Shown: positions 1-49,100 of the stretch, one piece after another | Numbering within the stretch: position 1 is the stretch's first letter | How the letters are laid out: each line of letters begins with the position of its first letter | Assembly (NCBI GenBank): GCA_903918375.1 | Contig: CAIXED010000068.1 | Coordinates: forward strand, 1 to 49,100 | Origin: an uncultured Pseudomonadota bacterium | GTDB lineage: Bacteria > Pseudomonadota > Gammaproteobacteria > Methylococcales > Methylomonadaceae | Reading direction: 5' to 3' | Length of the DNA stretch: 49,100 nucleotides | Notes under the pieces: model-generated | Told to the model about the DNA's origin: nothing | Databases searched by the model: none | Seen by the model: the letters and a program-made list of their open reading frames with translations, nothing else | Position numbers and translations under genes: made by a program

Positions 1-258
1 ACCGAAACTTGGCCAGCGGTGGTGCAATTTGTCGATAGCCAAGTGTTATCAGCCAAATTAGCTTACCCAGTTTATGACTTTCAAATTGAGTTGGATGCTG
101 ATCAAACAGCAGGTTTTGTCAGACATTGGCACACCCAAGCAACAATCCCGCCTGAAAAACATCAGGCCTATGCAGTACAATGGTTCGGATTAGCCGCGAC
201 CTTAACCGGTCTATTTATTTGGATTAGTACAAGAAAACGCCGTGAACACTCAGCATAA
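1..258 (+). CDS. SURF1 family cytochrome oxidase assembly protein, C-terminal part
   Basis: The frame is open from the first base, so the N-terminus lies outside the window and the Met at 19 is internal. The visible 85 or so residues end in the family's closing signature: a P-x-K-H segment (PPEKHQAYAVQWFGLA), one transmembrane helix (about 20 residues, GLAATLTGLFIWI) and a short basic tail. SURF1/Shy1 proteins sit in the inner membrane and help load heme A into cytochrome c oxidase subunit I. The next gene overlaps this stop by 17 nt and heme A synthase follows, which is the usual tail of a cox operon. The identification rests on the C-terminal signature and the context. Confidence 0.82.
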   Translation, partial: TETWPAVVQFVDSQVLSAKLAYPVYDFQIELDADQTAGFVRHWHTQATIPPEKHQAYAVQWFGLAATLTGLFIWISTRKRREHSA

Positions 259-835
259 AAAAAATCGCATCACCATTATTGTGGTGTTTGCGATGTCGAT
301 TATTCCATTTGGGATAGCTTGGTATCTTGCCGCTAACCCCGATACCGTTAAATTAGGCACCAACAATGGCGAGCTGATTACACCGCCGACGACAACCGAA
401 GTCGAACAATTTTCAGGTGCCGATAGTTTCACTACTGACAATCTGAAAGAACTCAAAGGTCACTGGGTGATGGTCAATATTGTGACTCAGCAATGCGACA
501 AAGTTTGTGCCGATGCGTTATACGCCAGCCGACAAGTTAGCTTAATGGTCGGTAAAGATATAGCTCGGCTTAGACGTGCGGTTTTTATCTCGAATCAGGC
601 GCAATTAGCTGCTTTACCTAAAGAATGGCAAGAAGACGCTCGTTTGTTGAAAATTGTGCCGTCAGCGGCTTTACAAGAAAAAATTAATCAAATTACCAGC
701 AGTCCAGCCCAAGAGGGTTGGTTGCTACTGATGGATCCACTCGGTAACCTGATGATGAAATATGCGCCAGGTTTTGATCCTTACAAAGTTAGAAATGACT
801 TAAGCAAGTTATTACGCATCTCACAAATCGGTTAA
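242..835 (+). CDS. Membrane-anchored SCO-like thioredoxin-fold protein of the cox operon
   Basis: This 197-aa protein starts at a GTG inside the 3' end of the SURF1 gene. Residues about 9-31 form one N-terminal signal-anchor helix, and the rest should be periplasmic. Residues near 83-87 read CDKVC, a CxxxC motif like the copper site of SCO/Cox assembly proteins, preceded by a strand-like VMVNIVTQQ segment as in a thioredoxin fold. Near the C-terminus MDPLGNLMMKY resembles the strand-turn region of that fold, but I do not see the distal copper-ligand His of classical Sco1. Small SCO-like proteins often lie between surf1 and ctaA in gammaproteobacterial cox operons. The heme A synthase start follows after 4 nt. 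A role in CuA maturation or thiol reduction is inferred. Confidence 0.65.
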   Translation: MNTQHKKNRITIIVVFAMSIIPFGIAWYLAANPDTVKLGTNNGELITPPTTTEVEQFSGADSFTTDNLKELKGHWVMVNIVTQQCDKVCADALYASRQVSLMVGKDIARLRRAVFISNQAQLAALPKEWQEDARLLKIVPSAALQEKINQITSSPAQEGWLLLMDPLGNLMMKYAPGFDPYKVRNDLSKLLRISQIG

Positions 836-839
836 CCAT

Positions 840-2750
840 ATGTTTAGAAAATTAAGCTTACTCGGCGCAATTTTGGCGCTGTTAGTAATCGCCATCGGCA
901 GTTACGTCAAATTAACCAATGCCGGATTAGGCTGTGAAGACTGGCCGGCCTGTTACGGCAAAAGCATTGTCAATCTGGCGGCTGACGCTGAATCACAAAC
1001 CGCCAATTATTGGATAGAGCAGGGCCATCGTTATTTAGCCTCGGGTTTAGGCATTCTGGCTTTAGTGCTATTGCCATTTGCTTGGCGTGCGCAACAACGT
1101 GGCAGAGCTTTAAGCTTGAATCTATTGTTATTGATTTTAGTCGCTTCACAAGCCGCTTTAGGTATCAGCACCATCAATCTGCAATTGATGCCGATTGTGG
1201 TCACCGCACATTTATTATTGGGCTTTGTGACCTTTTGGACTTTCAGCTGGAGTTACTTGCGTTTTAGCCCTAATTTGGCGGCACAATCGCAACGATCCGG
1301 TTTAGCCGTGTTTACGCTGTTTGCGATGCTAGTCTTAGTGTTGCAATTGGTTTTAGGGGCTTGGGTCGGTAGTAATTTTGCTGGTCTTGCTTGTAGCGAT
1401 TTCCCTCGTTGCAACGGTGTTTGGTTGCCAGAAGGTGATTACGCCGCCGCTTTAGATTTATTCAAGGGCTTGTTAACTGGCGATAGCTCGGTTTTACCAG
1501 AAGCTGCGCGAGTAATGATTCATGCTTTACATCGGGTTGCTGCTGTTGTGACTTTCATCGTGCTTAGCGCGGTGATGTTGAGTGCAACCAATGAAGAAGC
1601 ACCCAAACAAGTTCGTACTGCCGGTAATTTATTAAGCCTGTTGCTATTAATCGAAATCGGTTTAGGCATTTTCAGCGTTAAGCAATCATTACCGCTGTTT
1701 TTAACTTTAGCGCATAACCTTTTTGCCGCCTTATTGATGTTGCCGTTATTGGCGATTTATTTATTCAGCAAATATCGCCAACCATCTGTAGAAACTCAGC
1801 TAGAACCATCCGCTAAACCGCAACCCGTTGCTGACCAATCACAACGATTAAGCGGCCAGCTAAAGAAAACTCGTAGTGGCTTAAGCGGTCTTTTAGGTAA
1901 TTTATTGTCGGGTCAAAAAGCCGTTACCCGTGATTTATTAGACGAAATCGAAACCAGCTTGTTAATGGCGGATATTGGTATCGAAACCACCACTGCGATT
2001 ATCAACCAATTAACTAGCAGTTTGGAGCGCGAGCAACTGCGTGATGGCGAAGCCTTGCATCAAGCCTTAAAAGAAAACTTGTATCAAATGCTGCAACCTT
2101 GCAGCCAACCGCTAATCATCCCCAAACAAGATTCGCCTTATGTGATTTTAGTGGTCGGGGTTAATGGTGCTGGTAAAACCACTTCAATTGGCAAGCTGGC
2201 TAATCGCTTACAAGCCCAAGGCCACAGTGTGATGTTGGCTGCTGGTGATACTTTCCGCGCTGCGGCAGTAGAGCAATTGCAAACTTGGGGCGAGCGTAAT
2301 AATGTTCATGTCGTCGCTCAGCACACTGGTGCTGATTCAGCATCGGTGATTTTTGATGCTTTGGAATCCGCTAGAGCCAAAGGTGTTGATGTATTGATTG
2401 CCGATACCGCGGGTCGCTTACACACCAAATCGAATTTGATGGATGAGTTGAAAAAAATCAAACGCATCATGGGTAAATTAGACCAAGCGGCACCGCATGA
2501 AGTGTTATTGGTTTTAGATGCTGGGACCGGTCAAAATGCTTTATCGCAAGCACGATTGTTCAACGAAACCGTCCAGTTAACTGGTATCGCTTTAACTAAA
2601 TTAGACGGCACCGCCAAAGGCGGGGTGATTTTTGCTTTAGCCAATCAATTGCACATCCCGATTCGCTTTATTGGTGTTGGTGAAGCGATTGAGGATTTAC
2701 AAGATTTTGATGCTCGCACTTTTGTTGATGCTTTATTTGTAAAAGACTAA
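840..2750 (+). CDS. Fusion of heme A synthase (CtaA/COX15) and SRP receptor FtsY
   Basis: One uninterrupted 636-codon frame holds two complete proteins. Residues 1-312 are a CtaA/COX15 heme A synthase. It has about eight membrane helices, the Cys pairs C32/C38 (GLGCEDWPACYG) and C185/C191, and His at 63, 124, 228/231 and 292 in the positions expected for heme ligands. A 30-residue Pro/Gln/Ser-rich linker follows. Residues about 340-636 are the FtsY N and G domains: four-helix N domain, GVNGAGKTT P-loop (440-448), AGDTFRAAA (468-476), DTAGR (522-526), TKLDG (586-590) and GVGEAIEDL near the end. The usual acidic A domain of FtsY is absent. No in-frame ATG, GTG or TTG with a ribosome site lies in the linker, so separate FtsY synthesis looks unlikely. 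The gene sits 4 nt after the SCO-like gene and 4 nt before ftsE. It would tether FtsY permanently to the membrane and link oxidase maturation to protein targeting. I see no frame irregularity suggesting an assembly error. Confidence 0.9.
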   Translation: MFRKLSLLGAILALLVIAIGSYVKLTNAGLGCEDWPACYGKSIVNLAADAESQTANYWIEQGHRYLASGLGILALVLLPFAWRAQQRGRALSLNLLLLILVASQAALGISTINLQLMPIVVTAHLLLGFVTFWTFSWSYLRFSPNLAAQSQRSGLAVFTLFAMLVLVLQLVLGAWVGSNFAGLACSDFPRCNGVWLPEGDYAAALDLFKGLLTGDSSVLPEAARVMIHALHRVAAVVTFIVLSAVMLSATNEEAPKQVRTAGNLLSLLLLIEIGLGIFSVKQSLPLFLTLAHNLFAALLMLPLLAIYLFSKYRQPSVETQLEPSAKPQPVADQSQRLSGQLKKTRSGLSGLLGNLLSGQKAVTRDLLDEIETSLLMADIGIETTTAIINQLTSSLEREQLRDGEALHQALKENLYQMLQPCSQPLIIPKQDSPYVILVVGVNGAGKTTSIGKLANRLQAQGHSVMLAAGDTFRAAAVEQLQTWGERNNVHVVAQHTGADSASVIFDALESARAKGVDVLIADTAGRLHTKSNLMDELKKIKRIMGKLDQAAPHEVLLVLDAGTGQNALSQARLFNETVQLTGIALTKLDGTAKGGVIFALANQLHIPIRFIGVGEAIEDLQDFDARTFVDALFVKD

Positions 2751-2754
2751 CGCC

Positions 2755-3411
2755 ATGCTCAGATTCGAACACGTTTACAAACGCTATCCCGATGCCGGCG
2801 AAGCCTTAACCGATGTCAATTTTGATTTAAGCAAAGGTGAAATGGCTTTTTTAACCGGTCGTTCGGGAGCGGGTAAAAGTACCTTGTTGAAATTGATTGC
2901 CATGATGGAACAATGCACTCGCGGCACTATCATGCTCGATGGTCAAAACATCAGCCGGATTAGCGATAGAAAAATCCCGTATTTGCGCCGCAATTTGGGT
3001 CTGATTTTCCAAGACTATAAATTGCTAAACGATAGAACCGTGTTCGACAACGTGGCTTTGCCGTTGATTGTTTCAGGGGTTAATCATCAAGAAGTGTCAC
3101 GACGGGTGAGGGCTTCGCTGGATAAAGTCAGTTTATTAGGCAAAGAAAAGAAATACCCGCTGCATTTATCCGGTGGTGAACAACAACGGGTGGGTATTGC
3201 GCGTGCGATTGTGAACAAACCAAAATTGATTCTGGCCGACGAACCAACCGGTAACCTTGATCCGGGCTTGTCAGCAGAAGTGATGCAGATGTTTGAAGAG
3301 TTTAAATACAACGGTACTTCGGTACTAATTGCTACCCATGATATTGAATTGATTAATCGCTTGGGGCACCGAGTATTGACCTTGGATAAAGGCCATTTGA
3401 TTGCGAGTTAA
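2755..3411 (+). CDS. ftsE: Cell division ATP-binding protein FtsE
   Basis: This 218-aa ABC ATPase forms the FtsEX complex, which regulates septal peptidoglycan hydrolysis from the cytoplasmic side of the inner membrane. Visible motifs are Walker A GRSGAGKST (about 36-44), the Q-loop region LIFQDYKLL, the signature LSGGEQQR (about 138-145), Walker B LILADEPTGNLD and a switch His in IATHD. Length and sequence are typical. It starts 4 nt after the CtaA-FtsY stop and ends 3 nt before ftsX, so the three genes are almost certainly cotranscribed in the classical ftsY-E-X order. Confidence 0.96.
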   Translation: MLRFEHVYKRYPDAGEALTDVNFDLSKGEMAFLTGRSGAGKSTLLKLIAMMEQCTRGTIMLDGQNISRISDRKIPYLRRNLGLIFQDYKLLNDRTVFDNVALPLIVSGVNHQEVSRRVRASLDKVSLLGKEKKYPLHLSGGEQQRVGIARAIVNKPKLILADEPTGNLDPGLSAEVMQMFEEFKYNGTSVLIATHDIELINRLGHRVLTLDKGHLIAS

Positions 3412-3414
3412 CCG

Positions 3415-4392
3415 ATGAAAAAACCGAAAACAATCCGCAAACATCAACAAAGTTTGAAAGACAAATTGGTCGAAAAATTCGAAGCCTATTTGCTTAATCA
3501 CGCCCATGGCTTATTTTCCAGCTTAGGTCGCATGACCCGCACCCCATTCACCTCAGCAATGACCATTTTGGTATTAGCGGTGGCGATTTCATTAGCGGGT
3601 GGTTTTTACATTGTGGTTGGCAATATCCAGCAGCTGACCGGTAATTTAGAAGCCAGCAATCAAATGTCGCTGTTCTTAAAAGACAATATCACCGATTCAG
3701 CTGGGCAAAAACTAGCCGACCAGCTCAAGCAACATCCCAGCAGCGAAGCGGTGAAATTCATCACTAAAAAACAAGCGATGGAAGAGTTCAAAGCCAATAG
3801 TGGCTTTGGCGAAGCCTTGACCGCATTAGATACCAATCCCTTGCCTAGCGTGATTCAAGTTCAGCCGAAGAACAGCCTGGATAGCAACGAAGACATTGAA
3901 AAATTGATGGCTGAGTTTAAACAATTGCCACAAGTCGATTTCGTCCAAGTCGATATGCAATGGATAGAGCGGATGCAAACCATCATGCTGATTGCCAGCC
4001 GCGCGGTGTTTTTAGTCAGCTTGTTGCTCGGTTTCGCCGTGACCTTCATTACTGGCAACACGATTCGTTTGGAACTGCATCACCGCCGTGACGAGGTGTA
4101 TATCTCCAAGCTGGTCGGTGCAACCTTATCTTTTATTCAGCGGCCTTTTTTGTACTGCGGTTTTTGGCTGGGTTTCATTGCCGGTTTTTCAGCCTGGCTG
4201 ATTATCACCATCATGTTGTTAATCGTCGAATCGCCGGTTGAAAAGTTATCGACCTTATATAACAGCGCTTTTGAATTGCAGTTTTTAGGCTTCTTCGAGT
4301 TTTTAGCATTATTGTTGCTGGCTTCTGGCTTAGCGGTATTAGGCTCGTGGGGCGTTTTGCATTATCAATTGCGTCAACTCAAACCCCAATAA
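3415..4392 (+). CDS. ftsX: Cell division protein FtsX
   Basis: This 325-aa permease-like partner of FtsE has the expected topology. A basic cytoplasmic N-terminus (1-45) leads to TM1 near 48-70, then a periplasmic domain of about 115 residues that in the family contacts murein hydrolase activators. Three more helices follow near 193-215, 240-265 and 290-315. The cytoplasmic RLELHHRRDEVYISKLVGAT segment before TM3 is the conserved coupling region. The N-terminal extension is as in other gammaproteobacterial FtsX. The heat-shock sigma gene rpoH, which often follows ftsX, is not here; ycgN follows after 4 nt instead. Confidence 0.95.
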   Translation: MKKPKTIRKHQQSLKDKLVEKFEAYLLNHAHGLFSSLGRMTRTPFTSAMTILVLAVAISLAGGFYIVVGNIQQLTGNLEASNQMSLFLKDNITDSAGQKLADQLKQHPSSEAVKFITKKQAMEEFKANSGFGEALTALDTNPLPSVIQVQPKNSLDSNEDIEKLMAEFKQLPQVDFVQVDMQWIERMQTIMLIASRAVFLVSLLLGFAVTFITGNTIRLELHHRRDEVYISKLVGATLSFIQRPFLYCGFWLGFIAGFSAWLIITIMLLIVESPVEKLSTLYNSAFELQFLGFFEFLALLLLASGLAVLGSWGVLHYQLRQLKPQ

Positions 4393-4396
4393 CACC

Positions 4397-4834
4397 ATGC
4401 GCTTTTGGGAAACTAAAACCCTTGCCGAAATGACCACTGAACAGTGGGAATCTTTGTGTGATGGCTGCGGCCAATGCTGTTTACACAAGCTGGAAGACGA
4501 AGATACCGGCGAGTTGGCATTTACCAGCGTTTGTTGTGATTTGATTGATTTAGACACCTGTCGCTGCACTCGTTACAGTGAGCGTTGTACCTTAGTACCG
4601 GAATGTCTGGATCTCAAACAACACGACTTTGCCGAATACAACTGGCTACCCGCTACCTGCGCTTATCGGCTATTAACTGATGGTAAGCCTTTACCGGAAT
4701 GGCATCCATTAATCACCGGTAATCCCGACTCAGTCAAACAAGCCGGCGCCTCAATTAGTAGCTACGCCACCAAAGAGTCACAAGTTGATGATTTGGAAGA
4801 TTACATTATTGAATGGCTAATGCCTCCCAGTTAA
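4397..4834 (+). CDS. YcgN/UPF0260 cysteine-rich family protein
   Basis: This 145-aa soluble protein has the family's cysteine array: CDGCGQCC near residues 22-29, then CC, CRC, C and C up to residue about 74 and one more Cys near 96 (ATCAYRLL). The spacing suggests metal or iron-sulfur binding, as in zinc/iron-chelating CxxCxxCC proteins. The E. coli YcgN family is about 150 aa, so the length is complete. The biochemical role is not established. It is 4 nt from ftsX and therefore probably in the same transcript. Confidence 0.85.
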   Translation: MRFWETKTLAEMTTEQWESLCDGCGQCCLHKLEDEDTGELAFTSVCCDLIDLDTCRCTRYSERCTLVPECLDLKQHDFAEYNWLPATCAYRLLTDGKPLPEWHPLITGNPDSVKQAGASISSYATKESQVDDLEDYIIEWLMPPS

Positions 4835-4909
4835 TAAGTCATTAATAGATTTTTATTCAATAGCTCATATTTTAATCATTACGTTTTAACTCATTAAAAA
4901 GGTAACACT

Positions 4910-5539
4910 GTGTTTTCATTGCAAACCATCTTTGGCAAAGGCGATAAGTTTTATAGTTTACTTGAAGCAAGCGCTGAATCCGCTCGCCTATCATCCAGCG
5001 AATTAATTAAATTGCTTAATTCGCCAGTGACTCAACAATCATTAGAACAATTCAAACAAGTACGCCGCCGCGAAAAAGATTTGTTTACCCAAATCAGTGC
5101 TGAATTGGTCGATACCTTTGTTACTGTACTGGATAGGGAAGATATCGAGGCGCTGAATAACGCGCTGTATAAAATTCCTAAAATCGTCGAAAAATTTGCC
5201 GAACACTATACCTTGGCTTTCAATCGAATCGGCGATGTCGATTTTCTCAGCCGCGCCATCATGTTGGAGCAAGCCTGCCAAGTTTTAGAGCAAATGGTCG
5301 GACAGTTACGCAAAGGCATGGACTTAGATGCGGTTAAAAAATTAAACGATCAATTGCAAGTCATAGAAGCAGAAGCTGATCAGCAAATCCTTGAGTTGTA
5401 TCGCGACATCTATGCCAACGAAACCGATCCAATCCGCTATCTGGTAAAAATGGATATGTTCCAAATCCTTGAAAAAGCCATTGATCGTTGTCGTGATGCC
5501 GGTAACGTCGTTTATCACATCGTCTTAAAAAATTCGTAG
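4910..5539 (+). CDS. DUF47/PhoU-like accessory protein of the Pit phosphate transporter
   Basis: This 209-aa, almost entirely alpha-helical protein is of the TIGR00153/DUF47 family, PhoU-like helical bundles encoded next to PiT-type transporters. It contains the family-like segments FAEHYTLAFNRIGDVD and EKAIDRCRDAGNVVYHIVLK near its end. The start is GTG at 4910, preceded by AAAAAGG at a suitable distance. The transporter gene begins 10 nt downstream, so the two form a phosphate uptake unit. In this family the protein is thought to modulate the transporter, which is an inference here. Confidence 0.9.
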   Translation: MFSLQTIFGKGDKFYSLLEASAESARLSSSELIKLLNSPVTQQSLEQFKQVRRREKDLFTQISAELVDTFVTVLDREDIEALNNALYKIPKIVEKFAEHYTLAFNRIGDVDFLSRAIMLEQACQVLEQMVGQLRKGMDLDAVKKLNDQLQVIEAEADQQILELYRDIYANETDPIRYLVKMDMFQILEKAIDRCRDAGNVVYHIVLKNS

Positions 5540-5549
5540 AAGGTTTTCC

Positions 5550-6671
5550 ATGTTGACCTTGCTTTTGCTTGTCATTTTGGCAGCGTTGATATTCGAGTTT
5601 GTTAACGGATTTCACGACACCGCTAATTCGATTGCTACCGTTGTTGCAACTAAAGTATTAACCCCCACCCAAGCCGTGATTCTAGCTTCCGTCACCAATT
5701 TAGTCGGCGCGCTATCCGGCACAGCGGTTGCGAAAACCATTTCCTCTGGATTAGTCGATACCGGAATGGTCAATATCAGTTCAGAAGTTTTGATCTGCGC
5801 GTTAAGCGGGGCAATTCTTTGGAATCTGATCACTTGGGCCTTAGGCTTACCATCTTCTTCCAGTCATGCCTTGATTGGTGGCTTATGTGGCGCGGCCTTG
5901 GCGGCTGCTCACAACAATCCTGATGTGTTGATTTGGTCTAAAACTGCCGCAGTTTGGACCGAAAACAAAGGTTTGTTATGGAAAGTCGTATTGCCGATGG
6001 TCAGTTCGCCTGTCGCTGGTTTTACTTTGGGTATTGTCATCATGGGCGTATTGATGGCTATCATCAGCGGCATGAACTCGGCTGGCGGTGTGCTGGCAAG
6101 AATTAGTCGCCCAAAATGGATTAATGCTGTATTCGGTAAAGCGCAATTATTCTCGGCAGGTTATATGGGCTTTGCTCATGGCAGTAATGACGCCCAAAAA
6201 ACCATGGGTATCATCGCCTTAGCGATTTTTACCGCCAATGGCGCTGGTACTTTGGATCAATTACCAGCTTGGGCTGAATTTTTACGCCCTGATGGTGGCG
6301 AAAAAGACATTGATACTTGGATTGTCTTTACTTGCGCCTTGGTAATGGCGTTGGGAACTTCGGTCGGTGGTTGGCGAATTATTAAGACCTTAGGTCATAA
6401 AATGGTCAAGCTGCATCCAATCAACGGTTTTGCTGCTGAAACCAGTTCTGCAACCATCCTGTTAACCGCGGCTCACTTCGGTATGCCGGTTTCTACCACC
6501 CACAGTATTTCAACCGCGATTATGGGGGTTGGTTTTGCCAAAAACCCTCACACCTTAAAGCTGTCAGTGATTGAGCGGATTATTTGGGCTTGGGTTTTGA
6601 CCATTCCAGCCGCCGGTGGGGTTGCTTGGGGTATGGTGACACTATTGACGATGTTTCAGTCAGCTGGCTAA
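5550..6671 (+). CDS. Inorganic phosphate transporter, PiT family
   Basis: This 373-aa integral membrane protein has the two PiT repeats. The first carries FVNGFHDTANSIATVV (about 12-27) and the second MGFAHGSNDAQKTMGII (about 207-223), the Asn/Asp-containing signatures that bind phosphate and the coupling ion. About ten hydrophobic helices are visible, and LPSSSSHALIGGL and MPVSTTHSISTAIMGVG are the paired re-entrant loops. It takes up phosphate at low affinity. AAGG with a TTTTCC spacer precedes the ATG. It is cotranscribed with the DUF47 gene. Confidence 0.95.
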   Translation: MLTLLLLVILAALIFEFVNGFHDTANSIATVVATKVLTPTQAVILASVTNLVGALSGTAVAKTISSGLVDTGMVNISSEVLICALSGAILWNLITWALGLPSSSSHALIGGLCGAALAAAHNNPDVLIWSKTAAVWTENKGLLWKVVLPMVSSPVAGFTLGIVIMGVLMAIISGMNSAGGVLARISRPKWINAVFGKAQLFSAGYMGFAHGSNDAQKTMGIIALAIFTANGAGTLDQLPAWAEFLRPDGGEKDIDTWIVFTCALVMALGTSVGGWRIIKTLGHKMVKLHPINGFAAETSSATILLTAAHFGMPVSTTHSISTAIMGVGFAKNPHTLKLSVIERIIWAWVLTIPAAGGVAWGMVTLLTMFQSAG

Positions 6672-6699
6672 AGCTTAACTAAATTAAGGAGCGCCGATT

Positions 6700-7710
6700 A
6701 TGGCTTTAGTCTCATTGCGACAAGTTTTGGATTATGCCGCCGAGCATAACTTCGCCATCCCAGCATTTAACATCAGCAACATGGAACAAGTGCAGGCCAT
6801 CATGCAAGCCGCTGATGCCTGTGATAGTCCGGTGATTATGCAAGGTTCAGCCGGTGCCAATACCTATGCTGGCGAAGTGTTCTTACGGCATTTGATTCAA
6901 GCCGCTGTCGAACAATATCCGCATATTCCCGTTGTCATGCACCGCGATCACGGCCCATCGCCAGACATCTGCGCCCAAGCCATTCAATCCGGTTTTAGCT
7001 CGGTGATGATGGACGGCTCCTTGTTGGAAGACATGAAAACCCCGTCTTCATTTGAGTACAACGTCGAAGTGACGCGCAGCGTAGTCAAAATGGCACATGC
7101 TTGTGGGGTTTCAGTTGAAGGCGAAATCGGCTGTCTAGGATCATTAGAAACCAAGCAACAATCTGATCACAGCCAATTGTTGACCGATCCCGACGAAGCG
7201 GTGGAATTTGTTAAACAAACCCAAGTTGATGCTTTAGCGGTGGCGATTGGCACCAGTCACGGCGCTTATAAATTCAGCAAACCGCCCACTGGCGAAGTGT
7301 TGGTGATTAGCCGTTTAAAAACCTTGCAACAGCGTCTACCTAACACCCATTTCGTCATGCACGGCTCTAGTTCAATCCCCCAAGATTGGCTACATGTTAT
7401 CAATGAATACGGCGGTGAAATTCCGCAAACTTACGGTGTACCAGTCGATGAAATCGTCGAAGGGATTAAGTACGGGGTTCGCAAAGTCAACATCGACACC
7501 GATTTACGCATGGCCTCTACCGGCGCGATTCGTCGCTATCTAGCGCAACCTGAAAACGCCGCCGATTTGGATGCCCGTAAAATTTACAAAGCCGCTAGGG
7601 ATGCCATGCAAGCACTTTGCCAATCACGCTATCAAGCATTTGGCTCAGCGGGTCACGCCAGTAAAATCAAAGCGATAGCGTTGAGTGAGATGGCTAAGCG
7701 GTATAGATAG
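6700..7710 (+). CDS. fba: Class II fructose-1,6-bisphosphate aldolase, Calvin-cycle subtype
   Basis: This 336-aa class II zinc aldolase interconverts fructose-1,6-bisphosphate with dihydroxyacetone phosphate and glyceraldehyde-3-phosphate. It shows the metal and active-site signature [11 protein letters not shown] (near 87-97), followed by a Ser/Asp MMDGS segment, the EGEIGCLG Glu segment, the conserved GTSHGAYKF, the [10 protein letters not shown] His segment and [10 protein letters not shown] near residues 263-272. The form resembles the Calvin-cycle subtype and is slightly shorter than the usual 345-355 aa. A strong ribosome site (AAGGAG, 10 nt upstream) marks the start. It serves glycolysis, gluconeogenesis or a sugar-phosphate fixation cycle. 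Confidence 0.93.
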
Positions 7711-7713
7711 GAT

Positions 7714-7754
7714 GTGTTAGCGATAGCGTATCTATCAGGCATGATGCGCTACAC
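7714..7754. repeat. Imperfect hairpin downstream of fba
   Basis: GTGTTAGCGAT (7714-7724) and ATGCGCTACAC (7744-7754) form an imperfect inverted repeat just after the fba stop. There is no T-run, so it is not a clear intrinsic terminator. It resembles the short palindromic intergenic repeats common in such genomes. The rest of the 383-nt gap up to the receptor gene holds the operator-like sites described separately. Confidence 0.4.
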
Positions 7755-7797
7755 TTCAATTTGTTTGGCATAGTCTTCAATCTCTAATTTCTCCAAG

Positions 7798-7980
7798 TGT
7801 GTCAAATAACACAGTTTAATAAAACCCTTTCTTGATTAATCCCTTTTTAACCAATTGATTTTTCTGCTAAAAAAATAATCCTAGTCATCAGGCTTGGATT
7901 ATTGTGCTAAATAACCTAGTTTAATTTTAAAACTGTGTGAAATAACACAATCGCTATTCAATTATTAGGTGTTATTTATC
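7798..7980 (+). promoter_or_regulatory. Repeated TGTGT-N6-ACACA palindromes upstream of the TonB receptor
   Basis: Two 16-bp sites with the structure TGTGT-N6-ACACA lie at 7798-7813 and 7934-7949 and share the core AAATAACACA. A degenerate copy (TGTGC-N6-ACCTA) lies around 7904-7919, and an inverted half-site (GGTGTTATTTAT) lies near 7968-7979. All are between fba and the receptor gene, about 115-300 nt before the receptor start. The spacing and symmetry suggest a dimeric repressor or activator, possibly with looping. I cannot name the regulator; the site is not a recognisable Fur box. Confidence 0.5.
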
Positions 7981-8093
7981 CCAAGTAACTGAAATTAAAA
8001 TCAAAAAATAAACTGGCCTGTATTTTGCTTATCCAGTTCAGCGACTACGTGCTGTGGTCGTTGAGTATTTTATTTTTAATTTTGGATAAACCT

Positions 8094-10240
8094 ATGCAAC
8101 TAATTGAAAGCAAGACTCGAGGTGGGTATCTATTTCAAGCAAAGCACCTTAAATTGTTAGCAACCTCAGCCTTATTACTGACTTGTGAGTTTAATCAGGC
8201 TTATGCTGTTGATGTTAAGAAAGCGACTGAGTCGAAGACCACCGCTAATCAGGAAAAACCATCCACCGAGTTAGAAACAGTGACAGTTGAGGCGGATGCG
8301 CCATTAAAAAAAACAGGCTCGATTACCACGCCTGACGTTGAAACCGCAAAAGCGACTTTGAATAAGATTGCTGGTGGCGCTAATGTGATTGATAGCAAAA
8401 GCTATACCGAAGGCCGCGTTTCTAATCTGAAAGATGTATTAGGTTATTCGCCAGGGGTTTATATCCAGCCACGATTTGGTTCAGACGAAGCCCGATTATC
8501 AATACGCGGTTCCGGTTTGCAGCGGACCTTTCATATGCGCGGCATTAATATGTTGCAGGACGGTATCCCTGTGAATTTGGCTGATGGTGGTGGCGATTTT
8601 CAAGGTGTCGATGGCTTGAATTACGATTACGTCGAAGTCTATCGCGGGGCCAATGCTTTGCAATACGGCGGGACTACTTTGGGTGGTGCTATCAACTTTA
8701 TTTCACCGACCGGCTATACAGCACCTAAGTTACAAATGCGGATGGAAGGTGGTTCTTATGGTTATCTGCGTGGTCAAGCGGCTGTGGCTGGTGTCGAAGG
8801 TAACACTGATTATTTCTTGAGTTATAGCCATACTGAACAAGATGGTTTTCGTGATCATGCCAGACAAAAGAATCACCGTTTCAGCGGTAACGTCGGTGTC
8901 AAATTATCTGATCGTTTAGAAACGCGGTTTTTTGCTGGTTATACCGATACTAACTCTCGGTTACCGGGATCTTTAACCAGTAAAGAATTGTATGAAACGC
9001 CTAGAAAATCCTCTCCCACCAATTTCATTCTTGACCAACAGCGTAATTATCAGAATTGGCGGATGGGTAATAAAACCACCTATAGTTTCGATGATAAAAA
9101 TCGTTTAGAAGTGAATGCCTTTTATTCCTACAAAGATTTGAATCACCCGATTTTCCAAGTGATTGATCAACTGACTCACGATTATGGTGGAGGGCTTCGG
9201 TTTATTTCTGAAAATGATTTGTTCGGTCATAAAAATCAGTTTGTATCAGGGCTTTTGATGCAAAACGGTGATACTGAAGACCGTCGTTATAAAAATTTAA
9301 TGGGTAAACCGGATGGATCTGCGTTAGCGGCTTACAATCTAAATGCGTTCAACTTAACCGCTTATATGGAAGATCAATTTTATCTAACTAATCGTTGGGT
9401 CGCGGTTTTGGGGGGTTCTTGGACTCAAGCTGATCGTCAGTTGAATGATTTGAAACTAGCCTCGAATAGTTTTGACGAATCCTATAATCGTTTTACACCG
9501 AAAGTCGGTGTGCGTTATGAGTTCACGCCTACGACGCAAGTTTTTGCTAATTACAGCCAAAACTTTGAGCCACCCAGTTTTGGTGAATTATCAGGCGGCC
9601 CGCTGATTACAAAAGTAAAGGATCAAAAAGGCCATACGGTTGAAATTGGTTCTCGTGGACGCTGGGATAATTTGCTGACCGAATGGGATGCGGCCTTCTA
9701 CCATACTTGGGTCGATAACGAAATGCTCAGCTTGAATGATCCACTGGGCTTACCTTTGGGAACTATCAGTGCTGATAAAACCATTCATCAAGGTATTGAG
9801 TTGGGCTTAACCCATCGGTTTTTTGATGAACGCTTGGTGTTAAGACAAAACTATATGTGGAATAACTTCCATTTTGATGGTGATCGCACCTATGGCAATA
9901 AAATGTTGGCTGGTGTGCCAGAACATTTTTATCGTGCTGATTTGGTTTATCGCTGGGATGAAGGTTTTTATCTAGGCCCTAATGTGGAATGGACGCCATC
10001 AGACTATGCTGTCGATCATGCCAATACATTGAATGCCAAGGGTTACGCTTTCTGGGAAGCAAAGTTGGTTACGCCAATAAAAAGCAAGGCTGGGATGTGT
10101 TTTTGGAAGGTCGTAATTTAACTGACCAAACCTATACCGCTACTACCGGTGTGATTGCTGATGCTAAAGGTCGGGATAGTTCACAGTTCATGCCGGGTGA
10201 TGGCATAACCGTGTATGGTGGTTTTAAGTGGAGTATGTAG
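8094..10240 (+). pseudogene. TonB-dependent outer-membrane receptor, frameshifted near its C-terminus
   Basis: The upstream frame could begin at a TTG at 8025, but ATG 8094 is preferred because it gives a signal peptide ending AYA before VDVKK. The plug domain follows (LKDVLGYSPGVYIQP, then RLSIRGSGLQRTFHMRGI and YVEVYRGANALQYGGTTLGGAINFISP). A long series of aromatic-rich beta strands makes up the barrel, with TonB-receptor phrases such as FANYSQNFEPPSFGEL. It resembles FecA-like siderophore or ferric-chelate receptors, without an N-terminal signalling domain. At about 10067 one base appears missing from a G run. The frame leaves into a spurious end at 10121, while the next frame continues as GYANKKQGWDVFLEGRNLTD and ends with a beta-barrel terminus (YGGFKWSM). 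This is either a recent inactivation or a sequencing error. Substrate unknown. Confidence 0.85.
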
Positions 10241-10256
10241 TCCCTTAGAGTCATAA

Positions 10257-10285
10257 GGCGTGCTTCGCTCCCCGCGAGGCACGCC
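10257..10285. repeat. Hairpin between convergent genes
   Basis: GGCGTGC (10257-10263) and GCACGCC (10279-10285) pair around a GC-rich loop, between the receptor stop and the stop of the facing minus-strand gene. It may serve as a terminator for either gene, but there is no clear T-run. Confidence 0.4.
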
Positions 10286-10293
10286 ACACCGAA

Positions 10294-11193
10294 TTAGCGA
10301 ACCCCTTGCAATCCCCCCGTATGCAAAACCACCAGCCTTTGCCCTTTGGCAAAATAGCCTTGCCGCATCAAATCAACAATCGCGAACAGTAATTTGCCGG
10401 TATAGATAGGCTCTAAGGCTATGCCATGTTGTTGCTGAAACTGTTCAATAAACGCTAGTAATTCTGGGCTGGATTTAGCAAAGCCGCCGTGATGGTAATC
10501 CAAGAGTAATTGCCAGTTATCGGCAGGGCGCTTGCTTAATTGTTGGATTTCATCAATTAAATAGCCGCCGTTTTTAATCGCCGCAACCCCTAATAATTGC
10601 GTCGTTGCTGGCGCTTGATTGATTAAACCCGCCAATGTGGTGCCGGTGCCGCAAGCGGTCGCTAGATAATCAAAATTCAGAGCAATTTCATCAATAATTT
10701 CACCAACCCCTTGCAAAGCCAATTCACTAGCCCCGCCTTCCGGCAGCCAATATTGACCGGCTTGTAAATCTGGCAAGCTGTCATGCTGTTTGTATTGCCG
10801 CAATTGTCGATAAGCTTCCCGCGACACAAACCGCAATTCCATTCCCCAATCTCGTAAATCGCGCAAAGTTGGATTGAAAACTGTGGGTTGTTCGCCGCGA
10901 ATATACGCCACGGTTTTTAGTCCCAAGGCTTTGCCAGCAAACGCCAGTGCATGGCAATGATTGGAATAAGCACCGCCCATGCTGACGATGCAATCAGCGT
11001 TGAGCGATAGGGCATGGTTTAGACAGTATTTAAGCTTGCGCCATTTGTTGCCGGAGATGATGGGATGCAGTAAATCATCGCGTTTGATCCACAGCTCTAA
11101 GCCGTGGCTGGCAAATTCGGCGTCAAAGATTGGCTGCAGCGGCGAGGGGGATAATTGCTGCGCCAAGCTTTGTAGGCGCGGGTGTAACTTCAA
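10294..11193 (-). CDS. PLP-dependent D-cysteine desulfhydrase / ACC deaminase family enzyme
   Basis: This 299-aa fold-type II PLP enzyme carries the PLP-lysine segment SGNKWRKLKY (near 47-56), SMGGAYSNHCHALAFAG (near 71-87) with the Asn that binds the cofactor, and a glycine-rich phosphate loop ATACGTGTTLAG (near 178-189). Family members release ammonia (and sulfide) from D-cysteine or open 1-aminocyclopropane-1-carboxylate; sequence alone does not decide between them. The start is TTG at 11193, overlapping the folP stop by 4 nt (TTGA) with AGGCG ahead of it, so it is translationally coupled to folP. Confidence 0.85.
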   Translation of the reverse strand: MKLHPRLQSLAQQLSPSPLQPIFDAEFASHGLELWIKRDDLLHPIISGNKWRKLKYCLNHALSLNADCIVSMGGAYSNHCHALAFAGKALGLKTVAYIRGEQPTVFNPTLRDLRDWGMELRFVSREAYRQLRQYKQHDSLPDLQAGQYWLPEGGASELALQGVGEIIDEIALNFDYLATACGTGTTLAGLINQAPATTQLLGVAAIKNGGYLIDEIQQLSKRPADNWQLLLDYHHGGFAKSSPELLAFIEQFQQQHGIALEPIYTGKLLFAIVDLMRQGYFAKGQRLVVLHTGGLQGVR

Positions 11194-12008
11194 ACTTGCG
11201 CCTGTTTAATCGCCCAAGCTACATCTGCCGCTTGGCGATTGGCTTTAACATCATGCACCCGAAACATCGTCACCCCCGCCATTACGCCTAAAGCGGTAGT
11301 GACAGCGGTAGCGGTGACTAACTGGCTGGGTTCACTGACATTACAAATACTGCCCATAAAACGCTTGCGACTGGTGCCCAATAACACCGGATAACCGATG
11401 GCGACTAATTGATCCAAATTAGCCAACAAATCCAAATTGTCCTGTTTGCGCTTGCCAAAACCAATCCCCGGATCAATCGCAATCAGCTCAGGTTTCAAAC
11501 CCGCGTCTAAAGCGGCTGCTACTTGTTGCTGTAACAAGCTTTTAACCTCGGTAACCACATCGGTATAAAACGGTTGGTCTTGCATAGTTTTTGGCGTGCC
11601 TTGCGCGTGCATCAAAATAATCGGCATTTGATTAGCAGCGGCAAAATGCAGCATATTGGCATCGGCCAAACCGCCAGAAACATCATTAATCAAATTGGCA
11701 CCGGCTTGCAAAGCCGCTTCAGCGACAGTGCTTAAAGTGGTATCGATACTGATGATAATCTCGGTATTAAGCTGGCGAATGGCTTTAATTGCTGGCACCA
11801 CGCGGCGAATTTGTTCATCAGCTGAAACTGGATCAGAACCGGGTCTAGTCGATTCTCCACCGACATCAATCATATCCGCGCCTTCCGCGAGCATGGTTTC
11901 CGCTTGCTGAATCGCGGCATCAAGGCCAGTAAATTTACCGCCGTCAGAAAAGCTGTCAGGCGTGACATTTAAAATGCCCATGATTTGCGGAGAGGTGGTT
12001 TTGAACAT
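11190..12008 (-). CDS. folP: Dihydropteroate synthase
   Basis: This 272-aa TIM-barrel enzyme joins p-aminobenzoate to 6-hydroxymethyl-dihydropterin diphosphate in folate synthesis. All signatures are present in order: GILNVTPDSFSDGG (about 11-24), DVGGESTRPG (about 48-57), INDVSGG, ILMHAQGTPKTMQ, IDPGIGFGKR, GTSRKRF and FRVHDV near the end. Its length is standard. The usual partners ftsH and glmM are absent; it is coupled to the PLP enzyme gene downstream. Confidence 0.96.
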   Translation of the reverse strand: MFKTTSPQIMGILNVTPDSFSDGGKFTGLDAAIQQAETMLAEGADMIDVGGESTRPGSDPVSADEQIRRVVPAIKAIRQLNTEIIISIDTTLSTVAEAALQAGANLINDVSGGLADANMLHFAAANQMPIILMHAQGTPKTMQDQPFYTDVVTEVKSLLQQQVAAALDAGLKPELIAIDPGIGFGKRKQDNLDLLANLDQLVAIGYPVLLGTSRKRFMGSICNVSEPSQLVTATAVTTALGVMAGVTMFRVHDVKANRQAADVAWAIKQAQV

Positions 12009-12050
12009 GGTTTTTAATTATTCGATTAGTGTTGGATCATTGCTGAGAGG

Positions 12051-12215
12051 TTAAACTTGGAAATTGGCAAAAGCCTCTTCATCTTCTGGACTATTCCAAT
12101 CTCTAGCTAGAGCTTGTTCACTCAATAGCGCGGTTTCATTCAATAAAATTTCTTCTTTTAGGTCTTCTGGCAATACCGCTGTTTTTTCAGTAATTTCTTC
12201 AATTAAACAATGCAT
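12051..12215 (-). CDS. Small antitoxin-like protein without a visible toxin
   Basis: A 54-aa acidic protein. I place the start at ATG 12215 because GAGG lies 7 nt upstream; the longer frame to 12257 would run into ychJ. The C-terminal ALARDWNSPEDEEAF pattern is common at the end of small antitoxins of the DUF2281-like or prevent-host-death type, where a disordered acidic tail binds a PIN or PemK-type toxin. No toxin gene is adjacent: folP is downstream and ychJ upstream. It may be an orphan antitoxin or have another role. Confidence 0.55.
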   Translation of the reverse strand: MHCLIEEITEKTAVLPEDLKEEILLNETALLSEQALARDWNSPEDEEAFANFQV

Positions 12216-12241
12216 ATAAACCTCATTTGAATGGTTGGGTT

Positions 12242-12736
12242 TTACTGCCCACAACACCGCTTAAACTTCTTCCCGCTACCACAAGCACACGGCGCATTCT
12301 TGCCTGTATTGGTCTCAACACCGACTTTATTTACCGCTTTTACCACGCCGTCCAAATACTGCCAGCGTTGGCCGTTTTTCACAAAGCGGCTGATTTCGTG
12401 CATGAAATAGTCAACACCGTCTTGCTGGTAAAAAGCTTTAAATTCCACCACGCCTTTGCTGTCACTGGCGCCGCCTTTTTTAGTGCTAATAATGCTTAAA
12501 CTTTGCCACTCGGCGGTTTCTTTAGAAAAATCAATATTGGCAGGGCGTTTGCTGCTGTCCCAGCTGGCGATTAAATACTCAGTATTCCGCAAGGCATAAG
12601 CCGTAAACCGCGAACGCATCAAATCGGCAGCGGTTTTGGGAAGCTGCTCGCCGCCGTGATAAACACCGCAGCAAGCTTGATAAGTTAAGCCAGAACCACA
12701 CCGGCAGGCTTGGGATGAGTTGATTAATGTTGTCAT
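12242..12736 (-). CDS. YchJ-family protein with two SEC-C zinc motifs
   Basis: This protein is 164 aa from ATG 12736, chosen because the family begins just before its first zinc motif; an ATG at 12766 is possible. The N-terminal CRCGSGLTYQACCG and the C-terminal CACGSGKKFKRCCG are SEC-C motifs (C-x-C-x8-C-C) that bind zinc. The middle is an NTF2-like alpha/beta domain typical of YchJ. The cellular function of YchJ is not settled. A divergent transporter gene starts 70 nt away. Confidence 0.88.
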   Translation of the reverse strand: MTTLINSSQACRCGSGLTYQACCGVYHGGEQLPKTAADLMRSRFTAYALRNTEYLIASWDSSKRPANIDFSKETAEWQSLSIISTKKGGASDSKGVVEFKAFYQQDGVDYFMHEISRFVKNGQRWQYLDGVVKAVNKVGVETNTGKNAPCACGSGKKFKRCCGQ

Positions 12737-12805
12737 AGCGGCGATTTTACCCAAATTCGGTATCATGCAGCACTTTCAATTCAACATCAGGCAAGGCGGT
12801 AATGG

Positions 12806-14035
12806 ATGCGAGTCAGTTTAAATAGCCAAATTTTTTTAGGAGCGCTGATCGGCGTGGGATTAGGTTTGTCATTCGCGCAAATCGGCGTCGAAACCCCAGC
12901 GGTTAAGCAAGCGATTTATGGCTTTAGTTTACTCGGCACGCTGTTTATCGATTTATTGAAAATGGTCTTGGTGCCATTGGTGTTTACCTCGATTGCGGTT
13001 GGGGTAGCGAATTTGCGCTTACACAGCCAATTGCATCGGGTTTGGTTGTTTACCTTGGGCTTTTTCGTGTTGTCGATGGCGTTGGCAATCGCTTTGGGAT
13101 TAAGCGCCGCCAACCTGTTTGAACCCGGCAAAGGCTTGAGTTTGGATTTATTCCACAACGCCAGTCAAAACTTTACCGCTAAACAAATGAGCTTTGCCGA
13201 ATTTGGAGCTAGCTTTTTACACGGCTTATTCGTCAACCCGTTCAAAGCCTTAGCCGAAGCCAATGTGTTGGCGATTGTGGTGTTCGCCTTGTTTTTGGGC
13301 GTGGCCTTAGTGGTCGGTGGCGAGCGTTACCGAAACATTTTGCAACTGATGCAAGAAGGCTTGGAGTTGATGCTGCGTTTGGTGGGCTGGATTATGCACT
13401 TAGCACCACTGGGGATTATGGCCTTGTTAGCGCAATTACTCGCCACCCAAAACCCAGAACTGCTGTCCAGCTTAGCCAAATTTGTCGCCGTGGTTATCGT
13501 CACCACCTTGTTACACGGTTTCGTGGTGTTGCCGTTGTTATTGTTCGCCGTCACCCGTATTTCACCGCAACGCTTTTTCCGTGGCAGCCGCGAAGCCTTA
13601 TTAACCGCCTTCGCCACCAGCTCCAGCTCGGCGACATTGCCAGTCACCTTGCGCTGTGTCGAACAGCATTTGCACGTTAAACCCAGCATCGCCGGCTTTG
13701 TCGTGCCATTAGGCGCCACTGTCAACATGGACGGCACCGCGCTTTACGAAGCCGCCGCTGCTTTGTTTGTCGCAAATCTGGCTGGCATAGAACTGGATTT
13801 CACCCAGCAACTGATCGTTTGCTTCACCACTATGATCGCCGCCATCGGTGCGCCGGGGATACCTAGTGCGGGCATGGTGACAATGGTGATGGTCTTGCAA
13901 TCGGTTGGTTTGCCAGCGGAAGCGGTGGCGATTTTGCTGCCGATTGATCGCTTGCTGGATACGGTGCGGACGATGGTCAATGTTGAAGGGGATATGATTG
14001 GGAGTTTGGTGGTGCAGGAGATGGTGGGGGAGTGA
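12806..14035 (+). CDS. Dicarboxylate/amino acid:cation symporter (DAACS family)
   Basis: This 409-aa integral membrane protein of the GltP/DctA family has eight helices plus re-entrant hairpins. The visible transport signatures are the Ser-rich hairpin TSSSSATLPVTL (near 271-282), NMDGTALYEAAAALF (near 309-323), the second hairpin AAIGAPGIPSAGMV (near 345-358) and DRLLDTVRTMVNVEGD (near 381-396). It should import glutamate, aspartate or C4-dicarboxylates with sodium or protons. AAGG lies just upstream of the ATG. Substrate specificity is not readable by eye. Confidence 0.93.
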   Translation: MRVSLNSQIFLGALIGVGLGLSFAQIGVETPAVKQAIYGFSLLGTLFIDLLKMVLVPLVFTSIAVGVANLRLHSQLHRVWLFTLGFFVLSMALAIALGLSAANLFEPGKGLSLDLFHNASQNFTAKQMSFAEFGASFLHGLFVNPFKALAEANVLAIVVFALFLGVALVVGGERYRNILQLMQEGLELMLRLVGWIMHLAPLGIMALLAQLLATQNPELLSSLAKFVAVVIVTTLLHGFVVLPLLLFAVTRISPQRFFRGSREALLTAFATSSSSATLPVTLRCVEQHLHVKPSIAGFVVPLGATVNMDGTALYEAAAALFVANLAGIELDFTQQLIVCFTTMIAAIGAPGIPSAGMVTMVMVLQSVGLPAEAVAILLPIDRLLDTVRTMVNVEGDMIGSLVVQEMVGE

Positions 14036-14385
14036 GTGGTGAGGCACCGATTGCGAATGGTGCGGGTTGGCCGAATAGCGGAACGTATTATGACGTATGG
14101 AAGTGCTTGTTTCTTCGGGCGTGGTAGATATTAGGAAAATCCCAATATGCCACTCGCGATGAAGCGTTTTGCTGCTGCTTAATATATGATTAAAGATAAA
14201 TATAATATTAAATTAACAAATATTTACCCATTAATATTATTTGTAGCAGCCTTTATTCTGCTAAAGCTATTGGGTGTACTTGTCTATTGATCCAGATACA
14301 TGTGAAGAAGATGAAGTTGATTTAGATTTAGATTTAGATTTAGATTTAGATTTAGATTGTGTTGGATGTTCTGTATATTATTGAT
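14036..14385. other. Intergenic stretch at the left edge of the AT-rich island
   Basis: The first 100 nt have the base composition of the neighbours. From about 14160 the sequence becomes strongly AT-rich and stays so to about 17280. It contains the GATTTA tandem repeat and one short frame (GTG 14274 to the stop at 14384) discussed in the findings. No gene with a credible ribosome site is seen. Confidence 0.5.
14319..14358 (+). repeat. Hexanucleotide tandem repeat (GATTTA)6
   Basis: Six perfect GATTTA units are followed by a partial GATT. In one plus-strand frame it encodes alternating Leu-Asp between an acidic segment and a short Cys-containing tail ending YY at 14381. It is a simple-sequence tract that could vary in copy number by slippage. 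Confidence 0.9.
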
Positions 14386-15177
14386 TTACTTTGGATTTTT
14401 ATAGTTTTCACTTAATAGTCGAATAAGAATTTGTGCCCATTTAATAGTATCAAATACTAATGGCTTTAATACTGGTTTTGTTCCGTGTACATCTGACATA
14501 TTTGCTCTAAGTGATTGCATCACGAAAGATGCTTGATTTAATGCTCCTTCAAAATTTTTATTGAATGGAACAATACCAGAATCTCTCCAATTTATATCTT
14601 TCAGCTCATTATTAATCGCTAAGAAAACTCCAATACTATTAAGAGAAACTTTACAACGTTCTTGAAATGATGTGGCTCCAAAATCACCCAGATTTTTAGA
14701 TTGATATATTTTATTAGTTATACTATCGACAGCGCCACATGCTGCAGAAACAGCACCACTCAAATCGCCATCCCTAAAACGTCTTGCAGATTTTAATAAA
14801 TCTGATTTTGACATTTCATCAAGTTCATATAAATCGCTTTTATCTAATATTTCAATAGGTAGTACAAAACCTTCAATAATTTGCCAACCAAGACGGGATA
14901 AGTATTTTTCTAACTTTTGTTCAACAGATGAGTTTCTTTCGAGTATTTCTTCAACTACTATATTCAAAAAATGTCGTTTTTCTTCTTCAGGAAGTTTAAA
15001 AAAAACTTGTTCAATTGTGGTTACCAATTGTCCTTTACTGGCAGATTGTTGTACTAGATGTGATATTTGGCTTTTATCGAATCCAGCAAGGCCAACGATT
15101 TCCTTAATATCATAAAAAGAAAAATCTCTTAGAATTGCACTTGCAGCATTCCAAGCCGAGTTAATGTTTAAATCCAT
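14386..15177 (-). CDS. Abi_C/HEPN-like protein, candidate abortive-infection component
   Basis: This 263-aa protein has no firmly recognised full-length family. Residues 120-260 show the layout of the abortive-infection C-terminal (Abi_C) domain: a helix SARRFRDGDLSGAVSAACGA (130-149), then after a spacer a second helix with R224 and H231 in SLRANMSDVHG. R224-x6-H231 fits the R-x4-6-H motif of HEPN RNases. Residues 15-82 are a separate helical unit (FSFYDIKEIVGLAGF and on) that loosely recalls the small adaptor or death-like domains at the N-terminus of Abi effectors; this is tentative. The start has GAGG 5 nt upstream. It is AT-rich and follows the Mrr-nuclease gene on the same strand. RNase activity is inferred. 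Confidence 0.6.
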   Translation of the reverse strand: MDLNINSAWNAASAILRDFSFYDIKEIVGLAGFDKSQISHLVQQSASKGQLVTTIEQVFFKLPEEEKRHFLNIVVEEILERNSSVEQKLEKYLSRLGWQIIEGFVLPIEILDKSDLYELDEMSKSDLLKSARRFRDGDLSGAVSAACGAVDSITNKIYQSKNLGDFGATSFQERCKVSLNSIGVFLAINNELKDINWRDSGIVPFNKNFEGALNQASFVMQSLRANMSDVHGTKPVLKPLVFDTIKWAQILIRLLSENYKNPK

Positions 15178-15220
15178 AAAAACCTCATAGTTTACTTTAT
15201 TAAGGGCAATGGCTAAGTTC

Positions 15221-15302
15221 TGTAGGTTCGGCGTCAGCCGTAACCTAACACGTTGGCCTTCGATTGTTGGGTTACGCTCTATCGAGCGAACCCAACCTAC
15301 AC
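15221..15302. repeat. Double-hairpin intergenic repeat between the two island genes
   Basis: The outer arms GTAGGTT (15222-15228) and AACCTAC (15294-15300) enclose two hairpins. One is GGTTCGGC/GCCGTAACC (15225-15245) and the other GTTGGGTTACGCTC/GAGCGAACCCAAC (15266-15296); each has one bulged A or T. Unlike the flanking genes it is GC-balanced, so it looks like a chromosomal mobile palindromic repeat that landed in the island. It could attenuate or process the shared transcript. Confidence 0.75.
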
Positions 15303-15303
15303 C

Positions 15304-17265
15304 CTAAAATAAAGCTATAATTTTTTCTTTAAGAATATTTCTATCCCATAAAACCACGGAGTTTGTTTGTGCTAGTTTTTGAGCTGATTCAGTAAAATAA
15401 TTATTCGTAATAACGATAACTTTATCTAAACGATAATGATTTTTTCCGGCAGCCACTTCTTGTATTGCACTATTGCCGACAGTGCTAGAGTAACATTTTG
15501 CTTGAATACCAATTCTAGTTTCATTTTTTAAAGCAATAACATCAATTCCTTGATCGCCAGTTGCTTTAGTAATTTCACATTCATAGCCAAGTTGCGAGAA
15601 AAGCTCAGCTATAAAGTTTTCAAACTCTATGCCATTCATTAAATCAATATCATCTATGGAGTATTTTTTTGATTTTGATTTTGATTTTTTTAATCTTTTT
15701 ATGAAACTATCATTTTTTTTATCATCTAAAATAGATTTGACTTTTGAATGAATCGAATTAAGACATAGTAGATAGTTTTTGTTATCAAATTTTTCATTTT
15801 TTATTAGGTAATATGTGAAGCATCCAATGGTAACATCATTCAAATGTATTATAGTTTCTAAGGAACAATAAACTATAAGCACTTCATCTAAGCTTTTATT
15901 AATTGTGTCTTCAAAGTAAAATCCATAATCGCCCTTCCATTTTTCAGCAAAATAGTCAATGGTTACATTGCAAATAGTTACATAAGTAGCGAATATCTGC
16001 TCACTAGGTACTATTTGAAAACTAATGGATTCAATTTTTTCTTCTATTGATTCGAATATAAATTTTCTAAATACTAATATCTTATTGTATAAATTAATTG
16101 ATTCCATGTTTTGTGAATTCCCTAACAAATTTTCAGCTGTTTTTGCATGAATTTCTGATAGCAAAAGATTTTGCCCTAAATTATGTGTGCCTACTAGTAA
16201 AAAGCTTTCTAAATATAAAATATTGTCAGGGTTAAGAAAGTTAGATGCGGGGAATTCATCTATAAAGTTTTTAGTCAAGTTAACTATATCTGGTTCATTC
16301 ATCAGTATAGAGACGAGTTTATTAATCTTGTTTTGAAAGAAGTCTTGTAGAAGTGGAATAAATGAGTTTATTGTATCGAAATGTGCTTTTAATAATTCAA
16401 TGTTTTTTAAAGATGTATTGAATGTTATTATAAATTCGTTTGGGTCAAAAGCATTTACTTCTCCATTTTCATCTTCTATAATAATTTGACTAGCTATGCC
16501 AAGAGATGTGCCATAATGAAAATCTTCATTTTCTGAAAAAAGTGAATCGTCAAATACGTCAAACTCCAATTCTTTTGTCGGATCAAAGACAGCTTTTATT
16601 TTAATATTACCAATGCTAACAATACAGCTATGCTCAAAAAAGTATAATTTAGCATCATAAAATTTATCTGTTAAGCTAAATCTTGAATCATCAAAATATT
16701 CAATTTCTAAAGTAGTTGGTGAGTATGTTTTAGAGTCTTCTTTGAATTTTTCTTCATTTGATTTTAGTGTTTTTAAGTATTTTTCTTTTAATTCAATAAT
16801 TTCACCTATATGTGAAACAAAATAATTTGCATCGTAATTATCGCATTCAGATGCAACTTGTATTAGCATTAACTTTGTATTTTCATCTGTATCTAATTTA
16901 TTTATAAAGTAATCTATTACAATTTTGCATCCATGTAGTGAGAAAAACATTATTTTATTAGTGTTATTATGTATGGCGGACTCATAGTTATTTATTTGCG
17001 GGTTAGGGTTTAGAAACATAAATTTTATTCTTTTATTGTTTCTGGTAATAAAAAAATCAAAAAAATTTTCGAAATCTATTTCGCAATATTCATTGTCTGA
17101 AATATTTGTATTTTTCCATTTTATTAAATCTTCTTCATTATCCCATGCAAATAAATATACTTCATCAAAATCATTTATATTAAAAGTAAGTTCGTATTTT
17201 ATTTTTTCGCCGATTAAATGTTTTTTTCCAGGTAAGAAAAATCTTTCAAAGTTAAAACTATTCAT
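15304..17265 (-). CDS. Large protein with C-terminal Mrr-type restriction endonuclease domain
   Basis: This 653-aa protein has a C-terminus (about 534-653) that is a clear Mrr_cat fold: FENFIAELFSQLGYECEI, then GDQGIDVIAL with D571 and D575, then IGIQAKCYS with Q588 and K590 as the D...QxK catalytic pair, then VIVITNNYFTESAQ. A Lys/Ser-rich linker (KKSKSKSKK, about 525-533) precedes it. Residues 1-520 are rich in Asn, Phe, Ile and Asp and match no family I recognise; they may be a sensor or binding module. Codons are strongly AT-biased, unlike the flanking housekeeping genes, which indicates transfer. ATG 17265 has GGA about 10 nt upstream. With the Abi_C-like gene 126 nt downstream it looks like a two-gene antiphage unit. 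Methylated or foreign DNA as target is inferred from the Mrr family. Confidence 0.75.
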   Translation of the reverse strand: MNSFNFERFFLPGKKHLIGEKIKYELTFNINDFDEVYLFAWDNEEDLIKWKNTNISDNEYCEIDFENFFDFFITRNNKRIKFMFLNPNPQINNYESAIHNNTNKIMFFSLHGCKIVIDYFINKLDTDENTKLMLIQVASECDNYDANYFVSHIGEIIELKEKYLKTLKSNEEKFKEDSKTYSPTTLEIEYFDDSRFSLTDKFYDAKLYFFEHSCIVSIGNIKIKAVFDPTKELEFDVFDDSLFSENEDFHYGTSLGIASQIIIEDENGEVNAFDPNEFIITFNTSLKNIELLKAHFDTINSFIPLLQDFFQNKINKLVSILMNEPDIVNLTKNFIDEFPASNFLNPDNILYLESFLLVGTHNLGQNLLLSEIHAKTAENLLGNSQNMESINLYNKILVFRKFIFESIEEKIESISFQIVPSEQIFATYVTICNVTIDYFAEKWKGDYGFYFEDTINKSLDEVLIVYCSLETIIHLNDVTIGCFTYYLIKNEKFDNKNYLLCLNSIHSKVKSILDDKKNDSFIKRLKKSKSKSKKYSIDDIDLMNGIEFENFIAELFSQLGYECEITKATGDQGIDVIALKNETRIGIQAKCYSSTVGNSAIQEVAAGKNHYRLDKVIVITNNYFTESAQKLAQTNSVVLWDRNILKEKIIALF

Positions 17266-17289
17266 ATATTAATTTCCATTTTTTGTAGT

Positions 17290-17410
17290 GCCGTAGATAC
17301 TGTTATTCAAATCAAGCCCTATGAAGCGCTGGATCAACCTACCTTTCACCCTACGAATTTGGTCGAAAACGCCATCGAAATTTGGTGTAAATTGACCAAA
17401 ACCACAATCA
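17290..17410 (+). pseudogene. Possible gene remnant at the right edge of the AT-rich island
   Basis: Right where base composition returns to normal, a plus-strand frame reads AVDTVIQIKPYEALD and continues PTFHPTNLVENAIEIWCKLT. It looks coding in composition but has no start and no stop-defined gene around it. It may be the 3' piece of a gene interrupted by the island. I cannot identify the family, and chance is possible. Confidence 0.22.
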
Positions 17411-17680
17411 AGCCGCCGAGTGCTCACGCAACCACTCTTTCAACGCTTGATCCATACGTGTTTGCCAGCCTTTTCCTGTTGCACGGAAAGCATCTATCAC
17501 TTCTGGACTGTATCGCAAGGTGACAGCAACCTTAGTCGGTGTTTTCTGCTTGCCGCGTCCGCGCAATACGGTTTGTAAATCGTCTGGCAGAGAAGAAAAT
17601 GGCTTGAAGCGTTTAAAATCAACTTCTGTGAGTTCGCGGACTTCGCCATCGTCGTCAATCAACGGTAATCTGTTTTCCAT
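17408..17680 (-). CDS. BrnA-like ribbon-helix-helix antitoxin
   Basis: The protein is 90 aa from ATG 17680, with AGAGAGG upstream; the longer frame to 17794 lies inside the partner gene. An acidic N-terminal half is followed by KVAVTLRYSPEVIDAFRATGKGWQTRMDQ..LKEWL, which matches the BrnA antitoxin core (basic strand, then a GKGWQTR turn and helix) that makes a DNA-binding dimer. It overlaps the DUF2442 gene by 26 nt and would be cotranscribed with it. The usual toxin BrnT is not adjacent. Confidence 0.8.
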   Translation of the reverse strand: MENRLPLIDDDGEVRELTEVDFKRFKPFSSLPDDLQTVLRGRGKQKTPTKVAVTLRYSPEVIDAFRATGKGWQTRMDQALKEWLREHSAA

Positions 17681-17960
17681 ATTTACGAGCCTCTCTATTA
17701 GGGGCATTCTGTACTTGTGCATCCAGCCACAAAGTATCAGCACCAATTTGAATATCCAGCTCTGGCCACTCGATTGTCCAACCTTCGCCTTCAATGACTA
17801 CAGCATTGCTAAATTCTTCAATATTTTGCAATGGCTTCAAACCGAGAAATTTATCAAATGCCTCAGCCAGCGATACCGTAAAAATACCACTATCAATAAA
17901 AGTCAGTTTTAGCCAGTATTCTGGTAAGGCTTCAACCGTTTGCAAACGTGGTTGTTTCAT
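17655..17960 (-). CDS. DUF2442 family small protein
   Basis: This 101-aa protein has the DUF2442 pattern: an N-terminal beta-rich LPEYWLKLTFIDSG..FTVSL, a short helix AFDKFLGLKPL, and the closing WPELDIQIGADTLWLDA that is highly typical. DUF2442 proteins often sit beside toxin-antitoxin-like partners such as DUF4160, but their role is unproved. Here it is the upstream member of an overlapping pair with the BrnA-like gene. It has no strong ribosome site. Confidence 0.8.
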   Translation of the reverse strand: MKQPRLQTVEALPEYWLKLTFIDSGIFTVSLAEAFDKFLGLKPLQNIEEFSNAVVIEGEGWTIEWPELDIQIGADTLWLDAQVQNAPNREARKYGKQITVD

Positions 17961-17988
17961 TGTCGAGGGGATTGTATGAGGGAGATTT

Positions 17989-18162
17989 TTAACTAAAAAT
18001 CTTCCAAAGCATAGCCAGCGTGAATGCTAGATTAAACCCAACTAGCCATTTTAAAACTGCTAGATCAGTTAGCACGGGTGCTAATGCTTGCTGGAACTTT
18101 ACATCAAGATATTGTTTAGTAACCCGTTGTTTAAGATGCTTATTAAGCAATTGTGATGTCAT
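17989..18162 (-). CDS. 57-aa single-pass membrane peptide
   Basis: This gene is short and easily missed. On the minus strand ATG 18162 is preceded by AAGGAT with 9 nt spacing and opens a 57-codon frame. It starts MTSQLLNKHL, has a Lys/Gln-rich helix, and ends with one hydrophobic segment (LKWLVGFNLAFTLAMLWKIF, about 37-56). The C-terminal pattern recalls the tail anchor of DUF1640-like coiled-coil proteins, of which this could be a short relative or remnant. It lies upstream of the DUF2442/BrnA pair on the same strand, 28 nt away, and might be part of that transcript. Confidence 0.5.
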   Translation of the reverse strand: MTSQLLNKHLKQRVTKQYLDVKFQQALAPVLTDLAVLKWLVGFNLAFTLAMLWKIFS

Positions 18163-18305
18163 AAAAAGTTAATCCTTGTTATAAATTCGGCAGCGACTTT
18201 ACCACGCTTCATAGACGCTAGAAACTTTAGCTAATTTTACTGCGGCCTAAAAAATCAAAGAGCTTCAAAAAACAGTTTCTCTAATTAATTGGTTTCGCTT
18301 TTAAT

Positions 18306-18386
18306 TTTGTCATTCCGTTAGGAATCCCTTAGCCTCAAAGTGATTCAATAGGTTTGCAGTTAAGCGATCCCTAACGGGATGACAAA
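18306..18386. repeat. Long inverted repeat
   Basis: TTTGTCATTCCGTTAGGAAT-type sequence at 18306-18325 and its near-perfect reverse complement at 18366-18386 (GATCCCTAACGGGATGACAAA) enclose about 40 nt. This is a miniature palindromic element in the 454-nt gap between the 57-aa gene and uvrA. No T-run marks it as a terminator. Confidence 0.75.
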
Positions 18387-18487
18387 GAAAAAGTTGGTCA
18401 GCAATTTCTAAGGATAATTTCCAGAAGCAGTTGCATAATTTGGCGTTAAAAAGCACAGATGTTGGATGTCATCAGCCTACTTTTACC

Positions 18488-18581
18488 AGTCAGTTAAGGC
18501 TTTCCCGTTTGCCTGTCGAAGGATGAGCCGGAAAGCCGAATATCGCTAGCAATCGCCGTTCATGCAGCACGAACGGCTTAG
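18488..18581 (+). repeat. Dispersed repeat, copy 1 (related to 32376-32490)
   Basis: Begins AGTCAGTTAAGGCTTTCCCG and ends ACGAACGGCTTAG, shared with the second copy at 32376-32490 apart from indels. Internally AGGCTTTCC pairs with CGGAAAGCC, and CGTTCATGC faces GCACGAACGG, so the unit folds into two stems. The TGTCGAAGGATGA core belongs to a widespread type of intergenic repeat. Confidence 0.8.
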
Positions 18582-18616
18582 CTGGTAAGCAAGCTTTGTA
18601 TTCAACCAACCATCAC

Positions 18617-21433
18617 TCACTCAAAAAACCGCTTCAAATAAACCCCAGTATGCGACTGCGGATTATCAGCAATCTCTCTTGGCGTACCTTCCGCGACTAA
18701 AGTCCCGCCGCCGCTACCGCCTTCTGGCCCCATATCCACCAACCAGTCAGCGGTTTTAATCACGTCTAGATTATGTTCGATGATAATCACAGTGTTACCG
18801 TGATCGCGTAGCTTATGCAGTACGGTGAGCAGTTGCTTGATGTCGTGAAAATGCAGGCCAGTAGTCGGTTCGTCGAGAATATACAGCGTGGTGCCAGTGT
18901 CGCGTTTTGATAGTTCTTTCGCCAGTTTCACCCGCTGCGCCTCACCGCCGGACAGCGTTACCGCGTTTTGACCGAGGGTGATGTAGCTCAAACCGACATC
19001 CATCAAGGTTTGCAGTTTGCGCGCCAAACTCGGTACAGCGCTGAAAAATTGCAGGGCATCTTCAACGGTCATTTCCAAAACTTCGTGGATGGTTTTGCCT
19101 TTGTAGCGGACTTCTAGGGTTTCGCGGTTGTAGCGTTTGCCTTGGCAAATATCGCAGGGCACGAAAATGTCGGCTAAAAAGTGCATTTCTACTTTAATCA
19201 CGCCATCGCCAGCACAGGCTTCGCAGCGGCCACCTTTGACGTTGAAACTGAAGCGCCCCGGTGTGTAGCCGCGTGAACGGGCTTCTGGTGTGGCGGAAAA
19301 TAATTCCCGCACTGGGGTGAAAATTCCGGTGTAAGTGGCTGGATTCGAGCGCGGGGTTCGGCCAATCGGGCTTTGGTCTATATCAACGATTTTGTCGAAT
19401 TGCTCCAAGCCTTCAATCGCCTCACACGGCGCAGGAATACAGCTGGCGCCGTTGATTAATCGCGCGGCGTGGCTGTACAAGGTGTCGTTAATCAAGGTTG
19501 ATTTGCCGGAGCCGGAAACACCTGTCACGCAAGTCAACAAGCCAACCGGAAAACTGACATCGACGTTTTTCAGATTATTGCCGCTGGCATTGCGGATGGT
19601 GATCAGTTTTTTGGCATCGCGCGGAGTGATTTTTTCCGGTACTTCAATACTCAAAGCCCCCGACAAATATTGACCGGTCAGCGAATTGGGGTCAGCGAAA
19701 ATCTGTTCCGGCGTGCCTTGCGAGACAATTTGCCCGCCGTGAACGCCAGCGCCGGGGCCAATATCAACAATGTAATCAGCGGCACGAATCGCATCTTCGT
19801 CATGTTCGACCACAATTACCGTGTTGCCCAAGTCACGCAAACGGAACAAGGTGTTGAGCAGGCGTTGGTTGTCGCGTTGATGCAAGCCGATCGATGGCTC
19901 GTCGAGCACATACATCACGCCGACCAAGCCAGCACCGATTTGGCTGGCGAGTCGAATCCGTTGTGCTTCGCCGCCTGATAAGGTGTCGGCGCTACGGTCT
20001 AGGGTTAAATAATCCAAGCCGACATTGACCAAAAACTCTAAGCGTTCCTGGATTTCTTTGTTGATTTTGGCGGCAATTTCACCGCGATGGCCGGGGATTT
20101 CCAAGTGTTGGAAAAATGCCAAAGTTTGTTTAATCGGCAAGCGGGTGACGTGGTGTAAAGGCGAATCGGCAACAAACACATTGCGAGCGCCTAAATTCAA
20201 GCGTGCGCCATCGCAGCTGGTGCAAACTTGATGAGCTAAATATTTCGCCAATTCATCACGTACCATTTGCGAATCGCTTTCGTGATAACGGCGTTCCATA
20301 TTAGGAATAATGCCTTCAAAACTATGGCGGCTGGTTTTAGCTTTGCCGGAACCCATTTGGAATTGGAAGCTGATAACTTCGTCGCCGCTGCCGTACAAAA
20401 TCGCTGCTTGCACCGGCTTGGGAATACTGGAAAACGGCGCTTCGGGGTCGAAGCCGTAATGCTCTGCCAAGGCGCAGATGATTTGGTAGTAATAGGCATT
20501 GCGTCGATCCCAGCCACGCACCGCGCCACCAGCCAAGCTGATTTCAGGGTTATGCACCACCAATTGCGGGTCAAAGGTTTGTCGCACGCCAAGGCCGTCA
20601 CAGCTGGGGCAAGCGCCTTTGGGATTGTTGAATGAGAAAATCCGTGGTTCCAACTCGCTCAAGCTATAACCGCAATGTGGGCAGGCGTAGCGTTCGGAAA
20701 ATAATAATTGCTGGTCGTTGTCCATTGATGCGGCAATCGCCAAACCATCGGATAAACGCAAAGCGGTTTCAAACGATTCCGCTAAGCGCAAAGCCATGTC
20801 GTCGCGGATTTTGAAGCGGTCAACAATCACCTCGATGGTGTGTTTTTTCTTCAAATCTAGTGCCGGTGGTTCGTCTAATTCGTAAATTTCGCCGTCAATT
20901 CGCGCCCGTAAAAAACCTTGGGCTTTTAAATCTTCCAACAGTAAAACGTGCTCGCCTTTGCGGTCGTTAATCACTGGCGCTAACAACATCCAGCGTTCGC
21001 CTTCCGGTTGCGCCAACACCAAATCGACCATTTGGCTAACGGTTTGCGCTTCTAAGGAAACCCCGTGTTCAGGACAGCGGGGAATTCCGACTCGGGCATA
21101 TAGCAAACGCAAGTAATCATAAATTTCGGTGATGGTGCCGACAGTGGAGCGGGGATTGTGCGAAGTGGATTTTTGCTCAATCGAAATCGCCGGTGACAAA
21201 CCTTCAATATGATCGACATCCGGCTTTTCCATCATCGACAAAAACTGCCGAGCGTAAGCGGATAAAGACTCAACATAACGCCGCTGGCCTTCTGCGTAGA
21301 TAGTGTCAAACGCCAATGACGACTTGCCCGACCCCGATAAACCGGTAATCACGATCAAGCTATCGCGGGGAAGGTCTAGGTCGATGTTTTTAAGATTGTG
21401 AGTACGAGCGCCACGAATACTGATGGTGTCCAC
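18617..21433 (-). CDS. uvrA: UvrABC system protein A
   Basis: The 938-aa product is the damage-sensing ATPase of nucleotide excision repair. I start it at GTG 21433 because the product then begins [14 protein letters not shown] as in E. coli and AGGAA lies 9 nt upstream; a TTG at 21454 would add seven residues. Both ABC modules are present: Walker [10 protein letters not shown] and GVSGSGKST, signatures [14 protein letters not shown] and [14 protein letters not shown], Walker [11 protein letters not shown] and [10 protein letters not shown]. The zinc-finger segments CPHCGYS...CPSCDG and CEACAGDG...CDICQG are intact. I see no LexA-type box upstream. Confidence 0.97.
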
Positions 21434-21758
21434 TGAGCTAAATTCCTGCAACAAGAGAAGCTCATACTATACGGGGCTTTGCGGGGATTAGGCAAAGGGC
21501 AGGGGTTAATAATGGCTAAAAATATCAGCTAACCGGGGAAGTATGCGGTAGCAATTGGCTTTTGATATCAATGTAGCTTTTAATCAGATCGCAAACATAA
21601 CCTCGTAAATGTAAATGCCGATATTGTTTCGGTGATAGTTAAGTTGATGACTTGTAATGTAAAAAAGTGTAATATCGTATTATTGCTAATAACTTAAAAA
21701 AATTGAGAGCGATTGCCATGCTTAAGGATTAGCGGTGATTTTCTTAATTAAATGAACT
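21434..21758. other. Intergenic region between divergent uvrA and two-component genes
   Basis: About 325 nt. The uvrA-proximal half has normal composition. From about 21580 it turns AT-rich toward the response regulator gene, as the following two genes do. It must hold both divergent promoters, but I cannot assign -35/-10 boxes with confidence. No GTTC-N7-GTTC or CTGT-N8-ACAG box is visible. Confidence 0.4.
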
Positions 21759-22448
21759 ATGTCTAATTGTATTAATATTGTTGTTATTGAAGATTACAAG
21801 CCTCTTTGTGATATGTTTGTCTATTATTTATCAAATAATGGGTATTCTGCTGTCGGTGTTGGCTCAGCCTTGGAGTTAGATGATTATTTTTCAAATAACC
21901 ATGCCAATGTATTGATTCTTGATATTAATTTGCCAGGGGAGGATGGTTTTAGTATTGCTAGGCGCTATAGGGCTGCTTATCCAGAGATTAATATCGTTAT
22001 GTTAACTACTAAGCATGAGGTTAAAGATAAAGTTGTAGGTTATGAAAGTGGTGCTGATATTTATTTGTCAAAACCTGTTTCTGTTGAAGAGTTGTCCGCA
22101 GCTATTTTTAGTATTAAAAGACGAGTTTCTTATGGTGTTAATCCTAGTAATCAGGTTAAATTTAATCTTATAAAAAGAGAAATATCAAACAACCAGCACT
22201 CAGTTCAGTTAACTAGACAACAAGCAAAAATATTACATGGCCTGGTTGATGCAACAGAAAATCGTCTAAATCATCAAGAATTGTTAGAGTTAATTAATAA
22301 AATTTATTCTGAGGCAAATCAAAAAGCCCTTGCTGTTTGTATATTTCGACTTAATAAAAAGCTTTTGGAAGTTGGGTTGGATGATGTTGCAATCAAAAGC
22401 GATTGGAATCAGAGTTATCAACTCACTGAAAGTATTGTGATTTTGTAG
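21759..22448 (+). CDS. OmpR-like two-component response regulator
   Basis: In this 229-aa protein the receiver domain spans 1-120, with the acidic pair E11/D12, phosphoacceptor D55 (LILDINLPGEDG), the T/S switch at T83-T84 and K105 (YLSKPVS). The C-terminal 95 residues resemble a winged-helix output domain (VQLTRQQAKILHGLVD and following), but the recognition region is divergent and targets cannot be predicted. It lies 34 nt before the histidine kinase gene, its obvious partner. Both are AT-richer than the neighbouring uvrA and MFS genes. Confidence 0.88.
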   Translation: MSNCINIVVIEDYKPLCDMFVYYLSNNGYSAVGVGSALELDDYFSNNHANVLILDINLPGEDGFSIARRYRAAYPEINIVMLTTKHEVKDKVVGYESGADIYLSKPVSVEELSAAIFSIKRRVSYGVNPSNQVKFNLIKREISNNQHSVQLTRQQAKILHGLVDATENRLNHQELLELINKIYSEANQKALAVCIFRLNKKLLEVGLDDVAIKSDWNQSYQLTESIVIL

Positions 22449-22482
22449 TGATCTTGAGTCGATTTTTATTTTCTTAAATAAT

Positions 22483-24426
22483 ATGCTTATAAATAAACAA
22501 TCGTTTCGGGTTTTTATGCTGTTGATTTTGTTTTCAATAGCAAGACAGAGCTTTGCTGTAGATGATTTTATAGTTAGCAAGGCTTATTTTGAAGATAAAT
22601 CAAATCTGTTGAAGCTAGAAGAAGTTAAAAAACAGCAGTTTATTGAATACAATGGTTTTTTGGCAAAGGGATATACTGATTCAGCTTTTTGGCTGCGGTT
22701 AACAATCGACCCTAGTAAAAAGTCATTAGAATCGTCACTTGTGAATGATGATTTAGTGATGATTATTCGTCCTACCAATCTGGATGAAATTCAAGTTTAT
22801 GATTCTTTGGATTCTGATAATAAGCCTTATTTTTTAGGCGATACTATCGATGTGGATAAAAATCATAATAATCAATATCAATCTTTAAATATAAATAAGG
22901 TTGTTTCTAGGGGGTATGAGCCTAGAAATATTTGGTTAAGACTCAAGACTACTAGTGTTAATTTAATTGATATTAGGGCTTATGTTCCTCGTGATGTCCA
23001 TGAGTTCGAGAAAAAACGCGAGTATTTGTATGAATTTAACATTGCTTATTTTGCATGTTTTTTGATATGGAGTTTATATTATTCTATTTTTTCTCGGGAA
23101 GCAATTATTGGGGCTTTTGCTATTAAGCAGGTTTTTGGCTTGGCTTCAACTGTTTTATTGTATGGGTATTTTAGGTTTATATTTGGTGATAGTATTCCGG
23201 CTGTTTTACTTGATAAAGTAACTAGCGTTATTGTCATTATCTATGGCACTGTCTCTGTTTATTTTGATTATACCTTGCTAAAAGAGTTGGAATCAGAAAG
23301 GCGTGGATCAAAACTATTGCTTCTTTTGATTTGCTGTTTTCCTGTTGAGCTCTTGCTTATGTATACAGGATATACAAATAGAGCTTTGCAATTAAATATG
23401 ATTATTACAGCGCTTGGACCATTGATTAGTTTTTTGATTGCAATATGTTATAAACCTAATGCATTAAGTGCTGTTGAAACATTTGTTCCGCATAAAATAT
23501 TGATATTTTCATACGCGTTAATTTCTATTCTTTCCTTGCTGTTTCTATTGTCTATTGCTGGCGTTTTGCCTTGTGATGAATGGGTGTTGAATGGTCGAGT
23601 TTTTCAGGGATTTATTGCTGGCATATTATTAATGACTATATTGCAAATCCGTTCAAATCAAATGGAGCAAAGTCGTCAATTAGCTATTACACAATTAGAG
23701 CTTAAACAGCAAGAGCTTGATATTGAATGGCAACATCAAGAAGAAAAAAGCCAGTTTTTAGGGATATTGGCACATGATCTTAAAACGCCGCTGGCTTTGA
23801 TTAAAATGGTTTTAGGTATCAAAGAGTTTACCGCAGAACATATCAATTATTTAAATAATGCGGTTAATGATATGAATACGATTATCGAACGCTGTTTACA
23901 AGTTGCAGAACTCGAAGAGCGTAAGATTGCTTTGGTTTGGGTAAAAGTTAATTTATTAAGCTTGTTGAATGAGTTAAAAAAGCAAAGTCCAGCAAATAAG
24001 AGGATTGTTATTCATTGTGATAGTGCAATCGATTTATATGTTGATGATCAACTTTTACAAATTATTTTGTCTAATATTGTTGATAATGCTACTAAATATA
24101 GTAATCCCCACGCTAATATTGAAATTCATGTTTCTAAGGCATCGCATGGTAATCATGAAGGTATTGAAATTGCAATTTCTAATCTGCCTGGCAAAGTGGG
24201 GTGGCCAGATCCAGATAAAGTTTTCCAAAAATACTATCGAGCTAATAATGATCAGCGTTTGTCAGGATCAGGGCAGGGGCTTTATTTAGTTGCTAATTTA
24301 GCGGTGATACTGGGTGGAAGTATTCGTTATCAGCCTGATAAAACGCATATCTGTTTTGTATTATGGTTACCTAATAATTCGGCTGAATCTGACAAAATCA
24401 CTGCTAACGATGCAGTCAAGAGCTGA
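22483..24426 (+). CDS. 7TM-DISM sensor histidine kinase
   Basis: This 647-aa protein has a signal peptide (1-25), then a periplasmic 7TMR-DISMED2-type beta domain (about 27-180; DSAFWLRLTI and EPRNIWLRLKT are its hallmark strands), which in the family binds carbohydrate-like ligands. A 7TM-DISM membrane block follows (about 185-395), then a short coiled coil. The kinase core has the H-box FLGILAHDLKTPLALI with H431, the N-box LSNIVDNATKYSN and the G-box GSGQGLYLVANL. It should phosphorylate the adjacent regulator. The ligand is unknown. Confidence 0.88.
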   Translation: MLINKQSFRVFMLLILFSIARQSFAVDDFIVSKAYFEDKSNLLKLEEVKKQQFIEYNGFLAKGYTDSAFWLRLTIDPSKKSLESSLVNDDLVMIIRPTNLDEIQVYDSLDSDNKPYFLGDTIDVDKNHNNQYQSLNINKVVSRGYEPRNIWLRLKTTSVNLIDIRAYVPRDVHEFEKKREYLYEFNIAYFACFLIWSLYYSIFSREAIIGAFAIKQVFGLASTVLLYGYFRFIFGDSIPAVLLDKVTSVIVIIYGTVSVYFDYTLLKELESERRGSKLLLLLICCFPVELLLMYTGYTNRALQLNMIITALGPLISFLIAICYKPNALSAVETFVPHKILIFSYALISILSLLFLLSIAGVLPCDEWVLNGRVFQGFIAGILLMTILQIRSNQMEQSRQLAITQLELKQQELDIEWQHQEEKSQFLGILAHDLKTPLALIKMVLGIKEFTAEHINYLNNAVNDMNTIIERCLQVAELEERKIALVWVKVNLLSLLNELKKQSPANKRIVIHCDSAIDLYVDDQLLQIILSNIVDNATKYSNPHANIEIHVSKASHGNHEGIEIAISNLPGKVGWPDPDKVFQKYYRANNDQRLSGSGQGLYLVANLAVILGGSIRYQPDKTHICFVLWLPNNSAESDKITANDAVKS

Positions 24427-24550
24427 GCTGACACAAATCGAGCCTTATGATTTTCAGGTCAGTTTCAATCCTACGCAATCTGGAGTCTGTCACCGATAAA
24501 CTGGTACTATAGCCACCTTTTTTTGATTCAGCAGTTTCAGGAGTTTTGGT

Positions 24551-25933
24551 TTGACACAGGTTCAGGATATTACCAGTCCAATGACGGCGATGGAGAAGCG
24601 GGCGACGGTTTCGCTGGCTAGTATTTACGCCTTGCGGATGTTGGGTTTGTTCATGTTGTTGCCGGTGCTGTCGTTGTTTACCGAGCAAATGCCGGGCTCT
24701 ACGCCTAAATTAGTCGGTTTGACGATGGGTATTTACGGTTTGACTCAAGCCGTGTTGCAAATTCCGTTTGGTTTGTTGTCCGACCGCTTTAGTCGCAAGT
24801 CCATCATTATTATTGGTTTGGTGTTGTTTGTGTTTGGTAGCGTGGTTGCTGCTTTATCGACTGATATTTATGGTGTGTTGATTGGTCGAGCTTTGCAAGG
24901 TTGTGGCGCGGTTTCAGCAGCGGTGATGGCCTTGTTGGCGGATTTAACTCAGGAAGTGCATCGCACCAAAGCGATGGCGACCATTGGCGCCAGTATTGGC
25001 GTTTCATTTGGTGTCGCGATTACGCTAGGCCCCATCATTGCTGACCACTTTGGTATCAGCGGCATTTTTTGGATGATCGCAATTTTGGCGGCATTGGCGA
25101 TTTTGGTGGTGCTGTTTGTGGTGCCTAATCCGCAAAAAATTACTACCCATCGTGAAGCCGAATACATTCCCTCTGAACTAGGCACCGTCATTAAAAACCC
25201 CGATTTGCTCCGTCTTAACTACGGTATTTTTGCCCTGCATTTAATCTTGATGGCTAGTTTCGTCGTCGTGCCATTGTTGATGCGTGATGCCGGTTTGCAG
25301 GGCGGTAGTCATTGGATGGTGTATTTGCCAGTGTTGATTACTTCGATGGCGATGATCATTCCGTTCGTGATTATTGCCGAGAAAAAACGCCAGATGAAAA
25401 AGGTGTTTTTGGGGGCGATTGCTTTATTAGTTATAGCTAACTGCGGTTTTGTACTGTTTCACGGTCAATTAATCGGTCTGATTGCTTGTTTGTGGCTATT
25501 TTTCTGCGGCTTTAACTTGCTAGAAGCGACTTTACCTTCTTTAATTTCTAAAACCGCGCCAGGCGATTTAAAAGGCACAGCCATGGGGATTTATTCCAGT
25601 GCTCAGTTTATCGGTGCTTTTTTAGGCGGTGCTAGTGGCGGTTGGTTGTACGGTGAATTGGGTGCGACAGCGGTGTTCGTATTTTCTGCTGGGATTGCTG
25701 CCAGTTGGATTTTAATCGCTTGGTTTATGTCGCCACCGCGCTATGTGGCCAATTTATTGTTGTCATTAGAACAAGTTAAACCAGAGCAAGCGGCTGAGTT
25801 TTCTAAGCAATTATTAGCGATTAACGGTATCGAAGAAGTAAGGATGCATTTTGAAGAAAAGGCCGCTTATTTAAAGGTCGATAATCAAAAGCTAGATAAA
25901 AATCAATTGAGTTTATTTTTAAAGCAGTGGTAG
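24551..25933 (+). CDS. MFS transporter, YajR-like, with C-terminal ferredoxin-like domain
   Basis: This 460-aa, twelve-helix major facilitator has motif A in the first cytoplasmic loop (GLLSDRFSRKS), followed by a C-terminal soluble domain (about 395-460) like the YAM domain of YajR. It begins at TTG 24551, backed by AGGAG exactly 7 nt upstream; the next Met is at codon 11 and lacks a site. YajR-type genes next to uvrA and ssb are a known gammaproteobacterial arrangement. A drug or metabolite efflux role is inferred. Confidence 0.88.
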   Translation: MTQVQDITSPMTAMEKRATVSLASIYALRMLGLFMLLPVLSLFTEQMPGSTPKLVGLTMGIYGLTQAVLQIPFGLLSDRFSRKSIIIIGLVLFVFGSVVAALSTDIYGVLIGRALQGCGAVSAAVMALLADLTQEVHRTKAMATIGASIGVSFGVAITLGPIIADHFGISGIFWMIAILAALAILVVLFVVPNPQKITTHREAEYIPSELGTVIKNPDLLRLNYGIFALHLILMASFVVVPLLMRDAGLQGGSHWMVYLPVLITSMAMIIPFVIIAEKKRQMKKVFLGAIALLVIANCGFVLFHGQLIGLIACLWLFFCGFNLLEATLPSLISKTAPGDLKGTAMGIYSSAQFIGAFLGGASGGWLYGELGATAVFVFSAGIAASWILIAWFMSPPRYVANLLLSLEQVKPEQAAEFSKQLLAINGIEEVRMHFEEKAAYLKVDNQKLDKNQLSLFLKQW

Positions 25934-25993
25934 TTATTTACTGCTTTAGTCCAGTAAACTCAGGCCATTGCTAACTTTAATAAGGAGATATGC

Positions 25994-26458
25994 ATGTTGA
26001 ACAAAGTGATGTTGATTGGTCGTTTAGGCGCTGATCCAGAAGTACGTTATATGCCAAGCGGTGATGCAATCACCACTATTCGTTTGGCAACCAGTCGTCG
26101 TTGGAGAGATAGAAATACTAACGAACGCAAAGAAGAAACCGAATGGCATCGCGTGGTGTTTTTTGGAGGATTGGCAAAAATTGCTGGCGAGTATTTGAAA
26201 AAAGGCAGCCAAGCGTATGTTGAAGGCCGTATCCGTACCCAAAAATGGCAAGGTCAGGATGGTCAGGATCGTTTCACCACTGAGATTGTCGCTGATGAAA
26301 TGCACATGTTAGATGCGCGTAGCGGTGGCACAGCTAACTATGGCGATAACAATACGCCACCAGCCAGTAGCTATGAAAACCGTCCATCTGCACCAGCCGC
26401 AGGCCCACAATCTGCCCCAGCTTCTTTTGACGATTTTGATGATGATATTCCGTTCTAA
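25994..26458 (+). CDS. ssb: Single-stranded DNA-binding protein
   Basis: In this 154-aa protein the OB fold occupies 1-108 ([38 protein letters not shown]). A flexible Pro/Ala/Ser-rich linker then leads to the acidic tip DDFDDDIPF that recruits replication and repair partners. TAAGGAG lies just ahead of the ATG. It coats single-stranded DNA in replication, recombination and repair. Confidence 0.97.
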
Positions 26459-26480
26459 ATTGAACGCTTAACAGTTAAGC

Positions 26481-26515
26481 AAACCCAGTAAGGCTTGTTC
26501 TTGTTGGGTTTTTTT
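26481..26515 (+). terminator. Intrinsic terminator after ssb
   Basis: AAACCCA (26481-26487) pairs with TGGGTTT (26505-26511) and runs into a T stretch, about 25 nt after the ssb stop. Confidence 0.8.
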
Positions 26516-26534
26516 ATGTCTATTTGGGAATGGT

Positions 26535-26855
26535 TTAAAAATCTGCAGCCGTGAGAATCTTGCTTACATCATAAGCAGGTTGTTGATAAGGATGGTTGGC
26601 TAACAAAGCTTGTAGTGCTGGTTTTATTAGCTCATCGCTACAAATCATTTCGACTTTATATTCTGGCACGATCTGTAATTGGTCGACTTCACCAATAAAA
26701 GCTTGGCTGTTGGCGAGTGGTCTAAATTGGCTTTCGCCGAGCACTTGCCAACAGCATTGATCATAATGATTAAACTGACCGGCACCGATTGTAAACAGGG
26801 CGCTTTTGACCAGTTCTAAATGACTAGCTGGCACGTAAAAACACAGTTTATACAT
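26535..26855 (-). CDS. YqfO/NIF3-related small protein
   Basis: This 106-aa protein of the YqfO family (the ferredoxin-like insert domain of NIF3-type proteins) reads MYKLCFYVPASHLELVKSAL at the start, then GAGQFNHYDQCCW, and near the end LLANHPYQQPAYDV, the conserved HPYEEPAY-like motif. Biochemical function is unknown. It starts 6 nt after the stop of the 50-aa gene and has no ribosome site of its own, so it probably relies on translational coupling in the lexA transcript. Confidence 0.85.
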   Translation of the reverse strand: MYKLCFYVPASHLELVKSALFTIGAGQFNHYDQCCWQVLGESQFRPLANSQAFIGEVDQLQIVPEYKVEMICSDELIKPALQALLANHPYQQPAYDVSKILTAADF

Positions 26856-26861
26856 GCCGAG

Positions 26862-27014
26862 TTAGTTTGCCATCGTCAGAAATACCATGCCCCATAACAC
26901 TAAAATCATGGTGATTTCTTCGGCTAAATTAAGTGCAGCGTCGCGATTGGCTTTGATTGCCATAGCAACTTGATTGGCTTTTTGGTCGCGCATATGAACG
27001 GTTTGACGAATCAT
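26862..27014 (-). CDS. 50-aa predicted membrane peptide in the lexA operon
   Basis: A short gene absent from length-filtered annotation. ATG 27014 is preceded by CCGGAGAAAGACC, a good ribosome site overlapping the space after the lexA stop, which is 13 nt away. The product is 50 aa: a basic/polar amphipathic half (MIRQTVHMRDQKANQVAMAI), an AEE segment, then one hydrophobic helix (ITMILVLWGMVFLTMAN, 34-50) at the very C-terminus. Placed directly behind lexA, it is expected to be SOS-induced. Position and form recall SulA (encoded next to lexA in pseudomonads) and the tiny SOS membrane inhibitor SidA of Caulobacter, but there is no sequence similarity I can claim. Confidence 0.7.
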   Translation of the reverse strand: MIRQTVHMRDQKANQVAMAIKANRDAALNLAEEITMILVLWGMVFLTMAN

Positions 27015-27027
27015 GGTCTTTCTCCGG

Positions 27028-27657
27028 TTAATGGTGGGTGTAACTACGCATTTGTCCTACTAAAACCCCTTGTATTTCGACTTGATGCGGCAAGTAGCGC
27101 ATGGTTTGCATCGAAGAATTAGCGGGGATTAATAAGATTTCGTGTGGGTATTGCTCAATAAACTTTAAAGTGGCGTCGGATTTATCAATCAAGGCCACTA
27201 CAATTTCGCCATTTCTGGCATAGCTGCGTTGTTCGATAATGACCCAATCACCGTCAAAAATGCCTTCTTCTTGCATTGACTCGCCTTTGACTTTCAGTAC
27301 ATAGCAAGGGTGATCAGTTTTGATTTGGTCTGGGATAGTCATATAGCTGACGTTTTCCAACGCTTCGATTGGACGGCCAGCGGCAATTACGCCGACAAAA
27401 GGTAATTGGTTGTCATTGCTGGCTTCAATTGTTGTCACCTTTGCCTTATCGGTAAGTCGGATGCCGCGCTGTTTACGTTCTGGTGGCTCAATCAATCCAG
27501 CGGTAATTAAGGCTTTAATCTGATGATGCATGGAACCACGCGACTTTAAGCCCATTGCTGCACATAATTCATCTAAGGTGGGAGGATGAAGAAAGTCGCT
27601 CTGATTAGCGATTAAAAAATCCAGAATTTCAGTTTGTTTGCGCGTTAGGGTTGTCAT
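27028..27657 (-). CDS. lexA: LexA repressor
   Basis: This 209-aa SOS repressor has an N-terminal winged helix (1-70) with an unusual recognition helix (LKSRGSMHHQIKALITAG) unlike the E. coli form. The S24 latent protease domain follows, with cleavage site A93-G94, nucleophile S127 (KGESMQEEG) and catalytic K165 (DATLK). Activated RecA should trigger self-cleavage. It heads a three-gene transcript with a 50-aa membrane peptide and a YqfO-like protein. Two GTTC-N7-GTTC boxes lie upstream, one overlapping its ribosome site. Confidence 0.94.
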   Translation of the reverse strand: MTTLTRKQTEILDFLIANQSDFLHPPTLDELCAAMGLKSRGSMHHQIKALITAGLIEPPERKQRGIRLTDKAKVTTIEASNDNQLPFVGVIAAGRPIEALENVSYMTIPDQIKTDHPCYVLKVKGESMQEEGIFDGDWVIIEQRSYARNGEIVVALIDKSDATLKFIEQYPHEILLIPANSSMQTMRYLPHQVEIQGVLVGQMRSYTHH

Positions 27658-27661
27658 GTTT

Positions 27662-27720
27662 GTTCCTAATTGGTTCTAATAAAAGATACCATGTCTTTTT
27701 ATTAAGAACAACTATAGAAC
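27662..27720. promoter_or_regulatory. lexA: Two GTTC-N7-GTTC boxes upstream of lexA
   Basis: GTTC-CTAATTG-GTTC occupies 27662-27676 and GAAC-AACTATA-GAAC (the same box reversed) occupies 27706-27720. The segment between them adds a long near-palindrome (GTTCTAATAAAAGA against TCTTTTTATTAAGAAC). GTTC-N7-GTTC is the established LexA box of Alphaproteobacteria. The proximal box overlaps the AGGAA ribosome site 5 nt before the lexA start, which would suit tight autorepression. No E. coli-type CTGT-N8-ACAG site is present. Confidence 0.7.
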
Positions 27721-27900
27721 TCGATTTTCTTGGTTTAAGATTTATTACAGACTTAAATTTGGTGTAACTCGTCGTCAATGCTACGATTCTCCCCCAAGAT
27801 TGCGATGGGTTTAGCTTAGCCACAATCTGTTTTACAGACGGGCAGGCAAATGCGCGTTGTTGAAATCTAAATTTATACTTAAAAAAACGGGGGATTATTT

Positions 27901-28452
27901 ATGGAATTAGTGTTGGCGATAGTTGTATTGGCGGGTGCAGCTTGGTTTTTAAAGGAAAAACATCCTGAGCTTTATAATCAATTGATCGCTAGTTTAAACA
28001 AGCCAAAAGCTGAAACCGAATCCAGCGAAACCAGTTCTTTTCGTCATCCTGGTATCAAGCCAACTTTAGGCAAAGTGGTAGTTGGTGAATCAAAACCATC
28101 TGCAACTGGCGAGCAAATTCCAGAAGATTCGACTTTAAGACGTCATTATCTGCAAGCAAAACAAGCGGCAGAACAAGCAGTTGCTCAACCAGCAGTTTTA
28201 GAAACTCCAAAAGTCGTTGAAGCTCCTAAAGCAGTTGAAGCGGTTGAAGTTGCAGAAGTTGTTCCAGCGGTTGAAGTGGCTAAACCAGCACAAAAATCAG
28301 CAATCCCAGAAGATTCTGCATTAAGAAGACATTATTTGAGCCAATTGAGCGCTGATGTTGCGGCTTCTTTGCCAGCAAAACCAACTGACTCAAGCTTGAA
28401 ACGTCATTACGAACAATTATTAGCGGCTAAATTGGCCGATGCTTTGAAATAA
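27901..28452 (+). CDS. Membrane-anchored protein with three DSxL(R/K)RHY repeats
   Basis: This 183-aa protein has an N-terminal helix (1-17) that anchors it, followed by a long Ala/Val/Glu/Pro-rich linker. Three copies of a short motif stand out: PEDSTLRRHYL (about 74-84), PEDSALRRHYL (about 136-146) and TDSSLKRHY (about 162-170), each followed by a Gln/Ala helix. I do not recognise the family. Such repeated short motifs in a disordered chain suggest docking sites for a partner. GGGGGA precedes the ATG by about 6 nt. It is divergent from lexA but 180 nt from the nearest LexA box. Confidence 0.75.
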   Translation: MELVLAIVVLAGAAWFLKEKHPELYNQLIASLNKPKAETESSETSSFRHPGIKPTLGKVVVGESKPSATGEQIPEDSTLRRHYLQAKQAAEQAVAQPAVLETPKVVEAPKAVEAVEVAEVVPAVEVAKPAQKSAIPEDSALRRHYLSQLSADVAASLPAKPTDSSLKRHYEQLLAAKLADALK

Positions 28453-28464
28453 TTGTTTTTGAAT

Positions 28465-28493
28465 TTGGCGGATACCCTCACGGTATCCGCCAA
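28465..28493. terminator. Strong bidirectional hairpin terminator
   Basis: TTGGCGGATACC (28465-28476) and GGTATCCGCCAA (28482-28493) form a perfect 12-bp stem with a 5-nt loop between the convergent stops of the repeat protein and tex. GTTTGGTTTT follows on the plus strand. Confidence 0.85.
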
Positions 28494-28501
28494 GTTTGGT
28501 T

Positions 28502-30781
28502 TTACTTCTTTAGAGCCTTAGCAAAGGCGTTACTCATACTGTTTTGCAAAGCCGGTTGTGGCTTGGGTTTGTTAACAGTCTTTTGCGGTTTCTCGCTACG
28601 GACAATATCGCTACTATCGACATTCTTCTTCATACTTAGCGAAATCCGTTTTCGCTCGGCATCCACTTCCAGCACCCGCACTTTCACCATTTCACCGGTT
28701 TTCACCACGCTAAATGGGTCTTTAACAAATTCGTCGGACAAATGCGAAATATGCACCAAACCATCTTGGTGAACACCAATATCAACAAAGGCACCAAAGT
28801 TAGCCACGTTAGTTACTACGCCTTCTAAAGTCATGCCAGGTTCTAAGTCGGTGATTTTTTCCACACCTTCTTTAAATTGCACACTTTTAAACTCAGGACG
28901 CGGGTCGCGACCGGGTTTTTCTAATTCCTGCAAAATGTCGCTAACAGTCGGTAAACCAAAATTGTCATTGGTGTAATTAGCCGGATTTAAGCCGCGCAAA
29001 AAGCTACTTTGGCCAATTAAGTCGCGAATCGATTTGCCGGTATCCTCGAGAATCGCATTCACCACCGGATAAGCCTCAGGATGCACCGATGAAGCATCGA
29101 GTGGATTATCACCATTCATAATCCGTAAAAATCCCGCTGCTTGTTCAAAGGCTTTTTCGCCTAAACGTGGGACTTTTTTCAACTGGCTGCGATTAGCAAA
29201 CGGGCCGTTGGCATCGCGAAAATCAACGATGTTTTGACTGATGCTGCTACTTAAACCGGATACCTGTTTCAGCAATTCCACCGAAGCCGTATTGACATCA
29301 ACCCCGACCGCATTCACGCAATCCTCAACCACGGTGTTTAGCATTCGCGCCAGTTGCACTTGGTTAACGTCATGTTGATATTGGCCAACGCCGATGGATT
29401 TAGGATCAATTTTCACCAGTTCCGCCAATGGGTCTTGTAAGCGGCGAGCAATCGATACCGCGCCACGCAACGATACATCCAGATTGGGAAATTCTTTGGC
29501 CGCCAATTCGGAAGCTGAATACACAGAAGCACCCGCTTCGGAAACCATGATTTTTTGAATCGGTAAGTCTTTATGCTGTTTCATTAAATCAGCGACTAAT
29601 TGATCAGTTTCTCTTGAGGCGGTGCCGTTGCCGATACTGATCAATGACACTTGATGTTGCTTAATCAATTTCGCCAAAGTCGCAATCGATTGATCCCATT
29701 GGTTTTTAGGCTGATGCGGGTAAACCGTGTCGGTAGCTAATACTTTGCCGGTGGCATCGACGACCGCGACTTTAACCCCAGTACGAATCCCCGGATCAAG
29801 CCCCATTGTTGCTTTGTGACCGGCAGGTGCGGCTAATAATAAATCGCGCAAATTGCTGGCAAACACGCGAATCGCTTCCAGTTCAGCCGCTTCACGCAAG
29901 CGCAGTTTTAAGTCCATGTCGATGCGGGTAAATAGCTTGATTTTCCAAGCAAAGCGCGCGGTTTCTGCTAACCAAATTTCAGCCGCCTTGCTGCTAGTGC
30001 TATTGATTTGTAAGCGTTGGCAAACAAATTGAGCGCAAAGTTGATGTTCGTCTTGATCTTGCTCAGCCGGTTTTAAACTCAAACTTAGCAAATCTTCATT
30101 GCGGCCACGGAATAAGGCCAACGCACGATGAGACGGGATTTTGTTAATCGCTTCGCTGTATTCAAAATAATCTTTAAATTTAGCCGCTTCGGCTTCTTTG
30201 CCACTCACTAAGCTGGCTTGCAAAATGCCTTTATTCCAGACCCGTTCCCGTAATTCGTTAAGTAATTCGGCATCTTCAGAAATGCGTTCCATGATGATTT
30301 GCCGCGCACCATCCAATGCCGCTGCGACATCAGCCACGCCTTTATCAGCATCGATATAAGCCAGCGCCGCTTGTTCGGGAATCAAATCACGGTTTTCCAA
30401 TAAAGCATCGGCCAACGGCTCTAAACCGGCTTCGCGAGCGATTTGCGCTTTAGTACGACGTTTGGGTTTGTAAGGTAGGTATAAATCTTCCAGCAAGGTT
30501 TTGGTGTCGGCATCGATAATCGCCAGTTCCAATTCTGGGCTTAACTTGCCTTGGCTACGGATGCTATCCAAAATGGTTTCGCGGCGGGCATTGAGTTCGC
30601 GTAGATAAACCAATCGTTCTTCTAAATGCCGTAATTGCGTGTCATCCAGTCCGCCGGTGACTTCTTTTCGGTAACGGGCGATAAACGGTACGGTAGCACC
30701 TTCGTCTAACAAAGCCACCGCTGCGGTGACTTGCAGAGGGTTAACGGCTAATTCTTGGGCAATGCGTTGAATAACATCCAT
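28502..30781 (-). CDS. tex: Transcription accessory protein Tex
   Basis: This 759-aa, RNA-binding Tex/YhgF protein has the usual order. The N-terminal helical Tex-N segment ([27 protein letters not shown]) comes first, then the YqgF/RuvX-like resolvase fold ([17 protein letters not shown], near 325-341). The helix-hairpin-helix region follows ([20 protein letters not shown]), with the C-terminal S1 domain last ([21 protein letters not shown], near 651-671). A basic Lys/Pro tail ends the protein. It acts with RNA polymerase and nucleic acids; its exact role is debated. Confidence 0.95.
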
Positions 30782-30902
30782 TTGTTCGATCGATTCAAGT
30801 TTAGGAAGCTCGCTATTCTACCAGTTGCGCTGCTGAAGTGATGTTGGTGGTGTAGTTCGATACAATGCGGCCTAATTTCAATCGTCTTTTAAATGTTTAA
30901 CT

Positions 30903-31655
30903 ATGACTCAATCAATTTTGTATGCGCTGGATTTCGATGGTGTGATTTGCGATAGCGCGGTGGAAACCGGTATGACTGGTTGGAAAGCCGCCAGCCAGAT
31001 TTGGTCGGATATGCAAGGCTCCGCGCCTTCGGCATTAATCGAGCAATTTCGTTTGTTAAGACCGATTATCGAAACCGGTTATGAAGCGATTTTAGCGATG
31101 CGTTTATTGCATTTGGGCAATAGCGTGGACAGTATTTACAGTAGCTATGCTGATAAAACTCAAGCTTTATTAGCCCAAGCGCAAGTCACTACTGATGATT
31201 TGAAAAAATTGTTCGGCCAAACCCGTGATACTTGGATTGCCGATGATTTAGCGGATTGGGTAGCGATGAATCCTTTATTTCCTGGGGTTGCCGAGAAGTT
31301 ACAGCAATTAAGCCAAAAGCATCCGTGGTTGATTATCACCACCAAACAAGAACGATTTGTGAAGCAGATTTTGCAAGCCAATGCGATTGAATTAGCCGAC
31401 CAAGATATTTATGGTTTGGATCGCAATTTAAGCAAAGTGGATGTGTTGAAAAATCTATTAAATCAACCCGCCGAGCAAACTATTTATTTTGTTGAAGACC
31501 GTTTGCCAACCTTATTAAACGTGGCTAAACAGCCGGAATTGGCCAGTGTTAAGTTGATTTTTGCCTTATGGGGTTACAACACCGAGGCTGATAAAGCCTT
31601 GGCGCTTGAGCAGGGCTTATTATCACAGGGTTTGAATCAGTTTTTAATCGATTGA
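30903..31655 (+). CDS. HAD-superfamily hydrolase
   Basis: This 250-aa protein has HAD motif I DFDGVICDSA (about 9-18), with nucleophile D9 and D11, a helical cap of about 110 residues, motif II Thr in WLIITTK, a Lys segment near LSKVDVL and motif III acidic VEDRLPTL. It is probably a phosphatase of small metabolites. The substrate cannot be read, and the cap is longer than in the simplest phosphoglycolate phosphatases. It stands alone and is divergent from tex. Confidence 0.82.
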   Translation: MTQSILYALDFDGVICDSAVETGMTGWKAASQIWSDMQGSAPSALIEQFRLLRPIIETGYEAILAMRLLHLGNSVDSIYSSYADKTQALLAQAQVTTDDLKKLFGQTRDTWIADDLADWVAMNPLFPGVAEKLQQLSQKHPWLIITTKQERFVKQILQANAIELADQDIYGLDRNLSKVDVLKNLLNQPAEQTIYFVEDRLPTLLNVAKQPELASVKLIFALWGYNTEADKALALEQGLLSQGLNQFLID

Positions 31656-31765
31656 GAATAATCGGCGGTTTGGTTTACCGGTTTGGCTGGCTCTGGTATA
31701 TTCGCCGCAGTATTTAGTCTGTTATCGTATTGTTTTATAAAAATAATTAAAAAAAGGAGAGGGTT

Positions 31766-32269
31766 ATGGCAGAGCTGTTTTTTATAGCAACCACCATTTT
31801 TGTCGCGTATGTGATATTCACTGTCACTGACGATAAAAAAACTAAATCAGAACCAAATAAAACTGAAGCGGCTAAACCAGCGGTGGTTGTTGAGCCGGTT
31901 GAAGTTAAAGTCGAACCAAAAGCTGAAAAACCAGCCCCAGCCAAAGCGAAACCCGCTACAGCCAAACCAGCGGCGGCAAAACCCGCAGCAAAAGTAGCGA
32001 AACCGAAAGCAGTCGCCAAACCTAAAGCCGCTGCAGCTGCACCAGTAGCAAGCACCGAAGTGCCTAGCGATAGCTTGAAAAATCCTAAAACTGGCGAAGT
32101 TGTCAAAATTCCTAACAGCTATGCCTTTGCAAAACGTTGGGTGAAAGATGCTTTAGTGGAAGAGGGTTTGCTAGATAAAATTTATAAAAATAATGAACTA
32201 GATAATGAAGCCAATGCCAAAATTCAGGTGGCTATCGAACAGTTAAAACAAATGGCTAAATACCATTAA
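31766..32269 (+). CDS. Membrane-anchored protein with Ala/Lys/Pro linker
   Basis: This 167-aa protein has one N-terminal helix (about 4-20, FFIATTIFVAYVIFTV), then an extended disordered linker (about 25-95) of Lys-Pro-Ala repeats, then a compact C-terminal domain (about 100-167) beginning NPKTGEVVKIPNSYAFAKRWVKDAL. I do not recognise the family. The layout resembles the DSxLRRHY protein at 27.9 kb: membrane anchor plus long flexible tether. AGGAGAGGG lies immediately before the ATG, a strong site suggesting high expression. Confidence 0.72.
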   Translation: MAELFFIATTIFVAYVIFTVTDDKKTKSEPNKTEAAKPAVVVEPVEVKVEPKAEKPAPAKAKPATAKPAAAKPAAKVAKPKAVAKPKAAAAAPVASTEVPSDSLKNPKTGEVVKIPNSYAFAKRWVKDALVEEGLLDKIYKNNELDNEANAKIQVAIEQLKQMAKYH

Positions 32270-32605
32270 GCGATTTTGCGAGAGGCGATAGTTGTCGCCT
32301 CTTGCTATCTAAGCAAATCTTGCTTTCAACCTTCTAGCCTTAAATTGAAAATTAACAGACTTATTCTGTGTTGCTAGTCAGTTAAGGCTTTCCCGTTCGT
32401 CCTGAGCTTGTCGAAGGATGAACCGGAAAGCCGAGGGTGTACCAGCAAATCGCCGATCATGCTTCGACAATCTCAGCACGAACGGCTTAGGTAGCAAAAA
32501 GATTTATAGGCTCCATTTTTAACCATTACCGTTTACAGGTCGCTTTGATACAAGCCATCGTCGACCGCTTTAATTGCTAACAACGCCTTTGGGCGCATTA
32601 ATTAA
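32270..32605. other. 336-nt intergenic region before sucC
   Basis: After the stop at 32269 come a short imperfect hairpin (GAGGCGATAGTTGTCGCCTC, about 32281-32300) that may end the upstream transcript, then the dispersed repeat copy 2, then about 115 nt in which the sucC promoter should lie. No gene is seen. Confidence 0.5.
32376..32490 (+). repeat. Dispersed repeat, copy 2 (related to 18488-18581)
   Basis: Same orientation as copy 1 and identical in blocks, but about 20 nt longer: copy 1 lacks parts of the two TGAGCTTGTCGAAGG-type arms. Here CGTTCGTCCTGAGCTTGTCG and the later CGACAATCTCAGCACGAACG are inverted relative to each other, so the full unit folds as a long imperfect stem. Confidence 0.85.
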
Positions 32606-33775
32606 ATGAACATTCACGAATATCAAGCCAAACAATTGTTTAGGGATTTTGCTATCCCTGTGCCACGCGGTGCGGTGGCCGAATCTGCTCAACAAGCGAT
32701 GCATGCAGCTGAATCGATTGCCGCCGCTAGTTGGGTAATCAAAGCCCAAATTCATGCAGGCGCTCGTGGTAAAGCCGGTGGCGTTAAAGTTGCCGATAGT
32801 TTTGAGCAAGTCAAAAGCATCGCTCAGGAAATGTTGGGCACCCAGTTAGTCACTCATCAAACCGACAGCGCTGGTTTGCCAGTCAACAGTGTTTTGGTTG
32901 AAGAAGTCTCAGCGATTAAAGACGAGTTTTATCTGAGTTTATTGGTGGATCGCGAAACCGAGCGTTTGATGTTTATTGCTTCGGCGGCCGGTGGCATGGA
33001 TATTGAAGCGGTTGCTGCTGAAACACCGGAAAAAATTGTGCGGGTGCCTGTGCATCCAGCAGCGGGTTTACAAGCGTATCAAGCCCGTCAAATTGGCGCA
33101 GCTTTAGGTTTGGATAAAGACCAACAAAAACAGTTGTTGCCGATTTTGAACGGCATCTATCAGCTGTTTTTAGCCAAAGACGCCAGTCAAATCGAAATCA
33201 ATCCTTTAATCAGCACTACTCAAGGCCAATTAGTCGCCTTGGATGCCAAAATTAATTTTGATGACAATGCCTTGGCTTTGCATCCCGCGATAGCTGCCTT
33301 GCGAGATACCGCGCAAGAAGACGCTAAAGAAGTACAAGCTAAGCAATTCGATCTGAATTACATCACTTTGGGCGGCAACATCGGCTGTATGGTTAACGGT
33401 GCAGGCTTGGCGATGGCGACCATGGACATGGTGAAATTGAAAGGCGGTGCGCCGGCTAACTTTTTGGATGTCGGTGGCGGTACCAATAAAGACAAAGTTA
33501 AAGAAGCGTTTAAATTGATTATTGCCGATGGTACGGTCAAAGCGGTGTTGGTCAATATTTTTGGCGGCATTGTGCAATGCGACGTGATTGCGGCAGGGAT
33601 TTTGGCAGCGGTGGAAGAAATGCAATTGACGATTCCGGTGGTGGTGCGTCTGGAAGGCACTAATGCAGAACAGGGTAGAGCGATGTTGAACCAATCCGGT
33701 TTAGGTTTAGTGGCTGCCGAAGATTTGAACAGCGCAGCGGCACAAGTAGTCGCTTTAGCGGAGGCAGTGGCATGA
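32606..33775 (+). CDS. sucC: Succinate-CoA ligase (ADP-forming) beta subunit
   Basis: This 389-aa protein has an ATP-grasp domain at the N-terminus ([32 protein letters not shown] near residues 196-201) and a C-terminal ligase domain ([43 protein letters not shown]). With the alpha subunit it converts succinyl-CoA and ADP to succinate and ATP in the TCA cycle. Malate-CoA ligase (MtkA) of the serine cycle is a close paralog, but the resemblance to E. coli SucC along the whole chain favours SucC. It overlaps sucD by 4 nt. Confidence 0.92.
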
Positions 33776-34638
33776 GCATTTTGATTGATAAAAATACTCG
33801 GGTAATTTGCCAAGGTTTTACCGGCAAACAAGGCACTTTCCATTCCCAACAAGCCTTGGCTTATGGTACGCAATTAGTCGGCGGTGTTACCCCGGGGCGT
33901 GGCGATTCTAGTCATTTAGATTTACCGGTTTTTGACACCGTACAACAAGCGGTACAAGCGACCGGTGCAACGGCGACCATGATTTATGTACCACCGTTTT
34001 TTGCTGCTGATGCGATTTTAGAAGCAGTTGATGCGGGGATTGAATTAATCGTTTGTATTACCGAAGGTATTCCGGTGTTGCAAATGTTGCGGGTAAAAGC
34101 CGCGATGCAAGGCACTCAATCCTTATTAGTTGGCCCTAATTGCCCCGGTGTGATTACCCCCGGCCAATGCAAAATCGGCATCATGCCAGGCCATATTCAT
34201 TTACCTGGCAAAATTGGTATTGTCTCGCGTTCTGGCACTTTAACTTACGAAGCGGTGCATCAAACCACCCAACAAGGTTTAGGGCAAAGCAATTGCGTGG
34301 GGATTGGCGGTGATCCGATTCATGGCATGAATTTCATTGATGTTTTAAGTCGCTTTCAAGCTGACGAGCAAACTCAAGGGATTGTGATGGTCGGTGAAAT
34401 TGGCGGTAATGACGAAGAGTTAGCGGCAGAATTTATCAAAGCTCATGTTACTAAACCGGTGGTTGGCTATATTGCCGGACAAACCGCACCAGCTGGCAAA
34501 CGCATGGGTCACGCTGGCGCGATTGTCACCGGTGGCGCAGGCACCGCGGCCGGTAAAATCGCCGCCATGCAAGCTGCTGGTGTACAAATGGTTAGCTCAC
34601 CTTCCGATATTGGCGCAGCGATGCGTGCTTGTTTTTAA
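33772..34638 (+). CDS. sucD: Succinate-CoA ligase (ADP-forming) alpha subunit
   Basis: This 288-aa protein has an N-terminal CoA-binding Rossmann domain ([29 protein letters not shown]) and a ligase domain ([38 protein letters not shown]). The phosphohistidine segment RMGHAGAIV is present near 243-251. Its start overlaps the sucC stop, so the subunits are coupled. The suc genes stand apart from sucAB here, with nadE 9 nt downstream. Confidence 0.93.
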
Positions 34639-34647
34639 AATAAAACC

Positions 34648-36267
34648 ATGTCGATCAAAATTGCTTTAGCGCAGCTGAATTTCACGGTTGCCGATATAAA
34701 AACCAACACCGCCAAAATCATTGCCGCCATCGCCGAGGCGAAACAGCAGCAAGCTGATTTGGTGGTGTTTCCCGAATTATCGGTCACCGGCTATCCACCG
34801 GAAGATTTGCTGTTGCGGCCTGATTTTATTCGCCAAGCTCAAGCTGCAGTGGATCAAATCAAGCTGCATACAGACGGCATAGTGGCGGTGATTGGTTGTC
34901 CGCTACAACACGGCAAACGCTTGTATAACAGCGCATTGGCATTGTCCAACGGCCAAGTGATAGCGGAATATCACAAACAAGCCTTGCCGAATTACGGTGT
35001 ATTTGATGAACAGCGCTATTTCAATGCGGGTCATCAACTGTGCTTGATTGAGGTGAAAAACACCCAGCTGGCGCTGACAATTTGTGAAGATATTTGGCAA
35101 GCTGGGATTATTGCCCGCAACCGTGAAGCCGGTGCTGAAATTATTTTGGCGCTGAATGCTTCGCCGTTCCATGCTGGCAAAGTACATCAACGTGAAGAAA
35201 TTATTGGCGAACAGGTCAAACAAGCCGGTTTGCCGTTGGTGTATGTCAACCAAGTCGGCGGACAAGATGAGCTGATTTTTGATGGTGCTTCGTTCGTGCT
35301 GGATCAACACGGCGAAGTCAGTTTCCGTGCTGACGAATTTGCCGAACAGTTTGCTGTGGTCGAATTTGTTGATAAGCAACCACAACCTGCCAGCATTGCA
35401 CCGCATTACCAAGCGGTGGCGAGTGAATACAAAGCCTTGGTGCTGGGCATTAAAGACTATGTGCGTAAAAATGGTTTTCAAGGCGCGATTTTAGGCTTGT
35501 CGGGTGGGATTGATTCGGCTTTGGTGTTGGCTTTGGCTGTTGACGCTTTGGGGGCGGATAAGGTCGAAGCAGTGTTAATGCCATCGCGTTACACCCAAGA
35601 TATGAGTAATGAAGATGCGCGCTTAGAAGCCGAGTGGCTAAGGGTTAAGCATCACACCATTGCCATCGAACCTGCGGTGTTGGCGTTTAATCAAATGCTG
35701 GAACCCTTATTCGCTGGCAGCAAAAAAGATACTACCGAAGAAAATATCCAAGCGCGTTGCCGTGGTGTATTGTTGATGGCGATGTCGAATAAACAAGGCA
35801 AATTGCTGTTAACCACCGGTAATAAAAGCGAAATGAGCGTTGGTTATGCGACTTTGTACGGCGATATGGCCGGTGGTTTTGCGCCATTGAAAGACGTTTC
35901 AAAATTGCTGGTTTATCAATTGGCGGAATACCGCAATACCTTGTCGCCAGCGATTCCAGAACGAGTGATTACTCGTCCACCGTCAGCCGAATTAGCACCG
36001 GATCAAAAAGACGAAGATTCCTTGCCGCCTTACCCAATTTTGGACCCGATTTTGGCCTTGTATATCGAGCAAGATAAATCGGCCAGTGAGATTATCGCTT
36101 TGGGCTATCCGCAAGAGGCGGTAGTACGGGCGATTAGTTTGGTTGATCGTAACGAATACAAGCGTCGGCAATCGCCGCCGGGGATTCGCATTACGCCACG
36201 GGCTTTTGGCCGTGATCGTCGTTATCCTATTTCATCTGGCTATCGTGGGATTGCCGAGCTTAATTAA
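34648..36267 (+). CDS. nadE: Glutamine-dependent NAD+ synthetase
   Basis: This 539-aa two-domain enzyme makes NAD+ from deamido-NAD+, ATP and glutamine. The N-terminal nitrilase-type glutaminase has E43 (FPELSVTGYPPEDL), a Lys in AEYHKQALPNYGVFDE and the Cys of LTICEDIW near residue 147. The C-terminal synthetase has the PP-loop GLSGGIDSALVLAL near 282-295 and TGNKSEMSVGYATLYGD. This matches the long NadE form. It starts 9 nt after sucD and is probably cotranscribed. Confidence 0.95.
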   Translation: MSIKIALAQLNFTVADIKTNTAKIIAAIAEAKQQQADLVVFPELSVTGYPPEDLLLRPDFIRQAQAAVDQIKLHTDGIVAVIGCPLQHGKRLYNSALALSNGQVIAEYHKQALPNYGVFDEQRYFNAGHQLCLIEVKNTQLALTICEDIWQAGIIARNREAGAEIILALNASPFHAGKVHQREEIIGEQVKQAGLPLVYVNQVGGQDELIFDGASFVLDQHGEVSFRADEFAEQFAVVEFVDKQPQPASIAPHYQAVASEYKALVLGIKDYVRKNGFQGAILGLSGGIDSALVLALAVDALGADKVEAVLMPSRYTQDMSNEDARLEAEWLRVKHHTIAIEPAVLAFNQMLEPLFAGSKKDTTEENIQARCRGVLLMAMSNKQGKLLLTTGNKSEMSVGYATLYGDMAGGFAPLKDVSKLLVYQLAEYRNTLSPAIPERVITRPPSAELAPDQKDEDSLPPYPILDPILALYIEQDKSASEIIALGYPQEAVVRAISLVDRNEYKRRQSPPGIRITPRAFGRDRRYPISSGYRGIAELN

Positions 36268-36280
36268 TCAGGAGATTTAT

Positions 36281-37378
36281 ATGGCCATTTTTCGCAGTTT
36301 ATTCCTCGCTGCTGGTTTAACCCTAGCAGCCAGCAGCCATGCTGCCGAAACCAAGCTTTCGGTGCCAATGGATTACGGTTTGATTCGTAATGTCTTGATG
36401 AGCCAGCTTTATACCGGCGAAGGCGGCACAGCGCGGGTTTGGAAAGACGGTAAGCAATGTAGCTTTTTGGATTTATCCAATCCGAAAATTGATGGCGAAC
36501 AAGGCCAAGTCAAAATTGACAACAATCTTCACGCGCGTATCGGCATGACGCTGGGTGGTAAATGTATTCCAGCGGTTGAATGGAGCGGGGTATTGCAAAC
36601 CTTTCAAAAGCCAACTTTGGATGCCAGCGGTAATGTCTTGAGTTTTCCGGTCACCCAAATCAATGCTTTTGATAACAACGGCCAAGCCCTCAACATCGGT
36701 CAGTTGCAAGATTTAATCAATAAGGCCGTACAGCCTATGTTGGCGAATTTAAAAATTGATTTGAATGAATCGCGGCCTGAGATTATCAAAACTTTAACGT
36801 CCTATATTGATGCCGACGACACCGATAAATTGAACGAAGTGGTCAACAGTTTGCGCTTTAAAAAAGTCGAAGCCAATGACAAAGCCTTGCAGTTATCGAT
36901 TGGTTTTAACGGCTTAAAAACCAAGAAAGCCTCAAAAACCCCAGTAGCAGCTTTTTCCCCAGACGAGTTGCAACAATGGCAATCAGCTTGGTTGGGCTGG
37001 CAATTAACTTTAGAAAAAAGCTTGGATCAACCGCCACTAGACGCACAATCGGCAGAAACCAAAGCCACTTTGCAGGAATTGATGCAAGAAGCCAGCGTTG
37101 CCTTTGAAGAAGGTTTAACCCAAGCTGAAATCGGTAAAAATGACCCCGTTAGAGGGTTTTTTAATCAATCTTGGGATAAGTTAGGGCCAGTGTTGCGGAC
37201 AGCATCTAAACAATTGCCCGGTGCAGAAAGTTTGCGTTATTTAACCTTGATCGCCGCGACCGATGTGATGTACGAAATCGAATCGATTGGTGCACCGTTG
37301 GGATTGGAAATTTCCGCTAATGGCTTACGGAAGTTGGCGAGGTCTTATATTAGTCATCATCCTGTGTCGAATAACTAA
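36281..37378 (+). CDS. Secreted periplasmic protein of unknown function
   Basis: The protein is 365 aa from ATG 36281, chosen because AGGAG lies 6 nt upstream and the product opens with a signal peptide (MAIFRSLFLAAGLTLAASSHA, cut before AE). The mature protein has two Cys (KQCSF and GGKCIP, about 65 and 96 of the precursor) that could form a disulfide, and long amphipathic helices in the C-terminal half. I do not recognise a family. It begins 13 nt after nadE and may share its transcript. Confidence 0.75.
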   Translation: MAIFRSLFLAAGLTLAASSHAAETKLSVPMDYGLIRNVLMSQLYTGEGGTARVWKDGKQCSFLDLSNPKIDGEQGQVKIDNNLHARIGMTLGGKCIPAVEWSGVLQTFQKPTLDASGNVLSFPVTQINAFDNNGQALNIGQLQDLINKAVQPMLANLKIDLNESRPEIIKTLTSYIDADDTDKLNEVVNSLRFKKVEANDKALQLSIGFNGLKTKKASKTPVAAFSPDELQQWQSAWLGWQLTLEKSLDQPPLDAQSAETKATLQELMQEASVAFEEGLTQAEIGKNDPVRGFFNQSWDKLGPVLRTASKQLPGAESLRYLTLIAATDVMYEIESIGAPLGLEISANGLRKLARSYISHHPVSNN

Positions 37379-37391
37379 AGGCGAGGCAGCT

Positions 37392-37622
37392 ATGAATCTG
37401 AATCCGGTAAAACAATATGCCGATGTGATTAATGGTGTTATTCACATCCAATTACCTAAAAATTTCGATGCGAAGCGTGTTGAGTTAACGATTGTGCCTT
37501 TGGACGATGAGCCAGCGCCGCTATCGAATTTTCAACGATTTTTGCTTGATAGTCCTGAAATGTCTGATGATGAATATGCAGCGATTGAAGAAAAAAGAAG
37601 GCATTTACAGCAATGGAAATGA
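37392..37622 (+). CDS. Antitoxin partner of the VapC-like toxin
   Basis: This 76-aa protein starts at ATG 37392 with GAGG 5 nt upstream. The N-terminal half (YADVINGVIHIQLPKNF) has a beta pattern and the acidic tail LDSPEMSDDEYAAIEEKRRHL resembles the toxin-binding end of small antitoxins. It overlaps the PIN toxin gene by 10 nt, the usual coupling in such modules. Confidence 0.75.
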   Translation: MNLNPVKQYADVINGVIHIQLPKNFDAKRVELTIVPLDDEPAPLSNFQRFLLDSPEMSDDEYAAIEEKRRHLQQWK

Positions 37623-38026
37623 TTTGTCTTGATACTAATGTTTTGATTGCTCATAAACGAGCCAAAAAAAATGATAAAGATAAAAGCTTTTTATATCAAT
37701 TAGCGACTAAGCCTTATCGCTTTGCTGTATCAAGTATTACCGTTTATGAATTATTGCGCGGTGATAATCAAGATGAAGACATCTATTGGCAGGCGATGTT
37801 TAGCAATATGACCGTGTTGGATTTTGATAGTCAATGTGCAGAACAAGCAGCGAAAATTTATCAAGATTTAAAAAATAGAGGCTTGTTGATTGAAGCCGAA
37901 GATTTGTTAATAGCAGCTACCTCATTAGCAAATAAGCTCAAGTTGGCTACCGGCAATATTAAGCATTTTAAGCGTGTAGAGGGCTTGGAGTTAGTGATTG
38001 CTGATAATTATGACCTTAGCAACTAG
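37613..38026 (+). CDS. VapC-like PIN-domain ribonuclease toxin
   Basis: In this 137-aa PIN domain the acidic metal-binding residues are in place: D7-T-N (CLDTNVL), E in TVYELLRGD near residue 45, D in EAEDLLIAATSL near 102, and the closing TGNIKHFKRVEGL. It should cut RNA and be silenced by the upstream antitoxin. The start may be ATG 37613 or 37619. Confidence 0.9.
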   Translation: MEMICLDTNVLIAHKRAKKNDKDKSFLYQLATKPYRFAVSSITVYELLRGDNQDEDIYWQAMFSNMTVLDFDSQCAEQAAKIYQDLKNRGLLIEAEDLLIAATSLANKLKLATGNIKHFKRVEGLELVIADNYDLSN

Positions 38027-38098
38027 TCTATTTTCCGCATTCCCAGTTTTATGTCGGTAAAATAGCCGCCATTTTTTGCATTACAGTTAGGTATCTTG

Positions 38099-38425
38099 AT
38101 GAATTTAGGTTGGTTGCTGTTGTTAGCGGCAGGTTTTTCGGAAATTATTTTTGCTTTAAGTCTGAAATTTAACGAAGGCTTCACCAAGTTATGGCCTAGT
38201 GTCGTGACCTGTTTTTCTGGTTTAGGTAGTTTTTATTTGCTGATGCTGGCGCTGAAAACTTTGCCATTGGGTACTGCTTACGCGGTTTGGACTGGGATTG
38301 GTGCGGTGGGCGTGGCGATTATTGGTTTATTTTTATTCAAAGAACCTGCTGATTGGAATCGCCTGTCGTCTATCTTGCTGATTATCATCGGCATTGTCGG
38401 TTTAAAACTCAGCGATGTTGAATAA
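38099..38425 (+). CDS. Small multidrug resistance family exporter, Gdx/SugE-like
   Basis: This 108-aa, four-helix SMR protein is inserted as a dual-topology dimer. The active-site Glu is E14-equivalent (AAGFSEIIFALSLK), and LPLGTAYAVWTGIGAVG matches the Gdx/SugE guanidinium-exporter branch more than EmrE. I use ATG 38099 over TTG 38096. No guanidine riboswitch fold is visible upstream. Its stop abuts the tusB start directly (TAA then ATG). Confidence 0.87.
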   Translation: MNLGWLLLLAAGFSEIIFALSLKFNEGFTKLWPSVVTCFSGLGSFYLLMLALKTLPLGTAYAVWTGIGAVGVAIIGLFLFKEPADWNRLSSILLIIIGIVGLKLSDVE

Positions 38426-38719
38426 ATGCTGCATCAATTAGCGTTAGCCAATTTAAACGATGCCTTGATTGATCGCATCGGTGCTGGTGATGATGTGCTA
38501 TTACAGTATGGCTGTTTGTGGGCGCTGCTGAAAGGCCATGCCGACAATGCCAAATTGCTGGCGCTGCAAAGTAAGTCTTGTCAGTTGTATGCTTTAAAAG
38601 AGGCTTTGCAAGTCAACGGCATTGAACCGGAACGGATAATCGCTGGCGTAGAGTTGATTGATTACGCCGAATGGGTGGCGTTAACGGTTAAAAATCCGGT
38701 GATTCATACATGGAATTAG
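38426..38719 (+). CDS. tusB: TusB/DsrH-like sulfur relay protein
   Basis: This 97-aa protein opens MLHQL and ends in the family pattern ELIDYAEWVALTVKNP, close to E. coli TusB. In the standard pathway TusBCD passes persulfide sulfur from TusA to TusE for 2-thiouridine synthesis in tRNA. Here tusC and tusD are not adjacent. It overlaps the next gene by 10 nt, so it is coupled to it. Confidence 0.82.
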   Translation: MLHQLALANLNDALIDRIGAGDDVLLQYGCLWALLKGHADNAKLLALQSKSCQLYALKEALQVNGIEPERIIAGVELIDYAEWVALTVKNPVIHTWN

Positions 38720-39042
38720 TCGTCGATGGCGTCAGTTTAGAAACCACTGATCAAGGTTTCTTACGCGATTTCACCCACTGGCAACGCTCAGTCGCATTGG
38801 CATTGGCGGAAAGAGAACAATTAGAACTCACTGAAGCGCATTGGGAAATTTTGTTGTTCATCCGTGATTATTATCAACAATACAAACACTTACCCAATGC
38901 CCGTATGTTCGTGGCTGCGATTCGCAAACAATTTGGCGAAGACAAAGGCAACAGCCGCTACCTGCAAAAATTATTTCCCCAAGGGCCGTTAAAATACGCC
39001 TGTAAAATCGCTGGCTTACCCAAGCCACCAACCTGTTTATAA
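38710..39042 (+). CDS. TusE/DsrC family sulfur carrier with both C-terminal cysteines
   Basis: This 110-aa protein has the typical helical core (FLRDFTHWQRSVALALAERE, NARMFVAAIRKQFG) and the C-terminal arm GPLKYACKIAGLPKPPTCL. The penultimate C109 is common to TusE and DsrC. C98, ten residues earlier, completes the C-x10-C pair that marks DsrC proper, which cycles a trisulfide with sulfite reductase; E. coli-type TusE lacks it. It sits behind tusB and before rimO. Confidence 0.88.
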   Translation: MELVVDGVSLETTDQGFLRDFTHWQRSVALALAEREQLELTEAHWEILLFIRDYYQQYKHLPNARMFVAAIRKQFGEDKGNSRYLQKLFPQGPLKYACKIAGLPKPPTCL

Positions 39043-39060
39043 AAATTTAGAGAATGTGTA

Positions 39061-40371
39061 ATGAGTAACCCGCGCGTTGGATTTATCAGCCTAGGCTGCC
39101 CGAAAGCCCTTGTCGATAGCGAACAAATTTTGACTCGCTTGCGTTCGGAAGGCTATCAAGTGTCACCGAATTACAAAGATTCCGATTTGGTCATAGTCAA
39201 CACTTGCGGCTTTATTGATGCAGCTGTGGAGGAATCTTTAGATAGCATTGGTGAAGCCTTGGCCGAAAATGGTCGGGTGATTGTCACCGGTTGCTTGGGT
39301 GCGCGTCAGGATGAAATTTTGGCCCGTCATCCGCAAGTGTTAAAAATCACCGGCGCTCATGCCACTGATGAAGTGGTAGACGCGGTTCACGAACATTTAC
39401 CGCCAGCACACAATCCGTTTATGGATTTATTGCCGCCACAAGGGATTAAGCTCACCCCACAACATTATGCCTATCTGAAAATCTCCGAAGGTTGTAACCA
39501 CCGTTGTACTTTCTGCATCATTCCATCGATGCGTGGTGATTTAGTCAGTCGTCCTATTGACGATGTGATGGCCGAGGCGCAACGTTTGGCGGATGCTGGG
39601 GTTAAAGAATTGCTGATTGTTTCTCAAGATACCAGCGCTTATGGTCTGGATTTGAAATATCAAACCCGTCCGTGGCAAGGTCAGGACATTAGCACGCGTT
39701 TTTATGATTTGGCGCAAGCCTTGGGTGAATTGGGAATTTGGGTGCGAATGCATTACGTTTACCCTTATCCCCACGTCGATGAGGTGTTGCCCTTAATGGC
39801 GGCGGGTAAGATTTTGCCGTATTTGGATATTCCTTTCCAACACGCTAACAGTCGGATTTTAAAGCTGATGAAGCGTCCGGCAGCGGCTGAAAACAATCTG
39901 GAACGAATTCGCGCTTGGCGCAAAATCTGCCCCGATTTAACCATACGCAGCACCTTTATCGTTGGCTTCCCTGGTGAAACTGAAGAAGAATTCCAAGAGT
40001 TATTAGACTTCCTAACTGAAGCGCAAATGGATCGAGTCGGCTGTTTCGCTTATTCACCAGTGAAAGGCGCGGCTGCTAATGATTTACCAGATTCAGTGCC
40101 AGAAGCAGTCAAGCAAGAACGATTAGCGCGTTTCATGGAGCATCAAGCAGGGATTAGCGCTGCGCGTTTACAGCGTCGTGTCGGTCGAATCGAAACGGTT
40201 TTGATTGATGAAGTGGTGGAAGAGGGTGCAGTGGCTCGTAGCCAAAGCGATGCACCAGAAATCGATGGACAAGTCTTCATCGATGGTGCAACGCATTTAA
40301 AAGTCGGTGATTTCGTGCAAGTCGAAATCGAAGAAGCCGATGAATACGATTTATGGGCGCGATTGATTTAA
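39061..40371 (+). CDS. rimO: Ribosomal protein uS12 methylthiotransferase
   Basis: This 436-aa radical-SAM enzyme methylthiolates an Asp of uS12. The N-terminal cluster-binding domain has Cys in [21 protein letters not shown] and TGCLGA. The radical SAM motif CNHRCTFC lies near residues 145-152, and the C-terminal TRAM domain (about 375-436) is present. It starts 18 nt after the DsrC/TusE gene. A sulfur-carrier gene next to a sulfur-inserting enzyme suggests functional linkage. Confidence 0.95.
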
Positions 40372-40387
40372 TTTTTAGGAGTTAACA

Positions 40388-40726
40388 ATGACAGATTGCT
40401 TGTTTTGCAAAATGGCGGCGGGTGAGATTAAGCCGGATGTGGTTTACGAAGATGATAATTTACTGGCGTTTCGCGACATTCACCCGCAAGCACCGTTGCA
40501 TTTACTGATTATCCCTAAACGTCACATTGCCAATTTGAATGGCTTAGATGATGCGGTGCTTGGTGGGCAATTGCTACAAACCGCTGCCAAGCTTGCCGAG
40601 CAACACGGCTATGCAGACAGCGGCTATCGCACCGTGATTAACTGCAATGATGACGGTGGTCAAACCGTGCATCATTTACATCTGCATTTACTGGCCGGTA
40701 GAGCGATGCAGTGGCCGCCGGGTTAG
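40388..40726 (+). CDS. hinT: HIT family purine nucleoside phosphoramidase
   Basis: This 112-aa protein opens with CLFCKMAAGEI and carries the histidine triad TVHHLHLHLLAG (H-x-H-x-H) near residues 96-107, ending in QWPPG as in HinT. It hydrolyses AMP-amine bonds. AGGAG precedes the ATG by 7 nt; it follows rimO after 16 nt. Confidence 0.94.
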   Translation: MTDCLFCKMAAGEIKPDVVYEDDNLLAFRDIHPQAPLHLLIIPKRHIANLNGLDDAVLGGQLLQTAAKLAEQHGYADSGYRTVINCNDDGGQTVHHLHLHLLAGRAMQWPPG

Positions 40727-40829
40727 TGCTTTGCAACTTTTGCGGTGAGTGGGTTATTAGCAGAGACATTTTGGATGATGGGCAATCAGTACAGCTTAGT
40801 AATGTTTGTATATTATTAGTCGCGGTAGA

Positions 40830-41330
40830 CTAAGCTAATTGCTGTTGGTAGAAAGTCCAAATAATCCTAAATGTCTCGGTCAAACGACCATCGTTTTTTT
40901 CAACCCACTCGCTTACTTGTTGTAAATCTAACCAAGCACCTTCATCAATTTCATCTTCAGCGAAGATAAATGGGCCATTGTGTTGGCAGCGATAGACTTG
41001 GATAAATTCCATGCCTGAGTCTGGCGTAGGCGATAGTTTGAATAAACTTTCCAGAGCGGCGCTGATGCCGAGTTCTTCCGATAATTCTCGTGGCGCACAG
41101 CCGTCATAGTTTTCACCCGCATCGACATGACCGGCGGCGGAGGTATCCCACAAGCCTTTGTTCAAGTCTTTTTTCATCGAGCGTTTCTGTAAAAACAATT
41201 GATTTTGGTCATTAAATACCAAAATATGCACAGCGCGGTGGCGTAAGCCGGAGGTGTGGATTTCGGCTCTGGGACGTTGGCTGATGATTTGGTCTTGCTC
41301 GTCAACCACATCAAGGTATTCAGTCTGCAT
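40830..41330 (-). CDS. Nudix hydrolase
   Basis: The protein is 166 aa from ATG 41330, with GAGAG just upstream; the frame stays open further to 41615 across the divergent regulator gene, which is not credible. The Nudix box GHVDAGENYDGCAPRELSEELGI is complete (G-x5-E-x7-REUxEExGU). The N-terminal DVVDEQDQIISQRPRAEIH matches the isopentenyl-diphosphate-isomerase-like/YfcD branch. The substrate is not assigned. It is divergent from a TetR gene. Confidence 0.88.
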   Translation of the reverse strand: MQTEYLDVVDEQDQIISQRPRAEIHTSGLRHRAVHILVFNDQNQLFLQKRSMKKDLNKGLWDTSAAGHVDAGENYDGCAPRELSEELGISAALESLFKLSPTPDSGMEFIQVYRCQHNGPFIFAEDEIDEGAWLDLQQVSEWVEKNDGRLTETFRIIWTFYQQQLA

Positions 41331-41396
41331 TTTGCTCTCGATTCCAATGGCAAGGTCGTGTATGGTAGCGTTTTTTTCAAATCTAGCAGAGGGAAT

Positions 41397-41996
41397 ATGG
41401 CCAGAAGAAGTGAGCATAGTCAGGAACAAATCAGGGAGATGGTTCTGAATGCAGCCGAAGCCATTGTGATTGAAAAAGGCGTTAATGCCCTGACAGTCCG
41501 CAAAGTAGCGGTAGAGATTGGTTACACCGTAGGCAGTATTTATATGGTGTTCGCCAATATGCAGGACTTGATTATGCATATTAAATTGCGGACTTTGGAT
41601 CAATTGACTGAGCAATTGACAGTTGAGGCCTCAGATAGCGCTGAACAACAAATTCAAAGCTTGGCAAATCATTATTTGGCATTTGCACAACAGCATTTCA
41701 ATCGTTGGCAGATTATGTTTGAAACCAATTTGGACAATAAAATTGAGTTGCCGGAAACCTATCAAAATAAAATTGAGCAGCTATTTTTACCGTTGGAAGG
41801 CTTGTTTCAGCAATTAAAGCCGCAAGCCTCAGCCGAACAAGTGAATTTGATCGCCAGAGCATTGTGGAGCGGTGTTCACGGGATTTGCGTGTTGTATCTT
41901 AACGGCAGCCTAGGCCGGGTCGGTGTCGAAAATGCCGAGTCTGCCGTTAAGTTATTGGTTGATACGGTTATTCGTGGTTGGCAACAGGCGGCGTAA
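41397..41996 (+). CDS. TetR family transcriptional regulator
   Basis: The protein is 199 aa from ATG 41397 with GAGGG close upstream. The N-terminal helix-turn-helix reads ALTVRKVAVEIGYTVGSIYMVFANMQDLI, a typical TetR DNA-binding unit. The C-terminal ligand domain contains WSGVHGICVLYL. Its last 29 nt overlap the end of convergent lplT. It may control its divergent Nudix neighbour or the lplT-aas genes. Confidence 0.88.
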   Translation: MARRSEHSQEQIREMVLNAAEAIVIEKGVNALTVRKVAVEIGYTVGSIYMVFANMQDLIMHIKLRTLDQLTEQLTVEASDSAEQQIQSLANHYLAFAQQHFNRWQIMFETNLDNKIELPETYQNKIEQLFLPLEGLFQQLKPQASAEQVNLIARALWSGVHGICVLYLNGSLGRVGVENAESAVKLLVDTVIRGWQQAA

Positions 41997-43143
41997 TATC
42001 CGGCAAACGCAATACCACCGCAAAAGTAGCCAGCATCAGTAATCCACCTAAAGCAAACAAGGTGTTGATAGGGCTGATTTGTAGCGAAGCTGAAAAGGTA
42101 TAAGCCCCCACGGATAACAACATCGCGGCATTTTGAAAGAAATTTTGCATCGCCACTGCACCACCGCTACCAATGCTTTGTTGGCCTAATTCCTGCAAAG
42201 ATGCATTGATTGGCACAATAAACAAACCACCCGCTGTGCCCATGATCAATAACACGCAACGCGCGGTTAATTCATCGCCACTAAAGCCTAAGCCAATAAT
42301 CATCAACGCCATTAAGTAGGCCGGCAGTCTGGCGCGGCGTAGATGATTCAATGGGATTAAGTGTGGTGCGAGAGCAGAGCCTACAATGATGCCTAACGCT
42401 AAAAACAGCGTCAGATTAGCAATGTCGCTGGCATTGTGGGTCATTAATACCAACGGTGCCCAAGCCACCAAAACCACTCTCACACAAGCCGCAGCCGCCC
42501 AGAATAACGATGCCCCTAACACCGCAAACCGTGAACGCGGTGAGTTTAAGAAACTGCGTACTTCGCGATAAAACAGTGGAATTTTCGCACCGGATAAATT
42601 GGGTTTGCTGACGGTTTTTGGCAAAAACCAAGTCGTTAAAGCCGAAATTAGAAATAACACCACAGTTCCAGCCAGTGCCAAACTAATTGAATAATCAGCC
42701 ACTTTTGCACCAACTACCATACCGCTAAGAATTGCCAAAATTGTTGAGCCTTCTATCCAGCTATTGGCTTTTACCAACTGATTATGTCCTGCCAGCTCCG
42801 GCAAAATACCGTATTTAGCCGGACTGTATAAAGCCGCACCAACCCCAACCAAGCTGTAAGCTATTAAAGGTTCCAGATTCAATAACAGTAAGCCGGCGCC
42901 AGTGGCTTTAATTAAATTCGCCACAATCAATACTCGGGCTTTCGCAAATTGATCAGCAAAGGCACCAACCCAAGGCGCTAACACTACAAAAGCTACCAAG
43001 AATACGCTTTGCAAGGCGGGTACATACCAGCTTGCCGGTTGCGTGGCTTGCATCACCATCGCAATCACGGCAAAGAGAATCGCATTATCAGCAAAGGCCG
43101 AGAGGAATTGAGCAACTAATAAGGGATAGATTTGTTTATTCAT
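41968..43143 (-). CDS. lplT: Lysophospholipid transporter LplT
   Basis: This 391-aa MFS flippase matches LplT in its opening (YPLLVAQFLSAFADNAILFAVI) and in SPAKYGILPEL near residues 107-117. It flips lysophosphatidylethanolamine inward so that Aas can reacylate it. It lies downstream of aas on the same strand, 49 nt apart, with a hairpin between them. The gene order is the reverse of E. coli, where lplT follows aas in the same way or is fused in some lineages. Confidence 0.93.
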   Translation of the reverse strand: MNKQIYPLLVAQFLSAFADNAILFAVIAMVMQATQPASWYVPALQSVFLVAFVVLAPWVGAFADQFAKARVLIVANLIKATGAGLLLLNLEPLIAYSLVGVGAALYSPAKYGILPELAGHNQLVKANSWIEGSTILAILSGMVVGAKVADYSISLALAGTVVLFLISALTTWFLPKTVSKPNLSGAKIPLFYREVRSFLNSPRSRFAVLGASLFWAAAACVRVVLVAWAPLVLMTHNASDIANLTLFLALGIIVGSALAPHLIPLNHLRRARLPAYLMALMIIGLGFSGDELTARCVLLIMGTAGGLFIVPINASLQELGQQSIGSGGAVAMQNFFQNAAMLLSVGAYTFSASLQISPINTLFALGGLLMLATFAVVLRLPDITPPVANHE

Positions 43144-43164
43144 AAATTAAAAATCAGCAAGGAG

Positions 43165-43187
43165 TTGGGTGCATTTTATGCACCCAA
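43165..43187. repeat. Hairpin between aas and lplT
   Basis: TTGGGTGCAT (43165-43174) and ATGCACCCAA (43178-43187) form a perfect 10-bp stem with a 3-nt loop in the aas-lplT gap. It could attenuate read-through into lplT or protect the upstream message; there is no strong T-run right after it on the minus strand. Confidence 0.6.
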
Positions 43188-43192
43188 TTGAA

Positions 43193-45349
43193 TTAAAGGT
43201 CGGTGCTTAGTAATTGCATTGCCAATTCTGTGGCACCAGCATAATCAGTTTTTCCAGTAGCCAATACTGGCAGTTTTTCGATAACAAAGACTTTTTTCGG
43301 CAGATTAATCGCCGCTACGCCTTCAGATGCTTCGGCAATTTGTTTCGCTGTTGCCTCGTGCTGAGTGGTAAGCAAAATCAGTTGTTCGCCTTTTTTCGGA
43401 TCAGGCAAGCTGACGACGGCATGATGAGCATCAGGCCAGGCTTGGATGGCTAATTGCTCAACTGCGGTTAATGACACCATTTCACCGCCGATTTTGGCAA
43501 AGCGTTTGCTGCGGCCTTTGATGTGAATAAAACCTTCTTCATCGACATGGACAATGTCACCGGTGTCATACCAGCCTTCACCGTAAGGTTCAGAGCAGGG
43601 CGGGACTAACACACCGGGATTATCGGGTAATAAATAGCCTTTCATAATGTTGGGGCCTGCAACGTGCAGTTTCCCCGCATCTTCTATGCCTTCAACGGGT
43701 TCTAAGTGAAACAGCATATCCGGTAAGAAACGACCAACACTGCCGGCTTTGTAATCCATCGGTGTGTTGACCGAAGTGACAGGCGCAGTTTCGGTTGCCC
43801 CGTAGCCTTCTAAAATCCGAATCCCGAATTTATCAAACCAAGTCGTGCGAGTGTTTTCCTGTAATTTTTCTGCACCGGCCACCACATAACGCAGTTTGAA
43901 AAAGTCATAAGGATGGGCTTTTTTGGCATAAGCGGCCAAGAAGGTATTGGTGCCAAACATAATCGTTGCGCCGATTTCATAAGCCATTTCAGGAATGATG
44001 GCGTAGTGTAGTGGCGAGGGATAGAAAAAGCTGGTCATGCCATTCAGTACCGGTAGCAAAGTGCCAACGGTAAAGCCAAAGGAATGGAACATCGGCAAGA
44101 AATTTAACACCACATCGGTGGGATTAAAGTCGATGCGGGCTTTGATTTGCTTGTGGTTGGCCAGCACATTAGCGTGGGATAACACTACGCCTTTGGGTGA
44201 GCCTTCTGAGCCTGAGGTAAACAACACCACGGCGGCATCATCAGCATCATAGTCGTGGCTTTTGTACCAATAATCAGCGGTTTTAGCTTGTAACAAGCCG
44301 ATGACTTTGTCCAAGCCGGTCAATGATTCGGCTAAATCTTCTAAATAAACCAAATTGACTGCTTTAGCTAAAGCATTGGCTTCATCTTCTAATTTGGCTA
44401 GTTCGATGAATTTGCGTGAGGTTAAAACCGTGTTGATTTTTCCAGTGCGGCAAGCAGAAGCCATGCCGGCTGCGCCTATCGAAAAGTTCAGCATTGCCGG
44501 TACCCGTTGATAAAGTTGCAAACCAATTACGACATTCAAAGTTTTGCAGCTATTCGGTAATAGCACGCCAACATTTTCGCCGCTGGTGGTGATGCGGTTA
44601 ATCAATTTGCCGACGATGATACTGCGAGTGATTAAGCTGTCATAGCTCATCGGTTGGCGTTCCAAGTCTTCGGCAATCGTGTGTTTGCCACCATGAATAC
44701 GACGCGCTTCGAGCAGGGCCGAAAAAATGGTTTGTCGATAATGGCTAGTGGCAAACATCATTTCGGTCATGATGTCGGTGAGGATATGGCCGCTGTGTTT
44801 GCGGCGGGCTTTGCCTGTGACATCGCCGTGAGTTTCGATTAAGGTCGGTGGCAAAATGTGCAAAGTGATTTTCGGAAACCAACGCAAACGCACAATATTG
44901 CGTAATTTAGAAAACGGTGTGTATTCGGTGCCGTCAATTCTGATCGGCAGAATCGTTGCGCCGGATTTATCGGCCACCATGCCAGTGCCGTCATAGACTT
45001 TCATCAACGAGCCGGTGATGGTAATCCGACCTTCGGGGAAAATCACGGTTTTGGTGTCGTTTTGTAGATGATGAATTAAGGCTTTTAATGAGATGGGATG
45101 GGTAGGGTCCATCGGAAACACTTTGGATAGGCTTAAAAACGGTTTAAGCCACCAGCGTTGAGAAATATGGGTATTGATGGCAAAGGTGATGTCATCGGGT
45201 AGAAAGACGCCGAGAATTAGGGGGTCGAGAAAGGAATTGTGATTGGCGATAATCAACACCCGATCACCGGCTTGTCGATAATTTTCCAAGCCCACTACTT
45301 TCACTCGATACAACGCAGTTAGCAGTAAGCGTAACAAAATCTTTAACAT
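43193..45349 (-). CDS. aas: Bifunctional acyl-ACP synthetase / 2-acyl-GPE acyltransferase
   Basis: The protein is 718 aa from ATG 45349 (AGGAG 7 nt upstream; a TTG one codon earlier is possible). The N-terminal PlsC-type acyltransferase has NHNSFLD (H-x4-D) and FPEGRIT. The C-terminal AMP-forming ligase has LFTSGSEGSPKGVVLSH near residues 377-393, GYGATETAPV and YDTGDIV. It activates fatty acids on acyl carrier protein and reacylates lysophospholipid in the inner membrane, working with LplT. Confidence 0.95.
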   Translation of the reverse strand: MLKILLRLLLTALYRVKVVGLENYRQAGDRVLIIANHNSFLDPLILGVFLPDDITFAINTHISQRWWLKPFLSLSKVFPMDPTHPISLKALIHHLQNDTKTVIFPEGRITITGSLMKVYDGTGMVADKSGATILPIRIDGTEYTPFSKLRNIVRLRWFPKITLHILPPTLIETHGDVTGKARRKHSGHILTDIMTEMMFATSHYRQTIFSALLEARRIHGGKHTIAEDLERQPMSYDSLITRSIIVGKLINRITTSGENVGVLLPNSCKTLNVVIGLQLYQRVPAMLNFSIGAAGMASACRTGKINTVLTSRKFIELAKLEDEANALAKAVNLVYLEDLAESLTGLDKVIGLLQAKTADYWYKSHDYDADDAAVVLFTSGSEGSPKGVVLSHANVLANHKQIKARIDFNPTDVVLNFLPMFHSFGFTVGTLLPVLNGMTSFFYPSPLHYAIIPEMAYEIGATIMFGTNTFLAAYAKKAHPYDFFKLRYVVAGAEKLQENTRTTWFDKFGIRILEGYGATETAPVTSVNTPMDYKAGSVGRFLPDMLFHLEPVEGIEDAGKLHVAGPNIMKGYLLPDNPGVLVPPCSEPYGEGWYDTGDIVHVDEEGFIHIKGRSKRFAKIGGEMVSLTAVEQLAIQAWPDAHHAVVSLPDPKKGEQLILLTTQHEATAKQIAEASEGVAAINLPKKVFVIEKLPVLATGKTDYAGATELAMQLLSTDL

Positions 45350-45474
45350 CAAAATTCTCCTTGGGTGGCGCTTGTGGGTAGGGCGCAGTCAAAAACAGGA
45401 GGCACTATAAATATAAATTAAACATAGTTCAATTAATTTTTATCTTTGATTTTGTTGAGCGTATCAGAGAGGGG

Positions 45475-45504
45475 TGTAGGCGCTAAATTATCTTAGCGCC
45501 TACA
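45475..45504. terminator. Hairpin downstream of pgk
   Basis: TGTAGGCGCTAA (45475-45486) and TTAGCGCCTACA (45493-45504) form a perfect 12-bp stem with a 6-nt loop 12 nt beyond the pgk stop. It probably ends or stabilises the pgk message, although a T-run is present only on the plus-strand side. Confidence 0.6.
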
Positions 45505-45516
45505 AGTTTTTGAAGC

Positions 45517-46689
45517 TTAAGAACGGGCTTGTAAAACCGCAACCGCTGGTAATTCTTTACCTTCTAAGAATTCTAAGAAAGCACCGCCACCGGTTGAGGT
45601 GTAAGAGACTTTGTCAGCAATGCCGTATTTGTCGATTGCCGCCAAAGTATCACCGCCACCTGCGATTGAGAAAGCTGGGCTGTTGGCAATTGCCATAGAC
45701 ATGGCTTTAGTGCCTTCGCCAAATTGGTCAATTTCAAATACGCCGACTGGACCGTTCCAAACGATGGTGCCAGCAGTTTCCAAAATTTTCGCATATTGCT
45801 TAGCCGTTTCTGGCCCGATGTCCAAAATTAAATCGTCTTCAGCAACATCAGCGACGTTTTTGATGGTGGCTTCTGCGGTGTCTGAAAATTCTTTCGCGCA
45901 AACTACGTCAACTGGCACAGGAATATCTGCACCACGTTCTTTAGCTGAAGCGATTAAACGTCTAGCTTCGTCTAACAAATCAGCTTCGTAAAGTGATTTA
46001 CCCACTGGGTAACCGGCTGCCGCGATAAAGGTGTTAGCGATACCGCCACCAACGATTAACTGGTCAACTTTGCTAGACAATGATTCCAACACAGTTAATT
46101 TGGTTGAAACTTTTGAACCACCAACAATCGCCACTAAAGGACGTTGTGGGTGCTCAAGGGCTTTGCCTAAAGCGTCTAATTCAGCCGCTAACAATGGGCC
46201 TGCACAAGCGATAGCTGCGTGTTGAGCAACGCTGTGAGTTGACGCTTCTGCTCGGTGTGCGGTGCCGAAAGCATCCATCACGAATACGTCGCATAAAGCC
46301 GCCATTTTTTCGCCTAATTCAGCGCTGTTTTTCTTTTCGCCTTTGTTGAAACGGACGTTTTCGCACAATACAACTTCGCCACGTTTCACTTCAACGCCAT
46401 CAATCCAGTCTTTCACTAAACGGACTGGTTGGCCCAGTAATTTAGAAAAACGCTCAGCAACTGGTTTTAAGCTTGATGCTTCGTCATATTCGCCTTCGGT
46501 TGGACGACCTAAGTGTGACATCAAGATCACTGCGGCGCCTTGTGCCAAAGCGGCTTCAACGGTTGGTACGCTGGCTTGGATACGCAAGTCGCTAGTAACA
46601 ACGCCGTCTTTTACTGGCACGTTTAAATCTTGACGAATTAGAACCCGTTTACCGGCTAAATCGAGATCAACCATTCTTTTGATAGACAT
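45517..46689 (-). CDS. pgk: Phosphoglycerate kinase
   Basis: This 390-aa two-lobed glycolytic kinase has RQDLNVP and [15 protein letters not shown] near the start, the [10 protein letters not shown] substrate loop (near 58-67), [23 protein letters not shown] (near 187-199) and the C-terminal [10 protein letters not shown]. It interconverts 1,3-bisphosphoglycerate and 3-phosphoglycerate, making ATP. AGGAG precedes the ATG. It stands alone, without gap or pyk beside it. Confidence 0.97.
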
Positions 46690-47061
46690 TAAATGCTCCT
46701 GTGGGTGAAAAATATAGTTAAGTTAATTGATGTTACGCAACGTCTTCGGTATCGAGTGAATTCAGTTGCTTATAAATAAGGTTTCGCGTTGCGAAGCTGT
46801 TTTGATGTCGGTTCTCGCACCGACAAGCGAGTTACTTTCTTTTGCATGGCCAAAAGAAAGTAACCAAAGAAAAGGCCACCCGACCGCCGCTTGCTTCCTG
46901 CGCTCCAAAGCTTTTGTTGGGGGTTGGCAAAAGGGGCTTCCTGCCCCTTTGCCAACTTGCCGCATCCATGCGGCAACCCTGACGGGCTATTCCCAACAAA
47001 AGCTTTGGTGCTCGGCGCGGCAGACGGGAAAACAACCACTCTCACCTTATAAAATCAGTGA
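46690..47061. other. 372-nt intergenic region between ubiB and pgk
   Basis: It contains the pgk promoter region (about 46690-46790, not resolved into boxes) and the nested-hairpin repeat at 46806-47008. Open frames across it on both strands are by-products of the repeat and not genes. Confidence 0.6.
46806..47008. repeat. Large nested-hairpin repeat element
   Basis: Five stems are readable. TGTCGGT/ACCGACA lies at 46806-46825. GTTACTTTCTTTTG/CAAAAGAAAGTAAC is a perfect 14-bp stem at 46831-46864. A perfect 17-bp outer stem pairs CCAAAGCTTTTGTTGGG (46905-46921) with its complement at 46992-47008. That outer stem encloses GTTGGCAAAAGGGGC/GCCCCTTTGCCAAC (46923-46956) and TTGCCGCAT/ATGCGGCAA (46957-46976). 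The outer stem with two inner stems makes a junction-like fold. It belongs to a type of long palindromic intergenic repeat seen in several gammaproteobacteria. Confidence 0.85.
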
Positions 47062-48624
47062 TTAATTAAAAATCGAAGGTAACAACACTGCCGCACCAAT
47101 CAACAAACTGCTGGTGATAATGGTCCAGAAGGTGCGGTTGTTGTTGCTTTGCAATTGTCTGCGAAGTTGCGCCATTTCTTGATTATGTTGCTGCATTTGA
47201 TGCAGCATCATGGCGTTGCTTTGCAGCGCCTGAAACACCAAAGTCGGTACTTCAGGTAGTTGTTCGGTAATTTCTGGGAATTTGCTGAACAGTTCTTTGA
47301 TTTTGGCCGCTGGCCCCATGCGTTGTTTAAACCAGTCTTCTAAAAATGGTTTGGCGGTTTGCCATAAATCCAATTCGGGATAAAGCTGACGACCTAAACC
47401 TTCGATATTCAATAAGGTTTTTTGTAACAACACTAATTGTGGTTGTACCACCATGTCAAAACGGCGAGCGGTTTGGAATAAACGCAATAGCAGCAAACCG
47501 AAGGAAATGTCTTTTAAAGGCTTGTCAAAAATCGGTTCGCAAACACTACGAATCGCCGCTTCAAATTCTTCGATACGCGTGGTGCTTGGCACCCAGCCGG
47601 ATTCGATGTGCATTTGGGCAACGCGGCGGTAGTCGTGATTAAAGAAGGCTAAAAAGTTTTCAGCCAAATAGCGTTGATCGCTATCCGATAAGCTACCGAC
47701 GATACCAAAATCCACCGCCAGATATTTGTCAGGTAATTGCACGAAAATATTGCCAGGGTGCATGTCGGCATGGAAAAAATTGTCGCGGAAGACTTGCGTG
47801 AAAAAGATTTCTACGCCGCGTTCAGCTAGTTTTTTGAAATCGGCATTGCCAGCACGCAGGGCGTCAATATCACCGACGGGAATCCCGTAAATCCGCTCCA
47901 TCACCATCACTTTACGATGGGTCATCGGCCAATGCACCTCTGGGATATAAAGCATTTCCGAATCTTTAAACTTGGCACGGATGGCGCTGGCATTGGCGGC
48001 TTCACGCACTAAGTCGAGTTCGTCGAGGATGGTTTTCTCGAATTCTGCCACTACTTCGGTTGCGCGTAAGCGGCGGGCGTCACTTGAGAAGCTTTCAGCG
48101 ATTTTTGCTAATTCATACAGTAAGCCAACGTCTGAATGAATTTTACCTTCGATGTCAGGGCGCAATACTTTGACGATGACTTTTTCGCCGCTGTGTAAAG
48201 TAGCGGTGTGAACTTGAGCGACTGAGGCTGAGGCTAGTGGCACTGGGTCGAATTCGGCAAAGGCTTGTTCTAAGGTTTGGCCGAGTTGTTGCTCGATAAT
48301 TTGCTTCGCCAACTCAAAACCAAACGGTGGCACTTTATCTTGCAGCTTAACCAGCTCTTCGGCGATGTCTTCGGGTAATAAATCTTTGCGGGTCGATAAG
48401 GTTTGGCCAAATTTGACGTAAATTGGTCCTAAATCTTCCAGAGTTTTACGAATCCTAACTCCGCGCGCTTCAGTCGGTTTTCTGAGCCAGTAATTGGGCG
48501 AGAAAATCGCTACAAAGCGAATCGGCCGGAACAGGTGAGTTTTTAAAATAATTTCATCAAGGCCATGAAACATCATCACCCAGTTAATATGGATGAGGCG
48601 CAGCAAAATTTTTGGGCGAATCAC
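47062..48624 (-). CDS. ubiB: UbiB, ABC1/ADCK-type kinase-like protein of ubiquinone synthesis
   Basis: The protein is 520 aa from GTG 48624, with AAGGA 6 nt upstream. It has the KxGQ motif (KFGQTLSTRKDLLP near 72-85), the Ala-rich loop PLASASVAQVHTA, VIVKVLRP, and the catalytic NFFHADMHPGNIFVQ and AVDFGIVG segments. The last residues (about 497-517) are a membrane helix. UbiB supports aerobic ubiquinone biosynthesis together with UbiJ and UbiK at the inner membrane. It starts 10 nt after ubiJ. Confidence 0.95.
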   Translation of the reverse strand: MIRPKILLRLIHINWVMMFHGLDEIILKTHLFRPIRFVAIFSPNYWLRKPTEARGVRIRKTLEDLGPIYVKFGQTLSTRKDLLPEDIAEELVKLQDKVPPFGFELAKQIIEQQLGQTLEQAFAEFDPVPLASASVAQVHTATLHSGEKVIVKVLRPDIEGKIHSDVGLLYELAKIAESFSSDARRLRATEVVAEFEKTILDELDLVREAANASAIRAKFKDSEMLYIPEVHWPMTHRKVMVMERIYGIPVGDIDALRAGNADFKKLAERGVEIFFTQVFRDNFFHADMHPGNIFVQLPDKYLAVDFGIVGSLSDSDQRYLAENFLAFFNHDYRRVAQMHIESGWVPSTTRIEEFEAAIRSVCEPIFDKPLKDISFGLLLLRLFQTARRFDMVVQPQLVLLQKTLLNIEGLGRQLYPELDLWQTAKPFLEDWFKQRMGPAAKIKELFSKFPEITEQLPEVPTLVFQALQSNAMMLHQMQQHNQEMAQLRRQLQSNNNRTFWTIITSSLLIGAAVLLPSIFN

Positions 48625-48633
48625 AAGGTGTCC

Positions 48634-49100
48634 TTAGGTATTGGGCTCGGAAGATGAATTTAAGTTGTTTTGTAGTCTATCAATGCGGGCATTGAGTCGG
48701 TCAAAATCGCTACGGCTGGCGTCGATTTGTTGAAATAGTTCGTCAGCTTCAGGTTTTGCGGGTAGGTCGCGGGTTTCTTCTTGCAAAAATTCTTGCAGAT
48801 TGAGCTTGAAGCTGGTCAAACTTTGTTGGCTCCAATCACGACTACTGCGGAATAAGCTGCCAAATTGTTGAGCGAAACTTTCACCGGTGTAGCGGGCGAG
48901 TTTGGCTTCGAGATTAATATCGAGTTTGGCAAACAAGCTTTGGAATTTATGGGCTACTTGGGTGTCGCCTTCGATCCGCACATCGCCTTGGAATAAGGAA
49001 CGCATTGGCGTAGCACTTAATCCCATTAAGCCCAGCGCAGATAAAGAGCCGCTGATTTTGGCATCAACAGTATCGTTATAAGTTTCTAAAATCTGTAGGC
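48634..49100 (-). CDS. ubiJ: UbiJ (SCP2-domain) accessory factor, N-terminus beyond the window
   Basis: The frame is open to the window end, so the Met at 49026 is internal and the gene starts outside. The visible 150 or so residues comprise the end of an SCP2-like lipid-binding domain (SLFQGDVRIEGDTQVAHKF), an amphipathic middle, and a C-terminal coiled coil (FDRLNARIDRLQNNL). UbiJ binds lipids and, with UbiK, assists the ubiquinone-synthesis enzymes. The ubiJ-ubiB order is the standard one. Confidence 0.88.
   Translation of the reverse strand, partial: LQILETYNDTVDAKISGSLSALGLMGLSATPMRSLFQGDVRIEGDTQVAHKFQSLFAKLDINLEAKLARYTGESFAQQFGSLFRSSRDWSQQSLTSFKLNLQEFLQEETRDLPAKPEADELFQQIDASRSDFDRLNARIDRLQNNLNSSSEPNT

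Follow-up and report, generated by a model that had tools for sequence, protein, structure and literature searches.

SRP receptors are essential, and how FtsY gets to the membrane is a long-standing question. The locus described here raises it in a new form: how does an SRP receptor come to share one reading frame with heme A synthase (CtaA), and what does the enzyme half do for the receptor? The window, by which we mean the whole stretch of 49,100 nucleotides that was analyzed (contig CAIXED010000068.1 of an uncultured member of the Methylomonadaceae, assembly GCA_903918375.1), had been described in an earlier note made from the sequence alone. With a probability that we put at roughly 0.75, the SRP receptor of Methylococcales would be a permanently membrane-anchored protein that was originally bifunctional and whose enzyme half has repeatedly been reduced to a heme-b anchor. 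The four papers cited below (PMC7327177, PMC8239418, PMC9145763, and PMC2780400) are used as excerpts of their text.

The fusion gene and its genome

The fusion gene runs from position 840 to 2750 on the forward strand (stop codon included) as a single uninterrupted ATG-to-stop frame encoding 636 amino acids: CtaA, a 24-residue linker, and FtsY. The earlier note had read this 636-codon frame as CtaA joined through a linker to the N and G domains of FtsY, and the Pfam matches, the FtsY equivalog model TIGR00064, and the continuous frame all agree with that reading. Pfam placed COX15-CtaA at residues 5–301 (PF02628, 190.1 bits vs. a cut-off of 29.9), SRP54_N at 351–414, and the SRP54 GTPase at 433–633; weaker matches within the GTPase (Zeta_toxin and AAA types) were taken as P-loop cross-matches. 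TIGR00064 scored 368.7 bits (cut-off 260.7), and the Ffh and FlhF models stayed under their cut-offs.

Within the CtaA half, the N bundle (TM1–TM4, residues 1–141, positions 840–1262) corresponds to the substrate-heme half of the enzyme and the C bundle (TM5–TM8, residues 154–311, positions 1299–1772) to its heme b half, both roles being taken from PMC7327177 (excerpt). The Cys and His residues that the earlier note had expected are all there: the N bundle carries the Cys pair C32/C38 in ECL1, the Glu E60, and H63 and H124, and the C bundle carries C185/C191 in ECL3, H231, and H292. None of the curated NCBIfam CtaA models reached its cut-off for this half (the alphaproteobacterial model gave 54.9 bits against a cut-off of 550), and the other CtaA sequence features tested were present. 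The linker (residues 312–335, positions 1773–1844) is followed by the amphipathic, putatively lipid-binding helix of FtsY (residues 336–360, positions 1845–1919), which aligns with E. coli FtsY NG+1, and by the N and G domains with all GTPase motifs (positions 1920–2747), recognized by Pfam, TIGR00064, and the match to E. coli FtsY. All these parts lie on the forward strand.

From the lipid helix to its end, the FtsY half matched the solved E. coli FtsY in sequence (E ~1e-113), with 59–60% identity to the NG+1 form in the fold search. Hydropathy predicted eight helices before FtsY, a number compatible with an anchor that would leave the NG domain in the cytoplasm. An AlphaFold2 model of the fusion had eight long helices and then an NG-like part (mean pLDDT 79, pTM 0.55), and at this pTM we left the domain arrangement uninterpreted. 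The 50 Foldseek matches listed were FtsY or SRP structures only and thus gave the CtaA fold no confirmation from structure search; by sequence, the sole solved relative at E ≤ 1 was 8aw5.

Upstream, the contig begins inside a SURF1-like gene at the end of a cox operon, whose C-terminal end is visible (positions 19–258, forward strand). This gene was recognized by eye from the full gene of a related locus (L065), which itself scored 100.7 bits with the SURF1 model, under the cut-off of 190. Next comes a gene for a 197-aa cox-operon protein (positions 242–835, forward strand), which ends 4 bases before the fusion starts and is remotely similar to a family of redox-active disulfide proteins (NF058629, 50.8 bits, under the cut-off of 230). 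Downstream on the same strand, ftsE (positions 2755–3411; TIGR02673, 292.4 bits vs. a cut-off of 264.85) starts 4 bases after the fusion stop and is followed by ftsX (positions 3415–4392; TIGR00439, 332.2 bits vs. a cut-off of 255).

The draft genome comprises 82 contigs that total 2.79 Mb and is estimated at 99.8% complete; the window begins at a contig end. A PF00448 profile search of this genome returned three SRP-type GTPase genes (the fused FtsY, C80, and C22) and no second FtsY: C80 is Ffh (TIGR00959, 569.5 bits vs. a cut-off of 473.2), and C22 (399 aa, beside MinD-like and sigma-factor-like genes) was taken for FlhF, judged by eye and by its neighbors. PF02628 returned two genes, the fused CtaA and a free CtaA of 324 aa (C71, positions 18007–18900) that lies among housekeeping genes outside any cox operon. 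The earlier note had regarded intact separate ctaA and ftsY genes elsewhere, with this copy unexpressed, as evidence against the fusion; a free CtaA of another type does exist, but a separate ftsY was not found. This free CtaA has Asn at the H63 position and no second Cys pair, as do all three free copies read (G000, G531, and G543). Because an H60N type (1.3) exists among natural CtaA types (PMC8239418, excerpt), we regard the free CtaA as a probable enzyme. COX1 and CtaB are both present in the genome, so heme A has a use there.

Distribution and origin in Methylococcales

Comparison of architectures among relatives, as the earlier note had proposed, returned the same single-frame fusion in 129 genomes (one per genome), spread over six of the eight Methylococcales families sampled (f1–f6, in the genome-taxonomy sense). 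Two of the GTPase motifs served to choose these 129 frames. L086, a second copy of G003, was left out of the set, L261–L268 were read apart from it, L069 was excluded when mean identities were taken, and the short stretches L259 and L260 went unused; one member, G016, is cut at a contig end, with C32/C38 out of view and an N-terminal piece of the fusion on another contig. The fusion occurs in one-contig genomes (G017, G021, G025, G027, and G035), in named records (Methylomonas koyamae R-45383, Methylomonas sp. SURF-1, and Ca. Methylobacter oryzae KRF1), and in MAGs (Methylococcus sp. UBA6136 and Gammaproteobacteria Ifr-MOX-184).

An assembly or annotation artefact might be suspected in an 82-contig draft with the window at a contig end, but the identical architecture in independent assemblies, some of them of one contig, and in named records leaves this explanation a negligible chance. 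The same frame in 129 genomes, one-contig ones among them, excludes chance and misassembly. A stop codon or frameshift in the linker was also considered and is ruled out by the uninterrupted frame in the window, the 129 genomes, and the named records.

The fusion was not seen in the sampled genomes of the two remaining families, f7 and f8. Unfused CtaA frames of 325–333 aa were found there in 9/9 genomes (PF02628 on 52 genomes of f2–f8), and FtsY frames of 343–367 aa with CtaA elsewhere were read in five f7 genomes (G042, G048, G053, G056, and G059) and one f8 genome (G043). One f4 genome, G482 (89% complete), has an unfused CtaA, and no FtsY was found in it.

Several wider searches bear on the limits of this distribution. 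The relatives search matched 61/61 genomes, a figure that includes FtsY-only matches and is not a fusion count; most genomes of the same genus gave a full-length match in one frame, and G004 and G034 gave one match per half, both within one frame. The order search covered 251 genomes, for which a fused total is not derivable from the matches listed. Of the 369 genomes in the class search, 363 gave a match, and the full-length matches among those listed by score were G000, G308, and G039, all Methylococcales. In the phylum search (120 genomes, 73 matched at 1e-80), the 72 matched genomes besides our own had matches covering FtsY only, starting at residue 314 at the earliest, and the 47/120 without a match at this threshold are uninformative on the fusion. 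A CtaA scan of the contig collection, which is not a census, contained five fused loci (L170, L171, L172, L173, and L176) among its best 80. Long FtsY frames in five other genomes of the class were examined by eye as candidate further fusions and rejected: those of G147, G326, G344, and G395 were open frame upstream of the gene, and that of G381 was a long repetitive extension.

Gene order suggests how the two genes came together. In the unfused families f7 and f8 (loci L075 and L076), ftsY-ftsE-ftsX-rpoH on one strand faces ctaB-ctaA-(~200-aa protein)-SURF1-cox on the other, and the far flank of ftsY carries outward-directed M16 peptidase and rsmD-like genes, with a coaD-like gene also in L076. 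In family f6 (L070 and L084), the order is cox-SURF1-ctaA::ftsY-ftsE-ftsX-rpoH and then ctaB on the opposite strand; beyond ctaB are the M16 peptidase gene(s) that flank ftsY in f7, plus rsmD- and coaD-like genes in L084, with their direction reversed relative to the unfused order. The ftsE stretch of L070 appeared as an opposite-strand frame through overlap filtering. The f6 order would follow from the unfused one by a single inversion whose breakpoints lie close to the 5' end of ftsY and at the ctaA-ctaB boundary, and this inversion would have joined ctaA to ftsY. In the window genome and in L065, ftsE and ftsX still lie behind the fusion and ctaB is on another contig or far away; in L068, the neighborhood is lost. 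Models identified ftsE and ftsX in the window, rpoH and ctaB in f7, and ftsY in f8, and the remaining names were given by eye.

When 33 FtsY sequences were placed in a careful tree, all 23 fused proteins grouped as one clade (support 84/85, not starred), with f8 as its sister (99/95) and f7 outside. A fast tree of 139 rows placed the f8 FtsY within the fused clade. We consider a single origin of the fusion likely, though not proven because of this placement and because the support of 84/85 is not starred.

Conservation of the two halves and decay of one

In the FtsY half, the GTPase motifs GxNGxGKTT, DTFRA, DTAGR, and TKLDG occur in 129/129 fusions. So does an RLxxxLxKT-like helix start before the N domain when a loose pattern is used; a tighter lipid-helix pattern matched 96/129 and missed the window. 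The retention of this lipid-binding helix start speaks against the suggestion of the earlier note that the CtaA half replaces the membrane-targeting part of FtsY. The A domain is missing, as that note had seen, but its absence does not stem from the fusion: four unfused FtsYs of f7 and f8 are short too (331–346 aa). The linker varies in sequence and in length (18–65 residues over the 129 fusions) and is net acidic (median 6 over the 96 fusions measured).

The two bundles of the CtaA half differ in how well they are kept. The C-bundle set (C185, C191, H231, and H292) is complete in 128/129 fusions, with G509 as the exception, and the N-bundle set (E60, H63, and H124) is complete in 53 and incomplete in 76. 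Only E60 is changed in 33/129, a count that depends on an alignment less certain than that of the His residues; one or both His are gone in 43/129, and both in 30/129. On the FtsY tree, the fewest changes were 19 for the N-bundle His pair and 1 for the C bundle. In genus g300, the four genomes read encode 564-aa proteins from which the ECL1-TM2-TM3 part is absent, and hydropathy of two of these sequences predicts six helices, an even number as before. At least eight more g300 genomes from the order search have frames of 564–582 aa with matches that begin at residue 111–115. Outside the set of 129, G614 and G615 keep the four C-bundle residues, as do G579 and G584 by eye; G543 is without the Cys pair and hardly recognizable, and G591 has none of the C-bundle residues.

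Natural CtaA types vary at E57, H60, or H123 (PMC8239418, excerpt), so a fusion that has lost E60 or a single His need not be inactive. The loss of both His, or of TM2–TM3, would be a stronger indication. Many relatives with a free CtaA of their own have a fusion whose substrate-heme N bundle has lost its His ligands or two helices, and a CtaA match in Methylococcales need not mean an active enzyme.

The free copy can be viewed as a spare. PF02628 was searched in our own genome and 153 others, including all 129 with the fusion, and a free CtaA was found in 120/129. It was not found by this search in nine: G535, G549, G565, and G616 (one genus), G040, G499, G029, G016, and G050, the last four of which are incomplete. 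Eight of these nine fused proteins have the full catalytic set, including 5/5 from genomes at least 90% complete; the exception is G050, where the assembly, 85% complete, may have missed a free copy. Where a free CtaA is present (n = 120), 45 fused halves are intact, 33 are changed at E60 only, and 42 have lost His. These counts fit the idea that a fused half has to be functional when there is no other CtaA, although they form a consistent pattern rather than a test because the nine genomes represent few independent lineages. COX1 was found in G535, G565, and G040. It was not found in G549 and G616, two of the five genomes at least 90% complete that have the fused CtaA only, which weakens the argument that the fused CtaA must work there.

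Pairwise dN/dS (Nei–Gojobori), whose values are indicative only, was 0.049 for the N bundle, 0.081 for the C bundle, and 0.016 for FtsY between the window and G033. Across seven intact pairs, values were 0.038–0.093 for the N bundle and 0.030–0.090 for the C bundle, the N bundle being higher in four, equal in one, and lower in two. Across nine non-intact pairs, not all of them independent, the N bundle exceeded the C bundle in 9/9 (0.087–0.605 vs. 0.053–0.256); 4/13 non-intact pairs without both values defined and the near-identical pair G035/G020 were left out. These values point to constraint on both CtaA bundles in the window lineage and to relaxation of the N bundle where the site was lost. 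Because its catalytic set is complete and both bundles appear to be under purifying selection, the fused CtaA of the window species probably continues to produce heme A alongside the free one.

A probable membrane-anchored receptor and its alternatives

Anchoring is the function most likely to be common to all fusions, because the N bundle is often lost and the C bundle nearly always kept. In heme A synthase, two His hold heme B within the C bundle, TM5 and TM6 of this bundle form the trimer core, and the substrate heme belongs to the N bundle at the periphery (PMC7327177, excerpt). By these roles, the fusions keep the heme b and trimer half and lose the substrate periphery. By analogy, the anchor is probably stabilized by heme b and possibly oligomeric. 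Still, G509 and G591 are without the heme b site and G543 is without the Cys pair, which suggests that anchoring does not require heme b in every fusion.

In the mechanism we propose, the CtaA half would insert with both ends cytoplasmic and tie the GTPase permanently to the inner membrane. With ~24 residues between it and the last helix, the GTPase would meet the SRP-ribosome complex there like a membrane-tethered FtsY. The ancestral fusion would have been bifunctional, serving as both receptor and heme A synthase; later, enzyme activity would have been lost in several lineages and the anchor kept. An FtsY that is tethered through a transmembrane domain is reported to work in vivo, and membrane residence has been argued to be what counts for FtsY (PMC2780400, excerpt, citing Zelazny 1997 for the tether). 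The earlier note had pictured every SRP receptor of this organism as anchored on a heme A synthase. In favor of that picture, the sole FtsY found sits on the CtaA half, and the predicted eight-helix topology is compatible with it. Its question of how an essential receptor is balanced with an assembly enzyme is answered in part, as many relatives lost the enzyme site or helices and the fusion stayed.

It is very improbable that an internal translation start makes a separate FtsY besides the fusion: in-frame ATG, GTG, or TTG codons do occur in the 52-codon linker stretch of 129/129 fusions, as in any such coding stretch, but those nearest to the window linker all lie within TM8, none with a Shine-Dalgarno-like match. 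Across the 129 fusions, ATG or GTG codons with such a match were found around the linker in 20, compared with 4, 28, and 49 in control stretches, so the search for internal starts that the earlier note had recommended uncovered no enrichment. Cleavage within the linker, which would yield an ordinary CtaA and a peripheral FtsY from one chain and leave the fusion to share only a message and an insertion event, we consider unlikely. E. coli FtsY is clipped between its A and N domains, which counts toward such cleavage, as do the variable length and sequence of the linker, its net acidity, and the lipid helix that FtsY has kept as if it found the membrane alone. However, a separated CtaA half without a substrate site has no evident use, and 30/129 fusions keep one in which both His are gone; in g300, moreover, two helices were lost together, and the C terminus would stay on the same side.

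A functional coupling, in which the receptor would hand nascent oxidase subunit I to heme A synthase for heme A insertion during synthesis, is quite unlikely. The fusion gene does stand at the end of the cox operon, oligomers of yeast Cox15 interact with Cox1 and assembly factors (PMC7327177, excerpt), and Methylomonas mostly keeps the catalytic set although a free CtaA is present. Against this, every SRP client, not subunit I alone, would dock at the fusion, and the substrate site has been lost or deleted many times with the fusion kept, which argues that channeling is not the general reason. A more adventurous and unlikely proposal is that the conserved part of the CtaA half is more than a passive anchor and, as a heme-b-loaded, trimer-forming bundle, makes the SRP receptor a cytochrome, with heme b occupancy or redox state controlling how FtsY oligomerizes or contacts lipids; if true, co-translational membrane-protein insertion would be coupled to heme supply. 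We return, then, to permanent anchoring as the preferred reading. As a separate observation, anchoring alone leaves the complete N bundle of Methylomonas, despite its free CtaA, unexplained.

No report of a CtaA-FtsY fusion was found in the literature searched, as judged by titles and the beginnings of abstracts. Membrane-anchored FtsY is already known, and CtaA as the anchor appears new relative to that literature. The fusion shares with bacterial FtsY (TIGR00064) the N and G domains, the GTPase motifs, the lipid-binding helix before the N domain, and ftsE and ftsX downstream, but FtsY of other proteobacteria is a peripheral protein with an A domain at its N terminus, whereas the fusion is predicted to have an eight-helix integral membrane protein there. 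A permanently tethered NG domain also occurs in FtsYs of Gram-positives or archaea that carry a true transmembrane helix, and in an artificial construct, reported to be functional, that joins FtsY NG to an integral membrane polypeptide (Zelazny 1997) (both in PMC2780400, excerpt). There, however, the anchor is a helix or a laboratory partner, while here a whole enzyme family has been recruited in nature. Methylococcales would offer a natural, apparently permanently anchored SRP receptor across most of an order, with an unexpected partner. Within the order, the fused half forms a natural series, from the sole CtaA through a complete half with a spare CtaA, a catalytically degenerate half, and a partly deleted half to bare helices, and living methanotrophs could be used to test the sufficiency of an anchored receptor and the role of the heme site in protein targeting.

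On the enzyme side, the fused half resembles CtaA/COX15 proteins with two Cys pairs (PF02628; type 1.1 of PMC8239418, excerpt) in its two four-helix bundles, Cys pairs, four His, and Glu, and differs from them in bearing FtsY at its C terminus and in a substrate half that is degenerate or partly deleted in many relatives. CtaA is also part of a larger fusion polypeptide in CtaA-CtaB fusions (PMC8239418 and PMC9145763, excerpts), but there CtaA is joined to the enzyme one step earlier in its pathway, and here to an unrelated, essential targeting GTPase. The 4TM archaeal CtaA (Aeropyrum type; PMC8239418 and PMC9145763, excerpts) consists of a four-helix bundle without the other half. By contrast, that protein acts as an enzyme in the form of a homodimer, and the reduced fusions keep the C bundle together with TM1 and TM4, as part of what appears to be a repeated dissection of the enzyme into anchor and catalytic parts.

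Extreme decay of the CtaA half in genus g304

The fusions of genus g304 are the extreme end of the series along which the CtaA half decays, with a decayed CtaA half found in three genomes (loci L262 in G591, L266 in G543, and L261 in G584). In G591 and G543, the CtaA half is barely recognizable; hydrophobic helices remain, and the fusion to FtsY is retained.

Overlong fusion frames and extended FtsYs

Some fusion frames span 744–836 aa and reach upstream of the usual fusion start (L069 in G046, L156 in G456, and L078 and L168 in the Methylomonas koyamae group). The added upstream stretch resembles sequence that is non-coding or read out of frame, which points to a start-codon problem for annotators and not to a third domain. 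Separately, many other proteobacterial FtsYs (L043 and matches in the class and phylum samples) carry long open N-terminal extensions of very diverse lengths, in frames of about 450–700 aa, with no CtaA match among the matches listed.

Unfused CtaA copies and a gene pair of the window

Within fusion-bearing family f4, genome G482 of genus g311 encodes a CtaA that is not fused and has two Cys pairs (L268; contig C4:86498–87463). FtsY was not found in this genome, which is 89% complete, so the assembly may simply lack its fusion gene. G465, of the same genus, has three PF02628 matches.

The free CtaA of the window's own genome (contig C71, L253 positions 6975–7949), downstream of a ygfZ-like gene, differs in type: the TM2 His is replaced by Asn, and the second Cys pair is absent. 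It may have originated separately from the cox operon, by acquisition. In the window itself, a gene pair at 32606–34638 resembles, by eye, both subunits of succinate/malate-CoA ligase, an enzyme plausible in a methanotroph.
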